From contig MU130542.1 of NCBI GenBank assembly GCA_015039465.1, forward strand, positions 375,377 through 439,376: a stretch of DNA of 64,000 bases, read 5' to 3'. This stretch comes from Phlegmacium glaucopus (taxonomy: Eukaryota > Basidiomycota > Agaricomycetes > Agaricales > Cortinariaceae). The translations under genes were made by a program, and so were the position numbers. Below, piece by piece: positions 1 to 64,000 of this stretch (within the stretch, counting starts at the first letter, position 1; the number at the start of each line of letters is the position of its first letter). The notes under the pieces were generated by a model. It had not been told where the DNA came from and did not search any database. It was given only the letters and a program-made list of their open reading frames with translations.

Positions 1-448
1 CGCTTTTTCAGTCCTTTACTGTCAACCCACTGTCAACTGCTATAGTCTTACTGAAGACTCTTCCTCATTCATCCTCATCCTCCTCACCTCTACTCTTGCT
101 CCCTACCTCTGTGTGATACAAGTCAAGGTTACACCTTCCCTAAACGAACAACAGGGAGGCTTTTGACTTAAAGACTAGTCCATTGCTCTCTGGTTGGTGT
201 TTTATAACAACACAAACAACGATTTATAACGCGCCAGGCATCGACGAAGCGGCTGCAAACTATCAGAACAAGGAATTACACATTTTCATTTATCTCTACG
301 ACTATGTCTACAGTAGTCGTTTGTATACATCAACAAATGGAAGGATATATCAATAAAGTCCAAGATATTGTGCTAGCGTTCGAGACCCCAATACACCTTC
401 TTTCAAATGGGACTCCCGGATATGCATATGAACACAATCAAAATCATG

Positions 449-2955
449 CTAATCTTCATCCACATCTGGCATTTCTCCATGATATATCAAGAATTGCAAA
501 TTGAGCGAAAGAACTTGGGAAGGGACCTTGGAGGTACTGTCACTACGTGAGGAAGAGCTGCTGCCTCCTGGAGTTTGAGGATCGCCATGCCGAGACCTGC
601 TGGAGGAACTAGGAGTGGGAGTGGGAGAAACCCGGGAGCTCATGTAGGTGTTCATAGTGAAAAAGACAGAAACCAATGAATTTGGGGAGAGATCCGCTAA
701 CTTTGGATCGCCCGCCTTCTTGTAACGAGGGAGAGAAGGCAGGGCCACGAAATCGGCCTTTGTGAACATAAAGGGCTTCAACTGCGCATCGTATATAGGG
801 ACTGTTGTTGGTTTCGAGGCAAGTAAGTATAAAGAAGCATTATGACATTTGAAAATACGAACTATCTTGATCATAATCGATGAAAGGAGGGAAATTTTTT
901 TCATACCAGAGGGTAGCGGGAGGTGCAGCTGCAGATGATCCAAAGGCTTTCATGTTCCGCTTGCGACCCTTTGAGATGACCGGGGGCTGTGAGGAACCAT
1001 CTACCAGAGATTAAATGAATAGGCAGCAGCAAAGAAAAATAAAAAGAAATAACTAACAGGACGACATAAGGCCCTCACGTCTGCTTGTAAATGTCAAAAG
1101 GCAACCGCAGTCAAAGGGGCCATAAAGAATGGACGTCGAGTACTTCTTCCATAAAAAGTGTTGAAAGTTGTGATAAGCAGGGATGGATGGGATGATGGTG
1201 AGCGCGCGAATCCTGTTAGCGCCGGCAGTCATGGGATGAATGATGTTGCAAGAATTAACAGCACCAATCATTACACAAACTGCGTTCTCCTTGGAACCAG
1301 GCCATGTGATATTCTTGTAATCGCTGATGGCCAAGCCATCGGGAGAAAATTTAGAGGGGTTGACGAAAGGATACAGGGAGTCGAACTGGACAGAGGCCAT
1401 GAGGGACCTAAAGTAATAAACATGAATTGAAAGCAGACAAGAAATGAACAAAAAAAAAACATACCCAAGAACGGGCTCTTCAAACATAGACTGGAAGGCA
1501 TGCGGCTGAAGAAATATCGGCTTGTCAGTGTCAGGATCACGCAGATCGCTAGGTGCATAGGCAGGACCCCTAGTAGAGTCGTTAGGGCAGATGGTACAGA
1601 TGCAATCACTGTGCAAGAAACGACTCAGATGATTAATAGTGAATACAAAACGCAACTTGCCTGGGATACGCGGCACTGACATGCTGATTTTCTTCTCCCG
1701 GAATCAGGTGACCCTCAGCCTCCTCAACTGTCTCTTGATCCTTTGCCTTGACGATACAAGTTGGAGAATTTTGCGGGGTGCTGCCAGAAGACAAAAGATT
1801 AGTAGAGTGAGCAATCAACACAAAATTACGAGGGAAATTAAAGCCAGACTTACCGAGGCATTGCTTCATATTTTGCAGAAGAACCTTGCATTTTTTGTTT
1901 TGGCTTGGGAGTTTCAACAAGGTGTTCATCAGCGTCACCTTCATCACTGGAGATATCGATTGGAGTTGCTAATCGGGGTTGATTCGAGTTCTTGCCTTTT
2001 GGCTGGGCCACTGGGGTCGGAGAGGAGTGGATATCGATATCGGAGTCATATTCGAGCTTTACAGCAGGTAGGTTTGTACTCTTCTTAGTCAAGCGGCTGG
2101 AAAAGAGAGATGACTCCGATAAGTAACATCGTAGAAGATGGAAAAATAAGACAATGCACGTCACAGATTTTTTCACAGGGGACGGTATGATGATGTCGAC
2201 ATCCGACAATGGTTCCTCCTGCGACCTACTCTCCTTCTTCTCACGACGGGCGGAAGAGGTGCCGGCCATGTATAGAGTCTTCTGCGATGGCTTACGGCTA
2301 AACAGACCATCAATAGGAGATCTGTCAATGAAATATAGATAAGAACAAACTTACAGATGTTTCGTCTCTTGGACAGGAGTTGCTACTTTAGAGATGGGCG
2401 GTGCCAGCAACAGGATCATCATCAATCCTATATAAAACCAAACCAAATGCTTCAGATTAGCAGACTGTGCAGAGGTGAAGAAATACACTAACGATCCAAA
2501 GCTCAACTTGCGTCTGAGGGGTTGTGTTGCTTTTGCTCTGAACCATTGTTAGGGGCTCCAGCTGAGGTAGGGGTAAATTGGGTGAGACGTACGTGATGGT
2601 CACAGGGGACTGAGACTGATAATCAGGGCTACCTGGGACAGACTTTTTCTGCCTCTTGGTCAGTGAAGACTGTACAATTTCGCTGAGGTGCAAGATTAGA
2701 ATGACACAGAACGGAAATAATAATATATACAAACACTGAAACAGAAACAGAACACTTTCGGCCACTGAATGAAAGCAGGGTCAATTCAACAGCAGGAAAG
2801 ATTGAAAACATCTCAACGAACCTGGAATCCTCCTCAGACATGTAAGTGGAAGAGACGGAGGGCCTAATTATGGAGTAAATGACCAAGAATATAAGCAAAT
2901 AATTTCAAAGAACACGCACAAACGCTTGGACTTTGACTTGCGAATGAGAGGCATA
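449..2955 (-). CDS. Spliced hypothetical protein, basidiomycete-type
   Basis: I do not recognise a named family. On the minus strand a chain of exons runs from an ATG at 2955 (MPLIRKSKSKRL, joined across an intron to PSVSSTYMSEEDS) down to a TAG at 449. In order it shows a basic N-terminus, a Ser/Pro-rich middle with acidic patches (DVDIIIPSPVKK; DISSDEGDADEH), then a more globular half with a small Cys motif (SDCICTICPND), FLQPHAFQSMFEEPVLG and YKNITWPGSKENAVCVMIG, and a Ser-rich tail ending MPDVDED. At least one intron near 1665 appears to use a GC-AG donor. Exon order is well supported by matching phases, but not every boundary is certain. The disordered, acidic first half would suit a nuclear protein; that is inference only. 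Confidence 0.6.
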
Positions 2956-2999
2956 TGTAGAACGAGATTCAATTGGTAAGTAGTGGGAGCACCATAGGG

Positions 3000-3780
3000 C
3001 TCTTATATAAGTTATAACCAGAAAGTGTAAGTACTATTTTGATCAATTTGGCCATCACGTGTCACACCAGATTTAATTTATTCTCAATTTAACTGAAATT
3101 TTCATCAATATTATCAGAAACATCGAACAGAAAGAAAAGAAGGAAGAATCGAGTCTAAAGAAGAAAAGAATGAGCTATGGCCTAGACCACGTCAACAAAA
3201 AAAAAGCGGATACCATCGTTGAAAGGGATGGTCAACCCCTTTCTCGTCTGAAGGAGTCCTCGTTACATGGGCTTCACAAGGTGACGTCAAATGAGCTGTT
3301 GTAAAAATGTCAATCAAATGAGAAGTCAGGGCAGTTACGTCCAATAACATGACGCACAAAGATCAAGAGTTGGGCAACACCCTGTGAGCATGATTAAACA
3401 AATAGATTTTAGCAGGATGCGAAGCATACAGACAGAAACCAGATGTCAGATAAGTTGCTAATGTGGATACTCGTGCTGAGAAGAACAAGGGGTACAGATA
3501 AGTTGCGAATGTGGATACTCATGCTGAGAAGAACTTGAGAAGAACAAGGGTACAGATAAGTTGCGAAACAGCTCAAAGCCAGAAATCTATCAGAACGAGA
3601 TGATAGATTAGATCAGGAGTTCAAGTCAGAAAAAAGTTCATACCCATTGCCTTATACCAATAGGATACTGTTGAGAGTATTTACATCTCCTTCCCTCCCC
3701 TCTTTTTTTTTTTTTTCAAGTGTTCCGCCCCTACACCACCACCACCAAGTAGAAGTAGAAGGCCTATATCGCAATCCGCC
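3000..3780. other. Intergenic, low content apart from a tandem repeat
   Basis: I see no gene here. There is a poly-T run near 3705-3720, and the tandem repeat at 3447-3570 is described separately. Confidence 0.5.
3447..3570. repeat. Short tandem repeat, about 2.3 copies
   Basis: The phrase CAGATAAGTTGCGAATGTGG with the following GATACTCATGCTGAGAAGAAC occurs twice with small changes. A third partial unit starts at about 3553 and is broken after AAGTTGCGAA. The units are intergenic. Confidence 0.75.
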
Positions 3781-4992
3781 ATGATATCAACGTATGATAG
3801 AAAAGGTGCCGGTAAGATTGTTGTACTAAAGTGATAAGCGACAGTGACATCATCAATCAAATAGTCGAAGCACTCAAAGGAATTTGCAGCGAACGACTAG
3901 CAAACACGCATAGCAATCTTCAGCTGAGTAAAATGTTTGAGGTATGAACTCACATACCTAAACAGATGCGCATTCATGGTGCATACAGGGGAACACTTCA
4001 TATGCGGCTGAGCAATACGGGTTAATCTGGCGCCTTATACACCGACCAGGCGAGGATACTGCAGAATGGCAGGAAGTTGTCATATCGTTCCAGGGCATCC
4101 TCTGCAAGCAGGACATGGCACCCTTCAACGAGAAGAACATGTAAGCATGATATTGAACATCAACACAGAAAATCACCTGATTTACTTAATGTACTTGACC
4201 AATAGACCTACTAATAAGGTGAAGTACCTCCATCAAAGTGCAACACTCACCGCATTCGGCAACTCGGTCTTCGACGGGCTTCTCACAAACATCGCCAAAA
4301 TACATGCGATATTCAGGAGAGCTATGGGTGATCGTCTCACAGAGGGGATTGTAAACTCAACATACGAAGAATTTCCCGCCATCGATGCAGCGAATCGTTA
4401 TTTTACCCCCAAAGGGATTGCAGCGCCCAATGAAATACGACCTCTGACTGCCGACGTGGACCCTCTTGGCTCTTTATCAAAAGCGGCGGGCTCAACATAC
4501 GTACACACCGAAGATAACAAAGTGTACTATTTCGAGAAGACTGGCAAAAATTCTACATATGTAATCTCAAAAATGGTCGTAACCATCATTGTTGACACCC
4601 TATCCAGCCTGAGCTTTCGAGAAATCGGACCACAATTTATTCAAATCGGCGATATCGTTGAGGTTCAAGTTTCGTTCATTGGCGTACCTTTGCGAGACAA
4701 CAAATGGAAAATAAGCACGGTACTGAGGAGTATTAGTTTATTTGATGGACAATTCACTCAGGTCAGTCATCATGTATTAATTAGGGTCATAACTAACAGA
4801 AACACGATTCAGGACGCATTCGTGAAAAACTTAACCCAGAACACAGGGGCGGCTGAAAAGGTAAAAAATGTATTGAAGAGAAAGGTTGGTTATACAGAAG
4901 AGGAGGTGTCAATGACGCGCGCTAAGCTGACCAAAATGGACATAGATAAGGAGATGGACTGCGAGGAGAGCAATAGTGTCGAAAAAGCATGA
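3781..4992 (+). CDS. Spliced hypothetical protein
   Basis: Family not recognised. The main exon has a clean frame from NKVKYLHQSATLTAFGNSVF through YTPK-like, charged and beta-rich segments (SKMVVTIIVDTLSSLSFREI; IQIGDIVEVQVSFIGVP) to a C-terminus rich in Glu/Lys, with a TGA at 4990-4992. Upstream, 3990-4140 reads HSWCIQGNTSYAAEQYGLIW and then EVVISFQGILCKQDMAPFNE, and joins through an intron of about 65 nt ending TTGACCAATAG. A second intron (GTCAGT...ATTCAG) lies near 4761-4811. The ATG at 3781 (MISTYDRKGA) is my preferred start but the first two junctions are uncertain. No membrane segment or catalytic motif is visible. Confidence 0.6.
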
Positions 4993-5177
4993 GTTATCCA
5001 TACGGTACTAGGTAGCATAGTGCTCGACAATGGTACAGAATGTTTCAACTTTCAAAGACCTTGCAAAAGACCTCAATTGCACCGATTGAGAGAAAATATA
5101 CGAAATATATTGAAAGAGAAATTATTTATAGCTCTATAATACATGTTTTATATTGAATAATACTACAGAAGATTTTG

Positions 5178-5340
5178 ATAGCGCCTTTGTGAGCGTTGAG
5201 TTTCTTAAAAGGGAGCAGTGACTTGTACAGTGTTGTCGCGCGGCAAAACATTCACGTCTTCGTGAGTGTTGAGTTTCTTAAAGACGCCAGGGACTGAGAG
5301 AGAAAACAGTGAGTAAATTGTTTTCACGCGGCAAACAAGG
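5178..5340. repeat. Imperfect tandem pair
   Basis: The phrase GTTGAGTTTCTTAAA, followed at a similar distance by a CGCGGCAAA box, occurs twice about 75-80 bp apart. It is non-coding; its function is unknown. Confidence 0.5.
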
Positions 5341-5399
5341 CCATCACCATCAACACGTGCAATCACGGAAGTTACCGGCAAGTCTTGCGTTACCTTTGA

Positions 5400-5700
5400 A
5401 AATTGAAAGCCGCATCCGCTTATAAGAACGAGCCCCTAAAGGGGACTCGTAATTTATTGTCGCAGGGAGTTCTTGTTGTAGGGGGGTTCTTGTTGTAGGG
5501 AGTTCTTGATGAAGAATGGCTTAATAGATCGCGAGAATGGCGGCGTCGAGGCATGTCGAACATGTACAATTCACTATGTCAATCTATTATCGTAATGAAT
5601 GTTATTTTTGTTATGATTGACATACCCTAAGTAAGTATAACGACTGTGTGAATTCGAAGTCAGATTCATGAGTGGATGAGCAATTCAAAATACACAGTTC
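5400..5700 (+). repeat. Promoter-region repeat, copy lacking its gene
   Basis: This stretch carries GGGAGTTCTTGTTGTAGG twice, then GATGAAGAATGGCTTAATAG and GTCAATCTATTATCGTAATG. It is nearly identical, in the same orientation, to 10330-10590, which lies directly upstream of the 1002-residue gene on the minus strand. Its reverse complement occurs at about 54780-55050 ahead of the paralog. Here no gene follows, so it looks like a relic of a third copy or of a tandem duplication. Confidence 0.75.
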
Positions 5701-5924
5701 TCTGTCGTCTGTTCTTTTCCCTGTCCCACACGTTTCAAATTGGATCCTGTGTGTCACATTTGTCAACGCAAAAAGCTTCTGATCGACGATTACTCAAACA
5801 ATCCGTGTCCTATCTGATGATCTTCCATTGCGAAACGTCCGCCATTATGCTGTGATCTCATCTTTTTGCGGTCTTTTGCTTGAACCGTGTTGAACTGCGA
5901 CTTCAGACGACATCCAGACGACTA

Positions 5925-6932
5925 AAGTCCTATTGCGGACGACGACGACCACCAGGAAAGAATCCAAGACCGCCGATAAGGTTATCATACCGAACGATTC
6001 TTGGGAATTATTTGATGATCATGTAAAAGTCAAGTACATCACACTAGCCGGACGCAATGCCAATGTGGCGTTCAATGATAATGTGGCGCCCAATTTCACT
6101 CCGCCATACTTCTGGATGTTTACCATGGTCTGTAGCTTGACGCGGTCTATCAGAAGTATTTGAAGACCGTCTAATCTTGTGGACAGGTTGAGCTCCATTT
6201 TATCGGACTTGATTTCGAAAAGGTCTGTTTTAATTCCTCCCCTCCTTTCTTACTCATAGTTTATTCTTTCTCTTTCCTTCTCTCAGACTCGCAGGAATTC
6301 AAGACGAACTGGAAAAATATATAATCTGAGCCCGTGACATCCTCAACGGTTCACCCAAACCACCCTCCGACGATCCGTGTGGTGAAATCGCTTCCCTCCT
6401 TCATACGTTCACGAGCATGAAATTCGGGAGGTCCCAGATGAAGATGGGTTCATTCAAGCTATTCGTCTCGCTCAAGAAAAATTCCTCACAGCAATCCGTA
6501 TGATTGCACCGAATTCTCTGAGCAGAAGTTCAAAGGGACAAGGCATCTTAGTCGGGCTCAGGTTTTGTACAGCGAGGGTGAGGAATGGGACAAGGGTAGC
6601 GAGAGTGAAACTGAACCGTGTTCTGACCTAGCGCCTTCCAATTCTGCGAGGAGGCGAGAAGGTATCTTATCCAAAGCAATTTATATCGATGAAGTGGAGA
6701 GGGCGCATCAGTAAGTATTTGGTTCCGTTTATCAATTTTGATGATAGTTCTTAATGACTCTCTTTTTACAGAGTTCCTACTCGTGAACTGCGTGGCAACC
6801 ATACGTTCGTCGTACAAAAAACTTTCATCTGCTGCGATAACTCTCGATCCGCCCTATCCCAAAGCCATCCCACAAGTATCCCCTCACGTCCGGCACAACA
6901 CAAACTTACTTTACTGCCCCTCGCGTCTTTAA
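5925..6932 (+). pseudogene. Partial or chimeric hypothetical gene
   Basis: A frame starting around the Thr-run at 5936 reads VIIPNDSWELFDDHVKVKY and then LAGRNANVAFNDN, after which it runs into NFTPPYFWM. That phrase matches the 12683 region (INFTAPYFWM) of a different gene, so the junction near 6090 looks chimeric. Further on, 6415-6510 reads EIREVPDEDGFIQAIRLAQE, and 6520-6710 reads HLSRAQVLYSEGEEWDKGSE. This joins across a good intron (GTAAGT at about 6711 to TTACAG) to VPTRELRGNHTFVVQKTF, ending with TAA at 6932. The pieces are coding-like but I could not join them all in one frame. A degenerate copy of the first part lies at 11033-11403. Confidence 0.4.
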
Positions 6933-6956
6933 GTTAAATTGAAATTCTATTCCGAG

Positions 6957-9900
6957 TCCTCCATCGTCCCTCCTCTCTCCATGCTATCCATCCATGTGCT
7001 AGATAACAAATTTTTACAATACATCGCCATGCTCGAGAATTGATATCATCTCATTTGAGCTAGACAAGACTAGAGTCGGAAGCCCTTGCATCTCGTCCTT
7101 AAAAGAACAAGGGAGAATACTACAGAAGTTTCAAGCGTTTGTACACCAATCATTCAAATAGCCTAAGTGTTATAATTCATACTTCGAGAGGTGTCATAAA
7201 AACAAGTAAAACATGAAATTCATTCTAATAAATATGCATTTAATCCAATGTAGCTAGAAAACTCGAACGGGTGGAAAAAATGTACCGATAAAGAAGTAGA
7301 ATGTGGACTATTCCTCGGATCCTCCAGACTCTGGATCCATTTCGGAATATAATGGCATACCATAGCGTTCTCCAGCTTCATCAAGTAATTCTATGTCATG
7401 TAAAAAATGTTTGTGTTTGTGGTCCTCGACTGTTCCTATAAACTTGATAACAATGTCATTCCGGATCCCTGGCTCAAACGAAAGGTGATCAGATTCAGAA
7501 GGACCGGGAATTGGATATAGGGTTATATCATCAATCGTGAGTGACGACTCAGGTGAGGGGTTAAGTTGAATCATGGTTGATCCTAGAGTGATTGCGAGAG
7601 GCCCATCTTCTTTGCCGGAATGTTTGAGTCTCAGTTTAAGTCTGTGGCCCGATGTTGGAGCGACGAATGAGATTAAAACGCTTGCATCATTCCCAAGTCT
7701 ATATGGATCAGAGAGCATGTCAAAGTAGGCAGCGTCCACGAAAATGTATGTGAAAGAGTTCAACTTGGGTCGAATTTCTTTCGCGAATGTGATTAAATCA
7801 TTGTTGGTAGATTTGATAAATAGGGGATCACGGTGGATGGCGGGTAGTCCATACCGACCCCGAGATATCGAGGTCACCCATGGTAAATCACACATTGTAG
7901 CCTGAATCCAGGAATCGGAATCAGGATGACTGAAAGTGAGGAGGAGGACGTTTTTGTTTCCTTTCAGAGCATGCGAGTAGACTTCAGATGGTGCACTAGT
8001 AGCAGATATATTGAAATGGAGCCACTTCGACCGAGAGTACCTGCATTCGAAAAGAACATCGTCATCCCAAAACTGATCGAACCGTCCCAATTCAAATCCA
8101 CGTTCCAAACGGAAATCGATATCCTCAATCTCCTTTTCCATTCGTAGACGGATCTTATGATCGTTGATATTCTCGATCTCTCTCCTCAGTGCAGTAGCTG
8201 ATAGCGATGTTGGATGTTGTTTATCAACCCCTTCAAAAAATTGGCTGATGTATGATGCCCACTCTCTATGAATCCTTTGACCCCTAGCCTTCCAATGATT
8301 GTCTTTGTCGAGGTTGGCCAACCTTTTCTCAGCTGCGCGCATCTGGGGATTGAGTCTTTTCCAGCAATTGGCCCTCCACTCCTTCGTCAATCTTTCTTTC
8401 TCTTCCACTCGATCATTGCCAATCTGGTCCAGAACATTTTTGAACTTGTTCCAGAAAAGCTGCTCCCATTCTTCCACTTCGTATACCAGCAACAGCTCCA
8501 TGAAGTACTGTTCCTGAAACAGCAACGTCTCCATGTCCAACTTTGGAAATTCTCGCTTCATTTCCACTGCTTGCTTGTCAACTCGATATTCCACTCCAAC
8601 TTCGCCTTCGAACATCTCCTTAATCTCTTTGGTTATCATTTCCATTCTCCGCGCAATCCACTTGACACGTTTCTCATCCAGCAACCGTCGCTCTCTTTCA
8701 ATTGACGGGTGCATGAAATAATCACATATAACCGAAGATTCTTCGTTTTGCTCCTCCTCTTTCCCCTTCTCAACAGTCGTTTTCCAATCATCTCCGTTTT
8801 CTTTCTCCCTTAACCTCTGGGGCGCACTCATAGTATCCTCCACTTTCATTGTCCAGCTGTTCTCTAAAGTATATGCTTTGCTTGCGTCGGCAGCTCCTAG
8901 TCGATACTGGATGTGCTCTAAGATCGACCGATGATGTTTTCGAAGTGAATCCACGTTATTTCTATCGCTGGATACTGGGTCGCCTTTGGGATCAATTCTG
9001 GCGTCAATTTCGACTTCAAGTAGAAAGTGTCCGACATCAACGAGGGGCGCATTTGAATTTGTTGAGTAGAAAGTGTCAATTTCGTTATCTCGGGTGTAAA
9101 CTCGTGTCGTACGCTCCTTGTGATCGAAAACTGTGATGTATAGGATCCATTCTCCGAGTTTGTGCGTCTCCGCATTCTCAGGTCCATTGTCCCCATTCCC
9201 GCGCCAACCCTCCCAATCTTCAAGTACAATCTCTTTGCGTTTCCGAGTCAAAGTGTAATACAGAGAAAGGTCGGGGATAGTGAATGGCTCAATGAGCCCA
9301 GCGAACGACGTGATCATCTTCAGGAATTCTTGCGCTCGAGTGAGAGACAGCACTTTGTATTTTAAGATTTCTTTGTTGTCTTTGTTGCAAGTGGGAAGAG
9401 GTTCATGTTCGTCCAGTTCTAGAATAATCTCCAGTGGAGGCGTGCCACCTGTCGGATTCCAAGCCCAAATACCTAATCGAAATACAGAAAACGCAACTTC
9501 AAAGCAGAGCCAAGCAACAGGACTGGTTGTCGATATCGAATTCTGTACGATGCTAAAACATCCAACATATCCCACAAGAGATGCTAGGAGACCGAGAAGG
9601 AGCAGGCATAGCAACAGCCATGTGCGTGCATCTGTTTGATGTTTCTTCGTGTCGCGCTCGACGGCCGCCTCGATATCTATATTAGGAGGCTGGTCTCCAT
9701 TCTTGAGTTGAACAAGATATTGTTCGGAAAGAGTGGTTATTCGTCTTTGTATGAGCAGCTGTATGAGCGCGGCGGTGATGAAGCCTCCAATAACACGCAG
9801 AAACGGAAATACCAATCTCGCATCCGCAGATAAAATCAAATATGGAAGGCTACTCAAGAAAGAGAAAGACGCGATGGCGACCATCGTGCTGTAAATCCAA

Positions 9901-10870
9901 CCAACGGACTTGTGGGATACCCCAGTTATCCTGTTTTTGTCAATGTTGAGTTCCTTGATTAATTCGTCCATTCGAGCCTCGATGACGTAGCGCCCTTGGT
10001 TCCTCCCTTTACCAGTCTCAACCATAATCAAAGAAAGGTTCTCTCCCTTCGGCTCGAATCCCATATTGCTAAGTATCTTTGCCCCTTCAATACCCCGGAA
10101 CGAGATGCAAGCGATCAACGTCTTGTATCCCGCGCTGACTATCCCAAGACTTCCGAAGATCGACATTGGCGCTACTGCTGCGCGATGCAATCCTCGTGAG
10201 AGTGCTGAGCTGACTTGGACTTCGCATTGCTCTGTACCAAGCAGCGGAAGAAGGGCTGAAATATTTTGTATTCCGCCTGCAAGAAATGAACCTAATCCTG
10301 GATCACTGGATGACATGGCCTCACGATGAAAATTTTATTGTCGTAGGGAGTTCTTGTTGTAGGAGGGTTCTTGTTGTAGGGAGTTCTTGATGAAGAATGG
10401 CTTAATAGATCACGAGAGTAGCGGCTTCGAAGCACGTCGAAAATGTACAATTCACGATGTCAATCTATTATCGTAATGAATTTTATTTTTGTTATGATTG
10501 ACATACCGTAGGTAAGTTGCCAGTCAATTATAATAACAACTGTGTGAATTGGAAGTCGGATTAGTGAGTGGATCAGCAATTCAAAATACACAGTTTAAAT
10601 TTGCTCAATTTTTTATCAACACATAGCTGGGACTGAGAATGATCTGTAAGGATCAGATAATACAGATATTGAGCGCTGAGCAGTGAATTTAGGGGCGGTG
10701 GGTGATGAAGAGATTGTAGCCGAAAGTCGCCTGCCTCCTACATATCTGCTGCTGAACGTGGGGTCGCAGTTCGGTTTCCACCCCATTTTTTTTAAGTTCA
10801 TACTTTCGATTTCTAGGAATCATCACGTTGATACCTGAGCTGGCCACTCTGTTCTATCAAAAAGGTAGAG
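6957..10870. repeat. Segmental duplication, copy A (inverted partner 54325-58430)
   Basis: The whole block around the 1002-residue gene, including about 350 bp of 3' flank and about 550 bp of 5' flank, matches 54325-58430 in opposite orientation. Flank matches seen by eye include TGAAATTCAT with GCATTTAATC beyond the stop codons, and the segment around 10745-10790 (ACCCCATTTTTTTT end, reverse complement at 54328-54410). The match fades near 6957 and near 10870. Confidence 0.85.
7308..10316 (-). CDS. Large uncharacterised multi-span membrane protein, paralog A
   Basis: Single-exon gene of 1002 codons with ATG at 10316 (MSSSDPGLGSFLAGGIQN). The family is unnamed as far as I can tell. The N-terminal third holds a conserved block (ISALLPLLGTEQCEVQVSSA) and about five hydrophobic segments, at residues of roughly 50-70, 145-165, 170-190, 230-255 and 265-285. 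The C-terminal two thirds are soluble, rich in Glu/Arg/Lys and helical, with long charged runs such as RRLLDEKRVKWIARRMEMIT, followed by a beta-rich tail. This suggests a membrane-anchored protein with a large cytosolic coiled region; that is inference. The paralog at 55058-58063 aligns over its full length with the same start. Both frames are intact, which argues that both are, or recently were, functional. Confidence 0.85.
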   Translation of the reverse strand: MSSSDPGLGSFLAGGIQNISALLPLLGTEQCEVQVSSALSRGLHRAAVAPMSIFGSLGIVSAGYKTLIACISFRGIEGAKILSNMGFEPKGENLSLIMVETGKGRNQGRYVIEARMDELIKELNIDKNRITGVSHKSVGWIYSTMVAIASFSFLSSLPYLILSADARLVFPFLRVIGGFITAALIQLLIQRRITTLSEQYLVQLKNGDQPPNIDIEAAVERDTKKHQTDARTWLLLCLLLLGLLASLVGYVGCFSIVQNSISTTSPVAWLCFEVAFSVFRLGIWAWNPTGGTPPLEIILELDEHEPLPTCNKDNKEILKYKVLSLTRAQEFLKMITSFAGLIEPFTIPDLSLYYTLTRKRKEIVLEDWEGWRGNGDNGPENAETHKLGEWILYITVFDHKERTTRVYTRDNEIDTFYSTNSNAPLVDVGHFLLEVEIDARIDPKGDPVSSDRNNVDSLRKHHRSILEHIQYRLGAADASKAYTLENSWTMKVEDTMSAPQRLREKENGDDWKTTVEKGKEEEQNEESSVICDYFMHPSIERERRLLDEKRVKWIARRMEMITKEIKEMFEGEVGVEYRVDKQAVEMKREFPKLDMETLLFQEQYFMELLLVYEVEEWEQLFWNKFKNVLDQIGNDRVEEKERLTKEWRANCWKRLNPQMRAAEKRLANLDKDNHWKARGQRIHREWASYISQFFEGVDKQHPTSLSATALRREIENINDHKIRLRMEKEIEDIDFRLERGFELGRFDQFWDDDVLFECRYSRSKWLHFNISATSAPSEVYSHALKGNKNVLLLTFSHPDSDSWIQATMCDLPWVTSISRGRYGLPAIHRDPLFIKSTNNDLITFAKEIRPKLNSFTYIFVDAAYFDMLSDPYRLGNDASVLISFVAPTSGHRLKLRLKHSGKEDGPLAITLGSTMIQLNPSPESSLTIDDITLYPIPGPSESDHLSFEPGIRNDIVIKFIGTVEDHKHKHFLHDIELLDEAGERYGMPLYSEMDPESGGSEE

Positions 10871-11032
10871 CGCCGTAGTGGAAGAATCTTGCGCTGAAGA
10901 GAGAGTTAACCAGATGATTAACGTTCTGAATGAGGCAGTGAGTTGACCTCGGTTTGAATCCCCGATAGTCATATGCCGTGCAACCCGTACTTACGCCTCT
11001 TCATCGCGCATCCGCATTATTTTAATGGCTCT

Positions 11033-11403
11033 CTGTCGTCTGTTCTTTTCCTTGTCCCACACGTTTAAAATTGGATCCTGTCACATTTGTCAACGCAAAA
11101 ACCTTCTGATCGACGATTACTCAAACAATCCGTGTGTCCATCATTATGCTGTGATCTCAGTTTTTTGTGGTCTTTTGTTTGAACCGTGTTAAACTGCGAC
11201 TTCAGACGACACCCAGACGACTAAAGTACTATTGCGGACGACGACGACGACCAGGAAAGAATCCAAGACCGCCGATAAGGTTATCATACCAAACGATTCT
11301 TGGGAATTATTTTGATGATCATGTAAAAGTCAAGTACACACTAGCCGGACGCAATGCCAATGTGGCGTTCAATGACAATGCGGCGTTCGACGACCCAGAG
11401 TAA
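11033..11403 (+). pseudogene. Degenerate copy of the 5700-6110 segment
   Basis: TCTGTCGTCTGTTCTTTTCC, the ACTCAAACAATCCGTG phrase and the coding-like segment FDDHVKVKYTLAGRNANVAF recur from 5699-6100. Small deletions break the frame after SYQTILGNYF. About 440 bp (10593-11032) separate this copy from the preceding promoter repeat, whereas in the 5.4-kb copy the two are contiguous. Confidence 0.7.
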
Positions 11404-11953
11404 TTCAAGTGTTGCCGTGATGGGCTTAGAAAAATATAAGAAAAATGGCATGTGACTTTTTTTTTTGTCTTCATAAATTCAGGGAAACGATATGCTTATT
11501 TACCAAGGCTGTCAACACTGTCGCGGCGTTTGGACCCTCAACAATCCATGTTCGAGTCCAGACTCTGACTGGAAAAGCGGGGAAGCTGAGTCTCTTGGGT
11601 CTCACTCTCAGTCTTCCCCCAGTGGATCCCATTCTCCGCATAACATTGTAGAGCGTTGGCCTATCAAAGACGTTAACATGGCATGAGTATACTTTTGGTT
11701 GGGTCTTTGACTGCTGACAACTTATCTTGTGATGTTATCAAGTTTCTTCTGAAAAACCCACTACTCACCATCCCTCTCTAGAGTCTAAATACTTAACGAG
11801 ATCGAAAAGTGACAGGTTCGGAGCCGACAACTGGGATAAGAATATCAGGAGGACAACTTCGTGAGAAGTTATCAGTCTCACGGTCCTATCTTCAAGTTTC
11901 TTTTTATAAAAGCTAAATTTAAAGGTCATGGCCCGCTGCTCGTTGCACTTGCT
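11404..11953. other. Intergenic, no supported gene
   Basis: Short open frames only. The ATG-containing extension at 11861-11953 upstream of the next gene is less likely to be translated than the ATG at 11954. Confidence 0.4.
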
Positions 11954-13251
11954 ATGTCCCTTGATCCTTCGTGGCGACCTGCTGAAGATGAGGTAACCAT
12001 TCTCAATGAACGAACTTGGCTGGCAGGCATGATCCTGTCAGCTGCAGCCTATGGGATCGTCCTCACCCTATTCGTCCTTTCCCTCAAACAGCTTATCAGG
12101 ACCATAACGAAGTATAACTACACCCAAAGGATGTTCTTCATCGTCTACATCACATTAATGTTCATCCTTGGAACGTTATTTGTGGGTGCCATCGCCAAAA
12201 TGACGCAACTCAGCTATGTCGATTATCGTTTGTTTCCAGGAGGGCCAGGTCTGTATATTTTTTCCATCCACTGGCAACGAACATTGTTTGCTAATTAACG
12301 TGTAGCGGCCTTTGAGCAACAAGAGTTCTCTATTCCTATCGATGAAATCTCTAATGTCTCATACGTGATTGGTAACTGGCTAGCTGACGGGATGGTAGTG
12401 CGTAATCCATTCACTTCCATGGGGATTCTTCTCAATCACTCTCGACAGATATACCGCTACATGATCATTTACAGAAGCTCTCATCAATTCCCCTTTTGGA
12501 TCGTCATGACAATTCCTGTCCTTGCATACATGGCTTCTGTCTGTACGTTCAAACCCCAGGAGAGTTTCGCTATGTTTCATCCTCTGACTATGTGCCTATC
12601 AATCAGCACTCAGTTTGGTATGGCTCGTTCAAGTATCAGCACCGGCTTCTTCGCCATGGAGCAGTAGCGGCGCTATCAATTTCACTGCGCCATACTTCTG
12701 GATGTCGCTCTCCTTGAATATTTCGATGACGCTAGCAATCTGCGCTCGGCTCTTCCTTTTCAGATGGAGGATCGCTAGAGTTCTAGGACCAAATCATGGC
12801 ACCGAGTATACAAGTGTTGCTGCCATAATCGTCGAATCCTCTTTCCTGTATTCAGCATTTATATTGCTCTTCTTGATTCCATTCGCCCTTAATAACCCGA
12901 TTCAAAATGCGTTCATTCAACTCATGGGAGAAATACAGGTAAGTATCGCTGATTTCAATTTTCAAATATCACACAAGAAAAAAAATCCAATATTTTTTTC
13001 GTATAATCTAGATCATCGCTCCCCTTCTTATCACTTACCGTGTAGCGAATGGTGCTGCTTGGGTCAACGGGACCTCAGCGGACATTCTTAGCACAAGAGA
13101 GGCCGGGGATTCAGGCGTTCGAGTTCAAGTTGATTTCTCAGGTCCTCAGGCTTTCACTATTCACGAAAGGCCGTCAAATCCCACCCTGAATGCCAAATCC
13201 GATATTCCACGACCAGGTGAAAACTACGAGATGGGAAAAATTAGAGTATAA
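11954..13251 (+). CDS. Basidiomycete seven-helix-like membrane protein
   Basis: This belongs to a common but unnamed Agaricomycete family of about 300-350-residue multi-span proteins. I chose the ATG at 11954 (MSLDPSWRPAEDEVTILNER). Introns: one near 12249-12305; then 12395-12448; 12543-12606 (acceptor ATCAATCAG, giving ASVSLSLVWLVQVS); and 12939-13011. Helices visible are LAGMILSAAAYGIVLTLFVL, RMFFIVYITLMFILGTLFVG, FWIVMTIPVLAYMASVS, NFTAPYFWMSLSLNISMTLA, VESSFLYSAFILLFLIPFAL and, after the last intron, IIAPLLITYRVANGAAW. The tail is hydrophilic (RPGENYEMGKIRV, stop at 13249-13251). The loop ALGPxHGTxYTS-like segment VLGPNHGTEYTSVAAIIVES is the family hallmark. The function is unknown. Confidence 0.8.
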
Positions 13252-14396
13252 GTAGTATTCAAATTATTCAATAAGCCACTTTCGCCCTCTTAAGGATTGA
13301 TTGTTTATCATTTATGTATGACGACACTAGAAGTTGTGCTGTAGTAGTATATAGTGGTGGTATCCGCGCCACCACCACATTGTCATATATGAATGTGTGT
13401 ATCATTTAATATCAATGATTAGAAGTGTTATATCTTATTGTTCTACCTTGAGTTAGCGTAAACACATTCAACGTTTCAATTGTCAAGTAGCTTTGCCTCG
13501 ATGCGGTTTTAGAGGAAAATCAGGGTACTCAGTACGTGATATACTGCCCTGCAGCGAGCTGAATCCAAAACCAATTTCGAGAATGGGGAGTGACTATGTA
13601 TGTACCCCGGGTAATTATTCGGTCCAGTCCACGAATCAATCGGAAATCCCCGTCAAATTCATCTCATCAAAATTTTGTTTGAAATGAGCGCTGCTGCTGC
13701 ACAAGTGACACTCTGTACCCAGAGTTTTCGAGTCGCGTGATACATTACCAAAAATTTCAATGCCATATGGATCCTTCTTTGAACGAACTCAATCACGGAG
13801 GTGTCGGAGATAATATGTTTTCCGTGATTTGTATCAGCCTGAGTTGTATGACTTTTTGACAATGGTGGAAAAACGACATACTAGTACTCGTCCGCCCCTG
13901 AGCCTTGAAATATAAACTGAAGACGCGAGTACGATGACGGTATAGTATAAAAAGCTTAGTAACAAAATTACTTACTAACCCACCTACCGGATCTTCAAAG
14001 TAAAACGTACTGTACCAATGTGATAGATATCACGCAAAAAAAAATTGCTGCGAAAAACGATCTGTCAACGGCCAAGTTTCACATGAGCAAAAGGGAAAGG
14101 ATGGATGGGAAGCCCTCATGGAACAAATTGGAGAGGTGCGGGAAACCGAACACCATGGTGACATGACAACATTCATACCCGCTCGCGAAAGACCCTGAGT
14201 GTTAAACCGATAATATGCCCTATTAAAGGTTGTATAGTGGGAACCATATCCATTTTATACTCCTTCCGTACGTTACTGAAAACCTTGAGATAAACAGAGA
14301 TGGATGAAAGCAGTGTTCGACTTTTTTTTAACGGAGAACAGGAGAACAGAGGGGGAGAAAGGGGTTAGTCTGAAAAAATTGGCAAAGATTTCCCCC
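13252..14396. other. Intergenic, no supported feature
   Basis: AT-rich, with only short frames on both strands. It serves as 3' flank for the convergent genes on both sides. Confidence 0.5.
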
Positions 14397-17107
14397 TTAC
14401 ACCGGCGAGGTGCAACCAAATGAAGTGGCAGCTCCATTATTCTTGAACGCTTCTTTGATAGATTCCCCTGCAGCCCACATACCTAACAAAAAAAAAATTC
14501 GGTCAGGAAAAATCGTTAGGGAAGAGGACGGCTGATGACGAAGAACTAACCCATGCAAGCAGTGACTAATCCGCCAAGGAATAGGATGACGTTGAATAAT
14601 TTAAAGTACCACCGCCCACCGAATAAGCCCTGTGTTTCAAATAAAGCAAAGGATGTATAAGGGCTAGCACAACACTTGTCCGCAGTATATGAATGAAACT
14701 TACCCTCTTCCATCGAGACCATTGTCGCCATGTGTCAACTCTACACTGCGAACCACCCCCTACAACGTAAGGCTGATCAGCAGCCATAGCGTCCGTGATG
14801 ACATCATATCCAAAACGCATAATGGGAGGGAAAGTATACGTGAACTGCATGATAGCAAATGCAGCTACGAGACCGGTGATGGCTTGGATCTGCGGTATGG
14901 AAGAAGCAATAACAAAGGCTGTTTCAGGAACCAAAAAGATTTTTTAGCTTTCGTTGAAGGGTAAGTGAGAAGTTCGAACATACAGATCGACCAATACGCG
15001 AAGACCAGTACTATTTTTGAAAAAAATGAGTGTGAGGTCCTAAAAATATGTGGGATATCACGAGGGAAAGAAGGTCGGACCTGTCCATATCATTCTTCCT
15101 TTAGGCGACATCAGGCGAGGTCCTTTGAACCAATCTTCGATAAAATCTCTATATACAATCTCTGCCGTAATTTGGTCAGATGGCGAAACACCCTCATAAG
15201 AGAAATTACTCACTAATTCCAATGTTTCCAAATAGTCCAGCCGCGATGATCCCTGTTATAAGGATAATAATATTTCCTATCGCAACAACATCAACAATCA
15301 CGCTTATGTCCCCAAAAATAATAAGTATAACGCACCAAAACTTTGCCAGGCAAATTTGCTAACTCCTTGGAATGCTAGTGGTAGGGTAAACTGCCCCTGG
15401 AAGGCCTGGTTATACAGATAGTTAGTAAAAAGAGAGAGAAGTAGAAACTAAAGACAATATACATACGTATACGAATGTTCCATAAGTCAAGTAAGCAGCG
15501 AAAATTAACATTTGAGCAATGGCCTATAGTTCGTGGAGCCGTAGGATTAACTATTTGAATGGTTTGGCGAGGGGAAATGAAACAGACCAATCCTTTCCAA
15601 AAGTCCATGGGACGGCGCATTTCCGCCATCTTTCAAACCGAAAAGAAATATTCATAAAGCTTCTCATCAAAGCTGGATAAATATACAGACCATTTCAGGG
15701 AAAATCATAGATCCACCATATGCGTAAACCTGTAAACATTATGCAAACGTGAAATTGTCAAATGAATAGGATTGGGAGATAAATTTTACCATATTCATGA
15801 TGCCATTGACCTTAGATACAAATGTGAGTTCAATATGATTGAGTGACGTAAAAACTGCCCTTACCTTGGTGAAGAGAGGAAGCTTAGTAAATGCCTTCGT
15901 CACGACAGGCCCGGGAGAAACTCCCAGGGATTTCTGCGCAGCGGCAAAATTTGGGGTACTATGGGCGATAAAACCCATAGAAACGAAGATGATGAGCAAA
16001 TTAAGCCTTAAGATGGGCAATGGTCAGTCTTATTGTGGCTGGAAGCAAAGAGCCACAAGTGCCCATACCAAACGGATGCATTCGCCAAGAAGCCAAAGTT
16101 CTGCATGAACAGACCACCTGAGTAACAAGCAATCATGTGTACCAGCGAGTGACAACTCACCTTCAAGGTACGGATTTGTCCTAAGCCGAGGCCCACGATC
16201 GTCCAGATTATGATACACACAGCGAAACAGAGCTTGCGTCGATGTCAGTGTGAATAAAAAGTATAAGAAACGCATACATACCTTTCCCTTTGTCAGTTGA
16301 GCCAACGCCTGACCGTTACTCAAGGTGATAGTTGCGACCTATAATTATTTTTCGCCAAGTAAGCCCTATGAAGTAGGGGCATTGCCAAACCAAAGACATA
16401 CACCGATAAGAAGTTGGAGACTCTGTAGAATTGTGACAAATTGACGGGCTGTTCTCCCGAAGATCCGCTCAACGATATCTGCGTAGGACCTCAATGGATA
16501 GCGTAGGGAGTCAAGACGAATGAAAAGCCTCCATAAGATTATACCACAGTACGTCGCAATAATACCCACTATAACAAAAAAAATCATGAGATGAACCCTG
16601 TTTAGAATTGAATCCACATACTGAAAACGTAGAGAAGGATACCTGAAGAAAGTCATGTAAAGGTCAGAACGATCATGAATGATGAAAAGAGTCGAATTTG
16701 ATACCGGGTACCCAACCAAGTTGAGCGATAGCATAAGGTGCATTGAACGGTCCAAGGATGTCCGTAGTAATCAAATAAAATATAGTGGCCCAAGACGCAA
16801 GACGCAGTGCTCGCGAGGCGTTTTCCCGTTCTAGCTCGTCGGCGGTCGGAGGAGGAGGGGTTCCAATGTTGTGGATATCGACATTGACGTTCTGGCCTTT
16901 ATGATCCGAAAGTCGAGTAAGCCAGTTGCTCTTTCCCTGAGGTCGGTCGTTAGCTTCATCGGCAGGCATATCTGCTGTCTCCTCCGCCAGGCGCTGCAGA
17001 GCAGCGAAATGAAGATATTCCTCGAACTGTGCGGCATGGCTCTTTGAAACCGAAGATGTAGATAAAGAGTCTTTTTCTGCTTTCTCGTTGAGGACTGTGT
17101 TGTCCAT
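14397..17107 (-). CDS. AAAP-type amino acid transporter
   Basis: A spliced gene of about nine exons from ATG 17107 to TAA 14397. A hydrophilic N-terminus of about 110 residues (MDNTVLNEKAEKDSLSTSSV) leads into the first helices with the family phrase FYLITTDILGPFNAPYAIAQ followed by LGWVPG, characteristic of fungal amino-acid/auxin permease (PF01490-type) proteins. Further helices follow: VHLMIFFVIVGIIATYCGII; IIIWTIVGLGLGQIRTLK; NLLIIFVSMGFIAHSTPNFA; a conserved YAYGGSMIFPEMMAEMRRP; AQMLIFAAYLTYGTFVY; and near the end FNVILFLGGLVTACMGMWAA. The C-terminus is short (SFGCTSPV). About 11 helices are expected for the family. It should move amino acids across the plasma or vacuolar membrane; the substrate cannot be told. 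Confidence 0.85.
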
Positions 17108-17125
17108 GAGAGTAACTTGGTAAGG

Positions 17126-17197
17126 AAGATATCAACAACACAGTAAGTTGATAAGAAAGATGTCAACAACACAGTAAGTTGATAAGAAAGATATCAA
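17126..17197. repeat. 31-bp tandem repeat upstream of the transporter
   Basis: A 31-bp unit starting GATATCAACAACACAGTAAG repeats about 2.2 times just upstream of the start codon at 17107, so it probably lies in the 5' leader or core promoter. The second unit has ATG in place of ATA. Confidence 0.75.
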
Positions 17198-17199
17198 AC

Positions 17200-18430
17200 T
17201 GACAGCGGTCAATGGGGGGATGTGGTTTGGGCCGCCCCACGGATCGTATCTATGTATGTTGATAGAACCTGTGAAGCCTCCCATAAGGGTCCGCGATTTT
17301 TGGCTGGTTTGAAAGCACAAATGTGGGCATTTCCCTCGCGAAAGTGGCGGATTTAGAAGCACCCTGAGGAAATTTTCCCATCGAACCTTATGATGATCTG
17401 ATATTAAACCAAAAAATTTGTGACGTAGCAGGTTTGAAACTGTTGATATGGATATTTATGTCTCCATTGAGACCGATATCGATCAACTACCATCACATGA
17501 TCTTTCAGAGCTAATAAATTATCTTATACCCATGCCGCCTTAGAGGCGGTTGGACTGCGGTTGGGAGACAGACGCGAACGTTTCGTGCTACTTACGTACT
17601 CTGTCACACATTTGGAACATGAACCTAAATGATTGCACATGGATGATACCACAAAGACGCTTGAAGGGACTTTTATGTGCATTGCCATGAGTGAATGGCC
17701 CCGCGATTTTAACAATAATTTTTTGTTAAGACCGGGTACCTTCTCCTATCCTTCTAAATAAGGTATGTTTTTGCCCAGAAGAGGCATGTCTTTTCCATGT
17801 TTTTGCAGAGAAATTTCTGTCCGTGTTGTCTGCCCCGGGCTGCCACTGTGCTCTCAAACCCGTAAAAATATCATCTATTAACACGGAAACTATTTCGACA
17901 CCCACGAGAGCTCACGAAGAACCGTATATGCCGTATATGCCGTCTGACGGCTGTGCCTGTATTGGTTCTGACGGAATCAACCCGTATAAGGTATTGCTCA
18001 GCTGCACGGTACGGGCACCATCACTGTCAGACACCCGTTGATGTGGGCACGGTGAGGTAGGGTGGGGTCGCCTTGTGTCTTTGCAATTTTCTCACGAACT
18101 CAACTCATGGGTGTTGTTTCTACGTACAACGGCTACAAAGCACGCTTGCCAGTAAAACTCAAAATTTTCTACTCAGAATCTAGTGGCGTGACCCATACAT
18201 AAGCACGTTGCTTGTATTAAGGACGATAACTGGCGCTACGCCCTAAAGAAGCTCAACGAGGACACACAGTGACGGTTTTATTGCTTTGAGGACGCGTGCG
18301 GAATTTGGCCTCTTTAACTTTATTCCTCTCATCTTGGACTATCAGTGAAAAGCATGGAACAGTCGAGTAACCGTCTAAAGTTTGCTGTTGTTCACCTTTT
18401 CTATATCATTGTTAATTCACCGCAATTCAT
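17200..18430. other. Intergenic, no supported gene
   Basis: Only short frames. The small direct repeat CCGTATATG x2 at about 17932-17950 is the only local structure I noticed. Confidence 0.45.
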
Positions 18431-19265
18431 CGATTTAGTTGTTACATTTCACGGTCAGCGGAATGCTGGCGGGAACAATAACCTTTGTTTCGTCAGGTGA
18501 AAAACCGCTCTCGTTCAAGTTCCTCTACGATTATCTGAATATACGCCTGAGTATATCAGTACTCGTTCAGGGCCCCACGATGATACCTATCACTGCCGAC
18601 CAACGAGACCGGCCGAAGCAATCTGCGCGTAGAGTATGTACAAGGAGGGGCACTTCCAGACGTAACTCAAAAGCGTCAAATTCGCGATCGGAGATTCTCT
18701 TGAACGATAAGAACTCCTCACAGGCCTTGACCGTGAAAGTCCTCGTGTGAGTTGCTAAAATTTATATGTGGACATCTTCCGGTCGCCAATACAAGAGCGA
18801 TGTTCCAACTTGGATATGCAGAAATATTATGCAGAAAAATCATATGAGCTTTTAAGCACCTTGATTGTATGGAAAGCAGGACTGCTCACCTGCCGGTCAA
18901 CTTGAAATGCCGAATGTCAATATGTAAGTATTATAATGTTCAAGTTTCATATATGACTGCTATTCCTAGGCTGTCACGGTGGAGTATGCTCAGGAGAACA
19001 ATCTTGCATCAGGAAAACACTTCGCGTCTGACAGGTGTAGTGAGCTTACCTGTCAGAAATATTTTTTCTCTCCCTTTCTTCTTCACAAATCTCAAGCCGT
19101 CAGATTCTTGTCAGTATTTTATGCATGTCACATCTTTTCAGAATTTTACCCTCAACAGAACTTTGCCTCTATCTTCATATGTCGCCATTGATAAACTGTT
19201 GCCCTCAACTGAACAACAAGTCGTGGAGAAATCTGGATATCAGTTCAAATACTATAGCTAACGAC
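18430..19265 (+). other. Possible unrecognised spliced gene or relic
   Basis: Coding-like stretches occur in several frames: VTFHGQRNAGGNNNLCFV near 18440; DIFRSPIQERCSNLDMQKYY near 18770-18830; and, after a plausible intron (GTAAGT at about 18921 to CCTAG), AVTVEYAQENNLASGKHFAS near 18970-19035. I could not join them into one frame or assign a family. It may be a decayed gene. Confidence 0.25.
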
Positions 19266-19299
19266 GGTAAAAATAACTTGAAAGTTCCTGGGGGCATGG

Positions 19300-20370
19300 G
19301 TAAGTTGGAGCAGTCATTGCTTTTGAAGCTCCTTGAGCTACGGGAGTCGCTGTCTGTCAGATAAAATGAGTTGTTTGACAATGACAACAACTTACCAGGT
19401 GAGGTACTTCCTCTTGTTCTTATGACTTTGCCATCTATCCTTCGTCGACACCCTGCCATCAATACTGCGTCGATTTTATGATTTATCGGGAGAAAGTGAT
19501 TACATAAGGTGCCGGAAATAGCCTACCATTGAAACATTCTCATATGATGCACAACTCCCAAATAGCGCGATGAAAAAACAAGATCCTTTTATCAACCCTA
19601 GTCAAAAAGGACAAAGATGCACCTTGAAACAACAGTCGAAAGCAAAGCACGCAACAAAGGACATATTGAAAGGGGATCTGGCACTTCCACAGAGGTACAC
19701 ACCCACAAGAAATAGCGGTAACAGAGCACATTCTAAAAAAGAACAAGCATAACAAAAAATAGGCTCGATGAATATTTTACATGTCAGCGATAAAAGTAGG
19801 CAAGACGGACTGATCAGGCATATCATCGTAGGTCACAGCGAAATTGCGATCGCAATTGCCATCCAGCATCCCCATTTGCAATTAGTTACTAAGAGCTCAA
19901 TGGCGAGAACCATTCCCTGAATGGCTCCAACATAGGGTCAATCAAATCAATCAAGTTCTGAAAGCGTCATAGACTATTTTTTCAAGAGAGAATGACCAAC
20001 CGTCTGAGTACAGATTATTGCCGATCTCAACAGACCCAAAAAAAATACACGAACCTAAGTACTCGGAACGAAAGCAAAAGGGATAAAAAAAAAAGGCATA
20101 GAAACAGAAAGAACGAGAAACAATCGGAAGAGAAGGCGCCTACCAATCTCAATCGGATGGTTAGTCTTGAAATCATATACTGTACGGGTTGAAAGAAGTC
20201 TCGAAGAGAGGGGGGACAACAATAAGCCACGGCACGAAGAAAGGGGGTGTGGATGATGGGACGGACTGATGAGTCTCCAAATTTCATTCCCTCTCTGACC
20301 GACCCTACCAACTGAAAAGATGGGGTCAATTAAGAATCCAAGCATAGCCTAGAGGACTGACGTACCTGAA
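19300..20370. other. Intergenic, no supported gene
   Basis: A- and T-rich; 3' flank of the zinc-finger gene on the minus strand. Nothing else is supported. Confidence 0.4.
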
Positions 20371-21865
20371 TTATAGAAAGTCTTCCGCTCGAGCTCTTTT
20401 CTTGCCACGGGTTTCTTCAACGTGAGCCGGAGGACTGTCGACAGGCTCTGAGCAGAAGTACTTGGGATGAATTGCTCGTCGCTCGTCCTGCAAAAAAAAT
20501 AAGGTTTCCATGAGTAACGGACGAAGAAAGACAAAGACAAGAAGTCATACCGGGGAGAAATTAGCATCTTTTACTTTGAGATCAGTTGGTTTTTTGAATT
20601 CTGCATTCGTCTGCGCAAGGGAAGGATTGGGAAGAGTTAACACAGGCTTTCGTACCTGCCCCTCTCTGAACGGCGTCTCCAAACGTCCTTTGCCTTCATT
20701 AGGTTGTGACTGACTAGGCGGAGTTTGCAACTGGCTCTGGGGTAAAGCAGCAGGCGGAGACATAGGTAACGAATTTTGGGGTATTTGAGCGGGGACAAAT
20801 TGTGGAGGCGGTGCTGGGGGAGATCCCATACCTTGCATGGGGGGTATTGGGAAGCCACCAGGGCCGGGAGGTGCACCAGGTGGCATGAATTGAGGAACGG
20901 AGAAAGGAGGCCGGCCCGGGCCGCCAGGAGGAAATGGCGGTGGCCCACCAGAAGGGAAGCCAGGTGGCAACGGGAAGCCAGGAGGGGGAGGTCTAAAGAT
21001 GGCGTAAGCTTTTTTAAGTGGATACGAAGAGTGATATTATTTACCCTGGAGGAAATCCTGGCATAAATGGTGGGAACGGTGGTGGACCCCCCGGAAAAGA
21101 TCCGGGCGGGACGCCAGGAGGGAAGAACCCTGGCGGAGGCATAGCAGGCATCCCAGGAGGCATCGGAGGCATACCTTGATTTACGGGGATTGGTGGAGAC
21201 GCATAGGTTTGCGGAGCTGCACCATACACTGCGCTGCTGCTCGACTCCGTAACAGCTGAGTTCTCTGACGGTCCATGTCCCATAAGTGCCTTGTGTTCCT
21301 CAAGTTGACGACGAAGCTCCTCTTCTGATAGGGGTCGGTTCTCTATTTTGACCCTTTTGGGAGGCGGCTGAGAGATAGAACCTGCAGAAAGACCTAGCTC
21401 AATCTCCTTGCGTCTTTTATAATCCGCGACGTCCGGTGCCGGAATACCCTCCATTCCAAAAATTTCCACCTCATAACCATCGCGACCTGGCAAAGCATTC
21501 TCGATACGGGGAAGACTAGAATGGTTTAGAAAGAGGTGCAAGATTAAGGATGAAGCAAAGAGCTTACTTTTCCGGTTCTAACTTATGAACTTGTTGAATA
21601 TGAACAGCCAATCCACCTGCAGTATTCAATCGCCTGGGACACATATTACATTTGAAATGCTTGGCCTTTTGGTGTTGCATCAAAACTGTGACGATAATGT
21701 AAGGCTGGGAATCAGCAAGGCAGATTGAGACAGACGAACCTTTTTCATCTTCAAATTCTCGCTCACAGTACCAGCACCAGGGTCTGATGACCTATGATGT
21801 CTTTCAGCTTGCTTTAAATTGCTTAAAAGTTGATCTTATACCTGCTTGTTCTTCTTCTTGGCCAT
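20371..21865 (-). CDS. BuGZ/ZNF207-like C2H2 zinc-finger protein
   Basis: Starts at ATG 21865 (MAKKKNKQ) and is spliced to [16 protein letters not shown], then [20 protein letters not shown] with [11 protein letters not shown]. This pair of C2H2 fingers, followed by an ALPGR...EIFGMEGIP segment, is diagnostic of the BuGZ/ZNF207 family, which in animals binds Bub3 and microtubules and also takes part in splicing. After a charged helix ([20 protein letters not shown]) comes a long Pro/Gly/Met-rich tail (about 21220-20700), the low-complexity region that in animal BuGZ drives coacervation. The last exon is [20 protein letters not shown] and ends KRARAEDFL with TAA at 20371. Length is roughly 400 residues. 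I did not see a clear GLEBS (Bub3-binding) motif by eye. Confidence 0.85.
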
Positions 21866-21889
21866 TTTGTTGAGAGAATGATGGAAGTT

Positions 21890-22725
21890 CGTGGACAAAG
21901 CTGTGTGTGGGAATATTTGAGTCACCTTGCTGAATAAGGTACAGGCGAGCTTACGTAATCAATATTAGTGGCTTTCAATGGTTTCTTTAGGTTTTTAAAA
22001 CCAAAAATATCACTATATAGTTGGTTAAATACTATATCAGTAGTTAACTGGTAAGAAATTGATATGCCTGGTGATCAAGAGGCCTCCGGGATTTCAAGCC
22101 GTAACCCGAGGTGGAGGTACCTTGAATTTTTTTACTATTGGCCTCTTTAACTATCACCTTCATCTCAAACAGTCAGAAATGCCCACTAAAAAGCTTCAAA
22201 AGAAGTCATATCAATGATTCCTTTGTAATTTATAGGTGTATTAAATCACATAGGTTTTCTTTCTGTGTTCAATTTGGCTATTGGTTCGGTTCTCGGTTCC
22301 TCAAAAATAGCTGAATGCCAGTGATCTGAATTTCTTTTTAGTAACCCTACAGTATGACAAGACCGGATTAAGTACCCTATAATGAGACGTTAAGTGCCAC
22401 TATAGATACTATAAACAGATGATTGAATTTAAAGAACGATAGTCGAAGAAAGAGAAAGGACTGAGGTTATTGTAGGTGTGAAAAGTCAAAGATAATAAAT
22501 ATAAACGAAAGGATAGCAAGGAGATGGGGTGCTCGAGGGATTCATTTTAATAATGAATCCGGGGCCCCATGAACAGCTCATGGAGCTGAGAGGTGTAAAT
22601 CTACAAGAAGCCAATAACAAAGCCGCTTTCAAGTTCGTGCCTGCCGTCGCTATATTCTTTAATTCTCAAAAAGCTGAGTATAGAGTAGTCGGTTGGCTTG
22701 GTGATGATAGAGTCTCCGACTTTTC
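21890..22725. other. Intergenic, no supported feature
   Basis: Promoter side of the zinc-finger gene and 3' flank of the next minus-strand gene. The short plus-strand frame at 22529-22741 overlaps the antisense of the next gene and looks like a shadow. Confidence 0.4.
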
Positions 22726-24332
22726 CTATATAAATTGTTGATGCATCATAAATGGAATGAATGGCGAGAAAAATGAAACACCCACATCCAAAGTATCCCC
22801 ATCCCGCGTTGTTCCCGTTGTAACGTTCATCTCAATCGATATCGGCTGAAAGTTGGTACGCTAACATTATATATTATCAGATATATATCTGAGGACAGAG
22901 ATTTCACAATTTGTTTGACTTACTCCGATTTGGATAGGGCGGGGAGAGTTTCTCAGAAAGCTTCTTCTTCTAGATCTAGAAGGCTCTACAGAGTATGATG
23001 AATCTTGGATGTTTTGTCGCATTTCTTTTCTTGAATTGAGTCTGTTGAAATTTTATGTCGGAATGGTGCCTCGAACGAAACATCCGTCCACTTACGCAGA
23101 GTAGAGACTGTTAGTATATACTGCTCGGCAAATGTCAGCGCTGATCAAGGAAATAAACTATGACTGCTACATTTTGCAAGGCATGTGTAAATCGCCAGCC
23201 AAACGACTAACAAAATAAGAATCAAGTAAGCAACTGATGAAACGCTGACAGTGACTTGAAAACGCACAATTGGAGGGCATTAACTGAAACTAAAGCCAGA
23301 TAGCTATTCAAAGTAGAAAAATTGGCACGATAGATAGACACATACACAGATGACCACCGTTACAGCTGACACGCTGACCGAAGAAGGATGAGATAACGGA
23401 GATTGATATCGAGGACTATTGGCCATTTACCTAGTGAGTGAGCCCGTTCCTAGGAATTACGCTACATTGTCAGATAAGGCACGAAGAAAGGTCAAGGGAC
23501 ATACGGATAGTATAAGCGATGAGGTAGTCTATGAGTCTCGTGGCCCTAGCAGACATTTTAATTGAGAGTCCCGAATAGTCCAATAACCATTTGACCTTTC
23601 AAGCGCCTTTTCTCGTGTCCTTGATAAATAATGAAGCATGGACACTGCAATGATCACATCTACTGCTGCGCCGCCAGCAAGTAACGTAGATATCAACCAT
23701 TTCCATTGCATCTCGGTACTTGCGAGAGTTGGGGCGATAATGGTCTGAACCGCCAAGAACACGCTTGCAACGCAGCGAACAGCAGATAAGAAGATGCAAA
23801 ATATGCCAATAATGCAATAGGGTTTTGGAAGTATAGTATAAAGGCGCACGGCAAAGAACCCCTGCATAAAATCATCAAATTTTAAAGAGTATTTCAGGGC
23901 GGACTTGAGTGCGTACTTGACTAGAGAATGTGATGAGCCCTCCAACTATGATGATACCCCCAAGCACTGGAAACCGGACTAGTTCTTGAGGTTCTCCATA
24001 TAGCGTGATTGTTGAGTTATAAATTATGTAGTTGACACCGGCAGTATGTAAGACTTCCATAATCCTATATTGCGATGAGTGTTTCTAAGCCATTCAAAAG
24101 GTGGCGTCCGTACCAGACTACTGCCACCTTCGTGCAAGTCGGTTTCAGAAGGAGGCTAGTAATCTAGAGAGTAAAGACGCACCAAAGCCTTAAAACTCCA
24201 ACGATCTTCTTGAAATGAAGTATAATACATGTGTGCTTGGAGAGTTATGATCCCAAAGAGAAAAACTGAAATAATAGACCCTATCTGTAAGGCGCCAATT
24301 GTCGCGTGAAGGTCTACATGGGCGAGGGACAT
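22726..24332 (-). CDS. DUF6534-type seven-helix membrane protein
   Basis: I could join twelve exons in phase from ATG 24332 (MSLAHVDLHATIGALQIGSI) to TAG 22726. Exons: 24183-24332, 24114-24127, 23917-24064, 23596-23861, 23505-23545, 23431-23449, 23346-23373, 23268-23283, 23171-23206, 23096-23120, 22924-23041 and 22726-22845. Joined, they read VAVVWIMEVLHTAGVNY, GFFAVRLYTILPKPYCIIGI, ERATRLIDYLIAYTIRTGSL with TSVSAVTVVICLMPSNFVWL, and KLYTNSLYSALNSRKEMRQN. These are the conserved landmarks of the basidiomycete DUF6534 family. Four exons are only 14-28 nt. The tail is polar (MNVTTGTTRDGDTLDVG). The function of the family is unknown; a receptor-like or sensor role is speculation. Confidence 0.85.
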
Positions 24333-25009
24333 CTTCGGACGGCAGAAGCAAAACGCCAAAGTTGAAGGGGGTGGCAATAAAATCTTGGTATCATTCTGAT
24401 TTATAACGAAATCGAACGAATGCTTATTTAGAGCAACCGACAATGTGGGTTAGGAAGCAATACTGGCCAAACATGAGAAAGCAAATGTGCATAATAACAG
24501 CAGTGTCGGTATTTGTTCACACCAAGGCCAGAAACACAGGCGCCAGCATTGGCAAATTTACAGAGCGTGAGACCGACAGCATGGACAACCGGTTCCGGCA
24601 AGGAATGGGAAGGGCTTGGAGGGGCTTGGGAGTGGGAAGTGTGAGGCTTTGAGGAAGGAACGGATTCGGCAACTCCTGATTGTATAATTGCCAAGATATA
24701 AATGGTATATAATACACATGTGTATATCCGCTCCATAGCGGGCATTTATATATATAAACTTTGTAATGTACGAAATTGTAAAAAAAATTGTTTTCCGCGT
24801 GTCCGGAGAAACGCGGGAAGCGAGGGGAAGCGAAAGGAAGCGGGGGGACCACACACTCCAGATAACGCCTGGGTTCGATACGCCAGAATAGGCTTGCGAC
24901 ATATGTCTTGGAGATGTCAGAAGAGACAATGGTTGCCATCTGAATATATGAAAGAATGACACTGGTTACCATCTGGACATCTGAAAAAGAACTCAATCTG
25001 TTCCATGTG

Positions 25010-25530
25010 AAGACTCGGTGGATAGAATTCCGGTGGTTATGAATTCAAGACTGAGCCAAGATGGTGCATCATCCAAACGAAGATATGACATGGATCGCCA
25101 GAGTCGTTTGATACGAATCCAATGTAAATTCGTCTCCACGAAGCTCATCATAGAAACAGACATACCTGGCCTGTCCCAATCGTCAGAAGTAACATAATCC
25201 CCAATATCCGCGTCCCTTTTATCCTCCAGGTCATTTAAAAATCGCCAGTCATCGATAGTGATTGACTGCGAATGAGTAGCATCAATACCATTTCTGTTTC
25301 GCCTTCCAAGAATCCGAGAGATGTTTCCTAGTCCAAGTCCAAGGATCCAGAGAAAGACCTGACAGAAGGAAGGGACACAGGTAGTGCAGCTCAAAGCCTT
25401 GGTCAAGCCTTTGGCTCGGCAAAGCCGACCAGGGCGGAACAACAGGGTCCAACTGCAACCCTGAAAAAAAAAACCCCAAAACCAGAGCTATTTTTAAGCC
25501 AGTCCTTTTCACATGTTCGCTCATTCTCCG
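25010..25530 (-). CDS. Possible small secreted or anchored protein
   Basis: On the minus strand, MSEHVKRTGLKIALVLGF, a likely signal or anchor, is followed by a T-run and a frame change. Then comes FRPGRLCRAKGLTKALSC, a hydrophobic segment (VFLWILGLGLGNISRILG) and an acidic stretch (WRFLNDLEDKRDADIGDYVT). The frame change sits at a homopolymer (about 25465), so it may be a very short intron, a sequencing error or a real break. The family is unknown. Confidence 0.25.
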
Positions 25531-25539
25531 GTACATAGT

Positions 25540-26197
25540 TCAGAAGTGTGTTGTCGTTTATTGGGGGGTTTAAATTCCAAATGACTTTCTATTGCATTTA
25601 TTTTATAGTATAACAAACATGTAATTAATATTTAGATCCTTGCCTATATTATTATAATAGTATATTCAAATTTTCCATTCATAAATGTCATTTTGGCAAA
25701 AAAAAAAAAAAACAACAGAAAGCTAGTAGTAGTATATAACAGAATGTAAATGTTTAGTATACAAAAAAAAAAACAACAAAAAAAATGATGTAATGGTTTA
25801 CATGTCTGCAGGCTTACTAATACTAATGGGTACAAAAAAAAGATTGGGAAAGGGTAAAGGACAATCGACGAGTAGTGATGAGAAGGAAAAGGAAAAAAGG
25901 GACATTGACAACAAGATAACAAATGGGAGGAATGCAAGATATATGTATGTCTGATGATCGATGGATGATATAATACCACTTTTGGATGGTAGGGCGGGTA
26001 ACCAAGAAATGAGAGCGTAACTAGTAAAGGGGGGTGGTATCCTGTCTTTCAGAAGTCATGATATAAGTGGTAAAGATGAGTTTGTAGTTGATGAAACAGA
26101 AAAAAAAACGGGAAATTTTTTTTCAACGAAACAAAAAACAAACAACATAATAGAGCAAGAAAAGCATGAAAAACAAAAAAAAACCTTGATCGATCGA
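25540..26197. other. 3' flank of skn7-like gene, homopolymer rich
   Basis: Many A- and T-runs (25700-25790, 26100-26190). I see no gene. Confidence 0.5.
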
Positions 26198-29100
26198 TCA
26201 GTCCACAACTTCAAATCGACTCCGTTTCCCTCCCCTCTCATCACCTCCACCTCCTACATCATCAATCGTTCTCTTCATCCCACTCCCACCACCAGCATCC
26301 ATCCCCATCCCCATAAACCTTTCCCCATTAACAAGATTCTGCAATATCATATTATATTGCTCATCCGATAATCCCATCCCAGCAAGCGGGTTAATCCTCC
26401 CATCATCCTCACCCATTCCTAACAGCGACGTGGGACTCAACTGAGATGATGGTTGTTGTTGTGCTTGTGGTGGTGGTAATACAAGTTGTTGTTGTTGCTG
26501 TGGTTGATGATGATGCTGTAGTGGTAGTGGTAATAACGGTGGAGAAAGCGAGTTTATTGTTGAAAGCGCGTGCGAAGGATTATTATTACCGCCGACGAGA
26601 AGCCCCGCTACGGCCGGTCGTTGCAGCTGTTGCTGCATCATCATAGCATTAGTCATCAACACCTGTTCGAAATTCGCATCTGAAAGTGGAGGAACCCCAA
26701 CAGATCGTGGTATAACCGTCATTTGTTGCATAACTTTGAGATGCATGAGATGTTTCTAAAAAAAAAATCATGATTCGGTTCCTTGTTAGCGAACACATGA
26801 AAAAAAAACTACTCACTTCGAGCATATCCAAAAGACCTTCTTTCGTAAACGGTTTAGGTAGGATATCATTCATACCTGTCATGGGGCGTTATGGAAGTGA
26901 ATGAATGGATAGAATTTTTGTTTGCTTACCAGAAGAATAATATTCCATGATTTCGTTTGGTTTCGAGTTGACCGTCATCGATATAATAGGTGTACCCCTA
27001 TCAAACTTGCGTATCAAATTCGTAGCAGATATCCCATCCAACTTTGGCATCAAGATATCCTAAAACAAAATCAACAAACCCCCGTCAGCTAAAAAAAAAA
27101 AAGAAAACGCCGAAAAACGGGAACAAAAAAAAACTAACCATCAACACCAAATCATACTTCTCCAAATTCATCTTCGTAACAGCTCCAATCCCATCAACAG
27201 CTACATCAGTCGTACACCCGAATATTTTCAAAAATTTACTACTCAGTTTCCTTATCACCGCATCATCGTCTACCAAAAGTACGCGTGGTGGGACTGCCCA
27301 GCCCGGAACAAAAGTGGCTCGTCGGACTCGTAGTTTTTGAGAAGAGGAAGGTGGTAGTGCTGCTGGTGGGAGTGGGATGGATGGAGAGGGATTTGAGGGT
27401 ATGGATTTTGTTGTTGAGGATGGAATTAGGGATGTAGATGGAGAAGGACTGATCTGGGGTCTCTGTCGTACGATTCCTTCTTCTTCCCCTTCCCCATCAA
27501 CCCTATCCCCTCCTAGTAGTGGTAGTGAACCCATAATCTCAGACGCAACAGCAGGCCCATACATAAAATCTCCAAGATCCTTCGGCACACCCTCACCTGC
27601 GACACCAGCACCGGCAGCACCGCTACTGAAACCACCCGTATCAAACCTCCAATTCCCCGACGATCCATCATCCACAAAAGTATTCCGAGGCATTAAATGA
27701 CCAACAGTATACATTCGTAACCCTTCATTTCCATTCATCATCATAGATGAAGACGGTGATGGGGAATCAGAGTCGTCCTCTCCGAATGGGAGGAATGAGG
27801 GTACGGGTACGTTGTTGTTGTCGTTCATGGACGACGACGAGGAGGACGATGTGGTGGGTGGTGATGACGATGTTGACGGTTGTCTAAACATTTGTTGTTG
27901 TTGCTGCTGCTGTTGAGTAGTAGCCGAAGAGGACGTATGTTCGACATCACTTCCCCTCCTCTTCCTCTTCCCTCGTCTATCACCATCTCCTCGATCCATA
28001 ATAATCCTCTCATCTCCACCATTCTCCCTCCCTATACTCCGAACCAAACGATCTCGATGATATTCCATCATCTGCGCCAACGCTTCTTGTCGATTGATCT
28101 TCGGCTGCTGCTGCTGTTGACTCAAAGGTCCACCTTCAAATCGATCCACCACATCCGCACCATTCCTACTAGCATCACCAAACACGGGTCTATTATTATT
28201 GCCCCACCTCACATTCAAATTACGATCGGGGAGAGGTGATCCTATTTGTGATTGTGATTGTGATTGTGATTGTGATTGCGGGAGCGGGAGTGAATGGGGT
28301 GACGTCAATGGTTGAGATTGACAAAATGGTAAAGAAGAAGTTGGAGTCTGACTCTGCCGTTGTTGTTGTTGTTGTCCAAGTCCATTATCATCACCCTCCA
28401 TTCGTATAGAACTTACGATCGATGGCATCGAAACAGAAGTAGTAGATGGTGGTAGTAAAAGCCCTGCTGTAGTCATAGCGGTGGTGAAATGCCGATTGGC
28501 TGTCATAGTCGCTTTTAGTTTATCTAGATAGATCCGAGTTGTTGACAGTAGGAAGTGGGCGGTGGGGGCAAAGCGAACGAGATGATAGCGAAAGGCCGCA
28601 TATAGAGAATGATAAAAGGTCCATAGTTTTTTCATTTTGATCCATTTATTCATTTACCAAGCATACCGAATCATTCACATAGCGGTCACACGCCAAAGGT
28701 CCAACATCAGAGTAAAACGTAGCGGAGACCACCCGGAAAAAAAAAAAGGGAGAGAGACAGGGAAACAAGTCAGCAACACGTTTCAATTTCATCTTGACAA
28801 AGAAGAGAAAGGAGAAGGAAAAGACTAGACAGCGGCAAAGCCGAAGACGTCTATAACAGCGGATATCGTTCAACGCGACACATAAGAAACACAAGGCCTA
28901 ATCACGCGGCCCCAAACAACAGATCAAAACGCGACGACGCAACTCGCTCGCTCTAACGCCAACATTCTCATCGGAGCAGAAAGTTCAAGTCGAGGAAGTT
29001 GGGGGTGTGGAATTTACATGTGCCGGAACAAACGCAAATGCAAGGGGAAAGGAACGAAGGGGGTAATATAGCAAAACAAAAGATACAAAAAGAACTAGAA

Positions 29101-30758
29101 CGAAAAAAAGGATAAAAAAAGAAAAAACGCACAAAAAAAAAAGCTACTCACCCCTCTCACTCTCCCCACCCTCCCCTCCCAAAAAACATCTAATCAAACT
29201 CTTCACAACCCCATCCTGCTGAGCAACCCCTCTCTGAAACGAAACCATCTCAACCAACACACTCTCATAATTCTTTTCCAAACCTCTCATCCTACCATCA
29301 TACCCCATCTCCAAACCTCTCAACCTACTCTCATAACTCGATTCTAGATTATTGAGTCGAGTTTCATAGTTGGTTTCCAAGTTGTTGAGACGAGTTTCGT
29401 ATGTTGATTCCAAGGTGAGTAAACGAGATTTAAGCTCGGTTATTTCTTGTTTGAGTTGGTGGGTTGAGGAGGAGGAAGAGGCGGAGGCAGAGGAAGAGAG
29501 GTGGTGGTGGTGGTGGTATGAATTTGGGGTTGGAGTTGCGTAACCCAGGGATGGGGATGGAGAACGGCGGTTTATGGTATTAGGAGGGTATGGAGATGAA
29601 GTAGTGGTGGAATGATGGGGATGAGAATGGGGGTTATGATGTATGGAAGGAGAAGATGAACTATGATGATGATGGTGATGATGGTTGTTGTTGGTCGAAG
29701 AAGACAGAGAAGTAGTCGTACTATTCGGTATATTCACGTTTTTCCTTTGTGCTGGGACTTTTCTTTTGATATTCTCAAGCGCTTCTCTTCTATCTGCATG
29801 AAAATCTGGATGGCGGAAAGTCCAACTCTAACACGACATTGAGTACAAGAAACGAAATGAAAAGGGACGAGAAACCGTACATGTTCACCAAAGAGATTAT
29901 CATCCGTATTTTTGACTTTATGAAAGTCGTATTTATTCAACTGTCGAACAAAGCTTGCAAAGTTTGAATGTTTGAACATGCGAGGTAAGATAGATTTTGT
30001 GAATTCGTTCATATCCTATATATGAACATGAAATACACTTCAACGAACGACAAAGGAGACAGAACATACTTTAACAACAAAACAATCACCCAACGGTCCC
30101 CAACACACCACACCTTGAAACGAAGGATCTTCCAACATCCTACAAAAAAAAAGCCACACACCAAACCAATAAAAAACAATGAAGACGGTTATAGGACAGT
30201 TGAGGAAAAGCCACGCAACTTGTATAACTTTTTGACAAAATCACTTGTAGACGGCATAGAATCGTCCATATTTCTTCCGGCAGAAGATCCGTTCCCGTTA
30301 TGACCTTCCGGGACTTTACCCATAGACTCCCGTTTGATGTTGGATTGTTGGTGATGCTGTTGGAGGTGAAGCTGGTGGGGCTGGTGTTGGTGGTGTTGAT
30401 GATGATGCTGATGATGCTGCGGTTGGAGTTCTCTTGAACGTGACCAGGACGAAGAAGATCCGATATGCTCGTCGTTCCTATCCAAATACTGGGAATTGGA
30501 GGCGTTGGAAATTGGTGGAAGAGTAATGATAGGCGAATATGACTGTGGTGGTGGTGGATGGAGATTGTAGACCTGTTGGTGATGGTGGTGTTGGTGCGGC
30601 TGTTGTTGAAAAGGTTGAATATGTTGTCTTCCCGAAGGCGACGATGAAGGTGAGGATGCGGTCGACTGTTGGTGTTGTGGATAGCTGCCACTGGCAGGAC
30701 CAGTGCCAGTGGTGGTAGAGGTATCGCCAAGAGCGGTACCAATTTGGTGCAAATCCAT
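26198..30758 (-). CDS. skn7: Skn7-type HSF-domain response regulator
   Basis: Eight exons join in phase to about 1,183 residues: 30220-30758, 30070-30139, 29881-30015, 29152-29827, 27139-28523, 26930-27059, 26817-26875 and 26198-26755. The HSF-type DNA-binding domain (about residues 171-275) reads [16 protein letters not shown], then [20 protein letters not shown] and [17 protein letters not shown] coiled coil follows at about 373-445 ([20 protein letters not shown]). The receiver domain (about 885-1000) has the acidic pocket VLLVDDD, phosphoacceptor Asp936 ([13 protein letters not shown]) and the conserved Lys986 ([12 protein letters not shown]). Skn7 acts in the nucleus downstream of a histidine phosphorelay in osmotic, wall and oxidative stress. 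The protein is about twice the length of the yeast one because of Gln-, His- and Ser-rich linkers. The intron at 28524-29151 is 628 nt, unlike the ~50-nt rule here. Confidence 0.92.
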
Positions 30759-31834
30759 GATCGGAACTTTTGTCACTGTTTTTTTTTTATCGACCCAGAG
30801 GAAGTGAAGAAACAAAAGGTCAACGAACAACTCCGCCCTCAACATCCTTCTTTCAAGCCAACCGTCTGGCTCAGGTTGCCTGTTTATTTCTCATTTTTTT
30901 TCATCCACACCTTTCATTCAGAGTAAAAAGGTCTAGACCTCTAGAAGGGCCTAGATCTAACCTTGATCGGGACACTTCCGACGCCCGCCGTTCTCACCCA
31001 CTCAACAACAAGAACATCAGTATAACTGCATCTCGTCGGTGGAACAAAGAACTCACTTTCAAATTTCCAATACGACCAAGAGAGGAACTCAAAATGAATA
31101 CAAACTTGAACCCATCAGACCCTTTCAGACCCTCTTGAATTTTCAACTTCCTTTTCCGACCAAAGGGTCTGCTGTATCGCAGTGGGAGGCTGAGTCTTAG
31201 ATTCATCCTTATCCCTCTGGTCTTTATACCAAATTGCTTCCTCAGGGCCCCAAGGCCTTGGACTCAAATCTCAAGGCTCTCGAGTCGAGACTCGACCTTT
31301 AATCAATCCCGGCTCGGCCCTTTGGCCTCGTTCCCCCGTTCCCCCAAAAGACCTCGTCGGTTCTAGAATCAGGGCCTACTATGCGTGACGGCAATTCGAT
31401 TTTAATTCAACGGACAAGAGTATACTATCATATCCATAGAAATATGTTCTTTGTTGAGCTCATCACGCATATAGCCGCTACGACGCCCTGCATGCACCTA
31501 TATTTCCCTATATCGCTACGGCAGATACAGGCTTTTAAGGTTTTCGGTTCAAAATCTAAACGCCGACGAGAAAGCTGCGGCCCGAGGCCCGAGGATTCAC
31601 AGGCAAAAGGTACATATACTTAAAAAAAGATATTATACAAAACGTTTCGAATCTAAATCTCAGGGAAACCGTTCACCACGGAATTTATAATAGGAAGTCT
31701 CACGGCCTCTACACCATTAGCTTTACAGTTTACTTTCCAAATTCTTACGGTACGGATCTTATACGTTCAATTAAGCGTCCAATAATGTTTATTGCTCCAC
31801 AGCAGCGTAGACAGGTAATAAGCTGGTCTACAAG
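30759..31834. other. Upstream region of skn7, no supported gene
   Basis: Short frames only. The segment from 31200 to 31380 has several near-palindromic CTCGAGTCGAG-like words around 31275-31300 but nothing I can name. Confidence 0.4.
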
Positions 31835-32030
31835 GCCCTAACCCACGGAACTTTTTGTGAAAGTCAGATCAGATAGGACAACTTCAAGGAAATTCGAGAG
31901 TCTAGAGTCCTTCTAGGCCTTACGCGTCCGAGCTGATATGACAACCTCATTTTGTTTGTATCATATCGCAACTGACAAGTGAATTTTTTGATTTTACCAA
32001 CAGTTGCTCAGATTTGGGGACCCTCGCTAA
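31835..32030. repeat. Direct repeat, left copy (partner 36385-36605)
   Basis: It shares AACGGAACTTTTTGTGAAA, GAGTCTAGAGTCCTT, CGTCCGAGCTGATA, ACAACCTCATTTTGTTTG and TATCGCAACTGACAAGTGAA with 36385-36605 in the same order and orientation. The two copies bracket the ABC transporter block. Small indels distinguish them. Confidence 0.8.
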
Positions 32031-32358
32031 TTTTGCTGCACAAATCAGTTGCGTGACGCGCTTTGCGTGAGGGACTGGAGTAGAGTATCTCGGTTCTAGA
32101 GGGTTCTAGTCATTGATACAAGATGTCCGGTGAGATTCAAAGACGAGTTGTCAGCGATTGAACCAGACCGTTCAGCGAAGACATCAACTCCCCAATAGGA
32201 ACAGGAGAGTTAGGGATAGGCAATATATTTCAATCAAAAGAAGATTGCAGTGGAAGAATCGAAAGATCTCCTAGTATTCTATTGCACAGTAGTGTCTAGT
32301 GTCCATTATTGAAAGACAAGAGAAAAGAAAAAAATTCCATCCATGCTCGCATCTAAGA

Positions 32359-35040
32359 TCATTCTGTAACTAGAGGAAGCGAATCCGTATTCAAGAGATT
32401 ATCCACGAAAGCACTTGCTTGTATGTTGTATAGTTTCGCATATTCGCCTTTCGCTTCCATGAGCTGTTCATGTGTCCCAGTTTCCGCCACCATTCCATCT
32501 TTCATGCATCTAGAGAAATAAGAATGGAATTTCGTTCGTGTCAGAACGCAGTCGTGAGGAGAGAGAGAAACATTGAACGCACATAATCTGGTCGGCGTGT
32601 TTGGTGAGATGTCCAAACCGATGAGTCACGAAGACCATTGTCTTCCCCTCTCTGACAGCTATAAGCCGTTCAAATAACTTCAATTCTCCTTCTGCATCCA
32701 GTGCAGAGCTCGGCTCGTCAACAGCCACAAAGTTAACTTTACCAGACTTGAAACGCATGAATGAACGCGCACTAACGTGTCTCATTTAAGCAATCTGATT
32801 AAGGAAAGGGTTAAGAAAACACTCACGCAGCAACTCTCTGGCGTTCTCCTCCTGAGATGTCGATCTTCTTCTCAAGTTTCTTCATCTCTTCATATAATGG
32901 ATGAGTATCGTTTCTATACAAGTTCCAGGAGAAACTGTTGGTGAGGGGATCCAATACTGTGTCTATGCCCTTATTGAGCTTCTCCATAAATTCCAAGGCG
33001 CCCCCGTCTTTAGCTGCCTCCATGATCATTTCCTTATCGGTTGAAAAAGCGGCATACCCCAAACCAATGTTCTCGCCAAGGGAGAGGGGATAAAGCTGAG
33101 TATCCTGGCTCAGAATTACAGTTGCCTGATGAAGGTCGTTCACACGATAGTCGCCGGATGCATAACCGTCAATGAAGACTTGGCCAGATGTGGGGTCGTA
33201 GAGACGGGAAAGAATTCGAATTATTGTCGACTTTCCGCTCCCGTTCTCACCGACAATTACGATAAGTTGGCCAGATTTAATGTTCATTGAAACTTTATTA
33301 AGGGCGTCCGTTGCTTTTTGACTCCCTGGATAAGAGAACGAGACATCCCTAGTAGATTATAAATGTAGACAATGAATAAGGAAGCGCTGGACATTGATGC
33401 TGTGAGGAATTTATATACCTCAGTTCAAAAGACATGCCCTTTCCGCCATTTAGATTGATTTCTCCCTTTTCCTCGATCGGTGGGTACGGAAGGGTTCCAT
33501 CGTTCATGATATTATTCGCGACCATGGACGCTTCATACACCTTCTTGATAGACGAAATACTCCTACGGAATTGCTCACTGCTTTGAAAAACGCTTTCGAG
33601 TGACGACCGGAGAGTCCCTGACGACCGTTGAAGAATGGCAATAGAAGCCACGGAGAATTTGTGAGGACTAAGCAGTGCGGAAAAAGCGCAGAAAACCTAA
33701 AATAAAAGAACGCTCAGGTTAGATTTGAAAGTTGTAGAAGCAGAAAGGAACACACTGTTGGCAAGTCACCAAGCATCTTGCTTATAATCTCGAAGACAGG
33801 TGAGCTCCTTCGAGAATATAGGATTATGGGGTGATCATCAGACACTTCCCCAAGGCGTTTGGATGTGATCCCATATTCTGAGAAAGAGGCGTCACGCAGA
33901 GTCGCAGACACATTTCGAAGCGGCATGAGACTGACCTTTTATGATCCATTCTCCCAGATTGTTGCTTATGATATCTTGTCGATATCCGTCATCAATGAGG
34001 GCTTGTAGAGCACTCATTCGTTTACGATCCTCATTATCCACGTACCCAAAACAAACTATGAACGCGTGATATAATGAGCCTTTGCTTCAAGGTTCGAAAG
34101 GCTGGAGGTTTGGACAAGAACGCACCTTTATCCCACAAGTCACGAGCATACACGGTGTTAACGATGGGCTTTATGACGCATATAATTGCAAAGAAAGGTC
34201 CTCCTGTCGATCGTGACAGATTGAAAATCAGTGCAAGATGGCTGGCGACGGATAAGAGCTGAGTGAGAAAGCGAATGATAGTTGCAAGTGATTCCCATGC
34301 ATCGCTCGCCTTGACATCATGCTTGCTTGCTGCCTCTATAATGACGTGTATCAATATCAAAATACTGAATGATGGCTTGGGCTTTACCTTGTGAAGTAGG
34401 AAGATCGATGCCAACGCTAGCTAGAAAATGAAAAATGGATACCTCATTATCGAAACTCAAAGTAGACATTGATGGCTTGTCTACCTTTCATCAAGCGCAA
34501 CTGGAAGTGACCGGTAATCCGAGCTTTGAGGAGGTTGAGTATATTGTCACTAAATCAAATGTTCAAGGCAAGGTCTGATAGTCAAAGAGATCGATCACCT
34601 CTGCCATGTGAGATATGCGACAAAAAAAGAGCACATAAGAGTGGCCGTTGTTGCAGATATAATGGCTGTAACATCAGGTCTTCCTGTGATGACACCTTCC
34701 TCAATCTAGCCCCCCACACACTGGATCAATTGAAAGCCTCTGAAAAGGTTGCAGTACATACCCGTCGCAACAACGTACTGGAAAAATGCATTGACAATGC
34801 ACCCTCAACACCTTGCCAAATCTGGCAAAATACGAAGAAAATGGAAAGACGAGGCGCCAAGGCGAAGATGTCTGAGCATAATTGATAAAAGAGCGGCAGA
34901 GCGGACTTGACATCTTCCCAACGCTGAACGAAGTTACGACCAGCGACCTTACCGATCTTGAGGTTCCATACTCCTAGTCTGACGTCTTCAATAGTAATGT
35001 TCGAGTTGGCAGAGGCTTTTTTTCCCCCCGCTGTGGCCAT
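32359..35040 (-). CDS. ABC half-transporter (membrane domain plus ATPase)
   Basis: A spliced minus-strand gene from ATG 35040 (MATAGGKKASANSNITIEDV) to TGA 32359. Membrane-like segments include DVTAIISATTATLMCSFFVA, ATIIRFLTQLLSVASHLALI and SVASIAILQRSSGTLRSSLE. The nucleotide-binding domain follows, with Walker A GENGSGKST, an ABC signature ISGGERQRVA just before an intron, Walker B with the catalytic Glu (VNFVAVDEPSSALD) and an H-loop (MVFVTHRFG). The C-terminus is ETGTHEQLMEAKGEYAKLYN and ends LPLVTE. The insert before the signature (WNLYRNDTHPLYEEMKKLEK) is unusually long compared with standard half-transporters. It needs a partner or homodimer to work; the substrate is not apparent. Several exon ends in the membrane half are approximate. 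Confidence 0.85.
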
Positions 35041-35900
35041 CGTAGGGTAGGTCAATAGAACATTTTATGAATATATATACCTGTTCTCTAGGCCCCGATA
35101 ATCGGATGTGAGCAAGGCACGTGTTCTGACTCGACTGTACACGCTTACCTAGGGTTGCAGAGTGAAAAGGGCAACCTGGGAGATTCTGCTCAAGATCGTT
35201 CGATAGTAGGAAGGGAAGCGCCCAAATTAGACCCCCAGGCTGTGTCAAGTGACAAAGTTATCCATGCTACAGCCTACATCCTCCTAAATTAGCGCGCTCG
35301 TGGCTGCTTATTACTCTGAATTTGATGTTTGAGATTACTAATGACAGGTGCTTCCAGCTCGTGATCATCCTGCAACCTGTATACCCGCAGTAGAAGACCG
35401 GCACTGGCAGCTCCAAACTTGCGATGTGCTAGTGTCTCGCTCCCGTCTGTTGCGGTGCCCTGCGGTACCGACAATCATTCGAGGCAGGATTCAACCCTCC
35501 ATGTATGCGTCAATCTCGTGAGAAACTCACTTTCCTTCCCACTGGCATTCTTCATCTCCCGAACTATGCGCATCATACAAAAAAACATTAGATTGGTATC
35601 CATTAAAACACCTGTGACACCACCACTGTTGCCGGCGAGTTACTTTAATCTGAATTAGACGTGCACCATCAGGATCAGCCTCGATCCTGCGATGATTATA
35701 TTTGGGATGGGCCTGTAGTTTTGGTTGTGGTTTGTTGTAACATGTAAGCGGATGTTCTGCGAAGTCGGTCTTTGCTCTTCGGATCAGTGTAACGCCCATC
35801 CGCTGTTCACGCGCACGGCCGATGCATTACTTGCGTGACGGTCAAAGTTCACAAACAAGCATATCACGTGAATCAGGAGATTTTCAAAACTAGGGATATC
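35041..35900. other. Intergenic, weak frames only
   Basis: A minus-strand frame at 35527-35799 carries a WWCHRCF phrase but has no support beyond being open. Nothing else is supported. Confidence 0.3.
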
Positions 35901-35904
35901 TCTA

Positions 35905-36253
35905 CAGTGCCTTGCATATTGTTTTGCACACGAGATTTCCAGCGAGCTGTTTGATGTGACCACTCTGTCACTTCAAACTTTATTTCGGAAGCGAACAACG
36001 GCGGATCTTGGTGTACCAGTCCTATTGTCAGTGGCAAGGTTTGCTCGTCGGGGGTTCTGGTGCTGTACACGAGACGCGGATAAGATCCAGAATGGTGGCC
36101 TAGCCACGGAACGAGGCTCTGGAGCCATGAAGGGTCAGTCAAGACTCAGAAGAAAACCGACCCAGGGTTTTGAGTTGCCGTGGGAGAGTGATTCTGAAGT
36201 CACATCAAACAGCTTGTGAAAATTTCGTGTGCAAAACAATATGCAAGGCACTG
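35905..36253. mobile_element. 349-bp Tc1/mariner-type MITE
   Basis: Terminal inverted repeats of about 55 bp start CAGTGCCTTGCATATTGTTT on both ends (right end at 36253, read in reverse complement). The left arm continues TTTGCACACGAGATTTCCAG and the right arm TTTGCACACGAAATTTTCAC, and both share AGCTGTTTGATGTGAC. A TA dinucleotide flanks each end (35903-35904 and 36254-36255), the target-site signature of the Tc1/mariner superfamily. The interior holds no credible transposase frame, so it is a non-autonomous element. Confidence 0.9.
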
Positions 36254-36384
36254 TAAAACTCAACCTAAAAGTACTCTTCGAACCCATATCCCGATCCGGA
36301 TAAAAATTCTCGAAATTTTTTGAAAACCGTCCGGATAGAAATTCGACCGGCTGACCTAACCCAGAGTACAAGGTATATATACCC

Positions 36385-36605
36385 GACCCTAACCAACGGA
36401 ACTTTTTGTGAAAATCTTATCCGGCGTGAAAATCAGATCAGATAGTCTAGAGTCCTTACAGGCCTTCAGCGGCCTTGGACACGTCCGAGCTGATACGACA
36501 ACCTCATTTTGTTTGAGTACTTTACTGTATCATATCGCAACTGACAAGTGAATTTTTGATTTTACCAACAGTCATTCAGAACTGGAAGATTTGGGGACGC
36601 CAAGT
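36385..36605. repeat. Direct repeat, right copy (partner 31835-32030)
   Basis: Same words in the same order as the left copy, with an extra segment after GTGAAAATC (CTTATCCGGCGTGAAAATC) and after TTTGTTTG. It could be a relic of a dispersed repeat or of an LTR, but I see no retroelement genes between the copies. Confidence 0.8.
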
Positions 36606-37832
36606 GAGTAGTATTGGTAATTTGAATGTGTCTTCCCCACTCGTCGGTTGAATTTTAGCCATTTCGTTCGGTTTGAACTCTTGTCATACGAAACTTATTT
36701 CGACAATTCATGCGTCGAAGTTCCCCTCATGCCATGCACAGAAAACATTCATCTCTGGCTCAAGTCTTGAGGCAGATTTTGCTTCTTGCCAATGTATGTG
36801 AGTTACTTTGCAACATCGGACTCACGAAAATCAACAACCAGCGTACGTGTATAACAGTTTTTACGCACACTACCCGCTCACTTATCTTCTGTCATCTGTC
36901 GACACATTATTACAACTTCTCTTCCTCTTCATGTATAGAGATGGCGATTGGCCGTGTCCTCCTGACTCCTCCATGTGTTTCCGGGTCGGGAACCTCAATT
37001 CAATATACTAAAATAATCGTATTCGAGTGATTTATGATTGATCAGAGCTTCAAGAAACGGTCGTGGTAGGAGAAAATAGAAGTGTCTATGATAGTACATC
37101 TCTCACCCCCTCCCACTTTTCCGACACACTAGTAGTATTACTAATACCAAGCACCTGCATTCCGAGTTTTCCAAGCGCATCTATTTTTACCAGGTGGTGC
37201 CTGAATCAAAGATAGCGCTGCTGAAATCATGGTAGTAAATATACAATGTGTGTATTGGTTTCAATATATATCTTGTCAACATATTTCAAGCTAAAATAAA
37301 TTCAACCTTTGAACAAAAGTATAGATATTCCCGAAAGATTTTTCCATCCACTTTCTTCCGCCAGCAAAAATCGCTATTGATAATTGAAAGACAGTAATTC
37401 AAGTTAGACCGTAAATTGACCGATATCAGATGATCAGCCTTCTGTTGACAGATTGTCAGATGCACACGGGGGAAGGTAGTCACCAGACAGAAAGTCGTAG
37501 TATACCTTTCGTAAGTCCCCAGAGTGTCCAACCTTGATGACGGTAGTATTTTAAATCCGAGGGATATACTGATGCCAGCCTACGTACTTACCTTGGAACA
37601 GCTAGCTGACTACCGGCAGGGTACATAAAATAAGACAGTTGTGTATCACGGTATCAGTTTGTGCCTCAAACTATTTTAATAAGTGCCTGACCGAATGATT
37701 ATGACAGCGACAGCTTGCAAAGATCATCAGTTCTTCACAAAGTTTGCATCTTGGCAGACACTGCATTTGATATGGACGCTAGACTCATATATAAAGCAAG
37801 ATGCAATAGGTCATTAAAACAGACACGAAACC
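36606..37832. other. Intergenic, no supported gene
   Basis: AT-rich with short frames. The plus frame at 36710-37030 has no recognisable feature. Confidence 0.4.
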
Positions 37833-39179
37833 ATGAAGCTAACTACTGGAGAACTTTACTTCATTGGATTATGTCTCGAAGGTTTTATATGCGGTAAGAT
37901 TTTTCTACAACTTTCGTGGCCCTTGGCTAAAGAAGTATAATATCGACTTTGTCCCAGGACTCTATTCTGGCATATTCGCCATGTATTTACAAGACCCCCA
38001 GGCATCAAAAAACAGCCTTTTCTCTACTCTGTGTGCTCTATACATTCTATCTGTTGTCACCATTGCGCTTGATCTGAGATTGTACATAAATCCAGTTAGT
38101 AACGATTTCATCGGTAATAACTTGAATAACCATCTTTTTTATGCTTTCTGTTTCAAAGACGGAAGTGGCATTCCTCATACAAGGCATAGCAATTGGTTTC
38201 TGCAATTTAATAGCTCAATGCATCCTAGTATGTATAAATTACTATCCCTATCATTTATTTTATTTATGCAAATATTAAAGATCTACCGTTGCCGGGTTGT
38301 ATGGGGTTGGAATAACCGTTCTGTGAACTCATTGCCGTATCTTTCCTTCAGTCAGTCAAGCTATCCCCAAGTTATTTGACTGACTAATTTCAATTTATTG
38401 CCTCTAGTTTCGTGGATAGCGAGTATTGCCATCTTTTATAGAGTTGACCAGATTCAACAGTACGATCCTGCCGACATTTTCCTGGCGCCTTGGCTGGTTG
38501 CGGCGCCTTGGCTGGCTGTAGCAAGTATCGCCATTACCACGATTTCAAATGCTCTGGTGACGGGCTTAAACATTCACAAAGTATCCTGTGGAGTCAAATC
38601 CAACTTGGAAGACCACACTTTGGGCGCCACTGGAAGGGGCAAAATTCGGATTGTCATATTCATACTAATTGAATCTGGCATAGTATTACTCTCATTCCAA
38701 TTGGCTTGGCTCGTGCCTACCGTTAATGATGTTCAAACGATGGACTATTCTACCGCTCTTAGTCTGATCATTCCAATCCACCAAATGCTCAATGTGATTA
38801 CAACATCAGTCATTGCTACTTCTTATTTCACTGATAACACGATTCTGTCTAGGGTATAATACCTACACTCATCTTTGTGCACTGGCAGGTCCCAATGGAA
38901 CACGACGAGGAACCTATCATTGAACCTGTGATCGAACCTGTGATCGAACCCGTGATTGAAACTACCATTGGGAGTTTTCACCGTACAGCTAACATTGGGA
39001 GTTTGCACCGTGCAGCTAACTTTGGGGGTTTGCACTTTGCAGCTAACGATCCAAGATCAATGTCGGGAACGGACGATGCCGGTATTGTGAATAGAGACGA
39101 TGATACTAGCGTTCAACTAAGCGACGATATCGAGATGGTAGATAGAGTCCAAAGGCAGCAGACATACATGTACAACTAG
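37833..39179 (+). CDS. Multi-span membrane protein, basidiomycete family
   Basis: Starts at ATG 37833 (MKLTTGELYFIGLCLEGFIC) and is spliced (37894-37957) to GLYSGIFAMYLQDPQASKNS. Next comes LYILSVVTIALDLRLYINPV, then FLIQGIAIGFCNLIAQCIL after an intron near 38115-38170, and, after another near 38232-38280, IYRCRVVWGWNNRS. Later helices are SWIASIAIFYRV, APWLAVASIAITTISNALVT and IRIVIFILIESGIVLLSFQL. This is a widespread unnamed Agaricomycete family with about seven helices. The tail may end at the TAA at 38859. Alternatively, a short intron after LSR joins it to a polar tail with IEPV repeats (38910-38960) and repeated GSxHRxAN units, ending at 39179. That last 35-nt intron is unusually short, so the long tail is uncertain. 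Confidence 0.7.
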
Positions 39180-39215
39180 TGGTCAAAGCGTGAGAAAGAC
39201 TCATCGTTCAGACGT

Positions 39216-39512
39216 TCACTCTGTATTGTCCGTAAGGTACTGTCTCGGGTCCTTGCTCCGACCCGAGGCCCGAGGAAGTGTATTGATTACATGCAAAGGT
39301 AGCCGAGCGTAATATTGGTGACATTCATGACCAGGACCCTTGAACGTTTGAACGGTGACATCCTCGTCAAGGTTAACCGTTAACGGTGCTGCAAGGTGCT
39401 TGGGAGTGACATAATTTAGATTTTCCAGTGCGATGAGAGTAGCGAGAGGGTCACTGTGGGCAAATTTATTGCCGTGCAAAGCAGCGGCCCGCAACCGAAG
39501 TCGTATCAGCAC
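39216..39512 (-). CDS. Short hypothetical frame, repeated in part
   Basis: 98 codons (MLIRLRLRAAALHGNKFAHS start). I do not recognise it. Part of it (the sequence around GACCAGGACCCTTGAA and ATAATTTAGA) recurs at about 41110-41170, so it may be a fragment of a repeated gene and not a gene in its own right. Confidence 0.3.
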   Translation of the reverse strand: MLIRLRLRAAALHGNKFAHSDPLATLIALENLNYVTPKHLAAPLTVNLDEDVTVQTFKGPGHECHQYYARLPLHVINTLPRASGRSKDPRQYLTDNTE

Positions 39513-39770
39513 AGTATTTTAGTGTTTGTCCAAATCAAAAAAAAAGCTTCAATTCATACTGGGAAGATAATAAAGAAATAGGAAAAAGGGAAAGTTTTGG
39601 GCCAATTTCGGGCCCTCTATTAGTATCTTCGTTGTACTAAAGTAGCGGTATTTAACTCTGTTCCATGTAGCTCTACGATCTCTCACACAGTGAGAGGCCA
39701 GATTTCGCCGTTACATATTCCTCAATTCCGCTCTGGTCCATGGATCATCCCCTTATATACCACCATAGCA

Positions 39771-40500
39771 TTAGCAAGCATAGTGCGAGTCCGTCAATGA
39801 TTCGCTCGACCCTCCCCACAACCGTTTGGAACCCCACGAGCTGGCAACCCAGAAAGGCGACAAAATGAAGGCGATAACTAGAGAAACGACCGCGAAGATC
39901 ATCCCCGGTGTGAAAATAGCTCCTCCAACGGCGCCAGCGTAGGTTGCATGTAAAACGTCAATTCCCCCAAGGTCGACGTGGTTATAGAGGAGAATAGTAC
40001 ACCCTATGGTGCCGGAGAGTGTAGAAACTAGCACCGACAAGCAAATTTGGATAAGCCAATGTACTAGTCCCCCTTCGGTGTATTTCTTCAAGTTCGGAAT
40101 ACATAGCGATAATGCAGCGATAAAGCTTGATACTAGTAAGCTGCCTACTGCCCCGATGTAAGCTGCGGAGGCGTTGCTTGTGTAATGTGCATGATGTGTG
40201 GCTCGAAGGATGCTGTTTCCAATGAGCCTGATGGTTAAAAAACGTGGATTTAAGCATATTAGAGGCCTGAAGAGAGGGAAAGGGTGACGAACATTGTGAT
40301 AGCTCCTGTCGATGCAATGACTCCGAAAATGAGACCCACAGAGATGCTAAAGGAAGACAAGGTGATTAGAGGGGGACGAACGACGTAGTTATTGAAAGAC
40401 TTGCAGAATCGCTACCACAGTCAGAATCACCATCACAACCATTTGAAAGATGGCCCAACGGGATTCAGGGATATCAGTGAGGACAGATGTTATACTGCAA
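39771..40500 (-). pseudogene. 5'-truncated paralog of the 60.6-61.6 kb membrane gene
   Basis: The minus strand encodes SITSVLTDIPESRWAIFQMV, then (after introns) LIGNSILRATHHAHYTSNAS, AYIGAVGSLLVSSFIAALSL, VLVSTLSGTIGCTILLYNHV and DLGGIDVLHATYAGAVGGAI, ending SLTDSHYAC. These align with the gene at 60646-61611. The first ~55 residues of that gene (a Pro/Thr-rich N-terminus) are missing: similarity begins at AYPPAKVRMKRTCS, a stop lies upstream in frame, and the first in-frame ATG would be the MKRTCS methionine near 40494. It may still be translated from there, but truncation is the simpler reading. Confidence 0.6.
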
Positions 40501-40579
40501 GTTCTCTTCATTCGAACTTTGGCTGGCGGATAGGCGTTCACTTGGTTATAACGACTGATAATGTACCTAGATAGTAGTT

Positions 40580-41485
40580 TGATAATCTAGGTACAGTGAG
40601 TTAATGACGAAAATAACTACTAGTAGTTAGATGGAGTGGCTCACCTCAGTCACTTATTATAACGAGTGGGGTGCATCTCAATTAATAGTACGGTATTTAT
40701 ACAATACAACACAATAGGTCGTATGTGGCTGGCCACCTTGTAGCACGGTGGCCAGTGGCACGATGGCCCGCTTTGTTTAGTACGCTTGTTCACAGAGACA
40801 TCAAATAATATTAACGCCCCTCCTCACTGTGAACATAGTCTCCTCGGATGGAATCACGATGCGTCACGGGATGGATAAACATCAGTAAAATGTCATTTGA
40901 GATTCCAGTTTCAAGTGGTTTCGAGCGGTTTCGAGGATTCAAGAATCGTCTACGAAGACCTTGAAAAGCTGTGCGAGCTTAGGGGGAGGCCCGCATCAGC
41001 AACCACCTCGGCCCTTCTATGGAGTCCCGCCGAGCGCCATAGACTTGGATGATGAGAGACGCATTCTATGTCTTACCGAGGGACAAAGATGGACAAAAGA
41101 GCGAAATATTGGTTACATTCCTGACCAGGACCCTTGAATGTTAACGGGAATGTCGTCAAAATAATTTAGATGCGTGTGAACGCATTTCCTTAATAGACAT
41201 TGGTCTTCGGATCTTTATCCATCTTTAGTTCTCACTGTTGTGCCAACAACAATCAATCGCTTTGACCAGCGCATATTTCCAAATCATATACCCTTCAGCG
41301 TTTCTGGATACCCACAATTCCTGGTATTTCATGTAAGTCATCTGACCTCAGATAACATTGTTGAACATTAGTTCTTCTCTGCCAAGTAACCAATTACCCC
41401 GTGATCACCTTCTGCAGACGCTCGTTATACACGCAGCATACACACCCGACTCCCCCATTATCATCAGTGCTCACCCCCTTGCACC
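40580..41485. other. Intergenic; upstream region of WD40-kinase unit
   Basis: From about 41260 the sequence is the duplicated upstream segment that also occurs in pieces at 47840-47960, 49320-49414, 52400-52497 and 62590-62775 (CCCTTCAGCG...TTCTGGATA; GACCTCAGATAACATTG; GATCACCTTCTGCAGACGCT). No gene is seen before that. Confidence 0.5.
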
Positions 41486-43746
41486 ATGGAAAATTCATTC
41501 AAATATGTTTTCGTCGAGACAAAGTCCAGCTGGTTCATTGGGTCATCCCACTCCTCCCTTTCATTCTCATCAGACGGAACGACTATAGCTGGTACAATGG
41601 CCGTGAACAGCCCATATTGCAGAAATGGCAGAGTTTATTTCTGGGAGACAGCCACTGGCGCCGTTATCTCGTTAATTAATGACTGGTCATCTGTGGTCTT
41701 TTCACCAACTAACCCGGACATGGCCATCGTCGTTGGATCGAAGGGCATCCAAGCAGTGAAGCGGACTTCACCTAGAGCGGAGGCGTGGAACGTATGTGGA
41801 ATTTGTAAATCCTATTTTACTGCGCCTGCGATCGCCGTCTACAGATCTGGCGGCAAGACGACTGTGCAAGGCTTTGATAGCCGTCTTTATGAACACGACG
41901 CAACTAGCTTCCAGTTTCTTCTGAGGTATACCGAGCGTTACACCGTCAAGGCATCGAGTGTCGCATACTGTCCGCTTGACCCCGAGTTGCTCATTGTTGG
42001 CCGCGAGGATGGACATCTTGAGGTCATATCACACACTGGTCAAGGCACCTCTCAGTTGCATTGCCAACTCAAGCCAGTCAGTTTTGTAAAGGTTTCTGCG
42101 TGCGCGTGGTCGCAGGACGGAAGATGGATTGCAACTGGCGACGACGTTGGCGACATCCGTCTTTGGAATGCAAGTGTTACGACTAACATCTCACTCGCGA
42201 GGATACTACCTTGTGATCGATCCAGCCCCATCACCTCTCTTATCTTTTTGCCGGACAGCACTGGACTCATAATTCTTTGTGGTGGCTATCTTACCGTGTG
42301 GGATATTGTTCAAGGCGTATATGTCGCCAACTCTGGGTTGCCGGCTATGGCGATGAACATAGCGTTGGATGGTCCTCGGAATCGCATTGCCGTGGCCATT
42401 AACGGCACAATCTTTTTATATGAGCTCAAGCTACACCAGCTGAATCTACACCACCAAAAGCTACACCAGCAGAAGCTACACCAGCAGAAGCTACACCAGC
42501 AGAAGCTAAACCAGCAGAGGCTACACCAGCAGAAGCTACACCAGCAGGAGCACCAGCAAAAACTACCGGGCCAGCAGAACCCACTCCACCACAATCGCCA
42601 GACGAAAGGAAAACATTCCATCTCGTCCGAACTTGCAGGATTTGATATCACTAATAAGGTTGTGAAATCGAAGCGGGGTCATTTTGTTAGCCTCTACTTC
42701 GATATTTACCGTGGTGTATGGAATTTCGACACACCCCGCATCTTCCAGCACGTTGTTGCGATCAAGGCACTACGTCCTGGCTTTAATCCACGCAGCAAGA
42801 CACAAGAAAGGGAGGATTTTGAAGATGTACGTAAATTTAAACTCTTATGCCTTTATGTATCCATTCACGGTACTTACCTTTCACCTAGCGGCTCACCAAA
42901 TGTCTGACTACGTGGGCGAAATTGACACACGATAACCTCCTTCCGTTATTGGGTGTCAGTATGAACTTTGGTAGATTTCCTGCAATCGTCACATCGTGGA
43001 TGCCAAACGGTACGCATGAACTTACTCTCTATTTCGTCCTTCTGAAACGTGATCATAACCATAGGTCTTTTAAGTGATTACATCAAATCGGAAGAGGAGT
43101 ATGACAAGATGGAATTGATCGTTGGCGTAGCCAGAGGCATTGCGTACCTTCACTGTGAGATTATGTCTTGTTCTTCCTATCCTCAGCAACTATATTCTCT
43201 TTCACAGCGGAAGGCGTTGTTCATTCGGATATACGAGGGGTATGTTCATTCAAGAATTATAACATTAGCAACGAAATCTGAAATTCATATTAGTCAAGTT
43301 TTTTGGTTGACGAGCTCGGAAACGCACGTCTGGCTGACCCTGGCCTCCATTCTGTCTTTGCCAACAGTCCATTAATAGTTAGTGGGACAATGAATGTCCT
43401 ATATCGCTGGATGGCGCCTGAGTTGTTGAAGAATTCATCAGCAAAGGCTACTAGCGCGACAGATGTTTATTCTGTTACAATGACTTCCTTGGTATTTGTT
43501 TTCATATTCAAGTTGTTAGCATTATCGTTGATAAATTTCACATAGGAAATATTCACGGCAAATGATCCTTTCGAAGGCGATAGCGATGCTCTAGTTGCAA
43601 GCCAGGTTCTTAACAACCAACGTCCCGAAAGACCCGAGGATGTTGGGGATATGCTCTGGTCTTTGTGGAATGAGGGATGGAACCAGGACCCCGCGAAGCG
43701 TCCGGACATGGCAAGCTACGTGGGGCACTTGAATCAATTGGCGTAA
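41486..43746 (+). CDS. WD40-repeat / protein-kinase-like fusion, copy 1
   Basis: Six exons join in phase to 660 residues: 41486-42826, 42889-43009, 43065-43154, 43208-43239, 43294-43491 and 43546-43746. Residues 1-310 are WD40-like ([65 protein letters not shown]). A Gln/His/Lys-rich linker of about 315-370 follows. The kinase-like domain has the beta-3 Lys427 ([10 protein letters not shown]), HSD (H523-S-D525) in place of HRD, Ser530 where the catalytic Asn is expected, DPG (543-545) in place of DFG, and an intact APE ([13 protein letters not shown]). These losses suggest weak or no catalysis, that is, a pseudokinase used as a scaffold or sensor. The equivalent gene at 49415-51572 shares all introns and the same substitutions. 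Confidence 0.85.
42428..42560 (+). repeat. In-frame 15-bp minisatellite (KLHQQ linker)
   Basis: The unit AAGCTACACCAGCAG repeats about eight times with substitutions and encodes K-L-H-Q-Q. The second gene copy has only about two units (50360-50390). The antisense strand is open as a Cys/Trp-rich frame, a by-product of the repeat. Confidence 0.9.
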
Positions 43747-45009
43747 ATTGAGTTTCATTCTGTTCCCAAAACTCTTGATCTTTCTTGCGAAATTGGTTTA
43801 TTCCGAACAAAAGTCTATCTTTCCTTTCATCGTAGCTAGGTACTTACAACAGGGGTGGTTAATTTTCCACTGTGCTTCGGTATCATCGTCATCTCCAGGA
43901 AAACGGTGTTACATTTTCATTATGGATTCGAGTTAAGGGAATGTAATGAATGTAAGATTTATGCTTTTTGAAGCAATGATTATTTTTTCTCTTGTCTGTT
44001 TTCTTACTTTTAGTGCCTGAGCTTCGAGCGATATCTTGAATAAAATATGTTACTAATAGCTATTCGCGAGGTTGGCTCTGATAGGATATGACATTCGCAT
44101 ATGACCTTGGCCATCATCTACCAAATTCCAGTCAAGTCTCTTTCGAAGAGTGTTCCACGACGTTGAGTTGTGGGTTATGCATGAATATTGAGTGAGAGGA
44201 CAGTGGGGCTACTTGGGAATGTATGGCGCCGTTATAGACAGGGAAAAAAGGATCTGAGTATATGTCGTTTCTTGTATTTGTGGTCGCTCACTAAATATGA
44301 TAATCAGAAATAGTGGCGTGGTCGAAACAAAAATCGAAAAATGAGGACCCAGGGAGGTGGCAAATGATGCACAGAGAAAGGTTCGAATAAGGTGCGTATC
44401 TCATACTCAGACCATAACTTCGTTTTTAATGCGAAGCGAGGTACAAACAAAGTATCAGAATTTTTGTATTTGAGACAAGGAGAAGTGCACATTCTCCGTT
44501 TCTCTTTCCCTCCTTCTTCGTTGGCACAGAAACACTCGACAAGCTCCTAGGTCGAGCACCGCCTGCGTTACTTCGTTCCTTTTTCACCCACCTTCCAATC
44601 CCAAGCAATTCGGCAAATAGTACCCAGCTGCCTCCTCCGATCCAGAGCATCAACCAGTCAAAAATGTTCATACACCATGTGCTCCCTCTGCCGAAGCGTG
44701 GCCCACCTGCCCACGCGTTTCGTCTCAGCTCTGGGTTCGGATGTGTGTTTTTACCTAATTCAGCTTGCACAATCTGAAGCAACGCAGCCGTAAAATTTAT
44801 GTAACAAATTTCTCTTATAACTACGCTACTGGTAGTCGTAACGCAAAGACAACTCATACTATGATCTTTTCCCAAGATGTAAGGGTCCCCTTAGACTTTC
44901 AACAAACCCTTACTTAAACAATCGAAACTATCACCTTGTTATTCCATATCATCGCCATGAGGTTCAAAGTCGAGGGAATGTGGCTTGTGAGTCGTGACCC
45001 TGCAGCGCA
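43747..45009. other. Downstream part of the duplicated unit, copy 1
   Basis: It matches 51573-52384 with small indels, then continues about 370 bp further than copy 2, to the LINE insertion point. A minus-strand frame at 44426-44875 is listed separately. Confidence 0.6.
44426..44875 (-). CDS. Hypothetical frame conserved between duplicated units
   Basis: 149 codons (MGKDHSMSCLCVTTTSSVVI start), with one hydrophobic segment (FDWLMLWIGGGSWVLFAELL) and a basic C-terminal half. The last ~85 codons are also open in the second unit (52171-52400; RLMLWIGGGSWVLFAELLGI), with mostly conservative changes. No family is recognised, and the conservation could simply reflect recent duplication. Confidence 0.3.
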   Translation of the reverse strand: MGKDHSMSCLCVTTTSSVVIREICYINFTAALLQIVQAELGKNTHPNPELRRNAWAGGPRFGRGSTWCMNIFDWLMLWIGGGSWVLFAELLGIGRWVKKERSNAGGARPRSLSSVSVPTKKEGKRNGECALLLVSNTKILILCLYLASH

Positions 45010-45021
45010 GATTTCCACATT

Positions 45022-47839
45022 TTATTTTTTTATTTTATTTTTTTTAATATCAATTTAGGTCTAGAGAGCGGGGCTCCAAGCAGACATTACAAACTTAGTG
45101 AGAGACTATAGCTACCAGGCGCCTAATGCCTGTTCCCTTCCCCTCCACCCCTCAAGGCACTAATGAGGTACGCCCGTAGCGATCCTATCCCCAATTAGCC
45201 CGGCAGAGAAACGCCGTTTATGAGGGCGTGGTTTGGTGTGGCGGGGGTGGCCGTCCTCGGATGATCTCGTGTTTGCGTATCAGTACTTGGGTAGGACAAG
45301 TCCTTCGTCTTTTAAGTACCCGACTGCGAGCAGTAGGTATGATCCGGTAGAGCAGGCTAAGGGATTAAGTTAGTATGAAGCCGAATGTAGTGCGGGTGTG
45401 AAAGAGGGGGTATTTTGTGGGTGCAACTCGATGGGTCGTCTGGTTCTGGGTTGCTGCCGTGATTCTTGAATAGGTGGAGCACCAGTGTGGTATCTGAAAA
45501 GGAGGCTTTTTATCTCATGTCGACAGGCTGCTGTGAATCTGCAGGTAGAGGAACATCACCTAGTTTCTTTAATCGCCCGGTTCTCCCTATGTAGCGTAGC
45601 AATTCCTTGATACGATCCTTGTCCGATAGAATAGCTCTTAGGTTCCTAGAGCGGTTTCCCAATAGGCGATCCAGATCATGTCTTTCGTAATTGTAGGATG
45701 GGCACTCAAAGAGGAAGTGTATAATTGTTTCTGCGACATCTTCCTGGCGTTGCCTCCAGCAGGAGTTACATTTATTTGAGTCGGATTTACCTATCCGGTG
45801 GAGGTAGGCATTGAGGGGGAAGTGGTTCGTTCTTAACTGGATGATCAGACTGCTTTGTGAACGAGTGAGGCCTTCCTGTATCTTTCGGAATTTGTTGAAG
45901 GGGAAGTCTGGGTCTACGTTGTTGAAACGTTCCTTCCGAGGAGAGATGTTCCACTTTTCTTTCCACTCGGCTTTGAGCTGAAACATGTACTGGGTTTTCG
46001 CAATGCCAGCGCTGAATGGAAGTGGCTGCTGCAGGGCATGTGGCAGATGCTCTACCGGCGTCGTTGAACCTGCCGCCGCCTTCTTTGCCTCCTCATCTGC
46101 CCGTTCATTCCCCTTCACATTCTCATGCGCCGCTATCCACCTCAACGTGATCCTTTCTGGTGTTCTTGTCAGCTCCGAATGTTCAACGAGAGACTCGGCT
46201 TGTCTAGTGAAATGCTCCACTAGATGATATCCTGAGATAGCCTTCTGGGCTCCTATCGACTTTATGAATGCCTGGCTGTCTGAATAAATAGAAATCAGGA
46301 GACGACTTATCCGATTCGATCCCCGCAACAGCCACAGTGCCATGAGACCTCCCGCTACCTCTGCATCCCACACTGAGTATTCCTTGTCCGTCCCCAGGCG
46401 ATGGCGCAGGATCCTTGAGGGCTCATGGATCGTGCCGTCCCTTGGGTAGTACATGACCGCCGCTCCCCCTACAAATCCATTCTGGCTAGATCCGTCCGTG
46501 AAGATCTTAATGCTCGCTTTGTCCTTCTGTTCATCCTCTATGGATTGCTCCTTACTATCCGCGATGACTATGTCGATGGGTAGTTGATAACCTGGAGGCT
46601 TGGATGCTGCTGGGATGTCTTCCAGTGCTGAGGGGTCGATCTTGAAGATTCGAAGTAGGTGCTGACTGTTAGTAAGATGCTTGGTCGCCGGCCGGCAATG
46701 ATATTTCATGACCTGTGACGCTACTGGGTTAGTGGGTGGGAGAGAACATAAGCGGGTTAGGGCCCTATGACAAATCTTTTTGAGTAAAAGATTGATGGGC
46801 AGGAGACCTGCGTGGGCGTCCAGGAGGTCCGTAGGCATCGTCCGTAAGGTTCCTGTGATAGCTAGGGTAGCTATTCGCTGGAGCTTACCAAACTCCTTTA
46901 AGGCTTTGACCGACCCTGAGTTCCTCCTTTTGCCTGGCTCCTTGTGCGGTGGTGTGTACCAAACATCCAAGCCATACGTCATTTTGGGTATCGCCACTGT
47001 AATATAGAGCCTTCGCATGAACTTTGCAGAGAGACCTGTAGCTGGCTTAGTTAGGCGCTTATACAATAGAATCCACTTGGTGGCCTTTGAGATCGCTTCA
47101 TGAGTCTGCGCTTTCCAGTTAAGCTGACTATCCACGTGTATCCCCAGGTATTTGTAGGTAGCCTCTACTCTTACCACCTCGTCCTTGAGTACCAGATCCG
47201 GCGCGACGATGGCCATCATGTGTCCTGGCCTCCTAGGATCCGGGATTCTCTTTCTAGTGAAGTGGGTGACCGCCAGTTTGTCGATGGCGAATCTAGAGTT
47301 GTGAGCGTCAGCCCATGCAAAACCTCCTTCATTCCTGTTCATGAAGTTGGTCAGTATGGTGACGGTTTCTTCCAAGTTGTCTCCCTCCGCCAATGACCGC
47401 CATTGCCAGAGCGTCATCCACGAAACCCAGGGACTCCTCCTCAGGGCGTTCAGCTATTTCAAGCAGGTCAGCATTATAAATTATATAGAGTAGCATTGAG
47501 AGAGGGTCCCCCTGTCCGATTCCATTTGAGATGTGGATAAATTCCGAAAGGAAGTCATCGAATTTCATCCGCGTTCGCCTACCTGTTAGTAGCTGCTTGA
47601 TGAACCTGACGTAGACTTTAGGTATCTGTCTCTTCCGGAGGTTGTGGATGAGTCGGTCTGTTACTGCATTCGGGAAGGCTCCCTCTATGTCAAGGAATAA
47701 AACTGAGACCACTTTACCCTTCCTCCATGCAGACTTGACTTTGTGGACCAGCGAGTGTACCGTGTCGGTCGTCATTCGTCCTGGTCTCCCTCCAAAGTGA
47801 CTGTCTGGCAGTAGGCCCTCCGCCTCAACCATATTGGAG
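45022..47839 (-). mobile_element. 5'-truncated LINE (non-LTR retrotransposon)
   Basis: The element reads on the minus strand. Its 3' end is an A-rich tail (T-rich on the plus strand, 45022-45048). Identical 12-bp sequences GATTTCCACATT flank it at 45010-45021 and 47840-47851, the target-site duplication expected of target-primed reverse transcription. The 5' end is cut inside the reverse transcriptase. The target was the upstream segment of the WD40-kinase unit: rejoining the flanks restores the order seen at 41265-41300. The coding region is described separately. Confidence 0.9.
45510..47835 (-). pseudogene. LINE reverse transcriptase plus RNase H, frameshifted
   Basis: Read from 47835 downward: HFGGRPGRMTTDTVHSLVHK, VSVLFLDIEGAFPNAVTDRL (RT catalytic Asp), NGIGQGDPLSMLLYIIYNAD and GFVDDALAMA, the FVDD active site of reverse transcriptase. 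Just after FVDD the frame shifts (near 47405) into AEGDNLEETVTILTNFMNRN, which continues as one long frame. That frame includes YLGIHVDSQLNWKAQTHEAI, an RNase H domain (IKIFTDGSSQNGFVGGAAVM; WDAEVAGGLMALWLL; IYSDSQAFIKSIG; RWIAAHENVKGNERADEEAK) and a CNSCWRQ...HFLFEC zinc-knuckle-like C-terminus, with a stop at 45510. The order RT-RNase H fits a fungal Tad1/I-type LINE. Truncation plus frameshift make it inactive. Confidence 0.88.
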
Positions 47840-48263
47840 GATTTCCACATTATATAGCCTTCAGCGCTTCTGGATATACGCAATTCCTGGCATTTCATGC
47901 AAATTTCATGGGAGTGGAGGGCATTCAGTAAGTCATCTGACCTCAGATAACATTGTTACAGTCGTCTTCATATGAAGCTGCCAACCCGATTTCTGTGTCG
48001 TGGTTGTTTATTTGGTCTGATGTGACAATCAGTCACTCAGGTACAGCACATCAATCTCGGTCTTATATAAGCTCAACCCTGCCAAAAAAAACGCGAAAAA
48101 ACGAGTCAGCATCTATTCGTGCGGTGATTGCCTGTCGGAGTCCCAAACCACGCTGCAAAAACCAAAACGCTTTAGGTTCCAGTATCTAGTCTCTCGTAGA
48201 CAGCTTCGATATATGTGATGTGACATGAGTTATGGATCACGATATATGAAGTCTGTTGTTTAC
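47840..48263. other. Relic of WD40-kinase upstream segment and unknown filler
   Basis: 47852-47960 continues the upstream segment of the WD40-kinase unit after the LINE (CTTCAGCGCTTCTGGATATA; CTGACCTCAGATAACATTGT). From about 47960 the sequence is unrelated to copy 1 and I see no gene. Confidence 0.5.
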
Positions 48264-48706
48264 CGCGCCCCCAAACCCGTGCTAGAAAATGTTTATGTAA
48301 TCTTCGGACTTCGAAATCATCTTCATCTCCTCTGAGCGCAATAATTGAAGGGTCTTCTCAGCTGTTCTTAGAGAGAACATATTTCTATTGGATCATTAAA
48401 TATATTATATATCTAATTTAGGAGTATCTGACGTGATGTGGATGCTTTCGTGAAATTTAGGTGCATGTTAAGTTGAGCTCCAAATCACGTGCACCACTTT
48501 TGGCTTCATTTCCTACCGACGAGGAAGTCACATAAACACCCATCCTCTGAGTCCCAAATTTTAATTTATATGGTGCCTAAGCTAAATATAACAACTTTCA
48601 CAGTAAAAAGTAGCAAAAGGCCTCTGTCGTCGCGTGAGCTCGACGCGACGATAATTCAAAGTCCGAAGATTACATAATGATTTTCTAGCACGGGTTTGGG
48701 GGCGCG
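48264..48706. mobile_element. 443-bp inverted-repeat element (MITE-like)
   Basis: Inverted repeats of about 48 bp begin CGCGCCCCCAAACCCGTGCT at both ends and continue AGAAAATGTTTATGTAATCT (left) or AGAAAATCATTATGTAATCT (right), then TCGGACTT. The interior is AT-rich and non-coding. I could not identify an unambiguous target-site duplication, so superfamily assignment is open. Confidence 0.75.
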
Positions 48707-49320
48707 AGTATCCAACTCTATAAGAATAAACATTCTTGATATCTTTCTATGGCAAGTGAGTCCATGAGTCCCAGCTCGTCACTTGCACCATAACAATATC
48801 ACGTTTGGTATGTCAGATTCATCTAGACAAACGATCACCATCCAGTGTAGCATCTGACCACTGAGAACAGGGATAATAATCGGCGTAAATCTCATTTTCT
48901 GATGTTAATAACGCTATTGTACTAATTTTAACCTTGAGAATCATCTCAGATATTCAGTATTATCTAGTATTATTCATGCAGTGACCAGTCAGATTACCAA
49001 AAACATGTGGCTTCCACAAAACGAAGAAAATCAGATCACAATCGCTATTTTAGTCCACTTACTCTCAGTCAGAACTCGGATCTGCCGTGCTGAAAGCAAC
49101 GGCCCGCTCAAACCAGTATTTGACTTTCCAAGCTCCTTGTTCCAGACTACCATCCGCTGGTATATTCCTTTTTAAAGGTGAGGTGACATTGAGGACGCAG
49201 ACAGAGAGCGGGATGAGAACATTACGAAGCCTTAGTCAACGCAAGTTAAGTATGGCATAGACCCTTGTCACAGAGTGACGGTACAAATAACTCCAAATAA
49301 GTTTTCGGTTGAAAACGACT
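48707..49320. other. Intergenic filler between element and WD40-kinase copy 2
   Basis: No gene is supported. It is not shared with copy 1, so it forms part of the sequence inserted between the upstream segment and the gene. Confidence 0.4.
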
Positions 49321-49414
49321 CTGCCAAGTAACCAATCCCGTGATCACCTTCTGCAGACGCTGCAGCATACACACCCGACTCCCTCATTATATTCAGTGCT
49401 CACCCTCTTGCACC

Positions 49415-51572
49415 ATGGAAAATTCATTCAAATATGTTTTCGTCGAGACAAAATCCAGCTGGTTCATTGGGTCATCCCACTCCTCCCTTTCATTCTCATC
49501 AGACGGAACGACTATAGCTGGTACAATGGCCGTGAACAGCCCATATTACAGAAATGGCAGAGTCGATTTCTGGGAGACAGCCACTGGCGCCGTTACCTCG
49601 TCAATTAATGACTGGTCATCTGTGGTCTTTTCACCAACTGACCCAGACATGGGTATCGTCGTTGGATCGAAGGGCATCCAAGCAGTGAAGCGGACTTCAC
49701 CTAAAGCGGGGGTGTGGAACGTATGTGGAATTTGTAAATCCTACTTTACTGCGCCTGCGATCGCCGTCTACAGATCTGGCAGCAAGACGACTGTGCAAGG
49801 CTTTGATAGACGTCTTTATGAATACGACACAACTAGGCTCCAGTTTCCCCCAAGGCATACTGAGTGTTACACTGTCAAGGCATCGAGTGTCGCATACTGT
49901 CCGCTTGACCCCAAGTTGCTCATTGTCGGTCGCGAGGATGGACATCTTGAGGTCATATCATACACTGATTACGGCGCCTCTAAGTTGCATTGCCAACTCA
50001 AGCCAGTCAGTTTTGTAAGGGTTTCTGCGTGCGCGTGGTCGCAGGACAGAAAATGGATTGCAACTGGCGACGACGTTGGCGACATCCGCCTTTGGAATGC
50101 AAGTGTTACGACTAACATCTCACTCGCGAGGATACTACCTTGTGATCGATCCAGCCCCATCACCTCTCTTATCTTTGTGCCGGACAGCACTGGACTCATA
50201 ATTCTTTGTGGTGGCTATCTTACCGTGTGGGATATTGCTCAAGGTGTATATGTCGCCAACTCTGGGTTGCCGGCTATGGCGATGAACATAGCGTTGGATG
50301 GTCCTCGGAATCGCATTGCCGTGGCCATTAACGACACAATCTTTTTATATGAGCTCAAGCTACACCAGCAGAATCTACACCAGCAAAAACTACCGGGCCA
50401 GCAGAAGCCACCCCACCACAATCGCCAGACGAAAGCAAAGCCTTCCATCTCGTCCGAACTTGCAGGATTTGATATCACCCATAAGGTTGTGAAATCGAAA
50501 CGGGGTCATTTTGTTAGCCTCTACTTCGATATATACCGTGGTGTGTGGAATTTCGACACACCCCGCATTTTCCAGCACGTTGTTGCGATCAAGGCACTAC
50601 GTCCGGGCTCTAATCCACGCAGTAAGACACAAGAAAGGGAGGATTTTGAAGATGTACGTAAATTTAAACTCTTATGCCTTTATGTATCCATTCACGGTAT
50701 TCACATTTCACCTAGCGGCTCACCAAGTGTCTGACTACGTGGGCGAAATTGACACACGATAACCTCCTTCCGTTATTGGGTGTCAGTATGAACTTTGGTA
50801 GATTTCCTGCAATCGTCACATCGTGGATGCCAAACGGTACGCATGAACTTGCAGTCTATTCGTCTTTCTGAAACGTGATCATAACCATAGGTCTTCTAAG
50901 TGAATACATCAAATCGGAAGAGGAGTATGACAAAATGGAATTGGTCATTGGTGTAGCCAGAGGCATTGCGTACCTTCACTGTGAGATTATGTCTTGTTCT
51001 TCCTATCCTCAGCAACTATATTCTCTTTCACAGCGGAAGGCGTTGTTCATTCGGATATACGAGGGGTATGTTCATTCAAGAATTATAACATTAGCAACGA
51101 AATCTGAAATTCATATTAGTCAAGTTTTTTGGTTGACGAGCTCGGAAATGCACGTCTGACTGACCCTGGCCTCCATTCTGTCCTTGCCAACAGTCCATTA
51201 ATAGTTAGTGGGACAATGAATGTCCTATATCGCTGGATGGCGCCTGAGTTGTTGAAGAATTCATCAGCAAAGGCTACTAGTGCGACAGATGTCTATTCCG
51301 TTACGATGACTTCCCTAGTATTTGTTTTCATATTCAAGTTGTTAGCATTATCGTTGATAAATTTCACACAGGAAATATTCACGGCAAACGATCCTTTCGA
51401 AGGCGATAGCGATGCTCTAGTTGCGAGCCAGGTTCTTAACAATCACCGTCCCGAAAGGCCCGAGGATGTTGGGGATATGCTCTGGTCTTTGTGGAATGAA
51501 GGATGGAACCAGGACCCCGCGAAACGTCCGGACATGGCAAGCTACGTGGGGCACTTGAATCAATTGGTGTAA
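49415..51572 (+). CDS. WD40-repeat / protein-kinase-like fusion, copy 2
   Basis: Starts at ATG 49415 ([20 protein letters not shown]) and ends with TAA at 51570-51572. The same six-exon structure as copy 1 gives about 626 residues. The first exon ends at 50653 and the last begins after the ACACAG near 51369. It differs from copy 1 by scattered substitutions and by a linker about 34 residues shorter ([18 protein letters not shown]). The pseudokinase signatures are the same: HSD, Ser in place of the catalytic Asn, and TDPGL in place of ADFGL. The WD40 part keeps [15 protein letters not shown] and DIRLWNASV. Downstream sequence also matches copy 1 until about 52384. Confidence 0.85.
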
Positions 51573-52399
51573 ATTGAGTTTCATTCTGTTCCCAAAACTC
51601 TTGATCTTTCTTGCGAAATTGGTCTGTTCCGAACAAAGTCTATGTTTCCTTTCTTTCCACCGTGCTTCGGTATCATCGTCATCTCCAGGAAAACAGTGTT
51701 GTATTTTCATTATGGATTCGAGTCAAAGGAATGTACTGAATGTAAGATTTATGCTTTTTGAAACAATGATTATTTTTTCTTTTGTCTGTTCTCTTACTTT
51801 TAGTCCCTGAGCTTCGAGCGATATCTTGAATAAAATACGTTACTAATAGCTATTCGCGAGAGTGACTCTGATTGGATATGACATTCGCAGACCTTGGCCA
51901 CCGTCTACCAATTGCCAGTCAAGTCTCTTTCGAAGAATGTTCCACGTTGAGTTGTGGGCTATGCATGGATATTGGGTCAGAGGGCAGTGGGGCTACGAGT
52001 GTATGGCGCCGTTATCATTTTACATTGTCAATGCGAATAGACGGAAAAAACGAAATAGCGGGGTAGTCGAAACAAAAATCGAAGAATGGCGACTCAGCGA
52101 GGTGGCAAATGATGCACAGAGAAAGGTTGGAATCAGGTGCGTATCTCCTACTCAGATCATAACTTCGTTTCTAATGCGAATCGAGGTACAAACAAAGTGT
52201 TGGAATTTTTGTCTGTGAGACAGGGAGAAGTGCACATTCTCTGTTTCTATTTCTCTTTCTCTTCGTTGGCATAGAAATGCTCGACAAGCTCCTAGATCGA
52301 GCACCTTCTGCGTTACTTCGTTCCTTTTTTACCCACCCTCCAATCCCAAGCAATTCGGCAAATAGTACCCAGCTGCCTCCTCCGATCCAGAGCATCAAT

Positions 52400-52497
52400 C
52401 GCCCGATCACCTTCTGCAGAACGCTCGTTATACATGGTGACACAGCATACACACCTGACTCCCTCATTATCTTCAGTGCTCACTCTCACCCCAAGTA
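52400..52497 (+). pseudogene. Relic of the WD40-kinase upstream segment
   Basis: After CCGATCCAGAGCATCAA the second unit switches abruptly to GATCACCTTCTGCAG...CTCGTTATAC and TGACTCCCTCATTATCTTCA. This is the segment that lies directly before the start codon in copies 1 and 2. The coding region itself does not follow, so a third unit was cut here. Confidence 0.7.
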
Positions 52498-52628
52498 ACC
52501 TATTGGAACAATGTTTATTGAATGCAGAGGGATATATAAATGTATAGTACATGGTGTATAAATTGGGGAATCTTTCCAGAGCTGCATATATGTACTATAT
52601 AAATATTATTAAAGGGTCATTGCAGAAT

Positions 52629-53320
52629 CTAAAAAGGAAACAAAAAAAACTCTGAGGTTCGTCTACCAGCTGTTGGTACAACGACATCCATGTTAGGAGG
52701 AGGGTTGAGTCCGGGATACGCAACTTCCAAACTTTCCGGAGTTGCAACTGAGGGGGTGGTTGGAGGCGTGGGTTGACTAGTATTCCTCGCTTTCTTTGTA
52801 CCTTTTCTTTTGGTAGAGTCGCGAGGAGAGTAGACGTAGTTGGGATACTTTGCTCGATGGACTTTCTTCTCAACTTCAGCGAGGGCGAGGAATGTGGCCA
52901 GGTTGACGGCGCGGGTGACTTTCCTTAGGGGGTAGACTCGGTAGAGGCGAGGCATCGATTGAGGAGGTGCAGGGTTCGGGTTCTTGTTGGGAATATTGGC
53001 GATCATACTGAGTTGATCCTAGCGAAGACAGCGATGAAGTTGGATACTGCAACATGGAGTCGTACGGTATAAAATTGGTGTTTTGTGTAATAGGCCATGA
53101 GCCATTGCCTAGAGATGATTAGAATTAGAATTAACATCACACATAAGTATTTACCATCATAGATGTGCTCTTCCAGTGTTCCGAACTGGCTTTTGGGAGT
53201 AACATTACGAAAAACAGGCATAGAAAGCTTGGGGGTGTTGGAGGGAGTAGTTGCTCAATGCTGATGCCCTGGTATTTCTGTCGGTTTATAAAGGATAACG
53301 GGGGGATGTTCCCTTTCATG
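52629..53320 (-). CDS. Possible HMG-box protein, fragmentary
   Basis: The minus strand reads FLALAEVEKKVHRAKYPNYV followed by YSPRDSTKRKGTKK. This matches the end of a MATA-type HMG box (helix 3, then YPxYxYxPR and a basic tail). Downstream are a Pro/Thr-rich segment and a stop near 52629. Upstream exons would include NGSWPITQNTNF and QYPTSSLSSLGSTQYDRQYS. The first two helices of the box, including the usual RPxNAFxLF, are not visible in frame. It is either a broken gene or one with exons I failed to find. If real, it would be a DNA-binding transcription factor. Confidence 0.4.
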
Positions 53321-53509
53321 GGTACAATGGATTATGAACAGAAAGGCCGTGCCACCCCTGTCCAACAATGGTGAAAAAGTGAGGCCGATAGAAAAAAAAA
53401 TTGTCCAAGATAAGGGACGACGAGAAGGATCCGACTTTTTAGACTCCACAAACAACCGAAGACAAAATTCTATGTTTACGCTGTACAGTTGACTCTGTCA
53501 TAACCTATA

Positions 53510-53737
53510 CTTGTCATAACCCATTGTTGGTATTTCAATATTTGGATCAGTGGGCCAAAGGGCCACCGGGGACTAAGTACGCCGGATAGTGGCACAAGAG
53601 GCCACCATCATTATTCCTACATATATATTAATATATTAGTGGCCTGAATGATAGTGGCGCGTTGTGCCACTATCCGTACTTAGCCTTCGGTGGCCCTTTG
53701 CCCAGTTATCCAAATACCAACAATGGGTTATGACAAG
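53510..53737. mobile_element. 228-bp near-palindromic MITE with TA target site
   Basis: Nearly the whole element is an inverted repeat with arms of about 95 bp. Both ends read CTTGTCATAACCCATTGTTG inward, and both arms carry AAAGGGCCACCG, CTAAGTACG and GGATAGTGGCACAA. The loop is AT-rich (ATATATATTAATATATTAG). TA flanks both ends (53508-53509 and 53738-53739). This is a foldback or mariner-type MITE without coding capacity. Confidence 0.85.
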
Positions 53738-53744
53738 TAGTGAC

Positions 53745-54075
53745 TCAAACACGTTTTCGTCAAGACAAAGTCCGATAGTGGCAAGGTCGACTTCTGGGAG
53801 ACAGCCACTGGCGTCAATACCTCGTCATTTGTTGTCTTTTCACCAACTGACCTGGACATGCCGTCGTCGTTGGGTTGAACAGCATCGAACTGGTGAGACG
53901 GAATTCACCTGGAGGAAAGACGTGGCGCCTACATGTGACTATCCGTGAGTTTGTCACTCCTGCCTTCTACAATCATCTGCTCATCGATCCCAAGGCTGCA
54001 GTTACTCGTCCCGCCTCTATGTGCATTGCTGTAATTCGTCAGTTCACTCACACTTTCACCTCAATTGCCTCATGA
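53745..54075 (+). pseudogene. Decayed fragment of WD40-kinase gene
   Basis: CACGTTTTCGTCAAGACAAA, TCGACTTCTGGGAGACAGCC, and TTTTCACCAACTGACCTGGA then GACATG match the first 250 bp of the WD40 part with large deletions and stops. It begins directly beside the 53510-53737 element. The frame after it (EFVTPAFYNHLLIDPKAAVT) is open but unrecognised. Confidence 0.75.
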
Positions 54076-54324
54076 CCTCTCAACTCGTACCTGTCTGTGG
54101 CTAGGGACTGTGAACGTGCGCGTGCTGGCCTTCACAAAGGAAAATTGCAACAGACTATTTTCCTCTCCTATTCCATTCGCGGACTTATGGAACCTCCCGA
54201 CTTCAGAACAATCTGGTTCACTCTCTCGCCTCTTCAGCGCAAGTTTCCTCCGCTACGGCACTCCACATTTTTGGTCAGCTCAGGGGTCGACCTGACGACT
54301 CCTGGAAAGTATGGACATACTAAA

Positions 54325-57300
54325 AAGGGGTGGAAACCGAACTGCGATCCCGTGTTCAGCAGCAGCTATGGAGGAAGCAGAGTGTATGCAGCGACTTTCG
54401 GCTACATTCTCTTCATCACCCACCGGCAGCAGGTATCAGCACAGCAACGAGACGGGGAATATGAACGGAATAATAGCGGTGTCAACGGTACCAACAGCTA
54501 GAACGGAATTGTGAATTGGAGCGAAAACGACGACGACATCCATGGGGCCAGCACTGAGCAGGAATAGAGATCGAGCCGAGGCAGGTCACATAATAATCTC
54601 GTCCTCTCTCCTTATTCCGCCCTCTTACTTTGGCTGAAGGTAGGATGGCGTTGTCTATTTGTGCCGTACTTTTCGATTGTGTCGATGGACTTCTCGTGTT
54701 TAGTTTATGGTGTGTCTTATTTGTATACGCCCGCCTCAATTACGAAAACTAAACTCTCTTGAAAACTCATTCTGTTCATCTGTGAATTCTTTCGTTCTGA
54801 CGTTCTCAGTCCCAGCTATATGTTGATAAACAATTGGGCAAATATAATTGTGTATTTTGATCCGACTTCTATTATTGTAATTCACTGGTATGTCAATCGT
54901 AAAAATAACATTCATTACAATAATAGATTGACATCGTAAATGGTAGGTGGCCTCGAGGCACGTCGAACATTGTATACCAAACACACCTTTCTCACGATCT
55001 ATTAGGCCATTCTTCATCAAGAACTCCCTACGACAACAAATCTTTCATCGTGAGGCCATGTCATCCAGTGGTGGAGGAATCGGTACAACTCTCATAAGCG
55101 GAATACAAGATATTGCAGCCATTCTACCACTGCTCGGGACTGAGCAATGCGAGGTCCAAGTCAGCTCAGCACTCACACGAGGATATCTTTACGCAGCAGC
55201 AACGCCTATGTCTATCTTCGGAAGTCTCGGGATGGTCATAGCGGGATTCAAGACGTTGGCCGCTTGCTTCTTGTTCAGGAATTTTGAAGGAGCAAAGATA
55301 CTTGGGAATATGGGATTCGAGCCGCGGGGAGAGAACCTTTCATTGATTATGGTTGATGGTAAAGGGAAGGACAAAGGGCGCTACATCATCGAAACTCGAA
55401 TGGATGAATTGATCAAGGAACTCAACATTGACAAAAACCGGATAACTGGGGTATCCCACAAGTCCGCTGCTTGGAACGTTAAGATGATGGCCACGACGGC
55501 GCTCCTGTGTGCTTTCAGCATCGCTCCATATATCTATTTAAATCGGGGTGCCAACAGCCTGAAGACAAGTACGATATGGCTATTTCCGGTTGTGCGTGCT
55601 ACTGGAGGCTTCATCACAGCCACGCTCATTCAGCTACTCATACAACGACGAATAATCATCCTTTCCCAAAAATACCTTGTCAAACTTAAGAATGGAGACC
55701 AGCCGCCTAAAAAAGATATCGAGACGGCCGTTGAGCGCCACACGAAGAAACATTCAATGGATGCACGTACATGGCTGTTGCTATGCATCCTCCTTCTCGG
55801 TATCCTAGCATCTGTTGTGGGATATGTTGGATGTTTTAGCGTTGTTCAGAATTCGTTATTGAAAATCGGTCCTGTTGGTTGGCTCTGCTTGGAAGCTGGG
55901 CTTTCTGTGATGCGATTGGTTATTTGGGCTTGGAATCCAACGAGGGACGACGCACCTCCACTGGAGATTATTTTGGAACTGGACGAATACGAATGTTCTC
56001 CCCTTCCCACTTGCAACAAAGACAACGAAGAAATCTTAAAATACAAAGTGCTGCCTCTCACCCGAGCGCGAGAATTCCTGAAGTTTATCACGTCGTTCAC
56101 TGGGCTCATTGAACCATTCAGCAACCCTGACCTTTCTCTTTATTATACCTTGACTCGGAAACGCCCATCCAACCAGAGTGTACCTGCGGATGGGGAAAAT
56201 GAGCGCGAGAATGGGGACAATGGGCCTGAGAATGCCACCAAACACAAACTCGGAGAGCGGAGTCTATACATCACAGTTTTCGATCACAAGGAGCGTACGA
56301 CACGAGTTTACACCCGAGACGACAAAGGAGACATTTTCTACTCAACAAATTCAAATGCGCCCCTCGTAAATGTCGGACACTTACTTGAAGTGGAAATTGA
56401 TGCCCCAATTGATGCCAAAAGTGACCCAGTATGCAGCGATAGCAATAACCTGGATTCACTTCGAAAACATCATCGGTCGATCTTAGAACATATCCGGTAT
56501 CGAGTAGGAGCTGCCTCCAGAAGCAAAGCATATACTATAGAGAACAGCTGGACAATGAAATTGGAGGATACCATCAGTGCGCGCCAGAGGTTAAGAGAGG
56601 AAGAAAATGGAAACGATTGGAAAACGGCCGTCGAGAAGGGGAAAGAGGAGGAGCGAAAGGAAGAATCTTCGCTTATATGTGATTATTTCAAGCACTCGTC
56701 AATTGAAAGAGAGCGAATGTTGCTGGATGAGAAACGTGTCAAGTGGATTACACGGAGAATGGAAATGATAAGCAAAGAGACAAAGGAGAGGTTCGAAGGC
56801 GAATATCGAGTTAACAAGCAAGCAGTTGAAAATAAGCAAGAATTACCGATGAAGATGCTGTCGTTTCTTGAACAGTACTTTATGGAGCTGTTGCTGGTAT
56901 ACGAGGTGAAGGAATGGGAACAACGTTTCTGGAACGAATTTCAAGTTTCTAGGGATCAGATTTGCAATGACCGAGTGGATGAGAAAGAAAGGTTGACGAG
57001 GGAGTGGAGGACCAATTGCTGGAAGAGACTCAATCCCCAGATGCGCGCAGCTGAGAAAAGGTTGGCTGACCTCGACAAACACAATGATTGGTTTGAAAGA
57101 CAAAAGGTTCATAGGGAGTGGACATCATATATCCGCCAATTTTTCGAAGGGATTGAAATACCAAATTCAGAAGCGCTATCCGACTTGAAGGAAGAGATGA
57201 GAGATTCTTATCTGGTTGATGTTGGTGAGATCCGTTTACGAATGGAAAGGGAGATCGAGGATACCGAATTCCGTTTGAAGCGTGGATCTGAATTGGGACG

Positions 57301-58430
57301 GTTCGATCAATTTTGGAATGACAATACTCTTTTCAAATGCAGGTACTCTCCGTCGAAGTGGCTTTATCTCAACATATCTGGTATCAGTGCACCACTTGAC
57401 ATCTACTCGCGTGCTTTGAAAGGAAACGAAAACATCATCCTCATCACTTTCAGTCATTCTGATTCTGATTCCGATACCAACTGGATTCAGGATACAATTC
57501 GTGATTTACCACGGGTGACTTCAATATCTCAGGGCTTTGGACGTCTACCCGCCATCCACCGTGATCCGCCTCTCTTTATCAAATCTACCAATAATGATCT
57601 AATCACATTCGCGCAAGAAATTCGACCCAAGTTGAACTCTTCCACATACATTTTCATGGAGGCTGACCGCTCTAACATGTATTCTGATCCAGTGGGACTT
57701 GGGAATAATGCAAGAGTTTTAATCTCATTCGTCGCCCCAACATCTGGCCAAAGTCTTATACTGAGACTCAAACATTCCGGTAAAGAGGATGGGCCTCTCG
57801 AAGTCACTCTAGGATCAACCATAATTCAACTTAACCCCTCATCCAATTCGTTACTCACGACTGATGATATAACCCTCCATCCAATTCCCGATCCTTCTGA
57901 ATCTGATCACCTTTCGTTTGAGCCAGGGATCCGGAATGACATTGTTATCCAGGTTAGAGGAACAGCCTACTGGCAGGTCCACGGTCATTTTTTATATGAC
58001 ATAGAATTGCTTGATGAAGCTGGAAAACACTACGGTAAAATGGATCCAGAGTATGGAGGATGAGAACTAGTCCACATTCTGCTTTATCCATACATTTTCC
58101 CACTTGTTCGAGTTTTCTAGCGAAACTGGATGGATCGAATGCATATTTATTGAAATGAATTTCATGTCTTACTTGTTTTGATCTCGAAGTACGAATTATA
58201 ATACTCGGATTATTTAAATACTTGACAGGAATCGGGATTATGAGTACAAACACTTGAAACTTCTTTGGTCTTCCAAGGACAAGATGCGAGGGCTTCCGAG
58301 TCTTGTCTAGCTAAAAGGAGATGAGAGTAATCGTCGAGCATGGGGACGTTACCGACGTATTGTAAAGAGTTGGTATTGTACAAAATTGTTACCTAGCACA
58401 TAGATGGATAGTACATGGAGAGGCGGGAGG
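54325..58430. repeat. Segmental duplication, copy B (inverted partner 6957-10870)
   Basis: Opposite orientation to copy A. It includes the whole large membrane-protein gene, about 700 bp upstream and about 360 bp downstream. The downstream match runs through ACAAACACTTGAAACTTC and AGATGCGAGGGCTTCCGAGT to CTAGCACATAGATGGATAG, then stops. Confidence 0.85.
55058..58063 (+). CDS. Large uncharacterised multi-span membrane protein, paralog B
   Basis: An open frame begins at 54947, but the ATG at 55058 (MSSSGGGIGTTLISGIQDIA) matches the start of paralog A and is preferred; the extra 37 codons lie in the repeated upstream sequence. It has 1001 residues with no introns. The N-terminal block is AAILPLLGTEQCEVQVSSAL. 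Helices are near GSLGMVIAGFKTLAACFLF, MMATTALLCAFSIAPYIYL, LFPVVRATGGFITATLIQLL, TWLLLCILLLGILASVVGYV and WLCLEAGLSVMRLVIWAWNP. A long charged helical region follows (RERMLLDEKRVKWITRRMEM), then a beta-rich C-terminus ending GKMDPEYGG. It differs from paralog A by many substitutions but no frameshift. I know no functional assignment for this family. Confidence 0.85.
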   Translation: MSSSGGGIGTTLISGIQDIAAILPLLGTEQCEVQVSSALTRGYLYAAATPMSIFGSLGMVIAGFKTLAACFLFRNFEGAKILGNMGFEPRGENLSLIMVDGKGKDKGRYIIETRMDELIKELNIDKNRITGVSHKSAAWNVKMMATTALLCAFSIAPYIYLNRGANSLKTSTIWLFPVVRATGGFITATLIQLLIQRRIIILSQKYLVKLKNGDQPPKKDIETAVERHTKKHSMDARTWLLLCILLLGILASVVGYVGCFSVVQNSLLKIGPVGWLCLEAGLSVMRLVIWAWNPTRDDAPPLEIILELDEYECSPLPTCNKDNEEILKYKVLPLTRAREFLKFITSFTGLIEPFSNPDLSLYYTLTRKRPSNQSVPADGENERENGDNGPENATKHKLGERSLYITVFDHKERTTRVYTRDDKGDIFYSTNSNAPLVNVGHLLEVEIDAPIDAKSDPVCSDSNNLDSLRKHHRSILEHIRYRVGAASRSKAYTIENSWTMKLEDTISARQRLREEENGNDWKTAVEKGKEEERKEESSLICDYFKHSSIERERMLLDEKRVKWITRRMEMISKETKERFEGEYRVNKQAVENKQELPMKMLSFLEQYFMELLLVYEVKEWEQRFWNEFQVSRDQICNDRVDEKERLTREWRTNCWKRLNPQMRAAEKRLADLDKHNDWFERQKVHREWTSYIRQFFEGIEIPNSEALSDLKEEMRDSYLVDVGEIRLRMEREIEDTEFRLKRGSELGRFDQFWNDNTLFKCRYSPSKWLYLNISGISAPLDIYSRALKGNENIILITFSHSDSDSDTNWIQDTIRDLPRVTSISQGFGRLPAIHRDPPLFIKSTNNDLITFAQEIRPKLNSSTYIFMEADRSNMYSDPVGLGNNARVLISFVAPTSGQSLILRLKHSGKEDGPLEVTLGSTIIQLNPSSNSLLTTDDITLHPIPDPSESDHLSFEPGIRNDIVIQVRGTAYWQVHGHFLYDIELLDEAGKHYGKMDPEYGG

Positions 58431-58455
58431 ATAACTTACGAATGCCAAAGGGCCT

Positions 58456-59535
58456 TCAATAGTCTGAATCGCAGTCGTCATAACTGCTGTGACCACTCCC
58501 ATCTTGTTGGACAACCTCGAACTTCAGGCTGCACTTCGTGTTGTTCTTGGAGTAGTTCACTTCGAGCAATCGGATGGCAACATCGACAGCGCCGATCCTC
58601 TGGGACTCGGACTTGATAAACATTGAACCAAAGCCACCAAAACCCGTTCCAAACGTGCGCTGTGGTATTCCTGGAGCACAAAGGAATAGGACAGGTAGGC
58701 CTGGACCGTCAACATGGAAGGAATCAACACACACCACGGGTTGCCTTTCAATGGTTTGAGCTCGTCCCCGAAGAATGACTCAATATGGGCCTGGGAATTC
58801 TACTGAAGTGATCAACAATGTGCTCCTAAATCAACATAATGGTGGATGAGCGAAGACTTGCGAAATGAATAATTGTAGCGACGCTCTTCGGTTTATTGGT
58901 TGGCATGGGCTGGATCACAAATCTTTACAACAGAAACTCGGCCTCAGAATACACACCTTATCGATTTCTATGGACTTGGGAGAGCCTTCAAATTTGACAG
59001 CTTCATATTTCCATTCCTTCTACAGCTTAAAAGGGTCGAGCAAACGAACAGTCAGTCCTCAGGAAATCTCAAGAGGGGAAGAATTCGCACCTAGTATCAA
59101 ATACCTTGCTGACCTGCATCCTTCTTTTCTTTTCTTTTCGTCCATTTGAATCGATGCAGCAGAAGGTCTGGCAGCAGCTGGCGTTGACGCGTCAGGCGCG
59201 GTGCTCGTTCGAGCGCGTTTCGTTGGGGGTTGTTAGACCAGTTCATCCTCGAGCTCAATGATACATGTCCGCAATAGCTTCCAAGATCTGAGAAAACAAC
59301 AGTTAGGGTTTAGACATCGGAACAGACATGGTCATAAGAAGGGTTACCTCTGGAGTGATGTGAAGAGATGAAAACAAGTGGAACTCGTTTGGAACGCGAC
59401 AATGTCATGAATAACGGGACATAGATGTTAAATAGGTACACACCTCCATTTTCAAGAGCTAAAGCATTATTTTTCCTTTGTCCAGAGTGGCGAGAGTCGA
59501 CTGGGGAAGAGGGGCGGCGCTGTCTTTGGGTGAAG
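58456..59535 (-). pseudogene. Spliced hypothetical gene, probably decaying
   Basis: The most solid part is the last exon: VILRGRAQTIERQPVVCVDS, FHVDGPGLPVLFLCAPGIPQ, RTFGTGFGGFGSMFIKSESQ, RIGAVDVAIRLLEV and SGHSSYDDCDSDY, with a TAA at 58456. Upstream are SWKLLRTCIIELEDELV, directly followed by a TAA, then PPTKRARTSTAPDASTPAAA in the same frame, and further up MTSPKDSAAPLPQSTLATLD (ATG near 59538). The in-frame TAA near 59235 suggests a broken gene, unless an intron removes it. I do not recognise the family; the Gly/Phe-rich last exon looks like a conserved globular domain. Confidence 0.4.
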
Positions 59536-59539
59536 TCAT

Positions 59540-60645
59540 GATTGCATGTTTTGGTCCGCCAAAGATTGTGAAAGGGAATGAGAAGTCGTAACAGTCAAAA
59601 GCTAAAGCGCTAAAACGTCCCAGTTTCTCACGCCACAGACGCAGGCGGTGTAAGGATCGCCTGAGGCCACCTCTTAACTGCAAACCCCCACTAGGCTGCC
59701 TTGGAATCTAATGGAACCACTTTGATAAATTCCAAACTTTCGCATTGGCATCTTACAATCCCGAACGAGCCTTAGGGTGGAAATTTTGAAACGTTGACTC
59801 GTGATATATTTGAGATCCCTGATTTGGTCATGTACCAAGGCGGTGGAATTTTTGACTTTGAAAGTAAAGTGATTGGTGTGATTTCGGTACTAGAGAGGAC
59901 GGTTGTGGATCTGTTTTGAGGTATATACTATTTCCAGAGCAGAGAAGGGACGGCCATCATACAATGCACGACGTCAATCTATACCTACTATTTCCTATAT
60001 AACAGCTTTCGAAATTATTGATCTGTTCCAAAGTCTGTCTTTCTTTTTATCATGGCTGGTTACTTAAAGTTACGGGTGGTTACATTTCCGCCATGCTTTG
60101 GTATCAACGGCAGTACTATGCTCTCTGAAACAAGGATCGTTGATTCTTTTCTATTTTATTACTTACCTTATGCATAAAGGCTTCGAATCTCGATTGATCA
60201 TTTCGTAAAATCCTCAGTGTAGCTGGCAAGTAGATTAGATAGCATAAATCGTGTGACCTCGTTGACATATCGTAGTAATACAGAACATCGCTTGCCTCCT
60301 GCCGTTACGTGCGTCGCTAAACCATACGGCCTGCCAGTGCTTGACGGGTCTACGAGCCACATCATGGAGTCCAACTTCAACAGCAATCTTTAATACCTAT
60401 ATTTTGGTTCCGATGTGGAACTCGGCATTACAGTCAAACATAATCGATAATCATTGACCTAAAAGAATCGCAAATATTGGGAAAATGAGCATTTTGTACG
60501 GAGAAATAACAAAAAGTGGATTTTTTGGGACTCCTGTTTCGTTGTACAAAAGTAACATCTGCTGGACATAGCTCCACAATCTCTCACGTACACAGTGAGA
60601 GGCTATATTTCACCTTCACAAATGATTCCTTAGTTCCGCTCCGAT
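59540..60645. other. Intergenic, no supported gene
   Basis: Short frames only. From about 60560 to 60645 the sequence matches the 3' flank at 39660-39770 (CAATCTCTCAC...CAGTGAGAGGC), part of the duplicated membrane-gene segment. Confidence 0.45.
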
Positions 60646-61611
60646 CTATACCGGATCATCTTCTTGTATACCACCAAAGCAGTGGCAAATGGTGTATAAG
60701 TAGCTCCTTTCCATCCATGACTCGCTTGACCATACTCCGGGCCACAACCGTCGAGCAACAAATAAAACGGGAATCCAGAGAGGTGGGAAAATTAAATCGA
60801 TGGCTGGAGAAAGGGCCGAGGGAGAACCAATGCTCAACCCTGGTCCTAAAATAATTCCTCCAAGGGCGCCGGCGCGGGTTGCATGTAAAACATCAATTCC
60901 CCCGAGGTCGACATGGTCATGGAGGAGAACAGCACACCCTATGGTGCCTGAGAGTGTAGAAAGCAACAGAACCAAGCACATCCTTATATACCAAGGTATT
61001 GTGTTCTGTCTTTCTTCGTTGCGTGTCCGCGGCATATATAGTAGCGAGAGTAATGCAACGATAAATGTTGATATTAAACAGCCTACTGCCCCAATGTAAG
61101 CTGCGAAAGTGTTGCTTGTGTAATTTTCATGGTGTATGGCCCGAAGGATGCTGTTTCCAATGAGTCTGATGGTTGAAAGAAAGTGGATTTAGGCATTTCA
61201 GAGGCCTGAAGAGAGGGAAAAGGTGACGCACATTGCGATAATTCCTGTCGATGCCAGGGACGCGACAGTGATACCCGCACAAACGCTGGGGGGGACAAGG
61301 TGATTAGAGGGGAGAAGAACGATAAAATGGCGTAGTCATTGAAAGACTTGCAGAATCGCTACCACAATCACAATCGGCGTCATTAAAGCGAGGAAAATGA
61401 TCCAAAGGAATAAAAGGATATTATCGAGGACAGGTTTTATACTGCAAGTTCTCTCCGTTCGAACTTTGACTGGCGGATATGCATCTATTGATGTCTGGCT
61501 GCTCTTAATCTTGGTCGGGTCTGGGAATGATGTGGTACTCGTTCTCGGTGGTGGTGGATCGGTAACTGGGGATGGTTGAGCGGCGACGGTTGTTGAAGGA
61601 CTCATAGTCAC
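60646..61611 (-). CDS. Small multi-span membrane protein with Pro-rich N-terminus
   Basis: ATG at 61611 (MTMSPSTTVAAQPSPVTDPP). A Pro/Ser/Thr-rich N-terminus of about 55 residues is followed by a first helix (LLFLWIIFLALMTPIVIVVA). After an intron (acceptor CCCCCCAG near 61287) comes VCAGITVASLASTGIIA. After a second intron come LIGNSILRAIHHENYTSNTF, AYIGAVGCLISTFIVALLSL, CLVLLLSTLSGTIGCAVLLH and DHVDLGGIDVLHATRAGALG, then IDLIFPPLWIPVLFVARRLW, with a stop at 60646. There are about six helices. The family is unnamed. A shorter paralog lies at 39771-40500 in the same orientation. Confidence 0.7.
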
Positions 61612-62589
61612 AGCAGTATGGGTGGCGTCTATAAGAAATGAGGTTCGTGACGAAGACCCTCAAGATCTATTGGGACGGGAGTTGAAGAGCATATAATGCT
61701 GTGGTCTATAAGGCAGTGACTACTAAAAATAGCAGTCAAATAACTGAAATCAGGGGTACATCAAAATTTACCCGGGGTCGATTTTTTCTTCAGTGGGTCT
61801 CGTCTACTAGTCCGAGTGCCCTTTTGAAATGCCCCAAAGCGGATATGTCATTGTCAGGCCTAAAATGGCAATTCCAAACAAAACATAGGTTTATTTTATC
61901 TTCTCAACCTCCAGATATACACCGTATCTTACAGACAGATGACACACTATCATAATCGTGCATGATTTCGTGGGTGATTCTCGCCATGCCGGCGAAGCCG
62001 CCCAAAGTTTGTTAAGATTTGAGTGAGACACCTATATCTTATAGATGAACGATAGACTCACAGTTACAAGATAATTACAATATATCGCCTCTCTCTTCCG
62101 GCTGGTTTCCAGGATCTCCATAGCTTCTGTGAATTCTATTGCAGCGCGCATCTTTTTTCGCATTGTCGGATGCATTTTTGGGCATATTTATAGCACAGGT
62201 ATAGGCAACACTGCCGCAACAGGCAGGGGTAGATATTTTAAGAGAATGTGTCGACGTAAAGCGTGGGTTGTATGATAACGAGAGGCGGCAGGGGTGGACG
62301 TGTGTCCAAGGCAAGGGAGATTTGTCACACTGAAAACCAAAACCGAGCGCAACCAAACACCTTCTCAGTGAGATTCTCAGCTTCGGGTTGCTGGGAATTC
62401 TGTCCAAGGCCGAAGCCGCCATCAGATTCAGAACGCGGCCGGCTTGGCAATATGCTGGTCCAAACAGCTCCAAACAGGCCTATAAAATTGGCCCGGCTTT
62501 GATAGTGGCGATGCGTGTGGGATCTTTTCCACGAACACACACTCACTGTGCTTGTTCGGCAGGGGACCTGGGACAATAATCAGCGCATA
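61612..62589. other. Intergenic, no supported gene
   Basis: Short overlapping frames on both strands (62075-62576) have no recognisable content. The GC-rich part at 62370-62500 may be a repeat relic. Confidence 0.4.
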
Positions 62590-62833
62590 ATGATATTGCC
62601 AAACCATATACCCTTCAGCGCTTCTGGATATCCATAATTTCATGTAAGTCATCTGGCTTCAGATAACATGTTGAACATTAGTTCTTCTCTGCCAATCGCC
62701 CCGTGGGCCCGTGATCAGACACTCGTTATACACACCTGACTCTCTCATTATCCTCAGTACTCACTCTCTTGTACCATGGAAAATTCATTCAAATACCTTT
62801 TCGTTGAGACAAAATCCGGTTGGTTCATTGGGT
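62590..62833 (+). pseudogene. WD40-kinase 5' fragment, interrupted by hAT terminus
   Basis: The upstream segment (CATATACCCTTCAGCGCTTC; CAGATAACATG) is followed by ATG 62776, MENSFKYLFVETKSGWFIGS, which is the start of the WD40-kinase protein. It is cut at 62833 by TAGTGATGTTAAGGCTCGG, where the transposon-like sequence begins. Only 19-20 codons remain. Confidence 0.85.
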
Positions 62834-64000
62834 CTAGTGATGTTAAGGCTCGGCTCGGCTCGGCCTGGATACCGCGGCTTGGGCCCGGCTTTCAAGGGCT
62901 TGGGCTTGGGGAAAGGTCAAGCAGTAAACCATTCGCGAAAGGAACGGACAGCCCACTTGTCTTTCCGACTATGGAGAAACATCTCACAACTGTGTAAACA
63001 CATACTCTACCCGACAGACCGACCACTTCTCTCGAACCTTTTCGACAGCGTTCTAACTATCGAACGTGGAAAGGTGTCGACTTACCCCAGTACATGTCTG
63101 GAAGTGTTTGGAAGAACGACACTCGTGAGAGAAAATAGAAACTTTGATACGAATGAAAACTATGTTCTGACGACTCTTTCGAGTTGTTCGTAAAAGGAGT
63201 AGGTGACAGGGTTGCAATACGTTGCGACAGGGACGGGAACTTTTCGATATATGTTGAACCCTTTTCGTTGTTCTTGTTGGTCTTCGTCGTGGCAAAGTTC
63301 TACGATATCTGCGCCGGTACCTCTTCTAGTTAGTTATGATACTCTTTTGACGACTTAGGCTACGAGTATAATACCGCTACGCACTCATGATTCATAAAGG
63401 AAAGTAGATGTACAAAATATTGGTATATATCAAAATGTGGGGGCTGCTTTCTACTTTATAAAGTTCTTCTTGACCAGGCGACTGGAGGTCTATCTACACC
63501 GGTGATACCGTTTCTTATAACATGCAAGTGCGTAGTCATAGTTGGGTGGGTATTTTGATTACCATAAGTCAAATTCCTCGCGATACTTGCGTACGTAGTA
63601 AGGCCATGGTACGGTGGATGAGGTGTAGGATGTAGGTGAGTGCTATCGCTGATACTGTACTCGCTACTACTGTTATCACTGGGTTGTTTTGGTACCGAGC
63701 GACTTAAACTCGCGATGGAGTACTGGGTGCTACAACAGGGTCTCCCCTACAGAGAACAACTCACCACCCCACATGCAGAAGTTAGAGGGAGAGGACTAAC
63801 TCTGAGTAACCCACAAATCAACTTGATGTCGGCGATAGGACACACCCCAAGTGAACGAACACTGATGGAGAGTTATTACCGTAGCAGACAAAGTTCGCTT
63901 ACGCGCAAGAGTAGTCGGCCATAGTGTAACTCGTTCGCAGCATTAACCGAGGTTCCACTATAACACCTTCGGGACGTCAAGAACTTCACACGAAAGGCAA
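62834..64000. mobile_element. hAT transposon, right part printed with inverted polarity
   Basis: 62834-62895 looks like a hAT terminus (TAGTGATGTTAAGGCTCGG, then GGCTCGG/GGGCTTGG-rich subterminal sequence). From at least 63010 to 64000 neither real strand codes for anything. The plain complement of the printed bases, read left to right, gives a spliced hAT transposase C-terminal half: SLHLSTAEWGHVQTFTNLLA; TAEKAQQAFSSSTVPTLCNA; ALEKLYTTWEKQQEQPEAAP; MEKINQYYEKTAESDAHIMA; KYFKKNWSADLQ; KPWLAEFERYLMTHDVVPEG; MSLVEWWG. After an intron it ends with the dimerisation motif YPVWGSLACDYLSIMASSVS, then SECAFSSAGITLSKRRNWLQ and GDIVEALQFLKC. Introns in that reading have correct GT-AG ends. The element runs off the window. 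Confidence 0.85.

Follow-up and report, generated by a model that had tools for sequence, protein, structure and literature searches.

The end of the window holds an ordinary hAT transposon copy whose inner part is spelled backwards beside a run of N, one case of an assembly error that recurs in this genome and that concerns data quality rather than biology. The window is the whole stretch of 64,000 nucleotides analysed here (G000:C186:375377-439376); its letters are identical in the assembly, which comprises 60,534,613 bases (60.5 Mb) in 259 contigs, and all comparisons rest on the letters of that assembly.

A hAT transposase in the un-reversed complement

The complement of 62800-64000, read in left-to-right order, spells a hAT-like protein, and by eye the printed frames do not. 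An earlier note on this DNA had identified the complement-only form of about 63010-64000 as the C-terminal half of a hAT transposase, including the dimerisation region of the family, and both statements held. In a translated search against Pfam, one of three complement-only pieces matched PF05699 (Dimer_Tnp_hAT) at E 2.7e-12, with 46.7 bits against a cut-off of 21.4. This C-terminal dimerisation region lies at 63820..63999 and has no strand in the usual sense, being found in the un-reversed complement only. The second piece had no Pfam match, and the third matched only the unrelated DUF1685 (E 0.025), below the family cut-off. None of the 10 longest open pieces in the six printed frames had a Pfam match at E 0.1. 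Stretches of the form GT...AG, candidate introns in the complement-only reading, were read by eye only and have approximate coordinates (63120-63167, 63382-63451 and 63773-63821).

The DNA comparison gave the same picture. Against five loci with hAT copies, the complement-only and reverse-only forms reached 2346 bits, whereas the best score of the printed and reverse-complement forms was 28.3 bits, in line with the earlier statement that these two forms give only meaningless frames. Chance similarity is ruled out, as the best of 200 3-mer shuffles reached 38.3 bits. The complement-only reading amounts to the plus strand spelled backwards in place. Searched against the genome, the complement-only form of 62924-64000 gave 12 match rows, with C167 at 99% and C126 at about 95% identity over nearly the whole query and the rest shorter or weaker. 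On C167, two further open pieces of the matching locus (L010), past the alignment, had no Pfam match.

Position and limits of the reversed segment

The hAT copy is inserted in a normally written repeat on the plus strand (62593..62834), which is 77.6% identical to window positions 41273-41544 and, over 62728-62834, 88.8% identical to 49367-49473. The forward-written hAT terminus follows at 62835..62921, also on the plus strand. Here 62834-62922 aligned to L010:4511-4594 with 84 of 89 columns identical and five gap columns, and identity to other copies ranged from 79 to 94%. From 62922 the element is reversed in place but not complemented; the reversed part runs to the end of the window (64000) and on to 64261 (C186:439637), 1,340 bases in all. 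It is followed directly by 3,033 N (L009:1639-4671) that begin at window coordinate 64262. Reversed, 62922-64261 shares 1,325 of 1,340 positions with L010:4594-5932, and the segment is 94.4% identical to C126.

The end of the forward block and the start of the reversed block both correspond to L010:4594, so the segment is in its proper place, collinear with the terminus at 62835-62921, and the switch lies at 62921/62922, with one C ambiguous. This falls inside the interval from 62834 to about 63010 given in the earlier note, although that interval was too wide, and position 62834, taken there for the hAT terminus, is the end of the host repeat. Terminal inverted repeats at both ends and an 8-base target site duplication are criteria for hAT transposons; the second terminus of this copy would sit within or past the N run. 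Past the N run the letter order is normal, with pieces that match window positions 57867-61521 forward at 78-96% identity. These belong to L009:4876-9815, a same-orientation duplicate of those window positions. Further repeat copies at window positions 41377-44653 and 49319-52398 are 88.6% alike and represent a widely distributed family, with 66 first-look candidates (unconfirmed matches) in the genome.

Composition as a detector of reversal

A strand-symmetric 5-mer score, trained on a set that contained normal hAT copies, was -109 for 63001-64000; the 248 one-kb windows left of 62900 averaged +66 (sd 25). Left of 62900 this score revealed no other clear reversed stretch, one of the 248 windows falling just under zero (-0.7). 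Trained on window positions 1-60000 only, the segment scored -78.4 and seven of 147 held-out windows were negative, a set that contains overlapping loci as well as L007, later found to be reversed. L015 also scored negative, yet it holds an abundant repeat in its normal form; the k-mer score is by itself not a safe detector. Among the fetched loci, the window had a single second reverse-only match at E 1e-6 (1-238 to L039), best put down to L039 itself, which adjoins a reversed repeat on C145.

Separate reversal on the two sides of an N run

The 5-mer score also picked out L007 on C15. Its reversed letters agree with C135 at 99% over 1,231 bases, and the copy on C135 has coding sequence for RVT_1, RT_RNaseH and Integrase_H2C2 domains. 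On C15, LTR-element sequence reversed in place flanks a run of 784 N at C15:27407-29605 and 30390-32976 (L033:663-2861, L033:3646-5000 and L007:1-1232). The two sides were reversed separately, and each is collinear with the forward LTR that flanks it. Only the ends of the left piece (27407-29605) aligned to the normal copy, covering 771 of 2,199 bases (734 + 37), and its gap-side end carries on the forward LTR from the very next base. Of the 2,587 bases of the right piece, 30390-32975 aligned and one base (32976) remained over; its gap-side end leads into the right LTR, which is written forward. C15 shows that the unit of reversal there is one gap side.

Recurrence across the assembly

The abundant repeat at L015:740-1333 (C126:114089-114682), about 600 bases long, gave 1,153 first-look candidates forward and 62 for its reversed letters, and 40 candidates were scored in each direction. 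For the reversed query, the 40 scored of 62 candidates yielded 44 match rows at 78-97% identity. As a rough figure, about 5% of the first-look candidates for this repeat are reversed (62 of 62 + 1,153). Nine of 12 fetched reversed loci contained N, against one of 23 forward loci. The reversed loci were the best 12 of the scored matches, with 1.5-kb flanks; the forward loci were cut automatically and several overlap, with L001, L007 and L030, which carry reversed pieces, and loci requested by place excluded.

The three reversed loci without N within 1.5 kb were on C164, C219 and C145. On C164, N occurs about 2.3 kb from the reversed repeat, and stretches of about 8.6 kb each on C219 (375878-384451; L037, L048, L049) and C145 (777912-786496; L039, L050, L051) contained no N. 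The reversed repeats on C219 and C145 are perhaps closed gaps that were filled backwards.

The repeat also crosses a switch on C106 (L046), where gap edge and flank both carry its position 348. For L043 on C11, the flank is at position 223 and the gap edge at 224 after 11 extrapolated bases. Not every edge is affected: four gap edges, the right one on C186 and three on C167, looked normal by k-mer score. Edges of the fetched reversed-repeat loci were mixed by the same score (three of 10 were negative, and C164 had a weak -5), likely owing to the odd composition of the repeat itself. Genome searches found no second reversed copy of the printed hAT segment or of the printed C15 LTR piece, and a reversed query from another repeat family (window positions 42550-44000) had no matches.

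Orientation of the underlying DNA

Substitutions between copies bear on the orientation that the DNA had in the cell. The segment and C167 differ by 13 transitions, all of them at CpG in the true orientation, against one of 13 as printed. For C126 the counts were 31 of 51 and 11 of 51, and two normal copies compared as a control gave 41 of 61 and 11 of 61. At 11 of the 13 transitions against C167, C167 has CpG and the segment TpG or CpA; assuming decay of CpG, these 11 changes arose in the lineage of the segment. The C15 pieces behaved alike, with 20 of 28 against seven of 28 at CpG in the right piece and six of seven against one of seven in the 734-base part of the left piece. Since the CpG changes fit the un-reversed orientation, the DNA in the cell is normal, and it is the file alone that has its letters in the wrong order.

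Origin of the reversed pieces

The N runs are taken here as assembly gaps, although an N run need not be one, and collinear geometry beside them indicates a scaffold error. The earlier note had left three options: an artefact of the data, a corrupted piece of scaffold or a deliberate alteration. The first two fit our results; an edit of this window alone is rejected, because the assembly carries the same letters and reversals of the same kind occur on other contigs. We are confident that this is an assembly artefact, in which a hAT copy lies across a scaffold gap and the string at the gap edge was written backwards. In the sequence of events that we propose, the 1,340 bases between the flank, which ends at 62921, and the N run would have been treated as a separate string, and a step of gap filling or contig extension would, most likely, have written it in reverse letter order, uncomplemented. 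Other gap edges were handled likewise, each extension being reversed on its own, and some fully closed gaps were probably hit too. We infer that a gap-filling program was responsible and that closed gaps account for the reversed places with no N nearby.

A scaffolding step could instead have put small contigs, separate from the flanks, at the edges of the gaps, complementing but not reversing them. It would produce the same letters, and the affected pieces do adjoin N runs; we consider it improbable, as the pieces on C186, C15 and C106 meet their flanks without N and to the base, which fits extension of the flanks better. Less likely still is a deposited assembly that is sound, with the genome copy or the window altered deliberately or in later handling, for which many places on many contigs, preferentially beside N runs, would need to have been changed. 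That the DNA of the organism truly has reversed polarity, for which the printed letters alone speak, can be set aside almost completely, given between-copy changes at CpG of the un-reversed orientation, the N run that ends the segment and the separate reversal on either side of a single N run, and we know of no polymerase or repair pathway that writes DNA in reversed polarity.

Returning to backwards extension at gap edges, we lean towards a systematic error of the whole assembly, with backwards gap-filling strings at the edges of many gaps and also within closed ones, where no N remains. If this is true and many assemblies were made with the responsible tool, similar backwards pieces would be hidden in other public genomes, and a reverse-only scan would show them. 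Genes and repeats in such pieces escape both six-frame searches and DNA searches of both strands, and would be counted as missing or as orphans. A cheap screen, applicable to other assemblies too, is to compare every sequence with itself reversed.

Comparison with known systems

The element resembles other members of the hAT superfamily (PF05699) in its dimerisation region and in one terminus common to normal copies in the same genome, and differs from them in that the inner part of the printed copy runs backwards and only one terminus is in view. Reversed or complemented-only records occur in sequence databases. The pieces described here are like such records in reflecting a string operation without a biological counterpart, and unlike them in lying within scaffolds, at gap edges, and in recurring within one assembly.
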